Origin: Odiellus spinosus
Lineage: Eukaryota; Arthropoda; Arachnida; Opiliones; Phalangiidae
NCBI GenBank assembly: GCA_963920705.1
Contig: OY987230.1
Location: 11,743,320 to 11,807,319, forward strand
Reading direction: 5' to 3'
Length of the DNA stretch: 64,000 nt
Below the pieces are notes generated by a model. It was given only the letters and a program-made list of their open reading frames with translations, was not told the origin of the DNA and searched no databases. Shown piece after piece: positions 1-64,000 of this stretch. The position numbers and the translations under genes are program-made. How positions within the stretch are numbered: position 1 is the first letter of the stretch; each line of letters begins with the position of its first letter.

Positions 1-1839
1 ATAATGTAAAGCCTTATAAAATAATAAGTAGTATTACCAACTCCTTTTGAACAATATAATTCTGACTCTATCAGTCAGGGAGAAATGACGCTTGACGCCC
101 ACGTCAGCTTTTATATTAATTCTTCAGTGCATATATGAAGCCAAAGATACCCCTTGATCTCACGAAACTGTAATATAGCGATAGAGGGGAGCCTAGTTTT
201 GTCCTTGCTTCAACATTAAACCCATTTTGACTTTAGAAACCCGTGCAGACGTCGTTTGCTAGCATATAAAAATATGGAAACAATAGAGATTCTTGGAAAA
301 TAAACGGCTTAATATTATTAGCGTGAAATTGAGTTATATTCCACTCTACTTTATTACGTAAAGCGTAGTTTAATAGTTTAATATCAAATTAGTTTATTAA
401 AATTCGGCGTCTTTCAGACCAGCGTATCTTTCAAATGGTTTTAAAGGAGATGCGAAATGACGTAACAAAATTGATTTCAATGTTGCATCGCATCAATCAA
501 TTTAAAATTGAAAAAAGCCTCGAGATTATTTTGGAATTTGTACATAAGCAGACGACAGTTTAAAGCTAACATTAAATTGCCCCATGATTTCATAGCATAT
601 ACAAACTACTTCTGTAGCATTACCACTTATCTCTAAGACCTATTAGCTAAAGCTTAGACTATTAGCTAAAGCTTGTCCATGCTGAAAATAATAATCTAGG
701 TGGAATTTTAATGGAAAATTTTGGGGGCCATCGATGCTAAGAAACTATACTTCTGTTTAGGCGGTGTTGGTAAAATTGATAATACTGTGGCGAATTGCTA
801 CACAATGCTAACCCTCATAACGAAAAAACTAACATATCATCCACTCTTCTTCAATAAGGTACAAAAAAGTTTAATTTTAGAAAGTCTTCTCATCCATCAC
901 ATTATTTTTTCTTTATACAACATAACCTTGAATCTTCATTGCTACAATGATAATCGAACTTATTTTTACACTTCATCTTCCCTTTATTAAATTGGGAGGA
1001 ATCTGAATCATATAAAAGATTCTCCCGGTCATCACCCCAAAGGCCCAAAACTCAGTTGGACCACCGCTGTTACTTTTCGAATATAAATTGGGGGTGGGTA
1101 ATTTTATTCGGCTCTATTTCCCCCTTCTCTCTTCTCTCTCAAGTTTCTACTTTACAACGTTCGAAGTACTTCCCAAGTAGAGCCAAATCTTCAAATCCCT
1201 CTCTGGGAGATCTTTTCCCATCCTCCCACTAAGACAAGAGATGATGGGGTTAACTCAAAAAGGCTTAAGACAAGCAATTTTAATTCAAAGATGTGGACAT
1301 GTAAAATTTGGCTATTTGAAATTTGAATCCAAGTCCTTTGTGCATTGAAAATTAACTGTAACTTCCTTTGGGTTATTGCGAAATATCAAGTTTAATCCGG
1401 TTTGAATATAGGCTTTGTTTTAAATTTGCAATAATAACTAGTACAACAGTCGAGTGGAAATAATACAAAGAAACTCTATTTTTGGTCATGAATTTTTATT
1501 TAGGCTTAGCTAGTTGTTTTACCACTTTTGCGTTTGTAAATATTCCTTAGAAATAAATATCGCCAGCGCAATTTCCGGATTTCCCGTTAGATAAGACCTC
1601 GAGCTTTCATTATCCAGAAATTAACATGAATTCAAATTACGATTAAAATATTTAATTTTTTTTTTTGTATTAAAATATAACATTTAGTATGACGGAATTG
1701 GTTCCTAAAATGGCCCAGGGTTATTAACTCTTTCAACCTTTTTCTAATAAGAATAAGGACCCGGGCTTAAACCTGATTTGCTAGCGTCAAAATTCTCTTC
1801 AAATTCCGCCCCTTATTTCTTTTATTATAGTAATAAATT
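1..1839. other. AT-rich non-coding stretch, no gene recognised
   Basis: No frame with an ATG, good composition or splice context was found here. The open frame at 721-990 begins at TTG and reads as low-complexity AT sequence. A short direct repeat of 17 bases (core ATTAGCTAAAGCTT) lies at about 640-675. The stretch is probably upstream intergenic DNA of the gene starting at 2302. Confidence 0.5.
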
Positions 1840-2301
1840 TTAAAACTGTGTAGAATAAGACTTGAAGGCTTTGTAGACGGCCCCTCTATTTTTCTTCATC
1901 TCCATCTCCACGGCTTCGTTCCTAACCAATGGAAGGAGGTCGCTCGCGTCACGTGACGGAAGTCTAGATCCGGAAGCCACCTCTAGCAAACTTTCTCTCT
2001 GCCGCCGCGAGTTGAGAATAGACATTTTTAGGCGTCGCGCCGTGGGGAAGCCACGAGTGGGATTGTGGCGAGATATCTAAACTCGCTCGTTGGATTTTTC
2101 GGCAGTTCTTTGTGGAATTGTGAACAAAAAATTAAGTAAATAATACGGTTTTTAACGCGTATTTCTCGACGATAATGATTCGTGCGCGTTTCGCTATTAA
2201 TTTTGAACGTTGTTAGGCCTAGGACTCGCGTGTTGCGCGAAGTTTTGTAGACCGCGCGTGCTTTTTTCGGGTCAAAAAGTTTTCGTACGGCGTTAGGCCT
2301 A
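1840..2301 (+). promoter_or_regulatory. CpG-rich, TATA-less promoter and 5' UTR of the 2302 exon
   Basis: This block is visibly richer in G+C and CpG than its surroundings. It holds a CCAAT box (about 1924-1928), a palindromic E-box TCACGTGAC (1949-1957) and an ETS-type CCGGAAG (1970-1976), followed by CpG-dense sequence (about 2033-2100). No TATA box stands at a useful distance. This mix is typical of housekeeping-type animal promoters. The adjacent ATG exon with a consensus donor supports the assignment. The transcription start itself is not determined. Confidence 0.55.
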
Positions 2302-2472
2302 ATGGCTTCGGTGGTTCAAAATCGGTATCAAAACGCTGGACGCACTGCAGCAGCGATAGCAGCCGCTCGTAGTAGGAGATACCGGGCCAAATTAACGGAC
2401 CGATCATCATTAAGCGATACCGACGAAGATGTTTTGTCCGATGCCGGGATCGATGTGGAAGATGATGATGAT
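2302..2472 (+). CDS. First coding exon of an unidentified host gene (57 codons)
   Basis: An ATG at 2302 opens 57 codons ending at a consensus donor (GAT|GTAAGT, donor at 2473) in phase 0. The frame would stop 5 codons later if unspliced, which supports splicing. The peptide starts MASVVQNRYQNAG, continues through an Ala/Arg-rich segment (AAAIAAARSRRYRAKL, about residues 16-31) and ends in a Ser/Asp-rich acidic tail (DRSSLSDTDEDVLSD, then EDDDD). That composition is protein-like and unlike the AT-driven chance frames around it. No signal peptide or membrane segment is seen. I do not recognise the family. The acidic SDTDED stretch resembles CK2-type phosphorylation sites. No second exon could be assigned within the window, so the intron may be very long. 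The frame on the opposite strand (2219-2779) is its shadow. Confidence 0.55.
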
Positions 2473-2970
2473 GTAAGTGGCTATTCGTAGATTCTATATG
2501 TGTTTCTGTGGTTCTTGAGTTAGAAAACTTACTTGGTTGCGTTGGGTCAATGCGATTGGGGGAAATGACCGACACGTTTTGTCGATTAAGGGATGTGATT
2601 ACTTGGATTAGATATGGGCTACTCAAAATATCCGCGTTATATGAAGTCCGGGTAAACCAAATGGTACCATACTGACCATCAACCAGATAAGCTGCAGCTC
2701 TCGAAGTATAACTTCTTCCCAAGTTAAATTTGTGAACGTTTAGTCGAGGGGTAAGACACTTGTCAAAATCCCTATACACTATGGGATGGGTAATTATTGT
2801 AGAATTTTCCAGATATTTTAGGATTTCGAAAATCCCAAGGGTCCGATACCTCGCATTAAGTTTGTTTTCGGCTGATTTTTATGAATTTTAAAATCAGTTC
2901 AAGTAAAATATAATAAGCTTTCTGGATCATTACGTAGGTTCTTAATTAAATAGAAAGTTTTTTTGGGTTA

Positions 2971-2994
2971 TTTTTTTTGGGGGGGGGGGGGGGG
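2971..2994 (+). repeat. Homopolymer tract T8 followed by G16
   Basis: Eight T are followed by sixteen G without interruption. The G run can form intermolecular or slipped quadruplexes and is prone to length variation and sequencing error. Confidence 0.9.
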
Positions 2995-4056
2995 TGTTGA
3001 GAGTTAGTATGGATGCCCTAGGTTTAGTGTACCAAATTTTGGTAACATTTTGAGAGAAACGTGTAATTTTATTTCACTTTTTGTAATTTCAACCAAACCG
3101 TACATTAGAACATTTGACAAGCGCGGTCTTTATACCACTTGCGTGTTATATCTAAACCATCTGTTGAAAATACACGTTAAGCCTAATCTGTCTAAACCGC
3201 GCTTATATATAAACTGGTTTTAAAACCCCATTTTAGTAATGCCAAATCCGTTTTTATGTTTTGGCAGTTTGTCGACACGCTTAAACCTTTAAAATCTTAC
3301 TGGTTTTTAAGGGCTAATAGCTTTGACCTAACAGTCTGAAAACCATAGACGTTTTTTGTCCATTTTTGAATATTTAAAAAGTACAATAATAACAAAAAGG
3401 CTTTCGGCTATACCCTTTAAAATAACATTAATCTCACGCTGATATAGAGAATTTAAAGAAATATTCGGACAGGTTTGGCCACTTTTAAGGGTAGCCTTAT
3501 TACGGGAAGGTGTAAAGGATAATATATTTAAAATCTAAAAATTTGGTCCGAATTATCCTCAAAACTGCTGGCATACAATTGCTTTATTTTGATATATTAA
3601 AGCACTTGCACTTAATTATTTAAAAATATTTGGTTGACTCAGACAACTTTAAAGATATTTACAATTATTAATCACAACACTGACCAAACAATCTTTGGTT
3701 AAAAATAATTAACTGAGTTACTTTTAGTTTAGTTTGAAATTATTTAAAAAGGACGCTCTGGTTGGCAGATGTTTCTCTCTATAGTAAGAAGGAAGAGATT
3801 AAACTAACGTACTGATTGATTTTATTTAATTATTTTTAATGAAGAAGATATTTGCCTGCTAAATTATTTTTTTCTTTTATCGAGGTATTAGACACATTTG
3901 TAAAATCTTTACACTTATTACAGCCTTTTGTAATGCTGTAATCAGTAATAACTTTAGTACAGTCAAAGATACAGGCTTGTACACCTTGGGTGATCAGCCC
4001 CTCGGTTTTAATTAAAATTCAAACCTATTTTTCGACACGATATAGAAAACTTTGAA

Positions 4057-4165
4057 AAGTCAGGGAATTTAAAAATAAGCCCTAATGGTCAGGGAAATAA
4101 AATATTTCGTCACGGGTCAAGGAAATTATTTAGAAATGGTCACGTGAAAACCTGGAAAAATCTAA
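4057..4165 (+). repeat. Dispersed CAGGGAAA-type repeat, fragment
   Basis: Several spaced copies of GTCAGGGAA, GTCAAGGAAA and CCTGGAAAAA occur here. Related sequence recurs at 12083-12345, 16348-16692 and 37905-37995, so this is one family of old interspersed repeats. No terminal repeats or coding capacity are evident. Confidence 0.5.
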
Positions 4166-7100
4166 ATTTTTTATTCCTCTCCACTCTCCCTTCAATGATA
4201 CCAACTCCGAGTTATAATAGCTCAAAAACTGTCAGCTTGGATATGATCTTAGCTTATATACAAAACTGGTTTCCTTTTGAATCCGCGCCTTCTATATAGG
4301 TTTGGTTTTATTTTTAATATTTAATATTAATAAGAAAAATCTTTTTACGATTTCTTTTCTGTTTAATTAATTAAGAAAACAATTATAAAGGCTAGCAAAA
4401 CCCAATTATTACGACGTTGAAAGACGGCTGAGAGAAACTCGAACGGCTGCTTGCGTTTGCGCGTCGTAAAATAAGCAACATTAAGAAAAACTACCGTATA
4501 AACGCCCCTTTTCTCTACAGAAATTGATTAAATTTTCAGCAGCCCTTTCAGATGTTTCGAATCTAGAACAGCTGCTACTCGTTAAATAATAATTTAGAAG
4601 CAACGCTGGCCTGGACCCGTAAAACTCTTTTATGCTAAAAAAATATCCTCGCCCATTTCCTCTAGCCGCGAAACGCCATTCAACCAAAAGTTTAACCCAA
4701 ACTTCCATAAAATTCGCGATAATGACCAAATTTATTTTAAGGTTTTAATGCTTAAAGTTTAAAGGTTTCGTGGGATAAGTGTTGCTGAAACTACCGATTT
4801 TAAGGATACCGAGTTAAGATTAGAAGAAAAACGTTCGAAGACAGTTGACGTTAGGTCAAAATCGGTTAATAATTAACGTTATTAAATTTTAAAGATGATT
4901 ATGTCCCAGTTAAAAATGAATCATTTAACAAAAGGTTTAAAATTGGAAGTAAATCTCTACATTATGACGTCTTAATATTTATTTCAATTTAAAATTGGCA
5001 CCTCGGTGTCGACTTTCGAATCTTGCCACGCGCTGAACCTCAAAAAATCATTTCTAATTTCCGGTTTAATTTATCATATCCGGTAACGGTACGGGAAACT
5101 TAAATACTAATTTTTGGAAAATTCAAATTTTATTTTTCTTATTTATTCGTTAGATTTGTGTAAAGTTGTCTATTTTAAAGGTTTAGAGGGTGAAAACAAA
5201 CATTCCCCGCAATTCTACGTCATAACTATGATGCTATGATTGTATGCCTGTTATAGAAATTACAGTTGATTCTGTAAATTTCTTTAATCATGAAAATCCA
5301 GCCTTTCATTTGAAACTTATTGTTAATTACGTTCCAGAATTATTCTACGTCAGCTTTCAGAGAAAAAAAAAAAAAAAAAAAAAAAACTTAAAAACACGAC
5401 AACCCAGAGGCGCAAAAATTTTAATGTTTTTAATTTTATGTAAAAACTAAAAGATTACGCGTGTTGACAGCCTCGCTTTAAACCTGAAATTCCCGCCTTT
5501 ATTTTTAAACTTATCGATTTATATATATTTATACATATTTACGAATATTTTATTTTAGATGCTTCTTAGAAACGCGTCCACCCAAAAGTGTAAAATTTTG
5601 ATAGGTTGCTTAAAAGCTTATTTAGCTTACATGCCAGAATCCTCTATTTGCATATAAATGAACAAATGTTTTAAAAATTCGATTCAAATTCCTTCGATAG
5701 CAGCATCACTTTAATATTAATTGCATTAACTCTTCTCTATAGGGTAGGAAACCCGCTTTTGTTTAAACACCCAAAAATATTGAGGACAATATATTGTATT
5801 ACCGCGGGCTTTTGCACTTTCCCCTATAGCTGAATTTCTAAAACTAATTAGGTTGAAGTGACAGCAAATGTTTTATAAATTGCGGTTTGAATATAAAAAT
5901 CAAGTATGTCGATAAAAATTGGATTTTTACCTTCAAAAAATTACTTCAGGGGATAAAACAAAATCAAGTTAACGATAATTAAGAAATAATTGCTTCAATC
6001 GATCTAAACGCTATAATTTTTTAATTATAAATTAATTCAGTCACTATTACATCAATTAAATTGTTTCCACAGAGCGAGCATTTGAAAAAATTAGACTTAC
6101 GTCCTTTTTGTTCTTATCGATGATGGAAAATAGATAGCTTGATTATTTTTTATGCAAATGATATAAATTTTTGGGTGTATGCAATTTTCTGTATAAACAC
6201 ATAATAATTTGGGTTAGATATGCTAATGCCTGTTTTTTCCGTTACTACAATAATTTGCATTTAATTCCGATATTGGCCTTTTAACGTAATTAACGCTATC
6301 TTTACGCACTTTTTTCTGAATTTCGTAACCACAGTCAAATGATTCTTAGAAAATGTTTGGCGTACCCATATTCATTCTACAAAAATATATGTTAGTCATA
6401 GATTCTTGTGTAAATTTTACAAAGTTGTGGGAGAAATAGTAACATAAGTTGTAAAATGTATCGCGCAAAGTATGAGAATGTTTTTCTCGATAAAGTGTGC
6501 ATGGCTATCACTATTTTTTTTTTTTTTTTTTCCAAGGCCTGGCTATGAATTATATTTTTATAGATATCATACTATTAAAAAGTCATATCATATTCAAAAT
6601 TTTAAACCTCTGGGTTGACGCGTTTTTAAGAAACTTTAAAATTAAATGTCAAATATTTATTTATTTATTTCCGATAACGTAATTAACGAAAATTTTAATA
6701 CGAAAGGTAGGGACTTATGGATTAAGTACTTTCACGATAAATATTGCGCGAAAACAACCGTATCCCGTGACGGAACACGCGATGTATTGTGGGAAGTTTT
6801 AATTTTTGAAGATTATAAAATATTAATTTCTTCCACTCTTAAAAGTTTCAATATAATTTAGATTCCTTATGATTGAAACTTAACTCGTGTTCATACTATA
6901 GAGTTTTTGAAATAGTTTTGAAAAGGTTAACTTGTAAAATGTCGGGGTCACCCGTGAAAATGTTTTGATCCAGAAATAGAATTAATATCTTGGAGTATAG
7001 ATTTGATCCTTTATAAGTGGAAAACGGGAACGTTGCTTATAGTTCTAATTTTGAAAACCTCCAAATACGATTTAATAAATCTAAACTTTTGATTATAATT

Positions 7101-9901
7101 TTACTTTTGATATTAAAATTATTACGAATGTCTCAAGGGCTTGTTGGGGTCTATGACTAGAAGGATGAAGGCTACATCAGAATTTGAGGGCGTTTTTTTG
7201 ATGGATAGAGAACTGAAGAATAATACGAAATAGAAAAATATATATAAAAAAATGTTTTAACGGAATGACAACTGGGACGGGAGAGGCTTGCCTAATAGAA
7301 AACAGCTGTTAAAAGTGTAGGAGGGATGCTTCTTTGAGAGGAGTTAATAAAATAGCAAAATATGATGCGGAGTTATACACTTTGTTAAACTTCTATAAGA
7401 ATAAAAGTAGTTATGGGAAACTGTTTTTGAAGAGGAGAATCGCTACTATACGACGTCACCACTCACAACCCGGCTTTAATGCGCCCTCACGCGGTGCCCA
7501 CGCGAACTTTGAGCCTTTGACTAACTTATTTTCGCAGCTAGTAGCCTGCTACTCGGCCCGTTATATATTTTTCGTGTCGGCGCATAAGTATCCGGTTCTT
7601 CCGTAAGCCCTCTCAAAATATCTCAGTTTATTTGATGGAAAAACGTAGTAAATCGTAGCTTTCCTTGTATAACAGTTACATCATTTAGGTATTCACGTAT
7701 ATCTCCTGTTATAGTCACGACTTTTAGTTTGTTTGAAGGGCCAGTGAAACTCAAAAATAACGTATTTTAGGTTGAATTAAACTATAAAAATAAATTACTT
7801 CAATTTTAACTTTAGTTTTTTTAGCAGAATCAACGTTTTAAGCCAAATTCGCGTCTTAAAATTAAGTTTATAAATTTTTACTTGAGTTTCTTAGCGCCAT
7901 TATTTATATTAAATGCATTTAATTCAATATTAATTTTAGTTACAGCCCAAATTATTGTCTTAATCTTCAGATATTTTAATATAAATTTTTCTGTCCTCAA
8001 ATTGCAAATTCAAATTAAACTTAAGTAATTCAGTGATATTAGTTAAAACCATATTAATTTATATCTTAATCTATAATTATTTTAATTTTAACGTGAGTTT
8101 TTTAACATTATTCTCTTTATTCAATTTTCAAAAGCAAATGCGATCTTAAAATTAGGTTTTTTTGACTAAATTCTAGCCATAAATTTAAAATTACTATTTT
8201 AATTACAATAAAACTTCACTTCATGAATTAAAACCAATTAAATATTTCAACATTGAATCTTCTACATCACTCTATAAAAGTTATATTTCCTTAGTTTAAC
8301 AGATTTTGTCTGTATTAGGGACTAAATGGCTTTACCATATATGGAGATTTCGTAAAGTTTTCACTGTCCCTTTGTGATGTCAAACTTTGCGGAAGTAAAA
8401 TTTGGATTGAGAGTCTCGAAGTCTATATTTTATTTTTCGACTGGTCGTAGGTTATTTTGAATATTATATTTCTCGTCTATAATATGATTTCTTAGGAACA
8501 AAACTTTTAAGCTTTTATACCAAGAAAATCAGTCTAGAGAAATTCTTTTGTATTCTTATATTCTCGGCATCCATCCGTAATTCAGTTTAAGTGCTTTTTA
8601 TCGTAGGCGTTTCGACGGAAGTGTTGATTTTATTATTTTTTTTTTATATATATATTTTCGCGATTCTTTCGCTGGCAAAGCTTTTTGAAATTTTTGTATG
8701 GAAAGGATGGAGGGTTAAAAAAACTCCGCTCCGTAAATGTACAATATGTGTACGTATACTTTTTAGTTTAGTCTAGACTCTATAGACTAAAATGATTTAG
8801 TCAATTATTCTACTACTAAACAAAACGCAATTTTATTACGTTTTAGAACCACGTCCAAACTTTATAATTGAGGGTACATGTAAGCTTATAATTTAAAATT
8901 TTTATTTAAGTTGGGCCTAACTAAAGCTTCATTTTTTGATTGTGTGAGTTTAGGGCATTTCCTGAAAGGTTTCTATCTTTTTGAATGAGCATGAATAGTG
9001 TGTATCATTGCGCCTCAATGTTTTTCTTATTAATTGTAAACTATACTCTTCAACCGAAGTTTTTAAATGTCTATTCACTTCCAGAAAAACTTTACCTTTT
9101 CTATAGTTAATGACACATAGAAAAGGGAAAGTTTTTATTGGATACTACTGTACTTAGAAACAAAAACAATTAAGGGACACTTCAGGGTGTATATAGTTTT
9201 AAAATTCCTAGTTCTTTTAGCGAACCTATAATTAAAAATATGTATATTTTTATTTATCAAAAAAATATTTTATTTTTAATTACGGGTTATAATCTTCAAT
9301 CCCCTGGTCTTCATCCTAGACCGCCTTTGAAGCGACAAGGCGCGTAGAGAAATTTGCTCATAATCTTTAAAATAATAATAAAATATCAAAAATGATTTCT
9401 GTAATCGTAATGAATTTAGAGGCGAGTTTAAAGCTGTCCTTCTGACCAATTAAAAGATAACCCAGCGACACGTACGTGATATAGTAAACAAAAGCCATAT
9501 TTAGCTATTTCCACCACACTTGTTTGGGGGATATTATAATTCAAAAGGTCTGTCATCTTTTTTATTGATGAGAAATACTTCTATAAGGTTTTCTATACGC
9601 AAACAGGTATTATTTTTAATAGTAAAATCGATAAAAAACTAATTCATTTTCATAAATATTGAGGGCAGTCTCCACTCGTGTCTCGAGCTTTCCCCAAAGT
9701 TGCACGGGGAATGGTTAACTTTTAAAATGAAATTTGACATTGTTATTACTCGTTATTACCATATCGTATCGATTCCCAATTAAAACCAAGAGGTAGTGAA
9801 CATAAATCACGTAATACTTTACTACCCGGTTTCCAATAAAATATCATATTAAACAACCTTAAAAATAATCAAATCTTCGATCAACTAAATACTCACAGCT
9901 C

Positions 9902-10283
9902 TTAAAGGGAGAATGTAACCTAAAACGAGTAATTTTTTATCGATTGCTTATATTTGAAATAGGCCTAATCCATCAGTAAAAAAAATTACAAACAAATATT
10001 AAACTAGAAATAAATTTAAAACGTACCCAGAAAATAGGCTTAGCTGGATTCATGGAGATCACCTGAACTCCTAATAAAAGGACTGGCGACCAATGAAATT
10101 GATTGATGGCTCTTACATGGGGAATGTAGGCTCTCCATGGTCGCTTGTCCTTATACGGGAAGTTCAGGTGATCTCCATGAATCCAGCTAAGCCTATTTTG
10201 ATGGCAAGTTTTTAATTAGGCCTATTTAAACGACAAGGAAGCGATAAAAAATTACTTGTTGTTGGGTTGCATTCTCCCTTTAA
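9902..10283. mobile_element. MITE with TTAA target duplication (374 bp) and long internal hairpin
   Basis: The element spans 9906-10279 between two TTAA tetranucleotides (9902-9905 and 10280-10283). Its ends are inverted: AGGGAGAATG on the left, CATTCTCCCT on the right. Inside, a nearly perfect inverted repeat (about 10033-10071 against 10162-10199, core AGGCTTAGCTGGATTCATGG) forms a long stem. A TTAA target duplication is typical of piggyBac-type elements and some other superfamilies. There is no coding capacity, so it is non-autonomous. A second copy lies at 42973-43324. Confidence 0.8.
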
Positions 10284-10998
10284 TATAATAATAATAAAAT
10301 TTTACAGATTGCCTCTCGTTACTCGTTAATTTTGCCCTTGATGTAATTAATGATCTTACATCAGTACTTTACGCGATTATTGATCGGTAGAAAAATCCCC
10401 CCTTATAAAATTAATCAATACTAGTAAATTCCCGGTATACAGCGCTCTCTTTTATCGTAAAAAGTTTTAATAATTAAAAGAAGATAAGTGCATGCTGGTA
10501 CGTTGCGATCGAGTTTTTAAAATGACGGATGACGTTTAATTCTTTCTGGGTTTTGGGGGAGAAAAAAGAACTAGCTCGTCCATCACTCATTTTCTCGGTT
10601 TAAACGTAACTTTTTCTTGTTTGTTTACTCGCTGCTACTTCCGAAAGTTGCATTATTACTTCGGCATCACTCTCTTCGATCGATTTCTTCTTCCCTTCCC
10701 AGAAGATAGATGGTTCGTACCAATTTTAGAATTCAGTGCAAGATATGGTAGGTGTCCCGTTTCGACATTGAGGGCAAAAATATCTTAACACTGGTCAGCT
10801 ATCGCATTTTATAAGAAATTGTAGGCTATGCATAATAGTTAATAACAGAAGTAAACAGGGGGAAGTAAGTCCCCTTTTCACTAAATGGATTACAACCTTT
10901 GTAATATACATTTACGACACTAAAAGATTACGCAAACTCCGTAACAGGTTTACAGGAAATGTATAATATCAACATTTTTGCAATTTTTTGATATGAAA

Positions 10999-11180
10999 TA
11001 TAAATTCGGGCCAATCATATTATTTCAGCCTTTAACAGTGCTTGTAATGTCCTAACGTTGAAAGAATAGGCCGGCGCTTGATAACTAAGACCGTGGACAT
11101 CTAACGTCGGCCTATTATTTGAATATTAGGACATTACAAGCGCTGTTGAAGACTGAAATAATATGGTCCGAATTTAAATT
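10999..11180. mobile_element. Foldback/MITE-like inverted repeat (arms about 55 bp)
   Basis: The left arm (10999-11055) and right arm (11126-11180) are inverted copies sharing TTGTAATGTCCTAA and ATATTATTTCAG, with few differences. The centre has a smaller inverted pair around AATAGGCCG/CGGCCTATT. No transposase or clear target duplication was found. The open frame starting at 11119 begins at TTG inside the right arm and is probably not a gene. Confidence 0.65.
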
Positions 11181-14100
11181 TACTTTTATAGAAATTTTAC
11201 CAAACTTTAGAAATTATTTTAACACCAAAAACGTGTCTAAAAATGGTTTGAAAATTCTGGAATACGTTCCATTTTTAGCTCCAAGTCTCCCTTTAACTTC
11301 GAATGAAACATTTTCAGTCGTTGAATTTAAATTTAAAAGGCTTATAGATGTAGAATTAAACTATAGCTTAGATACAACATATTTCGCTTCATGTATCTTA
11401 GGAGATAAACCGCATCCTCAATATGAGATGATCTTTTCTCTTCCATAGTTCATTCCAGGCAGAACGTACAATACATATATAAAGCCATTCGTTCTTTACA
11501 ATCTGTAACATTTTACAATACCATATATTCTTAAGAAAGTCTCGTTATGTCTTTGCTGCTTACTCCTCTTGAAATCGAGTGTAGTCGGCTTTCCCGCGTT
11601 GATCGATAAGTTGAAAACGTGGTTGGTTCCATCTAACAGGGATTTAAGGAAACGCCGGATAAAGTAACTGTTGCCCCTTTAAAGAAATTACTTTTTCTTC
11701 GAGAGTTTCGCTCGTCAAAGAGAAGAAAAAAAAAAAAAAAGTTTCGTTAGATTTTTATCCCTCGAGTGAGCGAAGATGTTGATCCCTCTGACATCTTGGC
11801 GCTATTTTAGACCTTTTTTTTTTATTTTATTTTATTTTTCTCGAATTTCTTCAGGCGCTAGTTTTGCAATATGTTAGTGACACATTCTTTGAAACTCGAC
11901 CTTTGACCCCTAAGCCCGTGACGGGATGTAAACGCCAAAATTGTTATCTAAAAAATTGACATTTTGGAGCGCTCGCGCTATTAGATACGAGAGATATTTT
12001 GTTTGCATAGGTTAGACTCTATATTTGCAATTTTCTTCATTTCGAGTTACATTTTATCTTTAAAGAGGCGGTAAAACTTTACAGGGTTTATATAAATCTT
12101 AAAATATCAGGGTATTTGAATAAATTACCAAATATCAGGGAAACTCTTAGAAATTTGGCATAATTATTAAATTACTTCCATATAAAATTTATATAATTAA
12201 GAGCACTTGATCGTAAACTTTAATGACACTTAAGTCAGGTAAATTGGTTTTTATTAGAGTTTCTCAAAGCAATTAGCGCACCTGGAAATATCATGGAAAA
12301 TTGACTTGCAAAACTTTTTTAAAAATCAGGAAAATTGCTTTTCGAAATGATATGAACCCTACTATTTTAGTTGGTGTCTTAATGATATATTCTAACTCGT
12401 TAATGGTATTATAAGCATTAAGCATCTTCAGAACAATTATAGAACCGTTCTATTGAAAGTTCGGCTTTTAAGGGAAATCAAGACGAAATAGACTATGATA
12501 CTTAAGAAATTTGGCTACCTTCTAAAAAATATCGAACAAAAACAAAATAGTTTTCTAGCATTATAAATTGAGGATAAATAGTCATTGAAGATTTAAAATT
12601 CTTTAAAACTAAAAAAAAGTTGACTTTGCCTTTAAAATGAAACTGGGAAATACTTAAGTCACATTCCTAGCATAATTTAATAATCCGGAGTAATTTAAAT
12701 TCGCCGCGCTTATTTTTTTCACAAGAAACTCCCGCAAATATTTTTAGCAATTCCAAGTCGCGCGGTTACTGTTTAGCCTAATTTATTCACATTTTATTCT
12801 TCGATGCTTCCAAGATAAAACTAATCTTTCAGTCTTCACCCTCTACGTAGAGAAAAAAATGTGAACTTTATCCAAGGGAGTATGATATTGAGGGAGGCAT
12901 ATGAAAGGGAAGATTATAATAGGCCAAATTCTTGGATATATCTATGTAACACTGTCAACGCCTCGATCCAGCTATTTATGCTTTTTTTTTTATCTTTTTT
13001 TATCTTTGGTCTCCTATATCGTTTGTCATATCCAACACTATTTTTTTTCCTGTTGGTTGAATGTATTACTGCTTTTTGGTAAAATATGGATCCATTGTTG
13101 TCAGTCGTTAGACGAAGGAACATATTCAGAATAAATTTTAGTTTACATTTGGTACATCAAGCATGTTGATTTTCCTAAATGGCATTTTTTCAAACCAAAT
13201 CTTATAGTCAATCTTTGAACGCGCTGAAAAGTAAATTAATTTCGACTATAGTTTTAGTTTGTTACATCTTTATAATTCATTCTCGTAACTAAAAACTATT
13301 TTTAAATGCTATCTTGTACATGTTTAGAGTTAGGAAAGGAAATAATGTGTATTTGGGATTTACTTCAACAGTTAAGTTTAGTATTTTGTGCATTTGAGAC
13401 GACTTTAACTAACCAAATTTCGTTACAAATGCACCTACCGGGTTCGTGAAAAAGATATTGGATCAATGGCGGGATTTGTACATGTTTAAATTATTTTATT
13501 AGAATTTTCTGTCGGAGGAAAATTGCTCTTATTAACCCTGATTTTAAAAATAACATTTCCTTATAACTTTTCAAAAGGTAATTTAAAAAGTTATTTTCCA
13601 CATATTTAACATATTTTTACTACATTTTTCAATTGGGAAATTTTGTTCTTAACGCTGATTTTGAACTTAATAACAATTTTAATGAAGGTTTTTATTTAAT
13701 ATTAATTTCAAAATAATTTTCTTTCGCAATAATTTCAATTAAGCGTAATTAAGTCGTAAATATAATTTTTTCTGCCAAAACTTTTTATTTCCGACATAAT
13801 AATTTAACCTCTGACATTTTGATAATGTTACAATTAGTTAGGTTATTGTATGTGATTTATTTTTCTCGAAATACCAATTCCCAAAAATAGTTTTGTTCAT
13901 TAATGGCACGTTTACTTTAGTATCGGATCTTACTTGTGATGTTATCTTCAAAAGTTCATATATCCGTATTTTGTAATAAGACGTACCCTAAAAATAGGCC
14001 TCTAGGGAGTCGATCGAGCTATAGCCCGTCTTTAGAAATTACATTTAGAAGCTGCAGTGGGTAGCCTCCCGAATTTTCTCTACTCTTTTAATCTTCTTCC

Positions 14101-16347
14101 GAGATCTGTAAGTTGAAGATGAAAATGCTTAATTAGAGAAACTTGTTTGGAATGTTTCGCCCGAGCAAACGAGACGCCGAGTGCTGCCTCTCTCTCTCTC
14201 TCTCTTTTCTCTTAACTTCTCGCTTGAGTTGAATCACTCTTTTTTTCGCCTCCAAAAATAATTACTTTCTTTAGAGGGAAAATTTCATTTCGAATAAGGA
14301 TTAAAAAAATGTATGAAAATGCTAAAATTGGAAACAGGGAGCTAAGCCTTATACACGCATTCGAATTAAATGAAGGATAAAATTTAAAAAAACACTTAAT
14401 TTTAATCGTTTCTTTAAATGGATTCTGATAACAAGTTATTTCTAATCGATTTGGACTTCAAAAATATGCGGAAAAACCTTATCAAAAGTTATCAATTGAG
14501 TCCTTATGAAATAAATCTAAATAAATTAATTTCACAACGTTGATAATTAACTCCGAATTACCATGTCGAGTTTTGATCATTTTTAGGCATATTTTAACAG
14601 TGAAGATTGATTAAAAATAACTTGTCTACTATTATTTTAATTCTTCTCTTAATTATTAACTTATAATTTAATTTAATTACCATGTAAAAGTGTTACAATA
14701 AGTTTCCTCTTATTCAAGAGGAGTTGACACAGGCTACTTTCTTTTATATGTTGTTTAACATTGTGTGTCAATACGCCTCAATATTAATATTGCTCCAAAT
14801 TAAATCCTCTCGGATTTAACTTTAATTTCTGGTAATCTTCTGTAGCTGAAAGTTAATATAATTAACGAAACCTTGATCATAGAAATACGGTAATAGGCGT
14901 ACCATTCAAAAATAAAATTTGAGAGAGAGAAAAATGTAAATCGATTTTATTTTTCATCTTCCATTTAATAAAGTTTATGTATGGTATTATTAATAGCTTA
15001 AGAAACGTTGTGTTAAATTTGTTAAATATATATGCATTTAGAACTAAGAAAGGCGGACTAGGATAAGGGTGACTTTATTTCAGTAGTTCGGTTCTAGGTG
15101 GCAGCACCATTTTCCCGCCTTTGAAAATATATACAATTCCTTCGAACGAAAAATCGAAATTTGGCCCCAAAATAGTCAGGTCCAGTCTCCAGAAGCCAGG
15201 CAAGACTCCACGAACCATTTCTCTCTCTCTCTCTCACACTCAGTTGTAGTTTTTCCGACATAATATAACATTTGTATATGGGAAATGAGTGAATATATTT
15301 TATTGGATCGCAAGGCCCTCTTTTAATGATCGATATCGGCCTTCGAACATCAGTTATTGCTATTCGACCACTTTTGCAGTCACAGTCAGACACGTACAAT
15401 TTACAAATTTTGAATTCGTTTATTCTACATCGAGTTAGTAGCGGGTGCAAAGCTTGGTTATCTGTTCTCTATATTTATTTTAAATAAAAAGTTATTTACC
15501 AAGTTAGAAGTTAATCTAGAAATTATGGTGTTTTTATGAACTTGATAAGGATAAATTAAACACCACAAAAATAAACAGGTTTTGCTATTTAAAACTACAA
15601 TAATTGGAAGAATTTCATGAGTTAATGCATTAACCGAATCTCCAAACGTAAAGTACTAATGGTTAATTGCATTTTGTCGTTAATATTACTCAAATACTCC
15701 TGGTCCGATCACTTTCTTCCGATATTAAATTAATAGCGGTTTCGGGAAATAAAAAGCCAAAGTGAGATACGGACAACGTTGAAAATAAAGAACTTAGTCG
15801 AATTTAGGCTTAGTCGAGTTTAGGCTTAGTCACATCATCTCGTGTGTTTACTTCATATCTTTCACTTAAGCCCAAGACATTTTACTTCCTTCTTAAATAT
15901 AACTGGGTAGCCTAGTTTAGACACTTTTTCCAATTCGAGGTGAAATTTGTACTACAGATCGTAATTCAAGTTCTATCCACTTGATATAATTTACATGCAT
16001 TTTATCATCATCTGTCATTCTTATATATACGGTTCTATTAAGACGTCATGACAACAGTTTTAATAAAGTCGTAACTAAATCGTTTTAAAAATAATTGACA
16101 CAGAAGGTTTATCATGCCATGGTCCTTGAAAAATAAAATAATATAACTTAACAGACGTTATATCAAAATGTAAAGTGAAAATTCTCTCAAGGCTGTAAAA
16201 TCAGATTTATCGTTCAAAACACGTTGTCCCTCGCCCTAAAATTGTCATAACAGACGAGAGATAAGCGTCACACTTAAGAGCTCTACGATCACATTAGACA
16301 CCTAGAAACCGATTTATAAACTAGCACCAAGCAGGGTTTCTATAGAT
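11181..16347. other. Non-coding stretch, no gene recognised
   Basis: AT-rich DNA with a degenerate CAGGGAAA-type repeat (12083-12345), CT dinucleotide tracts (14188-14206 and about 15221-15236), a poly-A run near 11728 and a short direct repeat TTTAGGCTTAGTC at about 15804-15829. The open frames at 12861, 12901 and 15094 overlap each other or simple sequence and lack exon structure. Confidence 0.45.
12083..12345 (+). repeat. Dispersed CAGGGAAA-type repeat, fragment
   Basis: Contains ATATCAGGGAAACTCTTA, which matches the copy at 37905-37995 almost exactly, then CACCTGGAAATATCATGGAAAA and AAAAATCAGGAAAATTGC further on. It is an old, diverged member of the same family as 4057-4165. Confidence 0.5.
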
Positions 16348-16692
16348 CAGGGAAAAAGTCAGGTATAATTTGAAACGTGATTAAAAAATTCAAGGAATCC
16401 AAAAATCATGCTATAATTGTGTCACGAAATTTGGTATACTTATAAAGATTGCGAGGGGGCAGACACTTGCGAACTCAGGTGTACAAATTTTTGAACTAAG
16501 CTGAACTCTGAGTTCATAAGAGTTAGAACTCAATGCACTGTCAAAGCTGAACTCCGTGAACTCAGGTGTACAGCGATTTCAAGAGTGTCTGACCCCTCGA
16601 AAGATTGTTGGTACCAAATACTTTGTCATGGAAGATAGGGAAAGTTCTCAAAGACGGTCAGGGAAAACCTGGGAAAATCATGGAATTTTGAA
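16348..16692 (+). repeat. CAGGGAAA-type repeat split by a younger hAT-like MITE
   Basis: The left part (16348-16443) carries CAGGGAAAAAGTCAGG. The right part (16608-16692) carries GGTCAGGGAAAACCTGGGAA. The two are separated exactly by the MITE at 16452-16599 and its target duplication, so the order of insertion can be read. Confidence 0.55.
16444..16607. mobile_element. hAT-like MITE (148 bp) with 8-bp target duplication
   Basis: The element runs 16452-16599. Its termini are inverted: CGAGGGGGCAGACACTTG on the left and, read from the right end, CGAGGGGTCAGACACTCTT. The flanks are an exact 8-bp direct repeat, AAAGATTG (16444-16451 and 16600-16607), which is the hallmark of hAT-superfamily insertion. 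The interior repeats the words GAACTC and GAGTTCA. There is no coding capacity. A truncated relative lies at 52841-52962. Confidence 0.85.
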
Positions 16693-19383
16693 ATACCAAA
16701 TTTTATGACAATCATGATCAAGTGTCTCTACATTTAACCCCAAATTTTTACGATTTAGCTATTCTAAAACGATTTAAAATAATTTCACAATCTCTAATAC
16801 GAACGCGGCTCGTAATAAGGCAGAGAGAAAGTGTGAGAATAGGAAAATTTCCCATTGTTATTATAAAACCATCTTTCGGCCATTTTAAATCGCCTCGAGG
16901 GTCTATCGTCGTTGACTCTTTGAACAATGTATTTCCCGTCGTGGCCTTCGTGCGCGATGCAGATTCCAAAATTTGAAAATAAAAAAAAAAAAATAAAAAT
17001 AAAAAGAATGTTATCTCTACACCCCTTCCAACATTCCATCCCCATCACATTTAATTTTTTATATTGAACCATGTTTTGATAAGAGACTTTTTTCAATGAC
17101 TATACGAGACGGGGATGTTAAATACTTCTGTTCGAGATGAGTTTATAAAAAATTGAGGCTCATTGATATATAATGTTAAACGTCAACGCCTTTTAAATAA
17201 TTCTTATTTCCAAAAACGAAAGATGTTTTTAAAAGCTGCGTGAAAACAAAAATTATGCAGCTTTAATAATGAATTTTAATTAAGCCATAATTGTTTAAGT
17301 AATTTCACCCATATTACCTATCTAATTTAATTTAAATGACTACATAATTTCAACAAAGAATATATCATTCTAATTACTACTTAAATTCATTTAAATGTGC
17401 ACGTTTACCTCGACAATTATTAAGAATATATTTATATTGAGGGAACCAGTTTCAAATCGATCTTAATTACCTTTTTTTCTATTTCATAATCCCTTTAAAG
17501 GGGTAAAAACGGTTTTACTCAATCACAACCTGAAAAGGACCTAAATTCCCATAATAAAACCAGTTTTTAATGCTAATTTCGGTCGTTTTTAAGGCTGGAA
17601 TCAAAGTAAACCTTTTCCGCATAAAATTTTATATTTTGCTGCATAAACTATAATTGCTTACGGATGAGGTGAGAATTTGGTCTACTAGCTTAAATTTATT
17701 GAAAAAAATTCCCTTCATTGAATACTCTATGCACGAAAAAGGGTATTATACTTGAGGTTTAGGAATTTTTATTGTAAGTCGTATAAGGCTAATAAAAATG
17801 TTTGTCTTCCAGATTAGATCTAGTGTAGTTTAAGGCATGGGGGATGCAAATTTGGCAAATATACTCTATCATCGCTTAACGCGAAGGCTTTGCACTGGCT
17901 GTATTTAAGAAGGTGCGTGCTTTAGGGTTATAGGAATGTGTTTAGTATCTCGTAGAAATGTCCCTCGGGGCAGAGGTGGGGCCATCGTGATTCTAATAAA
18001 CGTATTTCTTTGCCGTCTCGCTTGTTGAGGCAATGAGGCTAGTAAAGGGGCTCTGTCACTTTTTCTTTTGGAATCTTTAAATATGTTTTTTTATTTGCAC
18101 CCTTGGAAAGACTAAAACCAAATTTTAGAGCTAGATTATGCTTTACGTTTGCAAAAACTTGATGGGAGCTTGACTTTGCTGAAATTTGGAACTGGTCCAT
18201 ATAGATATATTTTATCATGAGCACTTTTATCGCGACTTTGTAGGGCTTTTATCTTTCCATGATAAAATCCGTCTTTAGCAATATATAAGCCTTAATCTTT
18301 CCGGGGGTTGTACCGACTACTTTTTCCTTGTGAGTTTTATGCCTTGTTTATCAAAAGAAGTATATTATCGTATATACTTTTAATATTCAACAGAAGTTTG
18401 TTATCCAAGGAAAGTTAATGTGGATTGATACATAATATTAAACCTTTTAGAAGATAAAGTAGTTCGGCAAAATTCATGTTTAAAAAGGAATGTAAGACTT
18501 AATTATTTGCGAAAAGAAAGATGTTTGCGTATTTTTAATTTCAACGCGTTTCGAAAGAAAGTCTACGTATTTGTTATTTTCAAAAAGGATATATATTGCC
18601 TTTACATACGTAAAACTGTATTGGAAATGAATTATCTGGATTATACGAAGCGCAACCGGTTTCTTCAAACCGATGGCGCGAGTAAACAATCCTTTTTTTT
18701 CGTGAAAAAGTAAATCACGCCGTTTAGATTGGCGAAGAAAGAACCTTTTAACACGTTCTCTTCAGACTGCCTTAGAATTTTTAAAAGAAAGATGATGTTA
18801 TTTAAGAAAATCGTGGGTTGAAAATATCTTCGCCCAAAGCTTATCCCCAAGCGTGAAATTACTTGAAGATCTAGACTTTATGGCAATATATTATCTGCGA
18901 GTGAAAGTTTTCGGGGAGAGGTTTTAAAATATATAGGATTATAATCTGAGGTAAAGTTTTTTGCATATATTGGATTCTGGGAAATATTTCTTACTATACA
19001 CGTTCAAGGTTCATACAAACGTGAAAAATCGTAACTATTAAAATATTACATTGTTCACAAAACAGTGAAATTTTTATTTTATTTTGACGCGTTTAATCCT
19101 TTTATTAAAATTTTGAATTTAATACACTTTATTTGGGTCCCTCTTTCCTTGAAAACGATATTGTGAAATCGTTGCTAGGCTTATTTTGTATCGTCATCAT
19201 TTTTTTTTAAAGGATTATAGTCTGACCTGTTTTTTTTTCTAAGATTTGTAAATTTTAACACAATTTTAAGTAAAAACTGTAAAATAATATGACCTTTTTT
19301 AAAAGTTTTCGAGCTATATTTTTACTTAGAAGATGACGAGTTCTCGCGCTTAAAGAAAGGAGGCTAATGTATATAGAAGAGGT
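16693..19383. other. Non-coding stretch, no gene recognised
   Basis: AT-rich DNA. Poly-A-rich sequence lies at about 16980-17003. The overlapping open frames at 16722-17096 and 18480-18850 lie on both strands of the same DNA and show no splice or start support. Confidence 0.4.
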
Positions 19384-19620
19384 TTAAAAAATAAAAAAAG
19401 CTGGCTTCTTCCGGTGGATCGCGTTTCGCGCCAACTCATCCGGAAACAGTACTGACCGATAGGCTATTTCTGAAGCTTGGTCACGAGGGCGCGAAATAAA
19501 CGCGCGAGAGGCTAGATATGGAAGGTAGAGCGGCGGCAGTACGCGTGCCAATGTATAGGTGGTTTCATAACTAACCCACCACCCCCGCACTTTCTATTTT
19601 CCCGCCTTTTTCTAAAAGGT
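19384..19620. promoter_or_regulatory. CpG-rich block, candidate promoter or enhancer
   Basis: A CpG-dense island in AT-rich surroundings. It contains ETS-type CTTCCGG and ATCCGGAA, an E2F-like TTTCGCGCC (about 19423-19431), and GGCGCGAAATAAACGCGCG. The minus-strand open frame here has no identifiable domain. The block resembles a TATA-less promoter, but no adjacent exon was found, so the direction is unknown. Confidence 0.3.
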
Positions 19621-19689
19621 ACAGTCTAGTGCCATGGTAGTTTAAGAATTCATACCGAAATACGTCCAAAACTATGCGAATGTCGTAAT

Positions 19690-20217
19690 AAATATTTTAT
19701 AAATTTGCATATTTTCCGTAATTTATATTTTAGGAATTTGCATATTTTTCGTAATTTAGATTTTAGGAATTTGCATATTTTTGGTAATTTATATTTTAGA
19801 AATTTGCATATTTTCCGTAATTTATATTTTAGGAATTTGCATATTTTTCGTAATTTAGATTTTAGGAATTTGCATATTTTTGGTAATTTATATTTTAGAA
19901 ATTTGCATATTTTCCGTAATTTATATTTTAGGAATTTGCATATTTTTCGTAATTTAGATTTTAGGAATTTGCATATTTTTGGTAATTTATATTTTAGAAA
20001 TTTGCATATTTTCCGTAATTTATATTTTAGAAATTTGCATATTTTCCGTAAATTGTATTTTAGAAATTTGCTTATTTTCCGTTAATTATATTTTAGAAAT
20101 TACCATATTCTCCGTAATTTATATTTTAGAAATTACCATATTCTCCGTAAATTATATTATAGAAATTACCATATTCTACGTAATTTATATTTTAGAAATT
20201 TGCATATTTTCCTTAAT
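19690..20217. repeat. 33-bp minisatellite with 99-bp higher-order organisation
   Basis: About sixteen copies of a 33-bp unit (core ATTTGCATATTTTCCGTAA, then TTTATATTTTAGGAA). In 19705-20000 three variants alternate in fixed order: a CCGTAATTTAT form, a TCGTAATTTAGAT form and a TGGTAATTTAT form. This gives three rounds of a 99-bp higher-order unit. The distal copies (20040-20217) diverge, with TACCATATTCTCCG variants. Because 33 is a multiple of three, long chance reading frames run through it. Those 126-aa and 82-aa frames are products of periodicity, not genes. Confidence 0.9.
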
Positions 20218-23200
20218 GATCACATGAACATACGATAATTATGTTGTAATGTAAGGTTGAACAATTTCAAAAACTCAGAAACAACGTTTTGTTGAATTTG
20301 TAGACTTGTCCTTGAAGGTTAAGGTGGGGGTGGAAGACTGGTTTTAAAGTTTTGCCGCTTGGATGCTGCTGCTCGAGGAAAAATATAGTTTATCAACCTC
20401 CGTTTAAAAGCCAGTTTAGAGTAAAAACTTTTACCCAAACTTTTTTCTTTAAATTTTTTTTATATCCTTGGCGGCTTTCACTGGCAGCGCGTCTACCGGA
20501 AGAAATCGTTTTTTCAAAACTTCGATTTATTTTTTTCTTCTCAATCTTCCCACCCTCGCTTCTATATTTTGGCGGGGCTTCCCCGTCCAGTGAAATGGTT
20601 ATTTAATGGTAACATTGAAAAATTTAAGAACGTAAGTCGACCGGAGCCAGGTTTGGATATATTCGCACTTTTGAGTTGATGTTTACAATACTGTTAGAGC
20701 TACCACGCTTAGATACTAACGCCATATGGGAACAGTTAGGTTAGCTTTAGTAAAAAGTAAAGCCTTGTAGTAAACTGTGAATGATATATAAGAAGAAATC
20801 ACGGGCGAGAAATATTGTTGGATTGAAGTTTCCCCGTTAGTCCGTTACTCACAAATATTTGAACAAACCACGCAAGCATGGATAGATTTAGAAAATGGAT
20901 TGAATACTTTGCCTCCACGCTTAAATATGTATAACAGTAACGTGTTACTAACGAAATTGTTATGCAAGCTTTATACGCCTAGCCTGTTCGAATAAAATTA
21001 AAGATATGTATTTTTTATTCAAAATGGAGTCTTTAAACAAATATGGAGACTATGTTGCGGCTCACGAATATTTTAAGCAACAAAACGATGATAACACCGA
21101 TAAGTTGGGACATAAATAAGAAAGTGTAAGAATGCTCAATGAATATGTGGATACATACCTTAGGGAATTAACCCCAGGAGGAGAATGAAACGTTTTAGTC
21201 TTAAAAGTGTGAGAAAACCAGTCAAATTTTGGCTACCAGCTCTAGGCAAATGCTGTATCCACACGCTTTTCAAAAGTTTTTTGACTGTGGCGGGTAATTC
21301 ACCCTTTTTGAATTAAATACTTCAATTATTTTAGTTTTAAACAGTGAAGTTCGTTTATTTTTTCTAGCTTTAGTTTTTCTGTATCAAGTTTATAAAAACA
21401 CTTTGATTTTTGAATTAACTTCCCATTCAAAAACTTTTATTTTTAATTTCAAATGATACCAAAATTATAAAATAATTTTTCGTGTTTTTTTCTTTTTTCC
21501 ATTCAAAATTGAAATTTCACTCGAACTTTTAATGAATATTAATAAACAAGAAAGCTTTGAACGAACTCTTAGATGGGTATAGTACGAGAAAGGTGATTAA
21601 ACCAACGGTATACATCAACCTGTAAAAATATAATTGCTAATCATCTACCTATAAAGGTAGCGTGATTTTTAAACAAAGCACGACCTCAAACTTGATCTTT
21701 ATATTTATAAACTTATTCATACAGTCGCGCCGAGAAAGTTTTGTAGGAAGGTATAATTCTCCTAAGCGCGTCATTATCTTAGCCCCCTCGCTAAAAATAA
21801 TAGCGGGCGTCTTTGAAAAATGCTCTCGATCATGGCAACGCTCGCGCCTTAGCATTTCTATAGTTCAATTATCTTTTACACCATATAAAATGCGGGTTTC
21901 TCAAACCGGAACACCTTTTATTTACGGCCAAATTCAGAACTCGGGTTCTTCCGCCCCTTCTTTTCCACCGTAGAATCTTCTAAATTAAAGGGCTAGTGAA
22001 ATGAATGGTCTTTAATCGATTTACATCTACAAGTAAATTCTTTCGGCATCAAACTGTAGCTAGCTATTTATTACTGAAAATTGGCAATTTATATCAGTTG
22101 CTTCCCGAAGAAACCCTGTTATAATTGTGGTTATATCAACTATAGTAATTTATGGATGGCCTTTTCGAAACTTTGAGGTTTATAAACTCTGACTTAGAAT
22201 CTTATAGCGTACGTCAATTGCTTTTCTTTTCACCTTTGATATGATAACAAAAATAAATTGACTGGGCATTCCATTATACCTTTAATAAGAAGAGTCTTGG
22301 CGCGGAATTGACCTTTGCAATAATTTTAAGACTTGAAATATTTAAACGAATCCCAGCTAGAACTAACCAGTTAAAGAATTACTTTAGCGTGAATCTGGGT
22401 GGCGCTTTTCTCTAAATTTTCTCTCTCTCTCTTGCTCAAATTCCAATTTTAGGAATTATCTCGCAAGACTGCAATGGCGTCTTCGGTATGAACAATATAT
22501 AACCTTTTGTTATTGTTTAGAACCGTTAAATTGCCTTTTATAATCAAGGGAGAATGAAACGAAAGAATTAACAATAATTTTCGAGTTAGAGTCATATATC
22601 TAATAAATTTCGCAGCTTATAGTGGTGAAGAACGCTGCACACCTTTTCCAAACGATTAAAAGAGATTAAAGACAGCAGCTGAAAAATAAAACATTGGTTT
22701 TTAAAATAAATATTTACGTTAAAATATCACAATATAATTCTCAGTGTAACAATGTCTGTCTGTCGGTCGGGAAAGTTAATTTTTACACGCGACTTTGAAC
22801 AAATATTGCTTCAAAACCTTCGCCTATTGTTACTAATTCCTAAAAAGATTAACCACACAGCCATTGTTTGCGCTTTGAATAATTCCACGATATATTTCAG
22901 TTTTTACAACGTATATTACACAATAATTGTTTTTTTATTCCGCTACGTTTTATAAGTTTGTAAAAATTTGAGGTTTCTCATATATATTTATACGCAATCG
23001 TGAGCCATAAAATGATTTTTTACTTTCTCTTAGCTATCATACGTTATAGTTTAAATCTTTTGGTAAACTACTTAACCTACTTTGAGTTTCGAAACTATAA
23101 AGAACCAACCCTTGTTATTGTTTTTCTATATAACACGGGCCACGATCTAACTCTTACAATTTAAAGTGCCGTAATCATATGGATACAATATTGACCGTGG

Positions 23201-25173
23201 AGTGAAAAACCGATGGAGTCAGTTTCTTAGATAGCTTGGAAATTTATTTAAATTAAATTGGTTTTCTTAAAGGGATAATGAAAGCGAGAAACTGACTAAG
23301 ATGGTCATCGAATTCTGTAAATTAATTTAACTTAAATGTTTGTTAAATATCGTAAAAAGATTGTGCAAACTCTTTTAATTTAAAACCGCTCCTTTGCAAA
23401 AAAAAAAAAAAAAAAAAAAAAACGCGTTTTCAAAGAGTGTTTGAATCGAATACTTTTTCACGCAATGATAACGTCGCGTTTGTTACCTAAGTTACGTTCA
23501 CACTAGACTTTGAACACGATTTTAACCGTTTTGGAAAGGTCAAATCGTAAAAGTTTGAGGTCAACTCTAAAGATCAAGGGTTAAAATTTAAAATTACTAT
23601 CTTGAAAAGTTGATTTGAACATTCGAAACGATTTGAAAAGGTCCCAAAAGCTCTAGAGAATTATATATTATGATTATAACACTATTATAACTAAACAAAT
23701 GTTTACTATTGAATTCCCCCGAACTTTCATGAACACAGGCAAAACTTGGCTTCTACTCTTATAAATCTCAATACAATTCTTGTCCGTTTGTCCTGGTGAA
23801 ATCGGATGTAATATGATTATAATTAGAACCTTTTAAAATTCACGTTTCATCATCCCTTTTATCGGTTTTTACATTCATCGTGTACAAAATCAAGCTCCCA
23901 TCTATCTCTAAGAGACAAAACCATAGAGTTAAAATTTGAGCTTCAGTTTATACTTGCTGTAAACCCTGGGTTGAATATGTTTATTTGATATTTTTTTTTC
24001 TTTCGTTTTTTTGGATAGATTTTTCTACAGGGAATTTTTAGGGAAAGTAAACTACTTTTTTTTTTTCACGAGTAGTATAGAGAATGATTGAAGAACGTGA
24101 AAAAGTGGTTGAAGATTGCAAGGTCTTTAATGAAGCCCCTTGAAAATGGCTGTTCGTGATTGTGGGCGTTCACCCAATACCCTATATTGATCCTCCTATA
24201 GAAGGGCTTTCCCGCCATGTACTTGTTAAATTGGTTGGGCGTGTATAGCATATACTTTAGAAAGAACTGCATCTTCAGCGATGAGCAGCTGCTTCTTTTC
24301 ATTGTACCAACGGAACCAACTTAATGTAAGCTGGTTTCCAATCCCACCCTATCTCGCTTTACAGCGAGGTTTTACGCGAGAGTGAGTGGGCCAATGGGGC
24401 TCGCCCTTTAATTAGGAAAATACATAATGCAGATTAGCCTATAGTGTGTCAATGCTGCTCGTACATGTTTTTGAAGTTTAAATTGAATATGTAGTATTCA
24501 TTTCAATTAAAAATATTCCTCGATTTGGAAATTATTGAGCTATTGTAGATGGAATTAAAACTACAAATATTGTTTGAGAAATTTAAAATTTTTAATTAAG
24601 GTTTAAACCATTAATTAAAGTTGTTTAAATATATAATTCTTATATGGTTAATAAATTAAATATTAAAGATTACCGCAATCATTCAGGTATGACTAATTCA
24701 CGATTAAGTAAACTAGTTTTAAATTTAATGCACTTAATTTTGTTTAATTAGATCATATTACTCCTATGAGCTGAATTTACTCACTAAGAAGCTCACAGGA
24801 CACATTTTTTTTTCCCTATATCCTACAATGAAGACCTTAATTACCTTTCGTGCAAGGCTGATGGCAAAAACTACTTTTAATTCTAGTAGATTTAACACGT
24901 TGTATTCCTCTGCCTTAGTTTTCTATATTATAGTTTCCAAATAACTCTTGAAGCAAAGTCTTTAAGTGCTTATGGTCCTTTTTTTCTACTTCAATGTCTT
25001 CTAACACACGTTTTAACGTATATGTCAATGGGGCCCCTCGCTCTTTCGTAATTGTAGGTCTTCCGTTCTTTTATCCTCGCATCGTATGCGGGCGTAGTTC
25101 AGCGTATTGTTTCGTTCTTGAAAAGAGAGAGAGTCTAATTTTGGGAACTCTCATTACATTATATTCAACCCTC
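20218..25173. other. Non-coding stretch, no gene recognised
   Basis: AT-rich DNA with a moderately CpG-rich patch (21720-21980, including CATGGCAAC), a CT tract (about 22421-22432), AGGGAGAATGAAA-like MITE ends at about 22546-22560 and 23267-23284, and a poly-A run at about 23399-23422. The sequence ACGTTCACACTAGACTTTG near 23489 belongs to a dispersed repeat also seen at 44273 and 62629. Confidence 0.4.
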
Positions 25174-25279
25174 GGAGTAGGGGGAAAATGAGCGTACTGC
25201 CCCACTTGGGAGCCGATGGAGCCGATGGAGCCGGGAGCTCAAAATGGCGCCCATTTTTTTATTTTTATTTTTATTATTC

Positions 25280-25283
<4 letters not shown>

Positions 25284-25310
<27 letters not shown>

Positions 25311-25380
25311 CATCCGGGTTTCGAACCTGGTACCCAATGTATGTGAGGTAAGTGCATTAGCAGACTACGCCGTCTTCTCA
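25284..25380 (-). ncRNA. tRNA-like pol III module (SINE-like), left arm, facing outward
   Basis: Mirror copy of the module at 37327-37425. On the minus strand it has an A-box-like GGCGTAGTCTG, a perfect B box GGTTCGAAACC and a homopolymer tail of 27 bases, followed by TTTT on the transcribed strand. The tail is two bases longer than in the right arm. Confidence 0.55.
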
Positions 25381-25404
25381 TATCAACTTTAAAAATATTT
25401 TCCA

Positions 25405-25770
25405 TCCTTATCTATATTCTCGGTTCTTATCTCTGTGTACATTTATCACTGAAAGTTTAAATGATAAGGCGCCAAATCAAATGCGATTCTATAACCTATA
25501 CTGAAACCTCTTTAAGCCTTTATCGTTTTCGAATTCCGCGCGGGTTTCCTATCGTATTATCACCTATGCCAGATCTTATCTTAAAACTCATTGGAAAAAT
25601 AAATATATTTTTATATTCTTGTTTCTTATCTCTATGTTCATATATCACATGATTGAAAGTTTAAATGATAAGGCGCTAAATCAAATGTGAATCTATAACC
25701 TATACTGAAACCTCTTAAAGCCTTTATCGTTTTCGAATTTCGCGCGGTTCTCCTATCAGTAGTATCATGT
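25405..25770. repeat. Direct repeat, two copies of about 165 bp (left arm)
   Basis: Copies at about 25405-25568 and 25604-25770 share TATCTCT, GAAAGTTTAAATGATAAGGC, CTATAACCTATACTGAAACC and GCCTTTATCGTTTTCGAATT with scattered substitutions. They lie between the tRNA-like module and the first promoter. The function is unknown. The mirror copy is at 36937-37302. Confidence 0.75.
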
Positions 25771-26054
25771 TATCGACAAAAGTCTTTGCGTGTCCTATCT
25801 CAAATCACACCAGATAAATTGATGGATTTTCAAATATCTTAACAAATAACTACAAGAATTTCCCCAAGTAAACATAACTATAAATTTTAACTACAAATAT
25901 ACAATTATTTGTCTTAAACATTATAATAAATGCGGAAAAATACTCAAACAAGTTGGCGAACACCACGATATCAAATTAAAATTGGAAAGTTAGGCCTAAT
26001 TACAACGTGTATGAAAATTGAAATACACTAATGATATATACAATTAAAGCCCGT

Positions 26055-26354
26055 GGTTAAACCCTACGCGGCATTGGTAAAACGTACTTCCAAAGTTCAA
26101 GTACTGATATGACGCTTGGTAAAAACCTACGCGTCATTGGTAAAACCTATTTCACAACTCAAGTACTGATTTGACGCTGAATCGCTTGGTAAAACCCTAC
26201 GCGTCATTGGTAAAACCTATTTCACAACTTATATGACTCATATTTCTAGGTTTAAAAGCGGGTTTTATCGGGGAAATACGTTGAAACTCGTGGTAAAACC
26301 CAACACTTCTTCGAGAAAACCAATTTCTCAACTGATATGACACCTATTTTAGAG
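26055..26354 (+). promoter_or_regulatory. Promoter-proximal tandem repeats upstream of the PC4-like gene (left arm)
   Basis: Four diverged units of about 62-70 bp start at 26055, 26118, 26188 and 26292. Each begins GGTAAAACCCTACGCGTCATT or a variant and ends near ACTGATATGAC. The last abuts the TATA box. One unit contains an AP-1/bZIP-type TGACTCA (26234-26240). The arrangement looks like an upstream activating region. The mirror copy is at 36353-36652. Confidence 0.6.
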
Positions 26355-26361
26355 TATAAAA
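26355..26361 (+). promoter_or_regulatory. TATA box of the PC4-like gene (left arm)
   Basis: TATAAAA lies about 75 bases before a consensus donor. A transcription start near 26385 would give a 5' leader of about 50 bases with no upstream ATG. Mirror at 36346-36352. Confidence 0.65.
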
Positions 26362-26435
26362 GCTAGGATATATTTTAGATAAGTCATTTAAAGCTGCCAT
26401 CAACCGTATTCAAGTCATCCACAAGAACACTAAAA

Positions 26436-27309
26436 ATGTAAGTAGCATTTTACTCTAAAATTAACTTATAAATTATTTGTGCCACCCTAAATAACTTGGA
26501 AATTATTAACCTAACCCTAAATAACTTTGAAATTTTCACTGTCCTCTTAAATAACTTAGTAATTTTTATTCCTGACATCTTATTATTAGTATAAAACCTC
26601 AATTAACTTAGCCGTTTCTATCATTTACAGGGACAACACGAACGTATTCGAAATCTCATCGAGAAAATCGGTCACAGTTACTCCCGAATGTGAAATTAGA
26701 CTTGGATTTACTGATGGATCCACTGGAATTAATCTCAGCGAGGATGAGTACTTTCAAATATACCGAATGAGGGAAGAAATCACGCAATACTTCCAAAACG
26801 AGGGTGCAAGTCCTTCGTCAGTTTTCTTGGAAGGGTCAAACAATAAACGGGTGGAACTCAAGTCATACCAGGACCGGAAGATGCTTATTATCCGTGAAAT
26901 GACGACGGGAAACGGGAAGAACTATGGGATGTTATTTCCCACTAAAAATGGATTCGCCATCGGAGGAGTTCTATGGGAGAAACTCTTGGAAAAGCATCAA
27001 CAAGTTGAAATCATGCTTAACGAAACTAAGAAAGTCTACCAAGCTATAAAGGACATAGTAGTTTCACAGCTAACGGAACTTATTAAAAACTCGTGTAACG
27101 GGTGTCTCATTGACCATCCATCGCAATTACAGCACGATTGTTTAACCTATGATTGGGCTGAGCGTGTAGAAATGAATTTTTCAACTGCGATTAATAATTT
27201 AAATATCCAATTAATTACTGAAATTTTTAATAATTCAACTTTTTTAAGTTTCGAATTTTGTAAGCAAATGGTGACTAGAATTATTTGCATTTCGAAACAA
27301 TATTTGTAA
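26436..27309 (+). CDS. Spliced gene for a two-domain PC4-like ssDNA-binding protein (left arm)
   Basis: Exon 1 ends AAAAAT at 26437, before donor GTAAGT. The intron is 26438-26630 and ends TTTACAG. Exon 2 starts GGACAAC. Splicing joins AT and G into the start codon and opens an uninterrupted frame of 226 residues, longer than the 180-residue frame from the internal ATG at 26767. Residues about 66-122 match the PC4/Sub1 coactivator pattern: a basic strand (NKRVELKSY), a central strand plus IREM, a GNGK turn, then NGFAIGGVLWEKL before a helix. Residues about 7-47 have the same order (RKSVTV, DGSTGINL, EDEYFQIY), suggesting a tandem duplicate. Known PC4 domains bind single-stranded DNA and act in transcription, repair or replication. 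The C-terminal half is helical, with cysteines CNGC (about 155-158). AATAAA follows at 27316. This copy has Ile at residue 87; the other arm has Asn. The assignment is by motif, not by search. Confidence 0.7.
26438..26630 (+). other. Intron splitting the ATG of the PC4-like gene (left arm)
   Basis: A 193-base AT-rich intron with donor GTAAGT and acceptor TTTACAG. It contains repeated TAAATAACTT words (about 26488-26555). It interrupts the start codon between its second and third base, so unspliced RNA cannot start at this ATG. Mirror at 36077-36269. Confidence 0.7.
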
Positions 27310-27470
27310 ATACAAAATAAAATTCCGAATTTCAAACTGTTAAATATGACATTTCTTAATATTGATATCAAAAGTAGGCAAATAAAACTTTCATATTCTG
27401 TTCATATCAAATGGGTAAGGATAATTTCCCCAGAGTGGAAAGGGTGAGAAAAAGGACTTAGAATTAATCA

Positions 27471-27566
27471 GTGACTCATTGTTTAATTATCAAAGTTTAA
27501 GTTCTCACCAAGCATCATCATCTCTTCCGGTAATACTAAAAGTCTTTAACTTAAGTTAGTTACATT
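27471..27566 (+). promoter_or_regulatory. Promoter region of the C2H2 gene (left arm)
   Basis: GTGACTCATTGTTTAA at 27471-27486 differs at one base of sixteen from GTGACTCATGGTTTAA ahead of the next TATA promoter (28956-28971). Both contain TGACTCA and are followed by an ATCATCA start-like sequence. No canonical TATA box is seen here; TTTAAG stands in the equivalent place. Mirror at 35141-35236. Confidence 0.5.
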
Positions 27567-28238
27567 ATGGTCATCTGTCGCAATTGTGGGGCTAAGTTTT
27601 CCCAAGTTGGAAGATTACTTCAACATGCTCGAGAAAAACACGAGTATGAAGAATTCCCGTGTAAATTTTGCAACGTATACTTCACAAAGAAGGAGCACCT
27701 CACCATCCATAGTCTATCCCGCCATAAGGAAGAAACGAGTCGTGAATCCATCCTGAAACGAGCTCGATCCATGGAATCTATCGAGAACGTTAAGAAGACG
27801 AAGATGAACGAGACTACATCCCAGACTATCGCCATAATCGCATCTATCAACGATGTCCCGTCATCCTCCAGCGATGTCCCGTCCACTTCTACCGATGGTC
27901 CATCATCACCCAACGATGTCTTATCACCTTCCAACGATGTCCCGATCACTTCAGCTGATGGTCCGTCCGTCCCCAACGTAGCTCCAGACGTTTCATTTAC
28001 CACATCATCAAACATCCAACCCACTGAGAACCTTAACAACGACAGGAAGAATTTACATCAACCCTTCCGGCTATATGTATGTGCGAAGAACGAAATTTAT
28101 TCGATGTCGGGTCGTGAATTATCACTCCACGATATATATAAAAATACTGTCAACATTCATCGTCCAAGACTTGGAAGAAATATTCGTAAAAAGTACAGTG
28201 GAGTATTACGAAGATTTTATAGATGTATACGAGGATGA
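27567..28238 (+). CDS. Two-finger C2H2 zinc-finger protein, 223 aa (left arm)
   Basis: Starts at the first ATG after the promoter region. Two adjacent classical fingers fill the N-terminus: C4, C7, H20, H25 and C32, C35, H48, H53, both C-X2-C-X12-H-X4-H. A basic stretch (KRARS, about residue 64) follows. A Ser/Pro/Asp-rich linker (about 94-141) is built from repeats of (S/T)xxD(V/G)PS, encoded by an in-frame minisatellite with a 24-base period. The C-terminus is basic (RLGRNIRKKY). It is probably a nuclear DNA-binding protein encoded by the element. The last 164 bases overlap the frame at 28075 in the +1 direction, so the natural product may continue into that frame by frameshifting or splicing. 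The antisense 139-aa frame is a shadow of the linker. No ortholog is recognised. Confidence 0.75.
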   Translation: MVICRNCGAKFSQVGRLLQHAREKHEYEEFPCKFCNVYFTKKEHLTIHSLSRHKEETSRESILKRARSMESIENVKKTKMNETTSQTIAIIASINDVPSSSSDVPSTSTDGPSSPNDVLSPSNDVPITSADGPSVPNVAPDVSFTTSSNIQPTENLNNDRKNLHQPFRLYVCAKNEIYSMSGRELSLHDIYKNTVNIHRPRLGRNIRKKYSGVLRRFYRCIRG

Positions 28239-28716
28239 TGAGGACGAGTGGGATGACGTGCTGAATGATTCCTTAAACATAATTATAGATCCGAGCGTCA
28301 AGTTATCATGGTTTCAATACAATAGAGTGTTGAACACAGAATACAGTGACCCACCCCCATACTTCATAACAGGTAATCACATTATCACATCGTACTATTC
28401 GGTGCGTAGGAAATATTTCGAGAAGTATCGAAGATTACGTATGTGTAGCGATTGCTTCCAGCTTGAAGGCGTTATATCTTCCGAAGACGACGTTGATCAC
28501 ATTCAATACCACGGATACATAAACCCCGAAAACGTAGGAGAAATAGTCACCAACGTGTTTGCTACATGGTGTAACAATTGTTTACGTACGCCCTTATTTA
28601 AATTTTTGGATGATGTACGTTGTAAAGTATTAACTAAGTTTCATGTTGATAAAATTAATTTATTTACTACCGAAGAGAATGACGACGTACGAACGGTTAT
28701 AAAACGTAGCAAATAA
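28075..28716 (+). CDS. Acidic CxxC-CxxC protein in the +1 frame, up to 213 aa (left arm)
   Basis: An open frame of 213 codons overlapping the C2H2 gene by 164 bases, one base forward. It has an acidic block (VYEDDEDEWDDVLND, residues 51-65), then an aromatic-rich segment, then two cysteine pairs, C124-x-x-C127 and C166-x-x-C169, spaced like a zinc ribbon. The first 30 residues after its ATG look poor. Strong coding character begins near QDLEEIF (31-37), so translation may enter by a +1 frameshift or a short intron from the C2H2 frame instead of at this ATG. The TAA stop sits within an AATAAA (28712-28717), and another AATAAA lies at 28773. The function is unknown. Both arms carry the same frame arrangement. 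Confidence 0.6.
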   Translation: MYVRRTKFIRCRVVNYHSTIYIKILSTFIVQDLEEIFVKSTVEYYEDFIDVYEDDEDEWDDVLNDSLNIIIDPSVKLSWFQYNRVLNTEYSDPPPYFITGNHIITSYYSVRRKYFEKYRRLRMCSDCFQLEGVISSEDDVDHIQYHGYINPENVGEIVTNVFATWCNNCLRTPLFKFLDDVRCKVLTKFHVDKINLFTTEENDDVRTVIKRSK

Positions 28717-28955
28717 ATTTGCCATTTTCATGTATAATTTTCATATGTATAATCAATAATAGTGTTTAATTCAATAAAATGGGATATATTAATCTTTCTA
28801 CTGAAAATCTCTTATTTTTTTCTAACTTCACCATCCTACGAACATTATCACGTTTATCTCTACAAATATTTACTTATAACGAGAAAAGTTTCTTTCCTTT
28901 CATCATTTAAAAATAAACAAGATTCAACTCAAACGTTGTTTCCCCATCTTAATCG

Positions 28956-29094
28956 GTGACTCATGGTTTAAGGTAATAGGAGGGTATAAATAGTGAATTT
29001 TTCAAATCCTAATCATCACAACCTACAACCCCATCCTCGTCAAAAGGAAGAGAAAAAATAAATCTTCACCTCCATCTCCAGAAAATTTCTATCG
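28956..29094 (+). promoter_or_regulatory. TATA promoter and first exon of an unassigned transcript (left arm)
   Basis: TGACTCA (28957-28963), then TATAAATA (28985-28992), then an ATCATCACA start-like sequence about 30 bases on. A leader without ATG reaches a strong donor, ATCG|GTAAGC (donor at 29095). The spacing is like the PC4-like gene promoter. No downstream coding exon on this strand was recognised, and the transcript would run antisense to the 89-aa frame. It may be non-coding, or its coding exon may be small. Mirror at 33613-33751. Confidence 0.5.
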
Positions 29095-29106
29095 GTAAGC
29101 ATGAAA

Positions 29107-29352
29107 TATATTTTAACGCTGTTAAAATAGGTATTTACGTTAACTCTTAGTTGAAATATAAAATAGCTTTCTACACTAAACTTTAGTTTAAATATAAAAC
29201 AATATATTTTAACGTAGTATTTAAAGTAGTTATCTTCGCTAACCTTTAGTTTAAATTTAAAATAGTTTTCCACGCTAAACTCTAGTTTAAATATACAATA
29301 GTCTTCTACGTTAACCTATAGTTTAAATATAAAATAGATATCTACGTTAATC
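29107..29352. repeat. Tandem repeats of about 42 bp after the splice donor (left arm)
   Basis: Five to six diverged units containing (A/T)ACGTTAAC and TAGTTTAAATATAAAATAG. They lie inside the predicted intron that begins at 29095. The 77-aa frame on the other strand is repeat-driven and starts at GTG. Mirror at 33355-33600. Confidence 0.75.
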
Positions 29353-29418
29353 TTTAGATAGGGTATAGAAATTGATTCATAGTATTCCCAAGTCAATCCA
29401 TATTTAGTTGAGAATTCA

Positions 29419-29688
29419 TTATTGGGCATCAATTAGAGCGTATAGTTCAACTTTTTCAAAATCGTTATTTATCTCCAAAGTGATCATATATTTTGTCTTT
29501 AGATCAATCAACAATAGCCGAATGATGTGAAGTACCCCGCAATTATCAACTCTCTTGCCCGAGATGTGATAACGATCTCGCGTCAGTTCCAGCTCTCGGG
29601 AAACTGCTACACTTTTACATGTCCCGTGATTGCTTTCAACATAGGAAGTGTGTATTGATTCAACAAAAGAAGTATTACCGTCCGTCAT
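29419..29688 (-). CDS. Small outward-facing frame, 89 aa (left arm)
   Basis: Mirror copy of 33019-33288, transcribed from the centre toward the left end and therefore convergent with the C2H2 gene. The first in-frame ATG gives 89 residues; the longer 135-residue frame begins at TTG in AT-rich DNA and is not preferred. The sequence is polar at the start (MTDGNTSFVESIH), has a basic middle (RELELTRDRYHISGKRV), then a hydrophobic stretch (GVLHIIRLLLIDL, residues 51-63) too short to be a sure membrane span. No family is recognised. Codon use is balanced, unlike flanking AT DNA, which supports a real gene. Confidence 0.45.
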   Translation of the reverse strand: MTDGNTSFVESIHTSYVESNHGTCKSVAVSRELELTRDRYHISGKRVDNCGVLHIIRLLLIDLKTKYMITLEINNDFEKVELYALIDAQ

Positions 29689-29974
29689 TATCGAGTGAAC
29701 AGGCAGTAATGCCTGATGAGCGTTGTTCTGCCGGTGGTGTTCAGAGTTTAAAATATACGATAAAAAATATTTGTGATTGCATAAAAATAAATTGTTAATT
29801 AAAATTTTTATAGTAAATGAATCCAATCTCTGAAATTATTTATACTTAAGCCTACTATATTTAGTAAAGCCTACAAATAACGTCGGATATCTAAGTTAGC
29901 CTATACCAATCTAGGATATATATATATATGACAATATTCAAGCTAATCGAAATAGAATAATAAAGGGGTATTAT

Positions 29975-31255
29975 GAAATTGTTCGAGATAAATGAGTAAA
30001 AATGACTAAACACCGTCATAAAATGTCCAATCGTCGAGAAAAAATCGTGTGAAAAAGACGAAAAATCTCAATCTTTAAGCGTGACACAAATTAAAGGCGC
30101 AAGAAACGTCTAAGTATCGGGAGAGTCTAACTAACTAGATTAAGTAACAAAGACGGAAGTGTAAGCGTCGAACGAATTGATAAAAATTGTAAATAGAAAA
30201 TATGATAAATCAAACTGAAAAAAAGTACGTTGAAATTGATTAGCGGTGGGACAAATTAATTAAACCGTGAAAAACGTCTAAATATCGATAGAAGATAATA
30301 AGGTTGTGAAAGAAAATTGTTAATGTAATGAAAACATCAAAGACGCAGATAATTGATTGAAACCGGTGTAATATATTAAAAAGACGGGAGTAAAATTGTC
30401 TAAAGACGCAGATAAATAATTGAAACCGGTGTAATATATTAAAAAGACGGGAGTAAAATTGTCTAAGAGCCGTCATAAAATGTATAAGCGTCGAACAAAG
30501 TGATCTAAAATTAGGGAAAACGATAAAAATGTTTAAGTAGTGAAATAGTTTAACAAAGTTGGAAGATAAAACGTCCAAGTGTCGGGAAAATAACGAAGAT
30601 GCGGATATTAATGTCGGAGACTCAAAACTAAATAGGAAAGGAGAGGGATTTTAATATTGAAATACCGAAAGAAGTTAACACTTGATTCGTAAAAATACAA
30701 TGTTTCTGTAAAATAACAGATACTCGACAAAAGCATTATTACTCTTTGGGTTAGTTTCTTGTACGTATTTTCTACGAATACTATGCCGCGACGTGATGAT
30801 AATTTAACCGCGCGTGTTTAAAATTTGAATCGCACACGTGAACCGCTTAACATAGAGATAAGCAAAAACACGACTACAGTTTCTGGAACGTTTTTAGCAA
30901 GGCTCAATCGTAAAAAGAAGCAAAATCCGCTTTCAACCTTTTCACCAGTATACGATAAAACGACGAAAAATTTGTTTATTCGGTAAAACAAATTAACATA
31001 ACCGTGAAAAAAGTCTAAATATTGGAGAAGTTAATATAAAGCGGAATGAAACGTCTAAGTTTCGGCATAAACAACAGCAATGTCGAAGAAGCGAAACAAA
31101 ATAACAGGTCTAAATCAAGGGAGAAATTAACAAAGACGTAAGAAAAACATCTAATTAACGCGATAAGGAAGCAAAGACGGGAATGAAAATGTGAAGGTAC
31201 GTCATAAAATATCCAAGTGTCGATTCAAATTAACAAAATCGTGGGTAAAATTGTA
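29975..31255. repeat. Iteron-like degenerate repeats of about 37 bp (left arm)
   Basis: About 1.3 kb built from diverged units with the words AAACGTCTAAGTATCGGGA, ATTAACAAAGACG and CGTCATAAAATGTCCAAGTG. Two consecutive 66-base copies near 30346-30475 (GAAACCGGTGTAATATATTA) are nearly identical. Such arrays next to a hairpin or origin resemble iterons or viral homologous regions, but the role here is inference. The 112-aa frame in it is a product of the repeats. Mirror at 31452-32732. Confidence 0.65.
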
Positions 31256-31284
31256 TTTGTCACCATCCTCATCGTCGACGATTC

Positions 31285-31298
31285 TAACCTAACCTAAC
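31285..31298 (-). repeat. Three TTAGG units beside the centre (left arm)
   Basis: TAACCTAACCTAAC, which reads as TTAGG telomere-type repeats on the minus strand, 36 bases from the end of the left arm. Mirror copy on the plus strand at 31409-31422. Too short to prove telomeric origin. Confidence 0.5.
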
Positions 31299-31326
31299 TT
31301 CGCGAAATTACATCAGGATGAATGGC

Positions 31327-31380
31327 GGGGCGCCGTCAACTCCTTGGCGATCCGCCAAGGAGATTGAAAAGAGGCGCCCC
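31327..31380. repeat. Central imperfect hairpin of the giant palindrome
   Basis: Outer stem GGGGCGCC/GGCGCCCC (31327-31334 and 31373-31380). An unequal internal bubble follows (5 bases GTCAA on the left, 10 bases ATTGAAAAGA on the right), then a 10-bp inner stem CTCCTTGGCG/CGCCAAGGAG (31340-31349 and 31353-31362) around the 3-base loop ATC. Unequal bubbles in terminal hairpins are a known feature of hairpin-ended viral genomes. The GC content is far above that of the arms. Confidence 0.85.
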
Positions 31381-31408
31381 GCCATTCATCCTGATGTAAT
31401 TTCGCGAA

Positions 31409-31422
31409 GTTAGGTTAGGTTA
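31409..31422 (+). repeat. Three TTAGG units beside the centre (right arm)
   Basis: Mirror of 31285-31298: GTTAGGTTAGGTTA on the plus strand. Confidence 0.5.
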
Positions 31423-31451
31423 GAATCGTCGACGATGAGGATGGTGACAAA

Positions 31452-32732
31452 TACAATTTTACCCACGATTTTGTTAATTTGAATCGACACTTGGATATTT
31501 TATGACGTACCTTCACATTTTCATTCCCGTCTTTGCTTCCTTATCGCGTTAATTAGATGTTTTTCTTACGTCTTTGTTAATTTCTCCCTTGATTTAGACC
31601 TGTTATTTTGTTTCGCTTCTTCGACATTGCTGTTGTTTATGCCGAAACTTAGACGTTTCATTCCGCTTTATATTAACTTCTCCAATATTTAGACTTTTTT
31701 CACGGTTATGTTAATTTGTTTTACCGAATAAACAAATTTTTCGTCGTTTTATCGTATACTGGTGAAAAGGTTGAAAGCGGATTTTGCTTCTTTTTACGAT
31801 TGAGCCTTGCTAAAAACGTTCCAGAAACTGTAGTCGTGTTTTTGCTTATCTCTATGTTAAGCGGTTCACGTGTGCGATTCAAATTTTAAACACGCGCGGT
31901 TAAATTATCATCACGTCGCGGCATAGTATTCGTAGAAAATACGTACAAGAAACTAACCCAAAGAGTAATAATGCTTTTGTCGAGTATCTGTTATTTTACA
32001 GAAACATTGTATTTTTACGAATCAAGTGTTAACTTCTTTCGGTATTTCAATATTAAAATCCCTCTCCTTTCCTATTTAGTTTTGAGTCTCCGACATTAAT
32101 ATCCGCATCTTCGTTATTTTCCCGACACTTGGACGTTTTATCTTCCAACTTTGTTAAACTATTTCACTACTTAAACATTTTTATCGTTTTCCCTAATTTT
32201 AGATCACTTTGTTCGACGCTTATACATTTTATGACGGCTCTTAGACAATTTTACTCCCGTCTTTTTAATATATTACACCGGTTTCAATTATTTATCTGCG
32301 TCTTTAGACAATTTTACTCCCGTCTTTTTAATATATTACACCGGTTTCAATCAATTATCTGCGTCTTTGATGTTTTCATTACATTAACAATTTTCTTTCA
32401 CAACCTTATTATCTTCTATCGATATTTAGACGTTTTTCACGGTTTAATTAATTTGTCCCACCGCTAATCAATTTCAACGTACTTTTTTTCAGTTTGATTT
32501 ATCATATTTTCTATTTACAATTTTTATCAATTCGTTCGACGCTTACACTTCCGTCTTTGTTACTTAATCTAGTTAGTTAGACTCTCCCGATACTTAGACG
32601 TTTCTTGCGCCTTTAATTTGTGTCACGCTTAAAGATTGAGATTTTTCGTCTTTTTCACACGATTTTTTCTCGACGATTGGACATTTTATGACGGTGTTTA
32701 GTCATTTTTACTCATTTATCTCGAACAATTTC
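31452..32732. repeat. Iteron-like degenerate repeats (right arm)
   Basis: Mirror of 29975-31255. The same words appear as complements, such as CCCGATACTTAGACGTTT and GACGTTTTATC. The 112-aa frame at 32129-32467 is repeat-driven. Confidence 0.65.
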
Positions 32733-33018
32733 ATAATACCCCTTTATTATTCTATTTCGATTAGCTTGAATATTGTCATATATATATATATCCTAGATTG
32801 GTATAGGCTAACTTAGATATCCGACGTTATTTGTAGGCTTTACTAAATATAGTAGGCTTAAGTATAAATAATTTCAGAGATTGGATTCATTTACTATAAA
32901 AATTTTAATTAACAATTTATTTTTATGCAATCACAAATATTTTTTATCGTATATTTTAAACTCTGAACACCACCGGCAGAACAACGCTCATCAGGCATTA
33001 CTGCCTGTTCACTCGATA

Positions 33019-33288
33019 ATGACGGACGGTAATACTTCTTTTGTTGAATCAATACACACTTCCTATGTTGAAAGCAATCACGGGACATGTAAAAGTGTAG
33101 CAGTTTCCCGAGAGCTGGAACTGACGCGAGATCGTTATCACATCTCGGGCAAGAGAGTTGATAATTGCGGGGTACTTCACATCATTCGGCTATTGTTGAT
33201 TGATCTAAAGACAAAATATATGATCACTTTGGAGATAAATAACGATTTTGAAAAAGTTGAACTATACGCTCTAATTGATGCCCAATAA
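33019..33288 (+). CDS. Small outward-facing frame, 89 aa (right arm)
   Basis: Identical to the left-arm copy at 29419-29688. Two TATA-like sequences lie upstream, GTATAAATAA (about 32861-32870) and TATATTTTA (about 32949-32957); the nearer one is well placed for the ATG at 33019. It is transcribed away from the centre, toward the convergent CxxC/C2H2 genes. No family is recognised. Confidence 0.45.
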   Translation: MTDGNTSFVESIHTSYVESNHGTCKSVAVSRELELTRDRYHISGKRVDNCGVLHIIRLLLIDLKTKYMITLEINNDFEKVELYALIDAQ

Positions 33289-33354
33289 TGAATTCTCAAC
33301 TAAATATGGATTGACTTGGGAATACTATGAATCAATTTCTATACCCTATCTAAA

Positions 33355-33600
33355 GATTAACGTAGATATCTATTTTATATTTAAACTATAGGTTAACGTA
33401 GAAGACTATTGTATATTTAAACTAGAGTTTAGCGTGGAAAACTATTTTAAATTTAAACTAAAGGTTAGCGAAGATAACTACTTTAAATACTACGTTAAAA
33501 TATATTGTTTTATATTTAAACTAAAGTTTAGTGTAGAAAGCTATTTTATATTTCAACTAAGAGTTAACGTAAATACCTATTTTAACAGCGTTAAAATATA
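33355..33600. repeat. Tandem repeats of about 42 bp (right arm)
   Basis: Mirror of 29107-29352, inside the predicted intron of the antisense TATA transcript. Confidence 0.75.
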
Positions 33601-33612
33601 TTTCATGCTTAC

Positions 33613-33751
33613 CGATAGAAATTTTCTGGAGATGGAGGTGAAGATTTATTTTTTCTCTTCCTTTTGACGAGGATGGGGTTGTAGGTTGTGATGATTAGGA
33701 TTTGAAAAATTCACTATTTATACCCTCCTATTACCTTAAACCATGAGTCAC
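33613..33751 (-). promoter_or_regulatory. TATA promoter and first exon of an unassigned transcript (right arm)
   Basis: Mirror of 28956-29094: TGACTCA (33744-33750), TATAAATA (33715-33722) and the donor bounding an ATG-less exon at 33613. Confidence 0.5.
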
Positions 33752-33990
33752 CGATTAAGATGGGGAAACAACGTTTGAGTTGAATCTTGTTTATTTTTAA
33801 ATGATGAAAGGAAAGAAACTTTTCTCGTTATAAGTAAATATTTGTAGAGATAAACGTGATAATGTTCGTAGGATGGTGAAGTTAGAAAAAAATAAGAGAT
33901 TTTCAGTAGAAAGATTAATATATCCCATTTTATTGAATTAAACACTATTATTGATTATACATATGAAAATTATACATGAAAATGGCAAAT

Positions 33991-34632
33991 TTATTTGCTA
34001 CGTTTTATAACCGTTCGTACGTCGTCATTCTCTTCGGTAGTAAATAAATTAATTTTATCAACATGAAACTTAGTTAATACTTTACAACGTACATCATCCA
34101 AAAATTTAAATAAGGGCGTACGTAAACAATTGTTACACCATGTAGCAAACACGTTGGTGACTATTTCTCCTACGTTTTCGGGGTTTATGTATCCGTGGTA
34201 TTGAATGTGATCAACGTCGTCTTCGGAAGATATAACGCCTTCAAGCTGGAAGCAATCGCTACACATACGTAATCTTCGATACTTCTCGAAATATTTCCTA
34301 CGCACCGAATAGTACGATGTGATAATGTGATTACCTGTTATGAAGTATGGGGGTGGGTCACTGTATTCTGTGTTCAACACTCTATTGTATTGAAACCATG
34401 ATAACTTGACGCTCGGATCTATAATTATGTTTAAGGAATCATTCAGCACGTCATCCCACTCGTCCTCATCATCCTCGTATACATCTATAAAATCTTCGTA
34501 ATACTCCACTGTACTTTTTACGAATATTTCTTCCAAGTCTTGGACGATGAATGTTGACAGTATTTTTATATATATCGTGGAGTGATAATTCACGACCCGA
34601 CATCGAATAAATTTCGTTCTTCGCACATACAT
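33991..34632 (-). CDS. Acidic CxxC-CxxC protein in the +1 frame (right arm)
   Basis: The translation is identical to the copy at 28075-28716, including the acidic block (residues 51-65), both CxxC pairs and the 164-base overlap with the C2H2 frame. Because both arms share the overlap, it predates the duplication or has been homogenised. It is therefore not a sequencing slip unique to one copy. Confidence 0.6.
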   Translation of the reverse strand: MYVRRTKFIRCRVVNYHSTIYIKILSTFIVQDLEEIFVKSTVEYYEDFIDVYEDDEDEWDDVLNDSLNIIIDPSVKLSWFQYNRVLNTEYSDPPPYFITGNHIITSYYSVRRKYFEKYRRLRMCSDCFQLEGVISSEDDVDHIQYHGYINPENVGEIVTNVFATWCNNCLRTPLFKFLDDVRCKVLTKFHVDKINLFTTEENDDVRTVIKRSK

Positions 34633-35140
34633 ATAGCCGGAAGGGTTGATGTAAATTCTTCCTGTCGTTGTTAAGGTTCTCAGTGGGTTGGATGTTTGAT
34701 GATGTGGTAAATGAAACGTCTGGAGCTACGTTGGGGACGGACGGACCATCAGCTGAAGTGATCGGGACATCGTTGGAAGGTGATAAGACATCGTTGGGTG
34801 ATGATGGACCATCGGTAGAAGTGGACGGGACATCGCTGGAGGATGACGGGACATCGTTGATAGATGCGATTATGGCGATAGTCTGGGATGTAGTCTCGTT
34901 CATCTTCGTCTTCTTAACGTTCTCGATAGATTCCATGGATCGAGCTCGTTTCAGGATGGATTCACGACTCGTTTCTTCCTTATGGCGGGATAGACTATGG
35001 ATGGTGAGGTGCTCCTTCTTTGTGAAGTATACGTTGCAAAATTTACACGGGAATTCTTCATACTCGTGTTTTTCTCGAGCATGTTGAAGTAATCTTCCAA
35101 CTTGGGAAAACTTAGCCCCACAATTGCGACAGATGACCAT
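34469..35140 (-). CDS. Two-finger C2H2 zinc-finger protein (right arm)
   Basis: The translation is identical to the copy at 27567-28238: two C-X2-C-X12-H-X4-H fingers, a basic patch, a repeat-built Ser/Pro/Asp linker and a basic end. The upstream TGACTCA module is at 35221-35236. Confidence 0.75.
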   Translation of the reverse strand: MVICRNCGAKFSQVGRLLQHAREKHEYEEFPCKFCNVYFTKKEHLTIHSLSRHKEETSRESILKRARSMESIENVKKTKMNETTSQTIAIIASINDVPSSSSDVPSTSTDGPSSPNDVLSPSNDVPITSADGPSVPNVAPDVSFTTSSNIQPTENLNNDRKNLHQPFRLYVCAKNEIYSMSGRELSLHDIYKNTVNIHRPRLGRNIRKKYSGVLRRFYRCIRG

Positions 35141-35397
35141 AATGTAACTAACTTAAGTTAAAGACTTTTAGTATTACCGGAAGAGATGATGATGCTTGGT
35201 GAGAACTTAAACTTTGATAATTAAACAATGAGTCACTGATTAATTCTAAGTCCTTTTTCTCACCCTTTCCACTCTGGGGAAATTATCCTTACCCATTTGA
35301 TATGAACAGAATATGAAAGTTTTATTTGCCTACTTTTGATATCAATATTAAGAAATGTCATATTTAACAGTTTGAAATTCGGAATTTTATTTTGTAT

Positions 35398-36271
35398 TTA
35401 CAAATATTGTTTCGAAATGCAAATAATTCTAGTCACCATTTGCTTACAAAATTCGAAACTTAAAAAAGTTGAATTATTAAAAATTTCAGTAATTAATTGG
35501 ATATTTAAATTATTAATCGCAGTTGAAAAATTCATTTCTACACGCTCAGCCCAATCATAGGTTAAACAATCGTGCTGTAATTGCGATGGATGGTCAATGA
35601 GACACCCGTTACACGAGTTTTTAATAAGTTCCGTTAGCTGTGAAACTACTATGTCCTTTATAGCTTGGTAGACTTTCTTAGTTTCGTTAAGCATGATTTC
35701 AACTTGTTGATGCTTTTCCAAGAGTTTCTCCCATAGAACTCCTCCGATGGCGAATCCATTTTTAGTGGGAAATAACATCCCATAGTTCTTCCCGTTTCCC
35801 GTCGTCATTTCACGGATATTAAGCATCTTCCGGTCCTGGTATGACTTGAGTTCCACCCGTTTATTGTTTGACCCTTCCAAGAAAACTGACGAAGGACTTG
35901 CACCCTCGTTTTGGAAGTATTGCGTGATTTCTTCCCTCATTCGGTATATTTGAAAGTACTCATCCTCGCTGAGATTAATTCCAGTGGATCCATCAGTAAA
36001 TCCAAGTCTAATTTCACATTCGGGAGTAACTGTGACCGATTTTCTCGATGAGATTTCGAATACGTTCGTGTTGTCCCTGTAAATGATAGAAACGGCTAAG
36101 TTAATTGAGGTTTTATACTAATAATAAGATGTCAGGAATAAAAATTACTAAGTTATTTAAGAGGACAGTGAAAATTTCAAAGTTATTTAGGGTTAGGTTA
36201 ATAATTTCCAAGTTATTTAGGGTGGCACAAATAATTTATAAGTTAATTTTAGAGTAAAATGCTACTTACAT
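35398..36271 (-). CDS. Spliced gene for a two-domain PC4-like protein (right arm)
   Basis: Mirror of 26436-27309, with the same split start codon (intron 36077-36269) and frame. The single base difference between arms (35819) makes residue 87 Asn here and Ile in the left copy. It falls in the central strand just before IRE. PC4 proteins usually carry an acidic or polar residue directly before that IRE motif, so the Asn form may be the older state. TATA box at 36346-36352. Confidence 0.7.
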
Positions 36272-36345
36272 TTTTAGTGTTCTTGTGGATGACTTGAATA
36301 CGGTTGATGGCAGCTTTAAATGACTTATCTAAAATATATCCTAGC

Positions 36346-36652
36346 TTTTATACTCTAAAATAGGTGTCATATCAGTTGAGAAATTGGTTTTCTCGAAGAA
36401 GTGTTGGGTTTTACCACGAGTTTCAACGTATTTCCCCGATAAAACCCGCTTTTAAACCTAGAAATATGAGTCATATAAGTTGTGAAATAGGTTTTACCAA
36501 TGACGCGTAGGGTTTTACCAAGCGATTCAGCGTCAAATCAGTACTTGAGTTGTGAAATAGGTTTTACCAATGACGCGTAGGTTTTTACCAAGCGTCATAT
36601 CAGTACTTGAACTTTGGAAGTACGTTTTACCAATGCCGCGTAGGGTTTAACC
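36346..36652 (-). promoter_or_regulatory. TATA box and upstream repeats of the PC4-like gene (right arm)
   Basis: Mirror of 26055-26361: TATAAAA plus four units of about 62-70 bp, one with TGACTCA. Confidence 0.6.
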
Positions 36653-36936
36653 ACGGGCTTTAATTGTATATATCATTAGTGTATTTCAATTTTCATACAC
36701 GTTGTAATTAGGCCTAACTTTCCAATTTTAATTTGATATCGTGGTGTTCGCCAACTTGTTTGAGTATTTTTCCGCATTTATTATAATGTTTAAGACAAAT
36801 AATTGTATATTTGTAGTTAAAATTTATAGTTATGTTTACTTGGGGAAATTCTTGTAGTTATTTGTTAAGATATTTGAAAATCCATCAATTTATCTGGTGT
36901 GATTTGAGATAGGACACGCAAAGACTTTTGTCGATA

Positions 36937-37302
36937 ACATGATACTACTGATAGGAGAACCGCGCGAAATTCGAAAACGATAAAGGCTTTAAGAGGTTTC
37001 AGTATAGGTTATAGATTCACATTTGATTTAGCGCCTTATCATTTAAACTTTCAATCATGTGATATATGAACATAGAGATAAGAAACAAGAATATAAAAAT
37101 ATATTTATTTTTCCAATGAGTTTTAAGATAAGATCTGGCATAGGTGATAATACGATAGGAAACCCGCGCGGAATTCGAAAACGATAAAGGCTTAAAGAGG
37201 TTTCAGTATAGGTTATAGAATCGCATTTGATTTGGCGCCTTATCATTTAAACTTTCAGTGATAAATGTACACAGAGATAAGAACCGAGAATATAGATAAG
37301 GA
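36937..37302. repeat. Direct repeat, two copies of about 165 bp (right arm)
   Basis: Mirror of 25405-25770. Confidence 0.75.
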
Positions 37303-37326
37303 TGGAAAATATTTTTAAAGTTGATA

Positions 37327-37425
37327 TGAGAAGACGGCGTAGTCTGCTAATGCACTTACCTCACATACATTGGGTACCAGGTTCGAAACCCGGATGAAAA
37401 AAAAAAAAAAAAAAAAAAAAATTTT
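37327..37425 (+). ncRNA. tRNA-like pol III module (SINE-like), right arm, facing outward
   Basis: A-box-like GGCGTAGTCTG (37336-37346) and perfect B box GGTTCGAAACC (37380-37390), 34 bases apart as in tRNA genes. A D-arm can pair (GCGT with ATGC), and the T-arm pairs with one mismatch. The would-be anticodon loop CTCACAT suggests a Val-type ancestor. The anticodon and acceptor stems do not pair, so it is not a functional tRNA. A 25-base poly-A (37397-37421) is followed at once by TTTT, a pol III stop. It looks tRNA-derived and SINE-like, aimed outward 105 bases from the end. Confidence 0.6.
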
Positions 37426-37627
37426 GAATAATAAAAATAAAAATAAAAAAATGGGCGCCATTTTGAGCTCCCGGCTCCATCGGCTCCATCGGCTCCCAAG
37501 TGGGGCAGTACGCTCATTTTCCCCCTACTCCTCGGCCTTAAATGAGATTTTTATCCCTGCTTGTAGTCTATTGTCCTCTTTTAACCCTAACCGTAATTAA
37601 GTTTTAAGTACCGAGACGAACTCTTAC

Positions 37628-37774
37628 GCTTGACCTCTATGTACCCAAAAAGAAAGTTGTGTGTTTTTTTTTTTTAGCTGAAATGACAAAGTTTCCAAAT
37701 TCAAACAACTTGGAAACTTTGTCATTTTAGTTAAAAGAAAAACAACTTTCTTTTTGGGTACATTTAGGTCAAGC
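37628..37774. mobile_element. Nearly fully palindromic MITE-like hairpin (147 bp)
   Basis: GCTTGACCTCTATGTACCC at the left pairs with GGGTACATTTAGGTCAAGC at the right. The stem continues through AAAGAAAGTTG/CAACTTTCTTT and AAATGACAAAGTTTCCAA. The loop is about 10 bases. No clear target duplication. It sits 94 bases outside the giant palindrome. Confidence 0.8.
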
Positions 37775-37904
37775 AAAACCAAATTATGTGTACGATTTTG
37801 ATATATTTTAATGCCTAATTATCTAGAAAGATTAATTGCCCGCTTTAATTAACTTTCTAACTACAATTTCTGTAGTACAGAGTGTCGTACAAATCTGGAA
37901 TACT

Positions 37905-37995
37905 CGGAAATAACAGGGAATTTGAATGTTCTTAAAAAACCAAGGAAATATCAGGGAAACTCTTATAAACTTGACATAAATCAGGGAAATTTGTG
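37905..37995 (+). repeat. Dispersed CAGGGAAA-type repeat, fragment
   Basis: AACAGGGAATTTGAA, AATATCAGGGAAACTCTTA and AATCAGGGAAATTTG in series. Close to the copy at 12083. Confidence 0.5.
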
Positions 37996-39618
37996 GAAGC
38001 GCGAACACTATGTCAGTACGAACTCAATCAGCTCAATTCCTTCATTAGTAGATGTTATTAAGGGAGAGTGAAATAAAAAATCAATTTTTATCATTTTTAC
38101 TATTCAGAAAAGATTTATATTTTGTCATTCGTTTAAAAGCAGTCCCTCCCACCAATCAAAAGGCGTTCCGCCGACCTCCGACCAATCAGAATATAAGTGG
38201 CACGGATTTTACCAAATCAAAGTCTTGTGATTGGTCGAAGTTTTTTTTTTATTATTTTAATGGTAAAATCTAAAAATTTGCATTTTTTTCGGATACATTA
38301 CCTGAATGTTTCAATGTGAAAACATGTCTTATATTTATTAGTTTAAAAACTAAAAAAAAAAATCCTTTAATTTTTAATTTTCACCAACTCTTTAAAAATT
38401 ATATTACAACTCCACAACCATATGCCACCGTGCAACTCTTAGACTAAATCCAGCATATTTATTTTATAATAATATAGAGAAATCATACAGTTATTTCAAC
38501 CGATGCGCGTTCTATATATCGGACAATAAAAATATTTATTCCCGAACTTTAAAGATACAATTTATCACTCCTTTTATACCACGATATGAACTTTGAGTGA
38601 CCTTACACTTCCTGGTAGAATGACACAAAAAGTTGTAAATTCAACTTGATAGTTTGAATTTCATCTTTCTTTAGGAAGAAGAAACTTTATTCCACAGAGA
38701 GAGGGGAGGGGAAAAAAGGTTTTCGGGTTCAAAAAATTTCCATTTCTAGAGAGCTGTTTTCGATTTCAAATATATTCCATAAGTCGCTTTTCTTGTAGAA
38801 TGTAGATGTTATTCTCATACCATGCACCTTAGAGTAAGATTGGATCTTCTTTTAAACTTATTCCGGAACTTCTTTAAAAAAAAAAAGAAAAGGAGAAAAA
38901 GTTGACTCTTGATTTATTGCATTTCTCACTTTTTGAAGTAAAAATCCCTAAAGCAAGACGGCGTATAAAGCCATATATACGAACTTGAAAAGCTAAAACC
39001 ACATTGGAAAAATTTACTAGAAGCTGAGCTGGCCCATTTTTAGGTATTTTTGGCCAATGGCACCCATAGCAACGCGATGAAGCGATAAAAAAATATTTTT
39101 TCTTATGTTTTATACCGATTTTATACAGTTTCGTAGACGTTGCAAATAAAAGAGGTGAGGGGTCGGACATTTATCCAAATCCATTAGGTTTCTTCCACAA
39201 TCTTCAAACTATCTGTAAAATCCTGAAATCAGATTCAGATTTATGAAATATTAAATGAAATCCCGTTCAAACGAAATTTTGGATTTATAAAATCTTAATC
39301 GAAAACCGGAATCATAGTCGTAATCCTGAAATCTCCACCGAAATCTTGCCCAAAAATTTGTAATCTTTTATCACGCAGATTTCGATATATAACAACTTAA
39401 TTAAAATCCCGAAATCTACACTGAAATCACAATATCTTTGTTTAACTATTCGCGCAAAAAGGCTAAGTGTACGACCCCTCGCTAGGAGAATTTTGTAGAG
39501 TTGCCGAGTTCACCAAAATGGAAAAAGAGTGGGTTGGGGGAGGCTTTTCCTAATTTCCTTTGCTAAACAGGGGCGACATAAGGCGCCTTCCTTTCAATCT
39601 TTCCGGTCAGGTTCACCG

Positions 39619-39632
39619 TCAGGGGGCGCCTC
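39619..39632 (+). promoter_or_regulatory. CTCF-like motif
   Basis: The run GTCAGGGGGCGCCTC contains CAGGGGGCGC, the core of the bilaterian CTCF consensus, in AT-rich DNA. The upstream half of the consensus is only partly matched, so binding is uncertain. Confidence 0.25.
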
Positions 39633-39984
39633 TACCATTTCACTAAATTCAACACTCTCTCCGAAGTTTTTTCCTTTTTCTGAACGCTGATTATTCAATT
39701 TCTCGCTGTATGTTAAATGGGATATTTTTTTGGTAAGGGGAGGGGGCTATTTCTTCTTTCTTCAGAATTGCCGCTCGTATTTGCCACTGAGTATTCGAAT
39801 CCCTTAACTTTTACTTCTTACAATTTTATTGCAAAATTTGAATCGGTCATTACTCTTTTTCACTCGGTTTGCTATTGATGCCAGGTAATGTCTTAGAAAT
39901 AAATTGAAGATATTTAGGTACATGTAAACTTAAAAGAGTAGCTAAAAACATACCTTCTCCTTATAAGGAATACTAAAATGTGCG

Positions 39985-40145
39985 TTTAACTGTACACGCT
40001 ATTGTGCGATGTTCAGTGCGACAAAGAGCGTGCCATAGTACGTGTCGCGGGGATTTTAAGCCAAAGGTGCGGGACGTATTTTGATTAGTCGAAGGGATTA
40101 CTTTTAATTGAATGCCAAAATCCAAATCTTTTCTGATTTTAGGCC
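39985..40145 (+). repeat. Fragment of the repeat family at 55984-56225
   Basis: Shares GTGTCGCGGGGATTTTAA-like sequence in opposite order, GCCAAAGG(T/C)G(C/G)GGG, TTTTGATT(A/G)GTCG and CAATACCAAAATC-type words with 55984-56225. Only the right half is recognisable. Confidence 0.4.
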
Positions 40146-40149
40146 CAAT

Positions 40150-42000
40150 TGCACGAGGTAGATTTTATTAAATTTCTCATATCTCGCACTCATTAAGTGG
40201 ATGCTGGATTTTTCCTACTTCTAGGCGTGAAGTCACACTTATTGTTAAGTTATGACTTTTGATAAGAAATGAAATACTTTCAGAACGGTCCCGAGGGCGT
40301 TGAAATCATTGTTTTCGTTAAATTCTACCTACGCGCCCGCAGCTTATAACGGGAGTCAAGGCAAATTTTGAGAATTCCCATTAAGACAAAATATTTGAGG
40401 AAGGGCGATGCGCTTTTAATATTGGTCGATGCAGTCACGCGGTCTACATTCGAGTTTATATAATCTCAACTCCATTAAATAACTGTAAGCGGGGGCGGAT
40501 ATTAATATACTAAGGATTGGCGCCAGTTTATTTTAGCCGTAATTATTGCAGGAATTAATTCCTAGAGTGCAACCCCGAGATAGTACAAGTTGTCGCGAAC
40601 CGAGAGGCGATGAAGCTTAACTTCAAATAAAAAGTTTGAAGTTTGCTTTTAAAGGGGGCGTGAAACGTAAAATTAAGTGATTATTACTATCATTATTATA
40701 CAATTATTTTATTTATGAAATGAGGCATTTATTAATCGAAGATAATTAAATATACCAGTAAGTTTAACTTTTAGCTAAAAGACTTGAAACATATAGTGTG
40801 TTTGATTACGGTTATTTCCCTATTCTCTTGGTTCCCGTCTAACATGAATGAAATATTTCGGTTTCTTTCTCTTTACGACGCCATATTCATATTGATTGTC
40901 ATGATTTAAGTACTGTTTAGCCCCTTTTCACGTGCAAAGACTATAAATTTAATTTTGTTATTTGCGTAATTCGCCTGTACTATGTGTTTAAATACTATTT
41001 TTTTCCCCTATTTGGAACTTTAGACAATTTCTTTCGTTATTCAATGGGAGCGTAGTGGAGCTCAGTGGGAGCGCAGTGGAGTTTAATGGGAGCGTAGTGA
41101 AGTTCAGTGTGAGCTTTTAACCCTCTAAAGAAAATATTTGCAGCCCTGTTTTTATAGTACTGTCAACATATTTTGACGTCACCTCCCTTAAGTATTTTTA
41201 GGCTGAGAATTAAACGGAGCCAAATATGCATTTAGAAGAATTTGACATTTCCCTAACATTCCCTAACATTCCCGCATTAGCGTCTTATCATACCCATTTC
41301 TTCCGAATAGTCGTGCTTAAAAGTTGGAGCTGACCTCTATTTCTAATATTATACAGCGTCCGAATAAATACAGATAGTATTATCACAAGTTTAGTCGTTT
41401 CACCACAATAAAGTCGTTTTTAACACCCTTTATTAGTCTTTACTTACATTAGTTGTATATATTCTAACGCACGGTGAATAATCTGATGAGGACTGCGAAG
41501 GAGAGTGAAAAATAACCTTTGCTTTCCATATCTATGTTTATCTCGAATATGGTGTTAAATCAGGAGGTGGGCTCACCGTCAGTTACCAGCTGGGCCCTTA
41601 ATAGGGGACGCGCGTTTGGGCTCATTAAATTTACTTGGGGAAACTGACTGACTTTGCCAAGTTGCGTACTAAGAAGGGACCGAATTTCACCTGGATAAAC
41701 GCGTTTTCTTTGTAAATCTGGCACCTTATTAAGGTTGCAACTATTTATTTCGTTAAAAGGGGAGGATGGGAAGATTAAAATCGTTCCGGAAATACCCCGT
41801 CGAGTCTTTTGAAATAACAGAAATTAAAGAAGTTTTTCCTTGACGCTTACAAATTGTCTGTTTTTTGCATGTCTATATATATTTATATTATATAATATTT
41901 ATGTCCATTTAGTACGAACAAGTTTGCTAGTTTTAATACAGGCAATCGGTTAACACTGTCCCTTTAATACTCGATTTAATGGTTTAATTTTTTTCCAAAT
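40150..42000. other. Non-coding stretch, no gene recognised
   Basis: Contains a MITE-like end (TTAAAGGGGGCGTGAAACG, 40649-40667) and a short 21-bp tandem repeat (41041-41112). Several CpG-richer patches lie at 40300-40620 and 41570-41720. No exon was supported. Confidence 0.4.
41041..41112 (+). repeat. 21-bp tandem repeat, 3.5 copies
   Basis: Units of the form TCAATGGGAGCGTAGTGGAGC with few substitutions. Confidence 0.75.
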
Positions 42001-42505
42001 GAAATGCATTAAATATTGGTTGAATAGGATAAGCTATGAATTTTGAAATTGGTCAAAAAGGGTCAAGTATGAATTTTAAATATTGGTCCAAATAAGGTCA
42101 CCTATGAATTTTAAATGTTGGTCGAATAGGGTCCGCAATAAATTGTAAATATTGGTCGAATAGGGCCAGCTATGAATTGTAAATATTGGTCGAATAGGGT
42201 CAGCTATGAATTGTAAATATTGGTCGAATAGGGTCAGTTATAACTTAAATATTGGTCGAATAGGGTCAGCTATGAATTTTTAAATATGAGTAGAATAGGG
42301 TCAGCTATAAATTGTAAATATTGGTCGAATAGGGTCAGCTATTTAATTTTAAATATTGGTCTTATAGGTCAGATATTTAATTTTAAATATTGGTCTTATA
42401 GGTCAGCTATGAACTTTAATTTTTTTCGAAGTAGTCATCTATGAATTTTAATATTAGTCAAAAAGGGTTAGCTATAAAAATTAAAATTGGTTGCTACGGT
42501 CAGTA
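42001..42505. repeat. Minisatellite of about 34 bp
   Basis: About fourteen copies of TATTGGTCGAATAGGGTCAG followed by CTATGAATTGTAAA. The central copies (42120-42340) are the most alike and the edges decay, as in arrays that expand from the middle. Confidence 0.85.
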
Positions 42506-42968
42506 TCATGAGATTTTAAAACATATTGGAAATTATAGATTAAAAATTATCATTTTGAATGGAAACTGCGTAAAAATGCGGTTAATTTACGCTCCAATAT
42601 TTCAATGACTCGAATATAATTTTGTAACATTCTATCACGAAATCGACGATGTTTATACATATTTTAAATCCTAATTCTAATACTAGGAGTGTTTATTATA
42701 ATTTCCTATTGAAGAAACTGCACTTCCCCCATTTTCCTAAAACCCTTGAGAGAATCAAAAGCAACTGCTGCCGCTTTTAGCTTCTATCTTCTCCGGGTAT
42801 TAAATTTAAAAGATGTAATATGGAGGAGGGTGAAAAAGAAAGGCGAGTTTTGGAAAACATGGAACAAGGCTTGGAAAGCCATATGAAAAATTAATAATAC
42901 TCCAATATCATTGAAACGCGTTGGAAATAAAATAGATCACCGTTTTAGGGGAAAGATCAACATAAACC

Positions 42969-43328
42969 TTAAACAGAGAATGCAACCTAACAACAAGTGA
43001 TTTTTTATCGATTCCTTATTGTTTAAATAGGCCTAATCCACCAGTAAAAAATTGCAAACAAATATTAAAACTATAGAAATCAATTTAAAACTTACCCGGA
43101 AAATAGGCTTAGCTTGATTCATGGCTATCCTGATCTCCCTATGGAAGGACTATCGACAATGGCTGATGATCCTTATATGGGGAGGTCAGATACGCCAATA
43201 ATTAAAGTTTTAAATTTATTTCTAGTTTAATATTTGTTTGCAATTTGTTTTACTGTTGGATTAGGCCTTTTTAAACGACAAGGAATCGATAAAAAATTAT
43301 TTGTGGTTAGGTTGCATTCTACCTTGAA
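42969..43328. mobile_element. Second copy of the TTAA-type MITE
   Basis: Spans about 42973-43324 after TTAA (42969-42972). It shares ATCGATTCCTTATTGTTTAAATAGGCCTAATCCA-type end sequence and GGAAAATAGGCTTAGCTTGATTCATGG with the copy at 9906-10279. The internal hairpin is shortened and diverged. The right flank is TTGA, one base from TTAA. Confidence 0.75.
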
Positions 43329-43904
43329 GTTTGTTGAAGGATAGTTTAAAATCATGACAAAAATCTTTAGCAAAATATTTTTTTGTTGTTTCAAAATTGT
43401 TTTTGTTCAATTTTAATTCCTTATCGGATATTTTTTTGTTTGGACCAACTATCAAACCTTCCGAGAAATTAATTTAAAATTTATCTGGAAATATCTGAAT
43501 TTTTGAGTTAAGTTTTTGAACGAACCTAAAATTAGTTCCTCACCTCGAACAAATAAAAAAACATCTGGTTAATTAAGGGTTAGACCTAGAGAAGTTTATA
43601 GGAAAAAAACCAGCACTGATTGACCAAAGAGATTTATTAAAAGAACGTTGTAAGAGCGCTCCAAATTAATTAAACCCGTTTTTATATACTTTCAAAGTTC
43701 CAATTAAGCGGCTTAATTAAGAGTATAAATTATCCAATAAAATAATTTTATTTTTCACTTTGCCTTTGAAAAAATTGAGGAAAAAGTGGGCGGGATTATA
43801 CGGGAATAAACTTCTAACAGCGCGAGAATATTATATAGTTCAAAGGTAAAGAAGGCTTGGATGAAAGGGGATGGAGAAAAAGAGGTAGGGGAATAGAAGA
43901 GACG

Positions 43905-43918
43905 GTTGTCATGGTAAC
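43905..43918 (+). promoter_or_regulatory. RFX-type X-box
   Basis: GTTGTCATGGTAAC fits all positions of the RFX consensus GTHNYYATRRNAAC. X-boxes are bound by RFX factors, often upstream of ciliary genes. No adjacent gene was identified. Confidence 0.4.
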
Positions 43919-44272
43919 CATACTCTAGGACTGCATCATCCGGGATTGTGTAGTGAGAGGCCCTAGAGTTCACTCACCCCTTTTCGATTCAATCCCGGAG
44001 CCGACGGAGTAACATCCTTTTCCAAACCCACACATTTAAGATTAGACCAATTCTCGCACTCGCCAGACTATAGAAAAAGAAAATAGTAATACGTCTATAA
44101 GAACGAAAAATAGTCCAATTTATATGTTAATGTAAATCACGTATCTTTTTATCTCCATTAAAAAGTATAATCCAATATTTAGGAGTTCCGAACATGGTGA
44201 ATATAGTACTTTTCCCCCCCAAAATATTAACTATGGGAATTCATTTTAATCAAAAATTATTGGTACTTCATA

Positions 44273-44520
44273 GCCGCGTTCATACTAGGTCTTGGAATCG
44301 ATTTAAACCGTTTCCAAACGTTTCGCTAGAGTCGTGTGAGCAGGAAACCGTCTTTTTGTGGTATCGATTTGATTCGATTAATCGAAACTGCTTCGGGAAC
44401 CAGTTTCATACCGATTTGGTTTCAACAACCGATAGATGAAGCTACGATAAATCGATTTATAAATATAATGCGTGATTTTACCATTTCAAATCGATTAAGA
44501 AATACTAGTGTGACCGGGTT
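44273..44520. mobile_element. MITE-like element with CGTTCATACTAG ends
   Basis: GCCGCGTTCATACTAGG at the left is matched in inverted form by ACTAGTGTGACCGGG at the right. The interior is rich in ATCGATT words. Related CGTTCACACTA ends occur near 23489 and 62629. The 81- and 111-aa frames across it do not respect the element or contain domains. Confidence 0.55.
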
Positions 44521-44898
44521 GAAAGGAGCGTGTGTGCTCGATAAGAGCCAAGAAGGTTTAAATCATCTAATATTAATCTCATTGAAGTTTATTCAAATAT
44601 CTAATTCACCATGGACTAACATATTTATTATTTATCTTCAATACTGCCCAGTTAATCATTTCAAATCTTAAATTCCAATATATTTTAGGTTGTAATTGGA
44701 AATTTAATCAACTGTAAATATTTTAGCGTTTAATCTTTTAAACCTTGAGATTTCTGTTACTCTCTCATTAGAATAGATTGTGCTATGATTCTAAAATTTT
44801 GTCTCCTGTAAGCGGGCTTTTCCGCGAACACCGAAGCGCGAACGTTGGAACACTTTTACAGGGGCAATTTATAAATTATATAAATTTCATAATACTTT

Positions 44899-45366
44899 TT
44901 TAGTTTTACCATAAGCCTATTAATTGTTCCAATAAGTGAAGGTCTAAGCCATATATGACTCTCGGCGCGCGTCCGTTTTAAAATAGTAGGTATTATCTTA
45001 CCCACCTCCTGGTGGCTCTGACTTCAACTAGTCGATTTCCCAAAATAATCCGCGCAGTGCATGATTCGAGTTTCGAACGGAAATGTCTGCAAGCGTGCCC
45101 GGCGCGGACGCGGTTGTTGCGCAATATATGCCGATGAAATTCACTACCGTCAAGTCGTCAACCAAATATGCGCCTGGAATGTGTCTTTCCTTCTACACTC
45201 GCAGTTCTGTTTCCGGTTTAGAGGGGAAAATTTAAATTTGAAGATGGCGCTATTATCCTAGTGTTTTTTATAAAATTTCTTCTCGGATGGACAATGCAGT
45301 TACTATAAGGCCCTACGCAAGTCCTTCACTTATTGGAACAATTAATAGGCTTATGGTTTTACTAAA
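44899..45366. mobile_element. Foldback element with about 44-bp terminal inverted repeats
   Basis: The arms 44899-44942 and 45322-45366 are inverted copies with core CCATAAGCCTATTAATTGTT. The interior holds a CpG-rich patch (45080-45130, GCCCGGCGCGGACGCGG) in otherwise AT-rich DNA. The 66-aa frame inside (45061-45261) does start with ATG but has no domain or splice support. Confidence 0.7.
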
Positions 45367-48300
45367 ATTTAAATTAAGTTTAAAGTTTAAATTATATATT
45401 TCTTGTATTTGATATTAAGTTAAGTATATATTTAAATATGAAAAACAAACCAAACATAAAATATCGCGAAACCATTCGTTTAATTTCATGAATATGTTAA
45501 TTTATTTTTTAAGGGTTAATATTTATACATTTTAAGCTAATATATTTATATATCTTCCCAGCTAATTCTGTCTCGTGAAAAGATCAGACTGTATCTAGGG
45601 GGTAATATAAATTTGCTCTAAAAATAGTTAATCCAATCATAATATAAATAAAGAAGCTGCTTGTTATAAAACTAAATTCTTTCACGTTGAATATCTAAAA
45701 ATAGAAATCTCGAATGTTTTCTTTTTCGTAAAAGAATATAAAATACGGCCGGGGAGTTGAATATCCCCTATAAAAGGAAAACGACACTCCGAAACGATGA
45801 GACATTTTATTGTTTTTACTTAGAGTTTTTGGATAGAAACTTTGGTGAAGTCATTGCCATACAATCTGCCATCATTCCGTTCTTTGCTCTGTTTATTTGA
45901 ATCGATTCTTAGAAACCTAGAAGCGGTTATATTAATTCTACTGGTTTTTCTCTTTCCCCCAATGGCTCGTCTTTATCTCAACTATAACGGACGAGATTCG
46001 ATATTAGTCCTAAGATTTCAGCGAGTACAAAGCTAAGGATCGTTTTAATTCAATGATTATTATTCATTAGAGATAAGGAGAGTTTGTTTTAACACCTAAT
46101 GCAATCTTAGAATGATTTTGAATATAAAATCAGAATCATTTTGGAGTTTTCATCGCGTAGATAGTTATGGGTCCTTTCTTTCTCTTTAGGAAACCAAATC
46201 GTATAGAGATAATAAAAAAAAGCCTAGAATTTGAAGGGAATGCTTTTGTCCTGGCTTTTAACGGTTTGTTGATATCTCTCGCCACATCTATTCGTCCAAT
46301 ATGAAAATAAAGATTCTTCTTGTTTGCCCAAATATTAACGGTCCTGAAAATATTTTTGGGGGGATCCCAATCGCTTTTTACGACGAAGTTTTTAACGCTA
46401 ATAAAATTGAAAATATGTATCAATCCGCCTTAGTTTTTCCTTTTCCGCAAAATTGTTCCCTTATGTGGACCCTCTCCCAATGAATTTTAGCATTTTTCAG
46501 TGCTTATTTTTATTGGCCTGTCATATACACGATAAAAAATAATGGTTATTGAAACCATCATATTTTCTAGCTGTAAATTATTTAAGTTTTATAAAGTTAA
46601 TTTTATTTTTTATTTATTTCCGGGTCAAATTAACTATCCAGAAATGTTTTTAGTGCGATTCAAAAATTATGTTAATGATATTTTAATTACTCATATTTAA
46701 CTGATAATATTATTAAATTACAATTACGGAGACCGTTACTTTATGGTTTGGAATCCTTGGAAAGGAATTATGAGCAAATTATTAAGAACTTGTCGTATTT
46801 AATAAAGTTTCAAGCTATATTTTGAAACTCCCATCGAAACAACAAGTCTCTTAAATCTTTAAATTTTTAAGATATAGTGTTTATTCGATAAATTTGTGCC
46901 AATAAATATAAAGAGATAAGGCTGTTGCGAGAATAGAAGAAAAAAATACCATCTAACCTTTGATCCTATTGGCTTAAATTTCTCGGACAGGGATAAGACG
47001 TTTTGAAGAATGAAGGAGAAGACCCCTCGCTCATTAAGTCTTAGTCATGAAATAACCCGCCACTTTTAGCGTACCCTTTAGTTTCTCCCAAGTGTCACCT
47101 TTATAAGTTAAGGGTTATACGGGACCAAGATATGAGAGGCAAAAATCAATTTCCTATATATTGAAAACTTTTGAGTATTCATCGAGTGTTAAGGTAAAGC
47201 GCTCCTTATTTAATCATACGAGAAATTTAACTTGAACCTACTGATTTCTGAAAGTGATTAAGGGTGTATGTCCCAAGTGGCCTCTTATTAACGATAGTGG
47301 ACATTAATTGGTGAAGGAGAACGAAGGCTCGACGTAGAATTAAGGAAAAATGAGTTAAAGACGCAGCGAGAGGAGTTGGAAATTAATCGAGATGCGTATA
47401 TAGAGGCGATTATGATATTAATTAAGGTCGTCAGAGATTAATTTCGTGACAAAAGAATAACGAGGATTCTTCCATCATAAGTAATTAAATTTCACGTAGC
47501 GGGCGCGTCTACCGGAATGATATTGGATCAAAAAAATAAATCTTTCTGCGAATTTTGGGTGTAATCGTGTTTAAAAGTGGTTTGGGAAAAAATAAAATCG
47601 TGTTATCTCTTGAGTTTGCAAAATATAACTGTAACTAGCTATACCCATCAAAAATTAATTGGTTTGGTGACATAATCATAAACGTAATATTACAAAACTA
47701 TCCTAATTGCGGCCACAGCTGTTTGAAACAATGTTTACCTTCGCTTAAAGATAATTTTATTCACGAATAGGTTGAAATGCAACCTATTCGCGCGTGACGT
47801 CATAAGCTACCATAGAAAAAAATGGCTTTAACAAAAAAAATCTAGTTGGTCAAAAATGGTCCAAATTGAAAAATTCCGACAGAATTTAGGTATATTAGTT
47901 TATGTAAAATCTTTAATTTTAATCCGAACGTTTGACAACGTGGATTTTACCTAAAAGTTTGTCCAAAGGTTTAAGACCTTATATTTAGAAAACCTTCGCG
48001 TTGACAATAGCAAACACAGTTTTATTGACATAAAGAGCAAACATGTTGTTTGGGGAACTTCGGGATTAGCTGCCTTGTTTACTTAATCTTGAAATTTAAC
48101 AAGATAAACACGTTGGCTCAAGAATTCAAGAAATTTTTAATTATTCCTGTATTAATAATAGGTCGAGATATTCGACCATATATGTATTCTCAAAATTTAA
48201 TTGGAATTTAATTTAGGGTTTTTTTTTTTGGCTCTCATTCCATTAATATAAGCTTTCCTATAAATTTGTGAGGATTATAGGAGAAACGTTTTTAAATAAG

Positions 48301-50664
48301 ATCAAAGCCACGCTATCATCCCAAAAAAAGCGGGAGTCCAATTCGAGTATCTGATATAAGTAAGGACTTGTAAATAAATTTCACGAGTGCGGCGTAAGTT
48401 TAAAAGGCGTAGGGGGTTTTGCAGCTTTCCCAGCTCTCTTTTTCTCGTGATCTCATCTCGAAAATCTGACGGGAGGTGGAAAGAGTGGAATATATAGGGA
48501 AGTATCCTCTTATTACTACTAGTTTCTTCGGAATCCCGTTTCTTCAGCTTTCCCCAGAGTCGCTTCTTTTCCCCTTTTTCTTCTCAATTTATCCTCGCCA
48601 TCTTCTCGTATCATCTCTGATCCCAAAGACTCTCGGACCTCCCTCATCCTCGTTCCCTCCTCTTTCACATCTTTTCATCTTGCGCTTCTTTTTACTTTTT
48701 AAGTCGCGCCTTCCAACATGCGTCAGATGGGAATCTTATATTATCAACTGTATTCGATTAGTTTGTAAATTGCTTGGGGAAACATTTTAAGTCTAACTCG
48801 AATAACTTCCAAATGATAATAGATATTAAGATATATACGTGTGATGAGTGTTGTCATGGGATTAACACCTTCCCGTAAAATTTGTATACTTATCTGATTG
48901 TGTAACTGATTAAAACCTTTGGTAATGCTAAATACGTACACAATTACTTAATCACATTCGCCTTGTAATATGTGCAGTCTAGATTCTTATCATTAAGAAA
49001 TTTCAGAAGCTATATTCATATTTATTTAGTTTAACTTTTAAAATTAACGGAGTCGACATCTTCTTGCAAAATAAAAACATTCAGTGGTTGAAATATTCTA
49101 GGGAGCTGATCTTAAATAGTCATATCTACCCCTCCCACTTTCACTCCAAGAAAAAACAGTTCTACTGCTAGAAAGCAAACATGTAGGGGATTTTTTCAAA
49201 TCTATTTGACACGGATTTGAATCTATAAATTCTGGTTCCCAATAATATTAATTCCTAGGAGGGTAAAACATTTATTATGGGTTCTCTCTCTTGTTTTATA
49301 TCTTTTTTATATATAGAAGCTATTTTTCGATCCAATAAGTTGCCAGGTTTTCTTTCATCCTTCGTTCTTTTGGTGGGGGATGGGAGCAAGGTTGGAATTC
49401 ACTCTCCTGTAGGTGGCCTTGTGTATAACGCTGCGTGGTTGGAGGTGGTACGTGTAATCAAAGGATTAGTTCTTAGTTTCCTACTATATGTCGAGTTATT
49501 TTTTTTTTTTTTTTTTTCTGGAGGGATAGGGTATATACGGATGTCGATACAGATAAAGAAAATTAAAGTGTCCAGACTCTTCAGGTCCGAAATTGACCCG
49601 TCTTGAAATAAAAAAAAAAAGAATGAAGATAAAGATAGGTTTACGATTGTTTCGCTCTATTTTCTTTATCGGAGGAAGTTATATTGTTGAAATAGTTTCG
49701 GTACAAATTGTAAGGTTCAAAGGTCGGATGATACATGGTCGTGTTTTGAGCTTCGCAATATTAAATATCGACTTTTATGTTTCTGTTTCTTTGGGGAATT
49801 GTTTGGGAATTTCTTTCCAGTTGGGTTAACACTTGGCAACCAAAATTATTTATGTACCAGAATCATTATTGCAGACATCACAGCGCAGACAAAAAGGCGC
49901 GTTAAATAGGTTATGAGGTCCTCTGTGACGATTTTGTTACATGAAACACATGGGTAACAAGCCATTTTATATATTTACAAAATAATTTGCCCATGAAGTA
50001 TTCGAAAAACTTTGAACATAAAGTACCGCGATAATTAATATTTTATTCTTAACTAAGACTTTAAAATCGTACACACGCCCATATGGTCTCTATAGTTCTT
50101 AACGTATGTAAAACCAAATTTATGAAAATCCAATAATATATGGAATCAATTTTTTCGTATAAGATCAAATCTGGAGGAAAGGAAGCTGGATGGAAGCCTC
50201 GGTCGAATTTAACCGAAAAAACTTCTTTCGCCACAATCTGTATTTTTTTCTTATTGATTGGATTTCCCCTCTAAGCATCGAAAAAAAGATTCTTTCGATG
50301 GGATGTGGGATGCTTTGGGAACGCTCGCGATGAAGTCTTTTCGACGAAGAACGCTATAGTTTATTCCAACTATGATTGCCAATACGTACGAAGCTAGATT
50401 CCCTTTGTTTCTTAACTTCTAACATAAAGAGATAGCAGACATTTTAGCTTTGTCTACACTCCCAATTTAAGACTGAATAGATTATAGATGATCTTCCATC
50501 ACCCCTGCCCGTTTTTTGCCTGCAAAACATCTTTTTAAAATAGAGGTCCTCGTGCAAAGCCTAGTATAGTGGTTTCCCCTTATTCTTCTCTTATTCAAAT
50601 ACTCCCGGACTACGTAAGCGTTTCTTTATCCCCTTCTTTCTATAGTCAATTCCAGCTCGAGTTC
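45367..50664. other. Non-coding stretch, no gene recognised
   Basis: AT-rich DNA. Notable points are a hairpin plus CRE at 47764-47802, a 15-base GC-rich word at 47513 also found at 20487, and a T run at about 49499-49517. The open frames at 48476-48790 and 49277-49829 are pyrimidine- or T-rich with no exon support. Confidence 0.4.
47764..47802. promoter_or_regulatory. 11-bp hairpin followed by a full CRE
   Basis: The stem CGAATAGGTTG (47764-47774) pairs with CAACCTATTCG (47780-47790) across a 5-base loop. Four bases later stands the palindromic CRE TGACGTCA (47795-47802). No promoter or exon is recognised nearby. Confidence 0.4.
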
Positions 50665-50925
50665 GCAGCAAATACTAAGCTGGCTCCACCGATATCTCTT
50701 GGATTTCATTTCTTAAAGATAGAGTTGGGTTTAGTTCTGTATGTGTTGAAATTTCAAATTATTTCTGACCTTTATTCGAATTAGTTAAGAGTTTGCAGCA
50801 CACACGATACAAGGCTCCCCTCAATCTCTTTGATTTCATATCTTAAAGACGGTGCTGGGTTTAGCTTTGTACGTACTGAAACATCAAATTGAGTATAACC
50901 ATAATATGAATCAGTTTTGGTTTTC
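50665..50925 (+). repeat. Diverged tandem duplication, period 130 bp
   Basis: Copies at 50665 and 50795 share GCAGCA, TTGGATTTCAT(T/A)TCTTAAAGA and GGGTTTAG(T/C)T(C/T)TGTA. A further related block (CAATACGTACGAA) occurs at about 50381 and 50927, so the duplicated unit may be larger. Confidence 0.6.
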
Positions 50926-53900
50926 AATACGTACGAACCTAGGTTCCTTTCCACATCTAAGAAATAAGTTGCACAGTGATATAATATATTTGAGGCTATG
51001 TGCGTGTTGAAAACGTATACTGTTTGACTTTCGTATTATGGCAAGGGTTTCCTCTCCCCGTGGTTTCTCGTGGCATGAAGATTTCTGGATGAATCAGGGT
51101 GAATAGCGGGGATATATGGTAACTAAACCTTTTGTTGTTAGCTCCTTGATGTATCGTTTCACGACATACACTCTCCTCGGCCTTTCAATTCATCATCTCA
51201 CTAACCGCGTTTCGACTCGGGGCCAGTCGATATTACGTCAAGTATAATCATACAAAGCTTATTACTGAATTTTAAAAATATAATTCAAGTTTCTTTTGTT
51301 ATAGTTTTTAGTTTAGAATGCTTGTTTTTTATATTTTTTTGATAATTACAAATACAAAATAAGATACAGTTAAAGGTTTTCCAATATTTATTTTATACTT
51401 CGGTATTTTTGGAACTTTTTAAATTGAAAGCAGCTTTTGAACAATTAATCCAATTATTAACGATTCTAGTTTTAATTTGGGAATTTTTAATTTGAAAATC
51501 GGAAAAATGTTGAATATTCTTCTATGAATTAAATTGCTAGAGACTCTGCTAAGTACATGGCTAAAGGACACCTTGGAGACATTTATAATAATATAATTAT
51601 CCCCTGTGAAAGTGTGGGAAAGTGTTCTAAGTTCACTAAGTAGTTAACATATTCAAGAAGAATCTTTTGTTATTTTACTTCACCCATGCACTTTGCGAAA
51701 CTCTTGAACTACTTTGAACAAATTTAACATGTAAATTGTAATAGCCTAACAAGAAGGGTTAAAAGTTCTATCACGAGCAACATTTTTGAGAAACACCAGG
51801 AACAATAGACAGTTCCTGGAAACACTAAACAATTCAATGTGTACATAGGCATTGGACAAATATGCAAATTTTTCAACCCCTTCTATTTTAAATTCAGTAA
51901 ACTCTATATTTTCTTATATCTTCAGCTGGTGGCTAAGGGTGTGAAATCTTCCTTCGAAAAATTAAGAAAATGGACCCCAAAATTAAGTTTTCGTGGTTAT
52001 TCAGCAAGTTCTAAGCTTATACTTTTGTGATATTTGGAAATATTCAAATATGTATATCTCCTTAGTTAAATTTTTTGTATATATGAAAGGCTATAAATAG
52101 GTTTAACTTAGCATAGTTATCACATCCAACCAGAGCCTTTTTTTTTTTTTTTTCGTTTTTGTTGTCTTCTTCGTATAACTTGGTGCGTTGAGCTTCATTT
52201 GGATGAGCATTTCCGTTAGAGATTATTCAACATTTTCCGCGTGCGACATGAAAGATGTTTATTTCTAACATAATACGTCGCCGTCTAGTCGCTGTCTAGC
52301 GCTGGACGGTGTTTGGGGGTGTTTTCCTATATAGCTCTGATAAAGAAAAACAATTTTGTATTAAAATTATTCTGGTCGGTTAATCTTGGAATGAATGAAA
52401 AAACCAAAATGATTTAATATATAAAATAGGCGAGCTTAACCCATTTTTAATAAATATTATGCAAATTCCAGATAAAAGCAATCTTACACGATATTATGAC
52501 TGAAATTGTTATATAATGTATTTGGTAACGCAATAATTAAGTTTTAGTCTGAATAAGACTAGGCTTATGGAATTATAAAGAAAATATCTCTAACTATAGC
52601 AGAAAATTTCTCCTTAATTGAGTTGACAGAAGGAACAAAGCTGTACGTTATCTTATATGATTTGTTTATTTAGAGATAAAGCAAACTTTTTTTCTCTGTT
52701 TGTCAATCTGCATTTGTGCGTATGTAAAGAAATATTCCATTCCCTTAAGCTTTGATGGTTGGTCTTAAAACAAATTGTTGGAAAAGATCCCTGGAAAAGG
52801 GCTGATGAAACTTTACAAAATAGACATAACTCACTAAACCCGAGGGGGTCAGACACTCTTGAATTCGCTGTACACCTGAGTTCAGCTTTGGCAGTGGATT
52901 GAGTTCGAACTCTTTTGAACTACGAGTTCAGCTTTGATAGCGCAAAGAGTTCAAAAGTTTTATTTACATGCTAGTTAAAAACTAAACCAATGAAATAAGG
53001 CGTTTTTATGTTAAAAAATATTTAATTCTAAATATTTCTCACGTTCCCAATCATATTTTATTTTTCTTACACCACGTGGATGTCACGTGAAGATTAACCA
53101 TATCACGCGGTAAGAAAAAATAAAACTATTTTACTTCACAATCAAACATATCGGTCAATATTTTTAACATAAAACCCTGTTACATTTCAACTCCATTCGT
53201 AATCATCCTTGTTTTAACGATAATGAATTGAAAGAAAATATATATTTTTGTCCAGCTTCATTCTCCCTTTAAGCAGTTTCTCGAAAAGATCCAGGAAATA
53301 CGTAACATTTAATGATTTCATAAAAGCGCACTTCACGCACGACATTTTAAGTATTTCTTAATTCACGACTCGTATAGCTCCAGACTTCACAAGTTTTATA
53401 TACTTTCAGTTGCATCTTTGCAAGGTGTCAAATAACTAGTGTATACGCAAATAGTAAGCGTGTATTTAATGAATGTTGCTATTTATAAACGAGGTCTTTC
53501 ATAAATCGCCGAAAGCTAGGCTGACAAAAGAATTAGCTAGGGAAATTAGCAAAACGCAATTTGTCCGTACACGCGTCGTCTTGGAATTTTGTTTAATTCT
53601 CCAAGGGCTAAGGCTTAAGTTCTGTTGTGTACGAGGCGCGTTACGTATACCTTGGCTAATTAGTTGTCTCGTTCTATCAGGATGTAAAAACGAGCCTGGC
53701 TTCTGGCTAGGAAATATCTCCCAAGGCTAATTTCTAATCGAGAACAAATGTTAACTAACTAGATTGGGCAAAAATGTGGTCTGGGCGTATATATGTAGCA
53801 AACCTCTCCTCGCCCGCGTAAATTCACAAAAGGCTTAATTAGGGACTCAAATGATGTTTCCAAAATTCGCGAGTTATTTCATATTTTCAGTGATACTAAT

Positions 53901-55110
53901 AAACAGACAATTTATAAGTACCCGCGCCAAGTATAAAATTAAAACAGCACCTTTATAGGGGCTCCTATATAGTTGACCAGCTTTAGAATATTGTTGTTTA
54001 AGTTCTTTAAAGGTAGGGTGAAGAGGAAAATCAAGGGATTTTTTTATCAATCCAAATACAAAAAATTAAATATGTTTACGTAATTAAAACATTCGCGAAT
54101 TGTCTCTGAATTGTGCAAAACATTCAACGTCATTGAATTAGAAGTAGTCCCTCGCCTTTGGTTTGAAATTTTTAGATATTAGCCCCTTTATTCTAACCAG
54201 TATCTCGCCATATTAGCAACTGAGTTCTATTTGAATATCTTATTAAATAAATTCGTAAATTTAATAGACCTGCCCGTTATAAAGAAGACGACTGTTGAAT
54301 TTTGAATTTTAATATATCTATCGATGTATAAATTATTTACTACTGTTAATACTAGCTAACGACTAATCCTGACCTTAGGGTTACTGGTTCATTATCAAAC
54401 CCATGAGGCGAATCGTTTTGATGGATTTTTAATACGAAACCCTCGTGTGTTTTGAAGGTCTTCCAAAACCCCTCAATGATCTCCGCTCTTTACGTATCAT
54501 ATAAAACAGCCTGGAAATGGAGATAACCTTTTGACTATAGTATGAAAACACCCTCTAGCACCTTCATCTCTTTTAGCTCTAATTTCTTGACGGGAACGTA
54601 ACCTTCGATTCACCGCGCCCTGCTTGTCGTAAAGTCAAGGCCCCATAAGCACGGAACAAGTTCGGGTTGAATTTTCACCACGTTAAAAGCTTGGATACCG
54701 CTAGCGTATCCGACTTAGTTTCTCTAAGTTAGAGAGGGTCTCTAGTATCGTCAGTTCTAATAATTCTGGGTTTTGTTCTTATCAAGAGGAATTGCAAACT
54801 ATATCTAAATGTGTGGCGCATTAACACACAGTGTTAAGCCTCGTAAACTATAAAGTAGTTGCCCCGAATTGGTACGAATGGTCTATATAGTTTTGGCGCG
54901 TAGGCGTACTGGCGTAGACCAAATCGATTCACCAAATGTATCATCCGGGTTTGAAACCAAGCGCCTTGGCTTCCTCCGTTTTATTAGGATTGGGTTTTCC
55001 CCCTCGCGCTCCTCTTAAAGTGAGGGTGAAGAAGAAAAGCGAGTGATTCTACTATTAAAAAAATTTACTTTTTCGCGTATTAAAACCTAGGAGGATATAA
55101 GGGTGAAGGA
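50926..55110. other. Non-coding stretch, no gene recognised
   Basis: AT-rich DNA with a T run near 52137, the hAT-like MITE fragment at 52841-52962, MITE-like ends at 53262-53272 and 54007-54030, and a T-arm-like CCGGGTTTGAAACC remnant (about 54945-54960, minus strand) related to the tRNA-like modules. No exon was supported. Confidence 0.4.
52841..52962. mobile_element. Truncated copy of the hAT-like MITE
   Basis: Starts CGAGGGGGTCAGACACTCTT and follows the reverse complement of 16452-16599 (CGCTGTACACCTGAGTTCA, CAGTG, ATTGAGTTC). The opposite terminal repeat is missing. No target duplication can be defined. Confidence 0.7.
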
Positions 55111-55323
55111 GAGTTGGACTGCCTGTTTTCGCATTGAACGCGCTTACCGCTTACCGGCCGCTAGTTACAAGCTTCCTCCCCCACTTTTTCCCCTCGTTCT
55201 GATGGTACAGTTACGCGCAACTAGTTTGGCACAGGTTGTTAACTCGTTGTAAGAGTTGAGAATTCGTGGTCACGTGATGGGCCCTTTCACAAACTTTAGA
55301 TCTAAGAACAGGCAGTCCAACTC
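55111..55323. mobile_element. MITE-like element with 17-bp terminal inverted repeats
   Basis: GAGTTGGACTGCCTGTT (55111-55127) is matched exactly in inverse at 55307-55323. The interior is comparatively GC-rich and contains TCACGTGA. No clear target duplication. A related half-end, GAGAGAGTTGGACCAC, occurs near 61586. Confidence 0.7.
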
Positions 55324-55983
55324 TGTCTGTTTATAAATTAAATTTAAAATCAGTTCCCTTTCACTCGCTCCTTAAATTTTTCCTGCCGTCAAAACTGCTT
55401 ATCTTCCCCGCTTTGGCGCCTTTGACAGAGTTTTAGATTATTACTAGCGGGGGAATTTCCAAACTACACTACACGCGTGATCTCCACCTTGCCCGGGGTA
55501 TCGTGATTTACCCTGATTATTAAAATGGTTCCATATAATTTTACAACTTAATTTAAAGGCTCGTCTTGATAAGAATTAATTTAAGCAAAGGAGGAGTTGC
55601 TAATGAGAATCGGAAAATTTGCCAAAAGGTTAGAAAGGATACGAGTGAGGATGAGGGATCATCGCTCCCGGTCCTAATTTTTAATTGCATTTTTAATCTA
55701 AGCTAAAGTGAGTGTATATTAGTTTCTGAAAGCGGAAAAATATGAGATTCGAAATTTTAATTTGGATTGTGACCAGTTTTGACGTTAGAATTTACTCTCT
55801 TTCTATGGTTTTTCGTATTAAACATAAGCTTAAATTATTAGTTTTTTGCATTAAGAACTTTTATAAATTAGGGAAGATGGGAATTTCATTATTAATTCAA
55901 AAGATTTGGGCGATTTTATTAAAAAGGTTAATCCTTTTTTTATAATGTCAAACAATATACATCATAATTTGGAAAACCTTCCC

Positions 55984-56225
55984 ATTTTAGCATTCAATTA
56001 AAAGGAGTACCTCCGACTAATCAAAAGACGCCCCACCTACGACTTAATAAAATCCCCGCGACACGTGCTGCGACGCACTCTTTTAATGGCGCTCAATCTC
56101 ATTCTTGGTTGTTTTCACGCCACAATCGTGCGTACAACAGAGCGTGTATCTATGAAGCCAAAGGCGGGAGTTTTTTGATTGGTCGGATGTTCTCATTTCA
56201 ATTCAATACCAAAATCTGAATCTCT
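55984..56225. mobile_element. Foldback repeat with CCAAT-type sequences
   Basis: CCGACTAATCAAAAGACGCC (about 56009-56028) is opposed by GGCGGGAGTTTTTTGATTGGTCGG (about 56163-56186). The outer parts, AGCATTCAATTAAAAGG and TTTCAATTCAATACC, also oppose. It is rich in CpG and CCAAT-box words. Fragments of the same family lie at 38130-38300 and 39985-40145. A 32-base T run follows (about 56231-56262). Confidence 0.6.
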
Positions 56226-56228
56226 TCC

Positions 56229-56261
<33 letters not shown>

Positions 56262-56262
56262 C

Positions 56263-59200
56263 TACAATTCTGAGGCATTTCCCGAATGTTTTTAATACGT
56301 TAACAAGTTTTATTTTTAATAATAGAATCGATTTCTTTATTTTTCTCATTCCCATTCGTTTAAGAACCACTTAATATTTAGATCTTCCTAAAATCTAACG
56401 GTCTTCATAATTTATCCATTTTAATTTAAATCGCACTGCGAAAATTCCTTTCCATCCACTGTTATTTTTGTTTCACAATTTTGATCCTTTATTTTGATAA
56501 AATAAGCCTTAGCTATAGCGCGTGTTACCGATTTGAGCCTAGGTTAAAGTATATAAACAAGCTTATAGGTATAAACACATATCCGGATGTTCCGTCATTT
56601 TATGAAACGATGGCGTTGTTAACCAAAGCTTTTTTGATGCTCGCGCAATGTCAGGCTTCATCCCGAGTAATCCGATGTCTCCTAAGGCTCGGCTCGTTCG
56701 TCGTCCTGAAAGAAATGGAGATTATCGAACGTTGCCGAAAGAAAATGGGGAAATGTCACCTCGAAAGCGAAAGGGGCCCCTCTACTCTATTCTAGCAATT
56801 TCCATATTGGCGCCCCATAAAGGAAGGGTCAAAGAGAAATTCAAGTTAATTTTACGTCTCGCAAAAAAAAAAAAAAACAGTGTCGGTTTAACAATCTTTT
56901 GGGGGCCTCTAGGCAGTAGAAGCGAGAAACTGGGCCCTTAACACCCTTACCTTGAATATGACCCCAAAAAACCTCGCGACGAAATTATTTATTTTCTAAA
57001 CATCGCAAAAATCGTTATAATCTCCAAATCTGTAATCTTTAATCCGTGCGAGGAGCAAATCTTGTTTCTAAGCGGTTTAAAGAAACATTCGGGTTTAATC
57101 TTTGAACATAATTTCGATTAAAAATATGTTAGAATTCCTTTTTACCTTCTCTTGAAGCTCGCCGAAATTTGCATGAGTTTATTTTACATTACATCAGTTT
57201 ACAACGTAACGATAACTTAGACGGATTAATACGTAATGTTAAAACTCATAGGGGATAAAGTAGGTATTGTAAATTTGTATTGAACATAAACAGAATTCAG
57301 TTTTTTTCCCAAAGGGTCGCCTTTACCCCAATGATACCCACCCCCGCGAGCTTTCGCCATATATTCATTTTGGTTTTCAATACGCCATTGAAACCATGAG
57401 CCTGAGGGAGGCTTGTGTCTTGTTATAACCATATATAGAGGAGGGATTGCAAGCTTAGGAGTTTTTACGCTTCGTCGATGAAGCGAACGCGACAGCTTGC
57501 TAACGCTATAACGCGAATATTTTTTGTACATAGGAGAAAGCTATCCAAGTATGTGTGTTCCTATTTTTAGGATCTTGTCATTTCTATAGAGTTCAAAACC
57601 AAGCAAGGTCTGTGTCGACTTGGATTACGATCATGTAAGCGCGAGCCTTCGTTGCCAATCAAAATAAGGATGTATTTTCTTCAATCTTGTAATCCGGATT
57701 AGTGGCTATTATGACTGCGTTGGTTTAAAGGGAATATAACGTTAAAATAAGGATTAATTCCTTAATTTACCCCCATTACGAGTAAAGTTCTGGTATTTAT
57801 CCCTCAAAAGGACCATTTTCCATCAGGGCGTCTCACCAACTCTGAAAGTTATAGTAGCGCGATTAACTATCCTCGGCCTAGAATCTAACCCCAAACAACT
57901 TGAACCAATAGAGACGAAGGAATCGGTGGAATACATTTGAATATTTGTGGTTTTATTAAATTTAACAAATGCATCGGTAGAAATAATTGATAAAAGCTTG
58001 AAGGTAGAACGAAAAATTTGTAAATGTATTTTATAATGTCAATTATACCTAAAAGGAAAGGATCACGATAAAAATAATTGCTCTTGTAAATTAAGACAAA
58101 GCCCAATTCGTAGAGAAACTCCGTGAAGTTTATTATTATTATGGAAACATTTTTAAAAGTTACGGGTATTTTTACTGATAGGAAGATTACGAAAAATAGT
58201 GAATATAAAAATGTATTGTACAGACTTCTATATATAAAAACGTAACATTTTTTGACAAATTCAGTATTTCATTTATATTTTACAAATATCTGGACCTTTT
58301 TATTAATACGTGCAGTTTTTCGATGAGCCAAACTTGAAGCAGAGAGAAAGGCTAACAGTTCAGTTCAGTTCTTAGCTCATTAATGAAATGGCATAGTTGC
58401 ATTGAAGGCATAGTCCAAAACCTATGTATATTATTTTAAACACCACCGCCACCTGCTATTAAGTTTTAATTTTTTCTCCAATCAGAACGCTTCTGATCAC
58501 TTAATATCCAAAGCTATAAGTCGTGGTGATGTTCACATTATGCGAAAAACGTGAAACCTTTTACTAAACAGTTACTTTTGGTATTAATGTAAATATTTCA
58601 AGACGTGAATGTTGTATAGAACTTTCTCTCGGTTTTGAGCTTTCAGTCTTTTGGGGTATTTATGGATCCCATCCGGGGAGGAGATGAATGAAAATTCTTC
58701 AAGGGAGGTATTTCCTTAGGGCGCCGCGCGTTGGAGATATTTTGACTTATGTAAAGGTCAGATCTTTTCCGAATTCCTTTTGTAAAAATTCATCGGACGC
58801 CGTTTAATCCCCATTTTCTTATTTCCCCCAATACCACTAACACTTTTTTTACCAATCTTTCATTCTACATTTGGCAGGAATTAGCGCGGGTGGTCCTCAC
58901 TGGGTGCGGTAAAATCCCTATCCCCATATCCCATAAAATGGGGAAAGAAAGCCCATTCGAAAGAGTTCAGTCCCTGGCGAATTTAGTAAGGACTTTAGGT
59001 TTTAGTCAGGTCCACCTAGGTCATCCTGTATTTGCAATACATAAACTACGAAATTTTGAGTGTTTTGCTACTGGTGATTTACTTGAACCGAGTTGTATTC
59101 TCTGTCTGAACTTAAAACGGTATTTTTGAACCTTGAAAAAGCCTTGAAGGAAAATCGTAAAGGGGGCTTTAGGAAGTATAAGCGGCTGGAAACAATAGTT

Positions 59201-60565
59201 TCAAAAGATTTCCTTGATATAGATCTTATTCTTAAAAATACCCTATGTTATTTTAAAGGGAAGGTGGCACTCAATTTGGTTTCAAATCAAACGTAAACTG
59301 ATTAGATTAGTTTGTTAGTTCACACAAGGTGATAAATAATTCCATTTTTTAGCTAATTCTTATTGGTCTCATCTGTCCTACAATTTATAGACAAATCAAA
59401 CACTCTTGAAAAACTCAGAGCGTGTAGAAATAAAGAGATTAGCCTCAAAAGCTTAGGTCTGGGGTAATTTGTTTTATTTTAGGTAAAGGTAGCCTAAAAT
59501 GACAAAATGAGTGTCAAAAGAGGCTCAATAAAGGTAATTTTCTATCATTCTGGGCCCGGGGCACGTGTCCAGTTGTCTCCCTCACCCCTTAATCTGTAGA
59601 ACTATTAGTTAAATTATATTACCAGCATTAAATCAAAACCACACGAATTCATTATTTCAGAATCCCTTTAAAATTGGTTTGACATATATATATATATTTT
59701 TTTTTTCCTTTGCCTTTGCTTTCCCTTTAATATTTTTGTAGAAACATGGTCGAGAACAAAATGATAAAGTCGTAAAGCTTGGCGGGAGTTTGGAGGGTAG
59801 CGGCCATAAACCTCCCCGCTCATCTTTTTCGATATTATCATCCTCACCGTCGGGCATTCCTGGCGCTGCAGAGAAACTATGGCCAGTCACAAACGTGTGT
59901 CTGTGTGTGTACGCTAGCTACTTCCTCTACGTCAAATAGGGAACTTACGCCCCCCACCCCTTCTTTCTTTCGCACTGACTGAGCCAGTTTCCGCCGTCCC
60001 CCTGAAGACGCGTTTTCACTTATTATTCAAGGTTAGGATTAACAAACTTACAAATACAAAGATTTTTTTGTCGAAATTCGTTTGGTTTTGATTGTTTCTG
60101 TCGTTTGTTACCTTACATGAGAGTAGAAGAAACGCTTTTCACCTTCATGTATCACCTACAGGGGACGCTTTTTTCAACTAATGACGGTCGACACATATCT
60201 ATCTGTTTGTAGAAACAGCGTCGATAACAAACCCTCAGACCCTTTGAAACAGTTTTCAAACAATTTCGAATTTTAAAATATACTTTGCAAGTAACACAGG
60301 GTCTCTGCAGTTGACTTGAAAGTTTTACAATTTGACTTTTTAAAAACGTTTAAAATCATATTCAATCTCAACATTGAGAACGCGAATTTAGACTGAATGT
60401 TTTATAGAAATTACAAAATATCTTTCATCTAAATCCCATGTTCAACAGACATCACTTCGACGTTGAATATATAGTTATAAAATTTGAAATTGTCAACCGA
60501 ACTTATAAATTAACTTTACAAAAAATTCCATAGATTTTCTAATCTCCATTTCGTATTTTCTGTAC
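56263..60565. other. Non-coding stretch, no gene recognised
   Basis: Mixed AT-rich DNA with CpG-richer patches at 56620-56800, 57300-57500 and 59760-59980. The minus-strand frame at 59657-59890 has an internal ATG followed by MPDGEDDNIEKDERGG, which is protein-like, and a GTGAGG donor-like site almost at once. It is too weak to call as an exon. The frames at 56481-56941 overlap and lack support. Confidence 0.35.
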
Positions 60566-60589
60566 TTGGGATTATCATTTTATAATATT

Positions 60590-60950
60590 AGTAAACAAGT
60601 TTCACGCCGGTTTACGCGCCAAATGGATATTTCAAACGCGGCTTTACTCTTCTATCTTGCCTCGAAGTTGCCTTTGCCTGTATGGCGTGCTTCTGATCTT
60701 TTCTCGGGGAGGGCGGAAGCCAGCTTTTGGGCCTCTCTCTCTTTCACTCTCCTCGTGCGGGAAGAGCGGACTGCCAGGCGGGAAAGAGAAACGATTTTGG
60801 AGTTGAGTCTGGAAAGGGCAAGAACCGGGACAACCCGCGTTCCACAAACGGTCCGTCCTCAAACGCGAGAAAAAGGCCACTGTTTAGCTTCGGGACTTTT
60901 TTTGGCGGAAACAATTTTCGGACCATTTCTTCACTGTCCGAGTCAGTGAA
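60590..60950. promoter_or_regulatory. CpG-rich block, candidate regulatory region
   Basis: GC- and CpG-rich sequence (TTTACGCGCCAAATGG, CTCGGGGAGGGCGGAAGCC, GGACAACCCGCGTTCC) in AT-rich DNA. Three mutually overlapping open frames on both strands reflect composition, and none starts convincingly. It may be a promoter or enhancer; no exon is assigned. Confidence 0.25.
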
Positions 60951-62279
60951 AATTACTTTTTATTGCCAATATAAACTTAACTATAATAGTCGTTTAGTGG
61001 GAGAGAAGACATTGCTTCGGTGTAAGTTTGTTGGTGTGTTTAAACATTATATATTACCGAAGTTTGTCAGTGAAACCGTGTCGTCTTTTTTTTCTTTTTT
61101 TTTTTTTTTTTTTTTTTGGATTTAAATGTGGATTATATTTATTCGTATTTGCAACATTTCTCGCGGTCATTTTTAATCGACTTTCAGTTTGTTGTTTTTA
61201 ACAAAGGAGAAGAAACATGAAGTCGCAACAAAGTAGGATTAATATTTTCCATTTGGTTATGTTAATTTCAGTAGCAATCATTAGATTTCCTCTTGCGTGT
61301 AATAACAGAAACTCGGTTTATATATTTTTGTTTACTCTGTCAATTTTAATTTATGGCGGTCACGCGATCTCGATACACGTAACTTCAAATGACTAGAGCT
61401 TTTTGAAGTGAAATCATTTTTATTTACCGTACTGGTATTTATTATTTTTGTATTCTCAAAAGTATTTGAATTTTCCGAATGTCTTCATCAGTAGTTAATT
61501 AGAATCAAGTAATCCCTTGTGTATTTAATTAATTGTGCCCTAGTTTTTGTTACGTAATTTTTAACTCGTTTTGGAAAAGAGCCGCGAGAGAGTTGGACCA
61601 CTTCCTAAAAACCTCTGTACACCGATTGATTGATTACACAGATTACAATCTTTGGTAATGCTTAATAATCAAAAAAGATATATGCTTCTTTAACATTTAC
61701 GTGGAGTGGTTAGTGATAAACTTTTCTAAAAGTTTCAAAAATAAGTGTTTTTTAAATTACGTAAGAAATTTAATTATAAAATTAGTTGTGTTTCTTTGTT
61801 TAATGCTTTTAAGTGAAGTTTCTTTCAGCCCTATTAAATCACTTCAATTTATTTCCATTAAACCTTTAAATCTAATAAGCTTGACAGAGTTTATAGTATC
61901 CTATTAGCGCGTACTAAACATCACCCCGAGCGGGATGCCATTACAATCCCCGCTAAATTAATTTACCCATAGCTAATAAGCCCAGCAACTCTCGACACTC
62001 TGTACTGCAACGTAATATATACAATGCTGTCTGTTTCAATTTTAACCCAATTTCGGAAGATAATAATATTATCTTGTTCTCGTAACTTAACTCTGAAGCT
62101 AATATACCAAGCCTCTAAAATTCTCAATAATTATAATTATTAATATACCATTCTAATCGTAATAAAACGTATCAGAAAATATGAAATAAACTTTGACCTT
62201 TCGGATTGAAATTCTTCGCGACATATTTAAATTCTGTTCAGTTAGAGGGAAAAAAATAATATTATTATATCTTGTTTCG

Positions 62280-62293
62280 GTTTCCATGACAAC
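62280..62293 (+). promoter_or_regulatory. RFX-type X-box
   Basis: GTTTCCATGACAAC fits all positions of GTHNYYATRRNAAC. An ATG follows 42 bases later (62335) and opens 17 codons, MSPGGRPSRRSTTPFRL, before a stop. A first exon is conceivable but there is no good donor. Confidence 0.4.
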
Positions 62294-63101
62294 GCGTATA
62301 TAGGTTTTTATTTAGGCGTCTTAAGCCTTGGCGCATGTCTCCTGGTGGTAGGCCGTCCCGTCGATCTACTACTCCATTCCGTCTATAGACCGCGTCCTTC
62401 GACATATTCCAGTCACTGAAATTATGTTAGGAAATCGACCAAAACCTAGTACATATCCCTATAGTTCCCTTTTTTTATCCCAGATTATTTTATTATTAAC
62501 GGTAATAAATTAAATAATTAATGTTTTTGTTAAATATTTTATCAATTTTTCTTCGGGGTTTTTGTCTTTTGGAGCACGTAAAAGAACCTATCTTTTTCTT
62601 TATATGGGATTTTAATTTTGTTAGCCTCGTTCACACTATAGTTAGTTTAAACACCTTTACAAACCGTTTTGAATGTTTAAAACTTTAAATCAACTCGCTC
62701 TGGGTAAGAAATATAACATTTTCTCAACATCTCTCACATCCCCAATTAATAGTATTTTCTTTTCGTTATTTATATGTTCTTTCTGCTAAAAAAAACCCCA
62801 AAAATTGTCAGGGACCTGGAAATTGTTCTTCGTATTAACTATGACGTAGCTTAAGTAAACCAATCATTTCGGTAACTGGTTCGATATATCAGGTCAAGAT
62901 GACGTGTAGTGATAGACCCCATATTCAATGTCTTAACTCTTAATCTCGTAACTCGAGAAATTACCAAGTTAAAGCGTTTTTCATTATTTCTTTCTCGGTG
63001 AAATATCATAATTATTTTCCTGGTTACTGATGGATCCGATTTAGGCTTAGGAATAGTTTTTACTAATGGGACTAGAGAAAATTCAAACTTTGCCTTCGTT
63101 G

Positions 63102-63202
63102 CAGTGTTGTCAGAAATTTAGAACTTCTGTGATTCGAGTTCTGTTAATTCGGATCAGTTCCACCCGCAAGAGCGGCTCCCTTTTTCTTTACTGGCAACAC
63201 TG
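63102..63202. mobile_element. Short MITE with CAGTGTTG ends (101 bp)
   Basis: CAGTGTTGTCAG at the left and CTGGCAACACTG at the right are inverted repeats with one mismatch. There is no coding capacity. No matching target duplication was found. Confidence 0.55.
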
Positions 63203-64000
63203 GGGGAACAGCGATATCCCAATTTATAACTAAAACTATGTATAGAGACTTCCAGCATTATTATCATTTATTTTTTGGCGGGAAGGTTATTATCATATCT
63301 CTTATATTTTCATTGATAGCAGCTTCCTCCTTTATAGTCCATAGTCGTAAATAAGGAAGTTGTCGTTTGAGAGATAGCCCGTCTTATTGAAAGCCCAAAC
63401 ACCCGCGCAGCGATTTCGAGAGAGTCGAATTTTCCCGCTATTTTTTGCTAACGTCACGCAACCCATTGTTAAAATTGCCGACCGAAGAAAATTTTAAATC
63501 GTCCGTTTAAAATTATATATGTATATATATTTTATTGGAAATAAGATTCCAATTTTGGAGTGTCAGAATATGTGTGAGATTTGAATAATTTTTTAAAGTT
63601 TTTTTATTGGAAATTTGAGTTCAATTTATAGTGTCAGTTTGTGAATCTGATAAAATTTTTGATACCCTTATTTTAAATTTGAATTCGTTTTGTTTTAGAT
63701 ATAAACATTGCAGATTTGGTAATTAAATTAACGTCAAAAATATGCAAATTTATATTATTAAACAAATTCAGTTTATTTTCTTGAAAGTGTATTACGGTAT
63801 TACCCAATAGGAAATGCGCAACTCTCTGCCTTTGGCTATATGAACTCGAATAGAGTTTCGACTCCTTATAAAACTGTTTACGTTTTTCGAAAACATTTCG
63901 AGTATTTGGAAATGTCTAGTATAGTACAATAGTCCATTTCTGAATAGGTCAAAGTTCGAAACGAAATCTTCCAATTTGCTCCATTGTATGAAAATATATA

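Follow-up and report, generated by a model that had tools for sequence, protein, structure and literature searches.

Organization of the palindromic locus

Comparison of the window (the whole 64,000-nucleotide stretch of Odiellus spinosus DNA analyzed here) with itself yielded a single inverted match, in which positions 25174-37531 align onto themselves with 99.84% identity. An earlier note on this DNA had described a near-perfect palindrome with arms differing by 1 base and one 2-base homopolymer step, and both statements hold: arms of 6.16 kb surround an asymmetric loop of 38 nt, and the arm-to-arm alignment revealed a sole substitution (26888 T/35819 A) and a sole length difference, a 2-nt poly-T step at 25284-25285. 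In the same alignment, the flanks outside the palindrome did not align to each other. Because the outermost 2 paired bases are part of the target-site duplication, the true termini lie at 25176 and 37529. The features of the locus are as follows.

25170..25175, no strand: left target-site duplication CCTCGG, same letters as 37530-37535
25176..37529, no strand: entire palindromic element of 12,354 bp, with tips AGTAGGGGG...CCCCCTACT
25176..31334, + strand: left arm, corresponding to the polymerase side of a Maverick but with the polymerase replaced
26436..26437, + strand: coding part of PC4 gene exon 1 (AT of the start codon), predicted splice
26438..26630, + strand: PC4 gene intron, GT...AG, predicted
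26631..27309, + strand: PC4-domain gene exon 2, 226-aa product
27567..28238, + strand: C2H2 zinc-finger ORF, 223 aa
28075..28716, + strand: third ORF, 213 aa, in another frame and overlapping the C2H2 ORF, no family
28985..29357, + strand: fourth transcription unit, TATA box at 28985, splice-donor-like site near 29096, 36-bp repeats
30786..30846, + strand: GC-rich stretch related to H1 (79% over 62 positions), which in full-type Mavericks separates the convergent gene blocks
31335..31372, no strand: asymmetric central loop, 10-bp side hairpin and A-rich tail
31373..37529, - strand: right arm, the left arm in inverted orientation
33991..34632, - strand: right-arm third ORF, inverted copy
34469..35140, - strand: right-arm C2H2 ORF, inverted copy
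35398..36076, - strand: right-arm PC4 exon 2, inverted copy
37530..37535, no strand: right target-site duplication CCTCGG, same letters as 25170-25175

The center of the palindrome is predicted to adopt a T-shaped fold with the 10-bp side hairpin, and its loop recurs, in either orientation and with 1-nt differences in two cases, in 9 of 11 copies of the family.

Genes of the arms

Besides a C2H2 zinc-finger ORF and a third ORF, each arm carries a PC4-domain gene, for which an intron is predicted. The several genes, TATA promoter, predicted intron and repeats that had been noted earlier are indeed there, but the count of four predicted proteins is reduced to three, since the fourth transcription unit contains no convincing ORF. 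The 180-aa ORF of the PC4 gene matches PF02229 with an E value of 2e-5, 0.6 bit below the curated cut-off, and protein searches recovered 2 relatives (69% and 60%), both from Logan contigs. The dN/dS of the gene is 0.15 against C215 and 0.07 against Maverick L040; within the window family, where changes are few, the ratio is uninformative. The AlphaFold model of the protein, built on an alignment of 3 sequences, is poor (pLDDT 53.5).

Neither the C2H2 ORF nor the third ORF had relatives in the protein search. The N-terminus of the former is homologous over 154 aa (36%, E 4e-23) to the leader of the C2H2-PolB gene in C215. The third ORF could be assigned to no family; its matches to thioredoxin are weak and span only about 40-50 residues, and we do not believe them. 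In the genome search, matches to the third-ORF DNA were confined to the paired copies, a single unpaired copy and some fragments; the PC4-only matches had none. No tRNA or Rfam match was obtained in the window, no relative of the PC4, PolB or capsid-like protein was detected in IMG/VR, and bacterial-style ORF lists and sigma-70 scans were of little use for this DNA.

A multicopy family with 6-bp target-site duplications

The 12.4-kb palindrome is a genuine mobile DNA element, and about a dozen of its kind occur in this genome. At least 12 inverted pairs of the arm gene block, including that of the window, are present in the same 443-Mb assembly: 25 full-length matches were found on 9 contigs, of which 24 form 12 inverted pairs. 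The 1 remaining match (C2, 31.07 Mb) is unpaired and is a candidate for a single 6.2-kb unit, for which the earlier note had proposed a search. The arms of 10 examined pairs, out of at least 11 sister pairs, are 99.2-99.9% alike.

All 19 elements for which both ends were located are flanked by an exact 6-bp target duplication, with no duplication of 7-10 bp (0/19) and no match in comparisons across elements (0/342). Among them, the 10 window-family copies tested all have complete tips and the exact duplication at both ends; the copy at C5, 2.88 Mb, the left end of which is broken, was outside this test. The exact duplications and the many separate insertions bear out the description of the locus as an inserted head-to-head dimer.

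Over approximately 3.6 kb, 0-3 substitutions separate the two arms of a copy, compared with up to 65 between copies, in agreement with the earlier view that the palindrome is either recent or homogenized. Of the private substitutions, 43 are shared by both arms of a copy and 12 are confined to one arm.

Relationship to full-type Mavericks

The full-type Mavericks of this genome, as pieced together from partial stretches, carry integrase, ATPase, protease, capsid and C2H2-PolB genes. They have in common with the palindrome the AGTAG... tips, the 6-bp duplication and the conserved PC4 gene. The tips were found at the located ends, the window end being set with the duplication in view, and conform to the AG...CT rule for Maverick/Polinton termini. 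Elements sharing these tips encode rve integrases (E 2.6e-12 and 1.8e-11, above the cut-off) and yielded, below the curated cut-offs, matches to an IVa2/FtsK-like ATPase, an adenovirus-type protease and a DJR-like capsid protein. The names PolB and capsid are presumptive, given on weak Pfam matches together with sequence motifs; no solved structure was found for the PolB fragment, and the three PolB fragments compared with PHROGs had no match. The nearest full-type relative, at C5 near 5.78-5.80 Mb, has a PC4 part 97% identical over 621 bp to that of the palindrome, as well as PolB, an integrase with one stop and tip matches.

Among PolB and integrase genes located within 8 kb of each other, 54 of 62 neighbor pairs are convergent, some of them inside palindromes. 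H1 lies between the convergent PolB and protease genes in the 5 elements probed. In Mavericks it folds no better than shuffled sequences (z -0.46 and -1.14), so that what points to it as a putative turning point is its location together with the shared sequence.

Among the ORFs scanned, the window arms encode no rve integrase and no capsid, protease or packaging ATPase, for all of which relatives provide matches. No polymerase was found in the window copy, its only counterpart there being the C2H2 ORF homologous to the C2H2-PolB leader, whereas related palindromes do have a polymerase. The earlier note could name no matching type; through its tips, target duplication and PC4 gene, the palindrome can now be linked to the Maverick/Polinton elements of the same genome. 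The arm appears to be the polymerase-side half of a Maverick in which the polymerase has been replaced; the third ORF and much of the inner arm matched none of the Maverick pieces examined.

Palindromes of both Maverick halves

Each arm of a palindrome at C15 has genes for an integrase and for penton-like and capsid-like proteins. The arms display 97.7-99.3% inverted identity, and the target duplication GACGCG flanks the element. This palindrome is made of the opposite, integrase/capsid half of a Maverick, and its center contains part of the central sequence found in the window palindrome (92% over 152 positions). A further palindrome family has open PolB frames of approximately 1,212 aa in both arms, and all 21 of the listed matches with a PolB frame of 1212 or 1231 aa lie within inverted pairs. 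One moiety is doubled head-to-head in each case, the polymerase side in the window family and C215 and the integrase/capsid side at C15. Gene pairs less than 15 kb apart are predominantly inverted rather than on the same strand (25 versus 2 for PolB, 14 versus 0 for integrase). The PolB genes diverge in 20 of the 25 inverted pairs, and no clean palindrome was present at the midpoint of 5 of 13 PolB pairs examined. Loops with a side hairpin and an A-tract are alike at the centers of distinct families, and the center of a C12 palindrome is predicted not to be T-shaped.

Origin of the palindromes

The palindrome probably arose from a Maverick/Polinton, a virus-like transposon, as a snap-back (self-complementary) derivative that integrated and now forms its own family. 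In its favor are the Maverick-type tips and exact 6-bp duplication, the sister inverted pairs, the tips and PC4 gene in common with full-type Mavericks, the palindrome of the opposite half with its partly shared center, the excess of inverted over same-strand gene pairs, the position of H1 and the private substitutions carried by both arms. An extrachromosomal Maverick would undergo protein-primed strand-displacement replication, during which synthesis would double back, presumably at a hairpin, close to the GC-rich stretch that separates the two convergent gene blocks. The fold-back would yield a molecule with the same tip at each end, either left-left (PC4/PolB side) or right-right (integrase/capsid side). 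Via its tips, such a molecule could be inserted by a Maverick integrase acting in trans. The window lineage would then have lost the polymerase, keeping the PC4 gene and the T-shaped central hairpin, and spread as a satellite of full Mavericks. Copying through the folded form may rewrite one arm from the other; arm identity could instead stem from gene conversion after insertion. Against the snap-back origin, the 20 of 25 divergent PolB pairs run opposite to a simple left-half fold-back of convergent Mavericks, and 5 of 13 PolB-pair midpoints are without a clean palindrome. The ordinary folding of H1, and the third ORF and inner arm that no Maverick piece examined explains, also count against it.

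We think it unlikely that the palindrome is instead the normal dimer of an approximately 6-kb linear replicon with a hairpin center and an open tip recognized by the integrase, full Mavericks being heterodimers of PolB and integrase/capsid segments and palindromes being homodimers. Equally doubtful is the corresponding bipartite Maverick-like replicon, with polymerase and integrase/capsid segments of approximately 6 kb each that would recombine at the hairpin into full Mavericks, the window family being a satellite segment; each segment would end in a protein-primed tip on one side and a T-shaped hairpin on the other, and the palindromes would be the integrated form of its genome rather than accidents. 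The similar loops of distinct families, the confinement of the listed 1212- and 1231-aa PolB frames to inverted pairs and the central sequence common to PolB-side and capsid-side palindromes speak for segments, whereas the pairing of all but the C2 match of the arm gene block, the convergence of PolB-integrase neighbors, as in undivided Mavericks, and the C12 center speak against them.

Gene-converted palindromes with near-identical arms are known, and the arms here are as alike, but a chromosomal inverted duplication formed after insertion is very improbable given the complete tips and exact duplications at both ends in 10/10 copies and the same center in 9/11. Fold-back elements of the Galileo/P type can likewise have very long inverted repeats; an ordinary transposon of such another superfamily is nonetheless hardly plausible, as no transposase domain was detected among the arm ORFs scanned and the tips, 6-bp duplication and PC4 gene are shared with the Mavericks of this genome. 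Finally, long perfect palindromes are a known class of assembly or amplification fold-back artefact, which the earlier note had considered, but this is scarcely credible in view of the unique flanks, distinct 6-bp duplications, recurring center, at least 12 inverted pairs, mutations shared by both arms and palindromes of both Maverick halves.

Comparison with known systems

Viral replication is known to generate snap-back genomes as by-products. The palindromes described here have the appearance of heritable families with multiple copies, and in one of these families both arms hold an open PolB frame. If of snap-back origin, they provide a genomic record of Maverick replication (turning points, tips and arm rewriting), open a satellite or defective-genome biology of Mavericks to testing and illustrate how palindromes that are long and gene-bearing can enter chromosomes yet remain nearly perfect. 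Our literature search, largely of open-access papers, found no description of palindromic or snap-back Polintons/Mavericks, and none is mentioned in the portions of PMC11071296, PMC11071308, PMC4028283, PMC6431247 and PMC12721341 covered by a term look-up.

The window element resembles Mavericks/Polintons (polintoviruses, adintoviruses) in its 6-bp duplication, the length given for Polintons in an excerpt of PMC10045372, and in its long inverted repeats. It differs from them in that the inverted repeats span nearly the entire element and in that integrase, capsid, ATPase and polymerase were not found in the window copy. Maverick/Polinton tips are of the AG...CT type with short repeats, as are those of the palindrome.

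The 5'-SBG and 3'-SBG of AAV, according to an excerpt of PMC8235507, are self-complementary, comprise the left or right half of the viral genome and can be symmetric or asymmetric. As in the palindromes, one half of the parent genome is doubled head-to-head around a turning point. However, the AAV molecules, as presented in that excerpt, are subgenomic parvovirus particles, whereas those described here are integrated multicopy Maverick-related families known from sequence, some of which, unlike AAV snap-back genomes, keep an open polymerase frame. Vierula and Bertrand, cited in PMC11071308, are reported to have described in 1992 a deletion derivative of the kalilo plasmid, which occurs as hairpin as well as duplex DNA; that derivative is a mitochondrial plasmid, whereas the window element belongs to an integrated nuclear family.

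Bidnaviruses, as outlined in an excerpt of PMC4061559, have two linear segments of approximately 6 kb, with PolB and terminal repeats derived from Polintons, the inverted terminal repeats being described there as free of parvovirus-like hairpins. Unlike the window family, they have a parvovirus-derived capsid and helicase.

A palindromic element and its relatives in the genome

Comparison of the window with itself yielded a single dominant inverted match, of 25174–37531 onto itself at 99.84% identity, in agreement with the long near-perfect palindrome described in the earlier note. Arm-to-arm alignment placed the asymmetric centre at 31335–31372 and revealed 2 differences between the arms, 1 substitution (26888 T/35819 A) and a poly-T tract differing in length by 2 nt (25284–25285); the flanks outside the palindrome ends did not align to one another. 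The element itself ends at 25176 and 37529, with the identical 6 bases CCTCGG adjoining either end, 2 bases of which extend the palindrome by chance beyond the element. Immediately to its right lies a separate imperfect fold-back hairpin of ~150 bp (37628–37774), and the window flanks contain tandem arrays of 33-bp and 34-bp units at 19684–20217 and 42009–42491.

The suspicion that the palindrome might be an artefact was not borne out, as it is one of a family. We searched the genome (443 Mb, 286 contigs), whose TTAGG-like repeats may point to an insect host, with a 1,950-bp block spanning the PC4 gene to the third ORF and scored 40 of 134 candidates, so that the copy counts are lower bounds. 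At least 25 full-length matches were found over 9 contigs, forming 12 inverted pairs (window included; hereafter the window family) and 1 unpaired match (C2 near 31.07 Mb). In 10 of the 11 other pairs, with both halves read, the arms within each pair are 99.2–99.9% alike; for the twelfth pair (C5, 0.68–0.70 Mb), the longest of the family, an 8-kb inner stretch (L032, C5:684500–692500) was read. It contains parts of the arm and additional repeats, the latter forming a large interior between the arms.

Flanks were compared for 19 elements, namely 10 window-family palindromes (window included), the related palindromes on C215 (PC4-polymerase side) and C15 (integrase-capsid side), a full-type Maverick on C17 (i.e., of the type with integrase, ATPase, protease, capsid, and C2H2-PolB genes), and 6 sites of a second palindrome family. 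Ends were located by their tips; for the window, placement of the end took the duplication into account. The comparison does not include the C5 copy at 2.88 Mb, which has a broken left end. In all 19 elements the flanking direct repeat measures exactly 6 bp, with no case of a 7–10 bp repeat, and none of 342 comparisons between flanks of different elements gave a match. Two insertions on C17, 1 palindrome (L027/L028) and 1 full-type Maverick (L040/L043), lie within tRNA-Gln-like sequence; ARAGORN called tRNA-Gln(ctg) at the joined empty site of the former and nothing at that of the latter, where the likeness was recognized by eye.

Relationship to Mavericks

The tip of the window-family copy on C7 matches the tips of 7 additional inverted pairs outside the family. 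The gene content of these pairs was assessed from pieces of 4, and full-type Mavericks are known here from partial stretches. The stretches read include:

L036, C8: packaging ATPase and rve integrase
L037, C17: tip and PC4 gene
L038, C15: integrase with chromodomain, penton-like ORF, capsid-like ORF
L039, C17: polymerase end, adenovirus-type protease, capsid-like ORF

Among these Maverick genes, the integrase alone exceeds the Pfam cut-off; the ATPase (E 2.5e-4), protease (6e-4), and chromodomain (1e-3) fall below the cut-offs, and the capsid (DJR-like, 0.054) and polymerase (0.017) matches are weak. One ORF is taken to be penton-like, and the polymerase is presumed to be one from the motifs DCNNLYG/DANNLYG, KLMNNAVYG (C215), and TDTDS, beside its Pfam match. 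The Maverick at C17:6136716–6147571 carries the PC4 gene at one end and the ATPase gene at the opposite end; its terminal repeat spans only ~420 bp, its target duplication is GCGATC, and its integrase match contains 4 stops. In the nearest full-type relative (C5 near 5.78–5.80 Mb), the PC4 part is 97% identical, with matches to the polymerase, integrase (1 stop), and tip. Judged by sequence, the window element most probably derives from Mavericks. A DNA_pol_B_2 profile search of the genome returned 161 matches, many within open frames of 1283–1298 aa, and a second, longer Maverick-like polymerase type appears to be abundant.

The C215 palindrome comprises the PC4 gene and a C2H2-polymerase gene, with an asymmetric centre of ~0.9 kb that holds a single copy of the last part of the latter. 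The C2H2 ORF of the window is homologous to the leader of this gene (36% over 154 aa, E 4e-23) and the third ORF displays no homology to it; the window arm thus corresponds to the polymerase-side half of a Maverick, its polymerase having been replaced. C210 apparently carries the C215 palindrome as well, and the two contigs could be duplicates or alternative haplotypes. The C15 palindrome (C15:2928311–2939573) represents the integrase/capsid side, with inverted matches of 97.7% (1170 bp), 99.3% (705 bp), and 98.8% (2074 bp), the target duplication GACGCG, and integrase, penton-like, and capsid-like genes in either arm; the second arm shows 1 stop in its integrase match and a capsid-like frame broken into 2. 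Its centre includes part of the window central sequence (92% over 152 positions). Within 15 kb, the integrase search gave 14 inverted versus 0 same-strand pairs (122 of 124 rows) and the polymerase search at least 25 versus 2 among the matches listed (150 of 170), figures that count gene pairs, only some of which were opened as palindromes.

Proposed origin and rewriting of the arms

For Polintons, protein-primed replication via a single-stranded intermediate has been suggested (PMC4061559). Were a replicating strand to turn back near H1, the GC-rich stretch between the convergent gene blocks of full-type Mavericks, a molecule with 2 copies of one half and 2 identical tips would result, which the Maverick integrase could insert. 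The same pattern, with one half duplicated, is displayed by AAV snap-back genomes, described as consisting of the left or right moiety, symmetric or asymmetric (PMC8235507). The window family would have evolved afterwards as its own lineage. We found no prior description of palindromic or snap-back Mavericks in the open-access papers searched.

Window-family copies share a common centre and third ORF and form 2 subgroups. Over 3.6 kb in 11 copies, the arms of one copy differ by 0–3 substitutions versus up to 65 between copies, and 43 private substitutions occur in both arms versus 12 in one. These figures indicate that one arm is regularly overwritten with the sequence of the other, whether before insertion or after it, and support the view of the earlier note that the arms are recent or homogenised.

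The second family is exemplified by the palindrome C5:3534696–3546415 (tips AGTAGTAGGTGAAAGGGGG), in which either arm contains a polymerase frame open over 1,212 aa and directed outward; the arms are 99.6% alike in the outer 2.9 kb and 98.9% in the central 1.9 kb. Five additional sites with equal polymerase score, of which the ends were read, have 1,212-aa frames in both arms (4 sites) or in one arm (C274), and exact 6-bp target duplications are present at all 6 sites. Among the matches listed, all 21 rows with 1212- or 1231-aa frames are in inverted pairs. Simple folding back of the left half of a convergent Maverick does not account for this lineage, and mainly on that ground we retain an alternative which we regard as unlikely, namely that the palindromes are hairpin-ended segments of a Maverick-like replicon.

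Centre and possible turning point

In 9 of 11 window-family copies the same 38-nt loop occupies the centre, facing either way and with 1-nt differences in 2; the C3 copy has a deletion at this position, whereas in the C5 copy at 2.88 Mb the arms are shorter and the turn falls at an AT repeat. The window centre is predicted to fold, as DNA, into a T shape, with a 10-bp hairpin at the side of a stem that measures 31 bp within the folded stretch. The midpoints of 13 polymerase pairs are palindromic in 8 (L047–L050, L053–L055, L057), partly so in 2 (L052, L060), and without palindrome in 3 (L051, L056, L058). By eye, a plan of stem, small side hairpin, and A-tract is present in 6 of the 8 (L047–L050, L053, L057), partly retained in L055, and not present in L054 (C12); the C5 centre of the second family is similar to it. 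The computed folds cover the window, L045, L047, L048, L053, and L054.

In all 5 full-type elements probed (4 matched against the fifth), H1 separates the polymerase gene from the protease gene convergent with it. H1 also constitutes the centre of the C12 palindrome and is near the centre of others; window positions 30786–30846 are related to it (79% over 62 positions). The H1 sequences of 2 Mavericks fold no better than shuffles (z −0.46 and −1.14).

Genes of the arm

Either arm carries a PC4-domain gene (PF02229, E 2e-5, slightly under the curated cut-off) whose start codon is predicted to be interrupted after AT by a 193-bp intron, a C2H2 zinc-finger ORF, and a third ORF in a different frame and without family. 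Of the 4 proteins predicted previously, 3 ORFs per arm were recovered, and the fourth unit has no convincing ORF:

TATA at 28985: fourth transcription unit, with donor-like site and 36-bp repeats

Relatives of the PC4 protein in public contigs display 69% and 60% identity. Of the 11 copies examined, 9 have an open PC4 frame in both arms and 2 have it interrupted in both, and the frame of the C2H2/third-ORF region varies from copy to copy. The dN/dS values of the PC4 gene, 0.15 between the window and C215 and 0.07 between the window and Maverick L040 (150 codons), point to purifying selection. Within the window family, the values (0.4–0.8 on few changes, 0–0.12 for 3 other pairs, 1 pair undefined) are uninformative because of the few changes.

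Just inside the tip of the window element (25313–25385, minus strand) is a tRNA-like stretch in which the B-box GGTTCGAAACC precedes an A-run. Window-family copies and C215 have such stretches at the corresponding position by their tips, as variants that differ between copies; ARAGORN called no tRNA in the 6 tips tried. Finally, TGACTCAT occurs 3 times on the plus strand of the arm (26234, 27472, 28957), once upstream of each of 3 transcription units.
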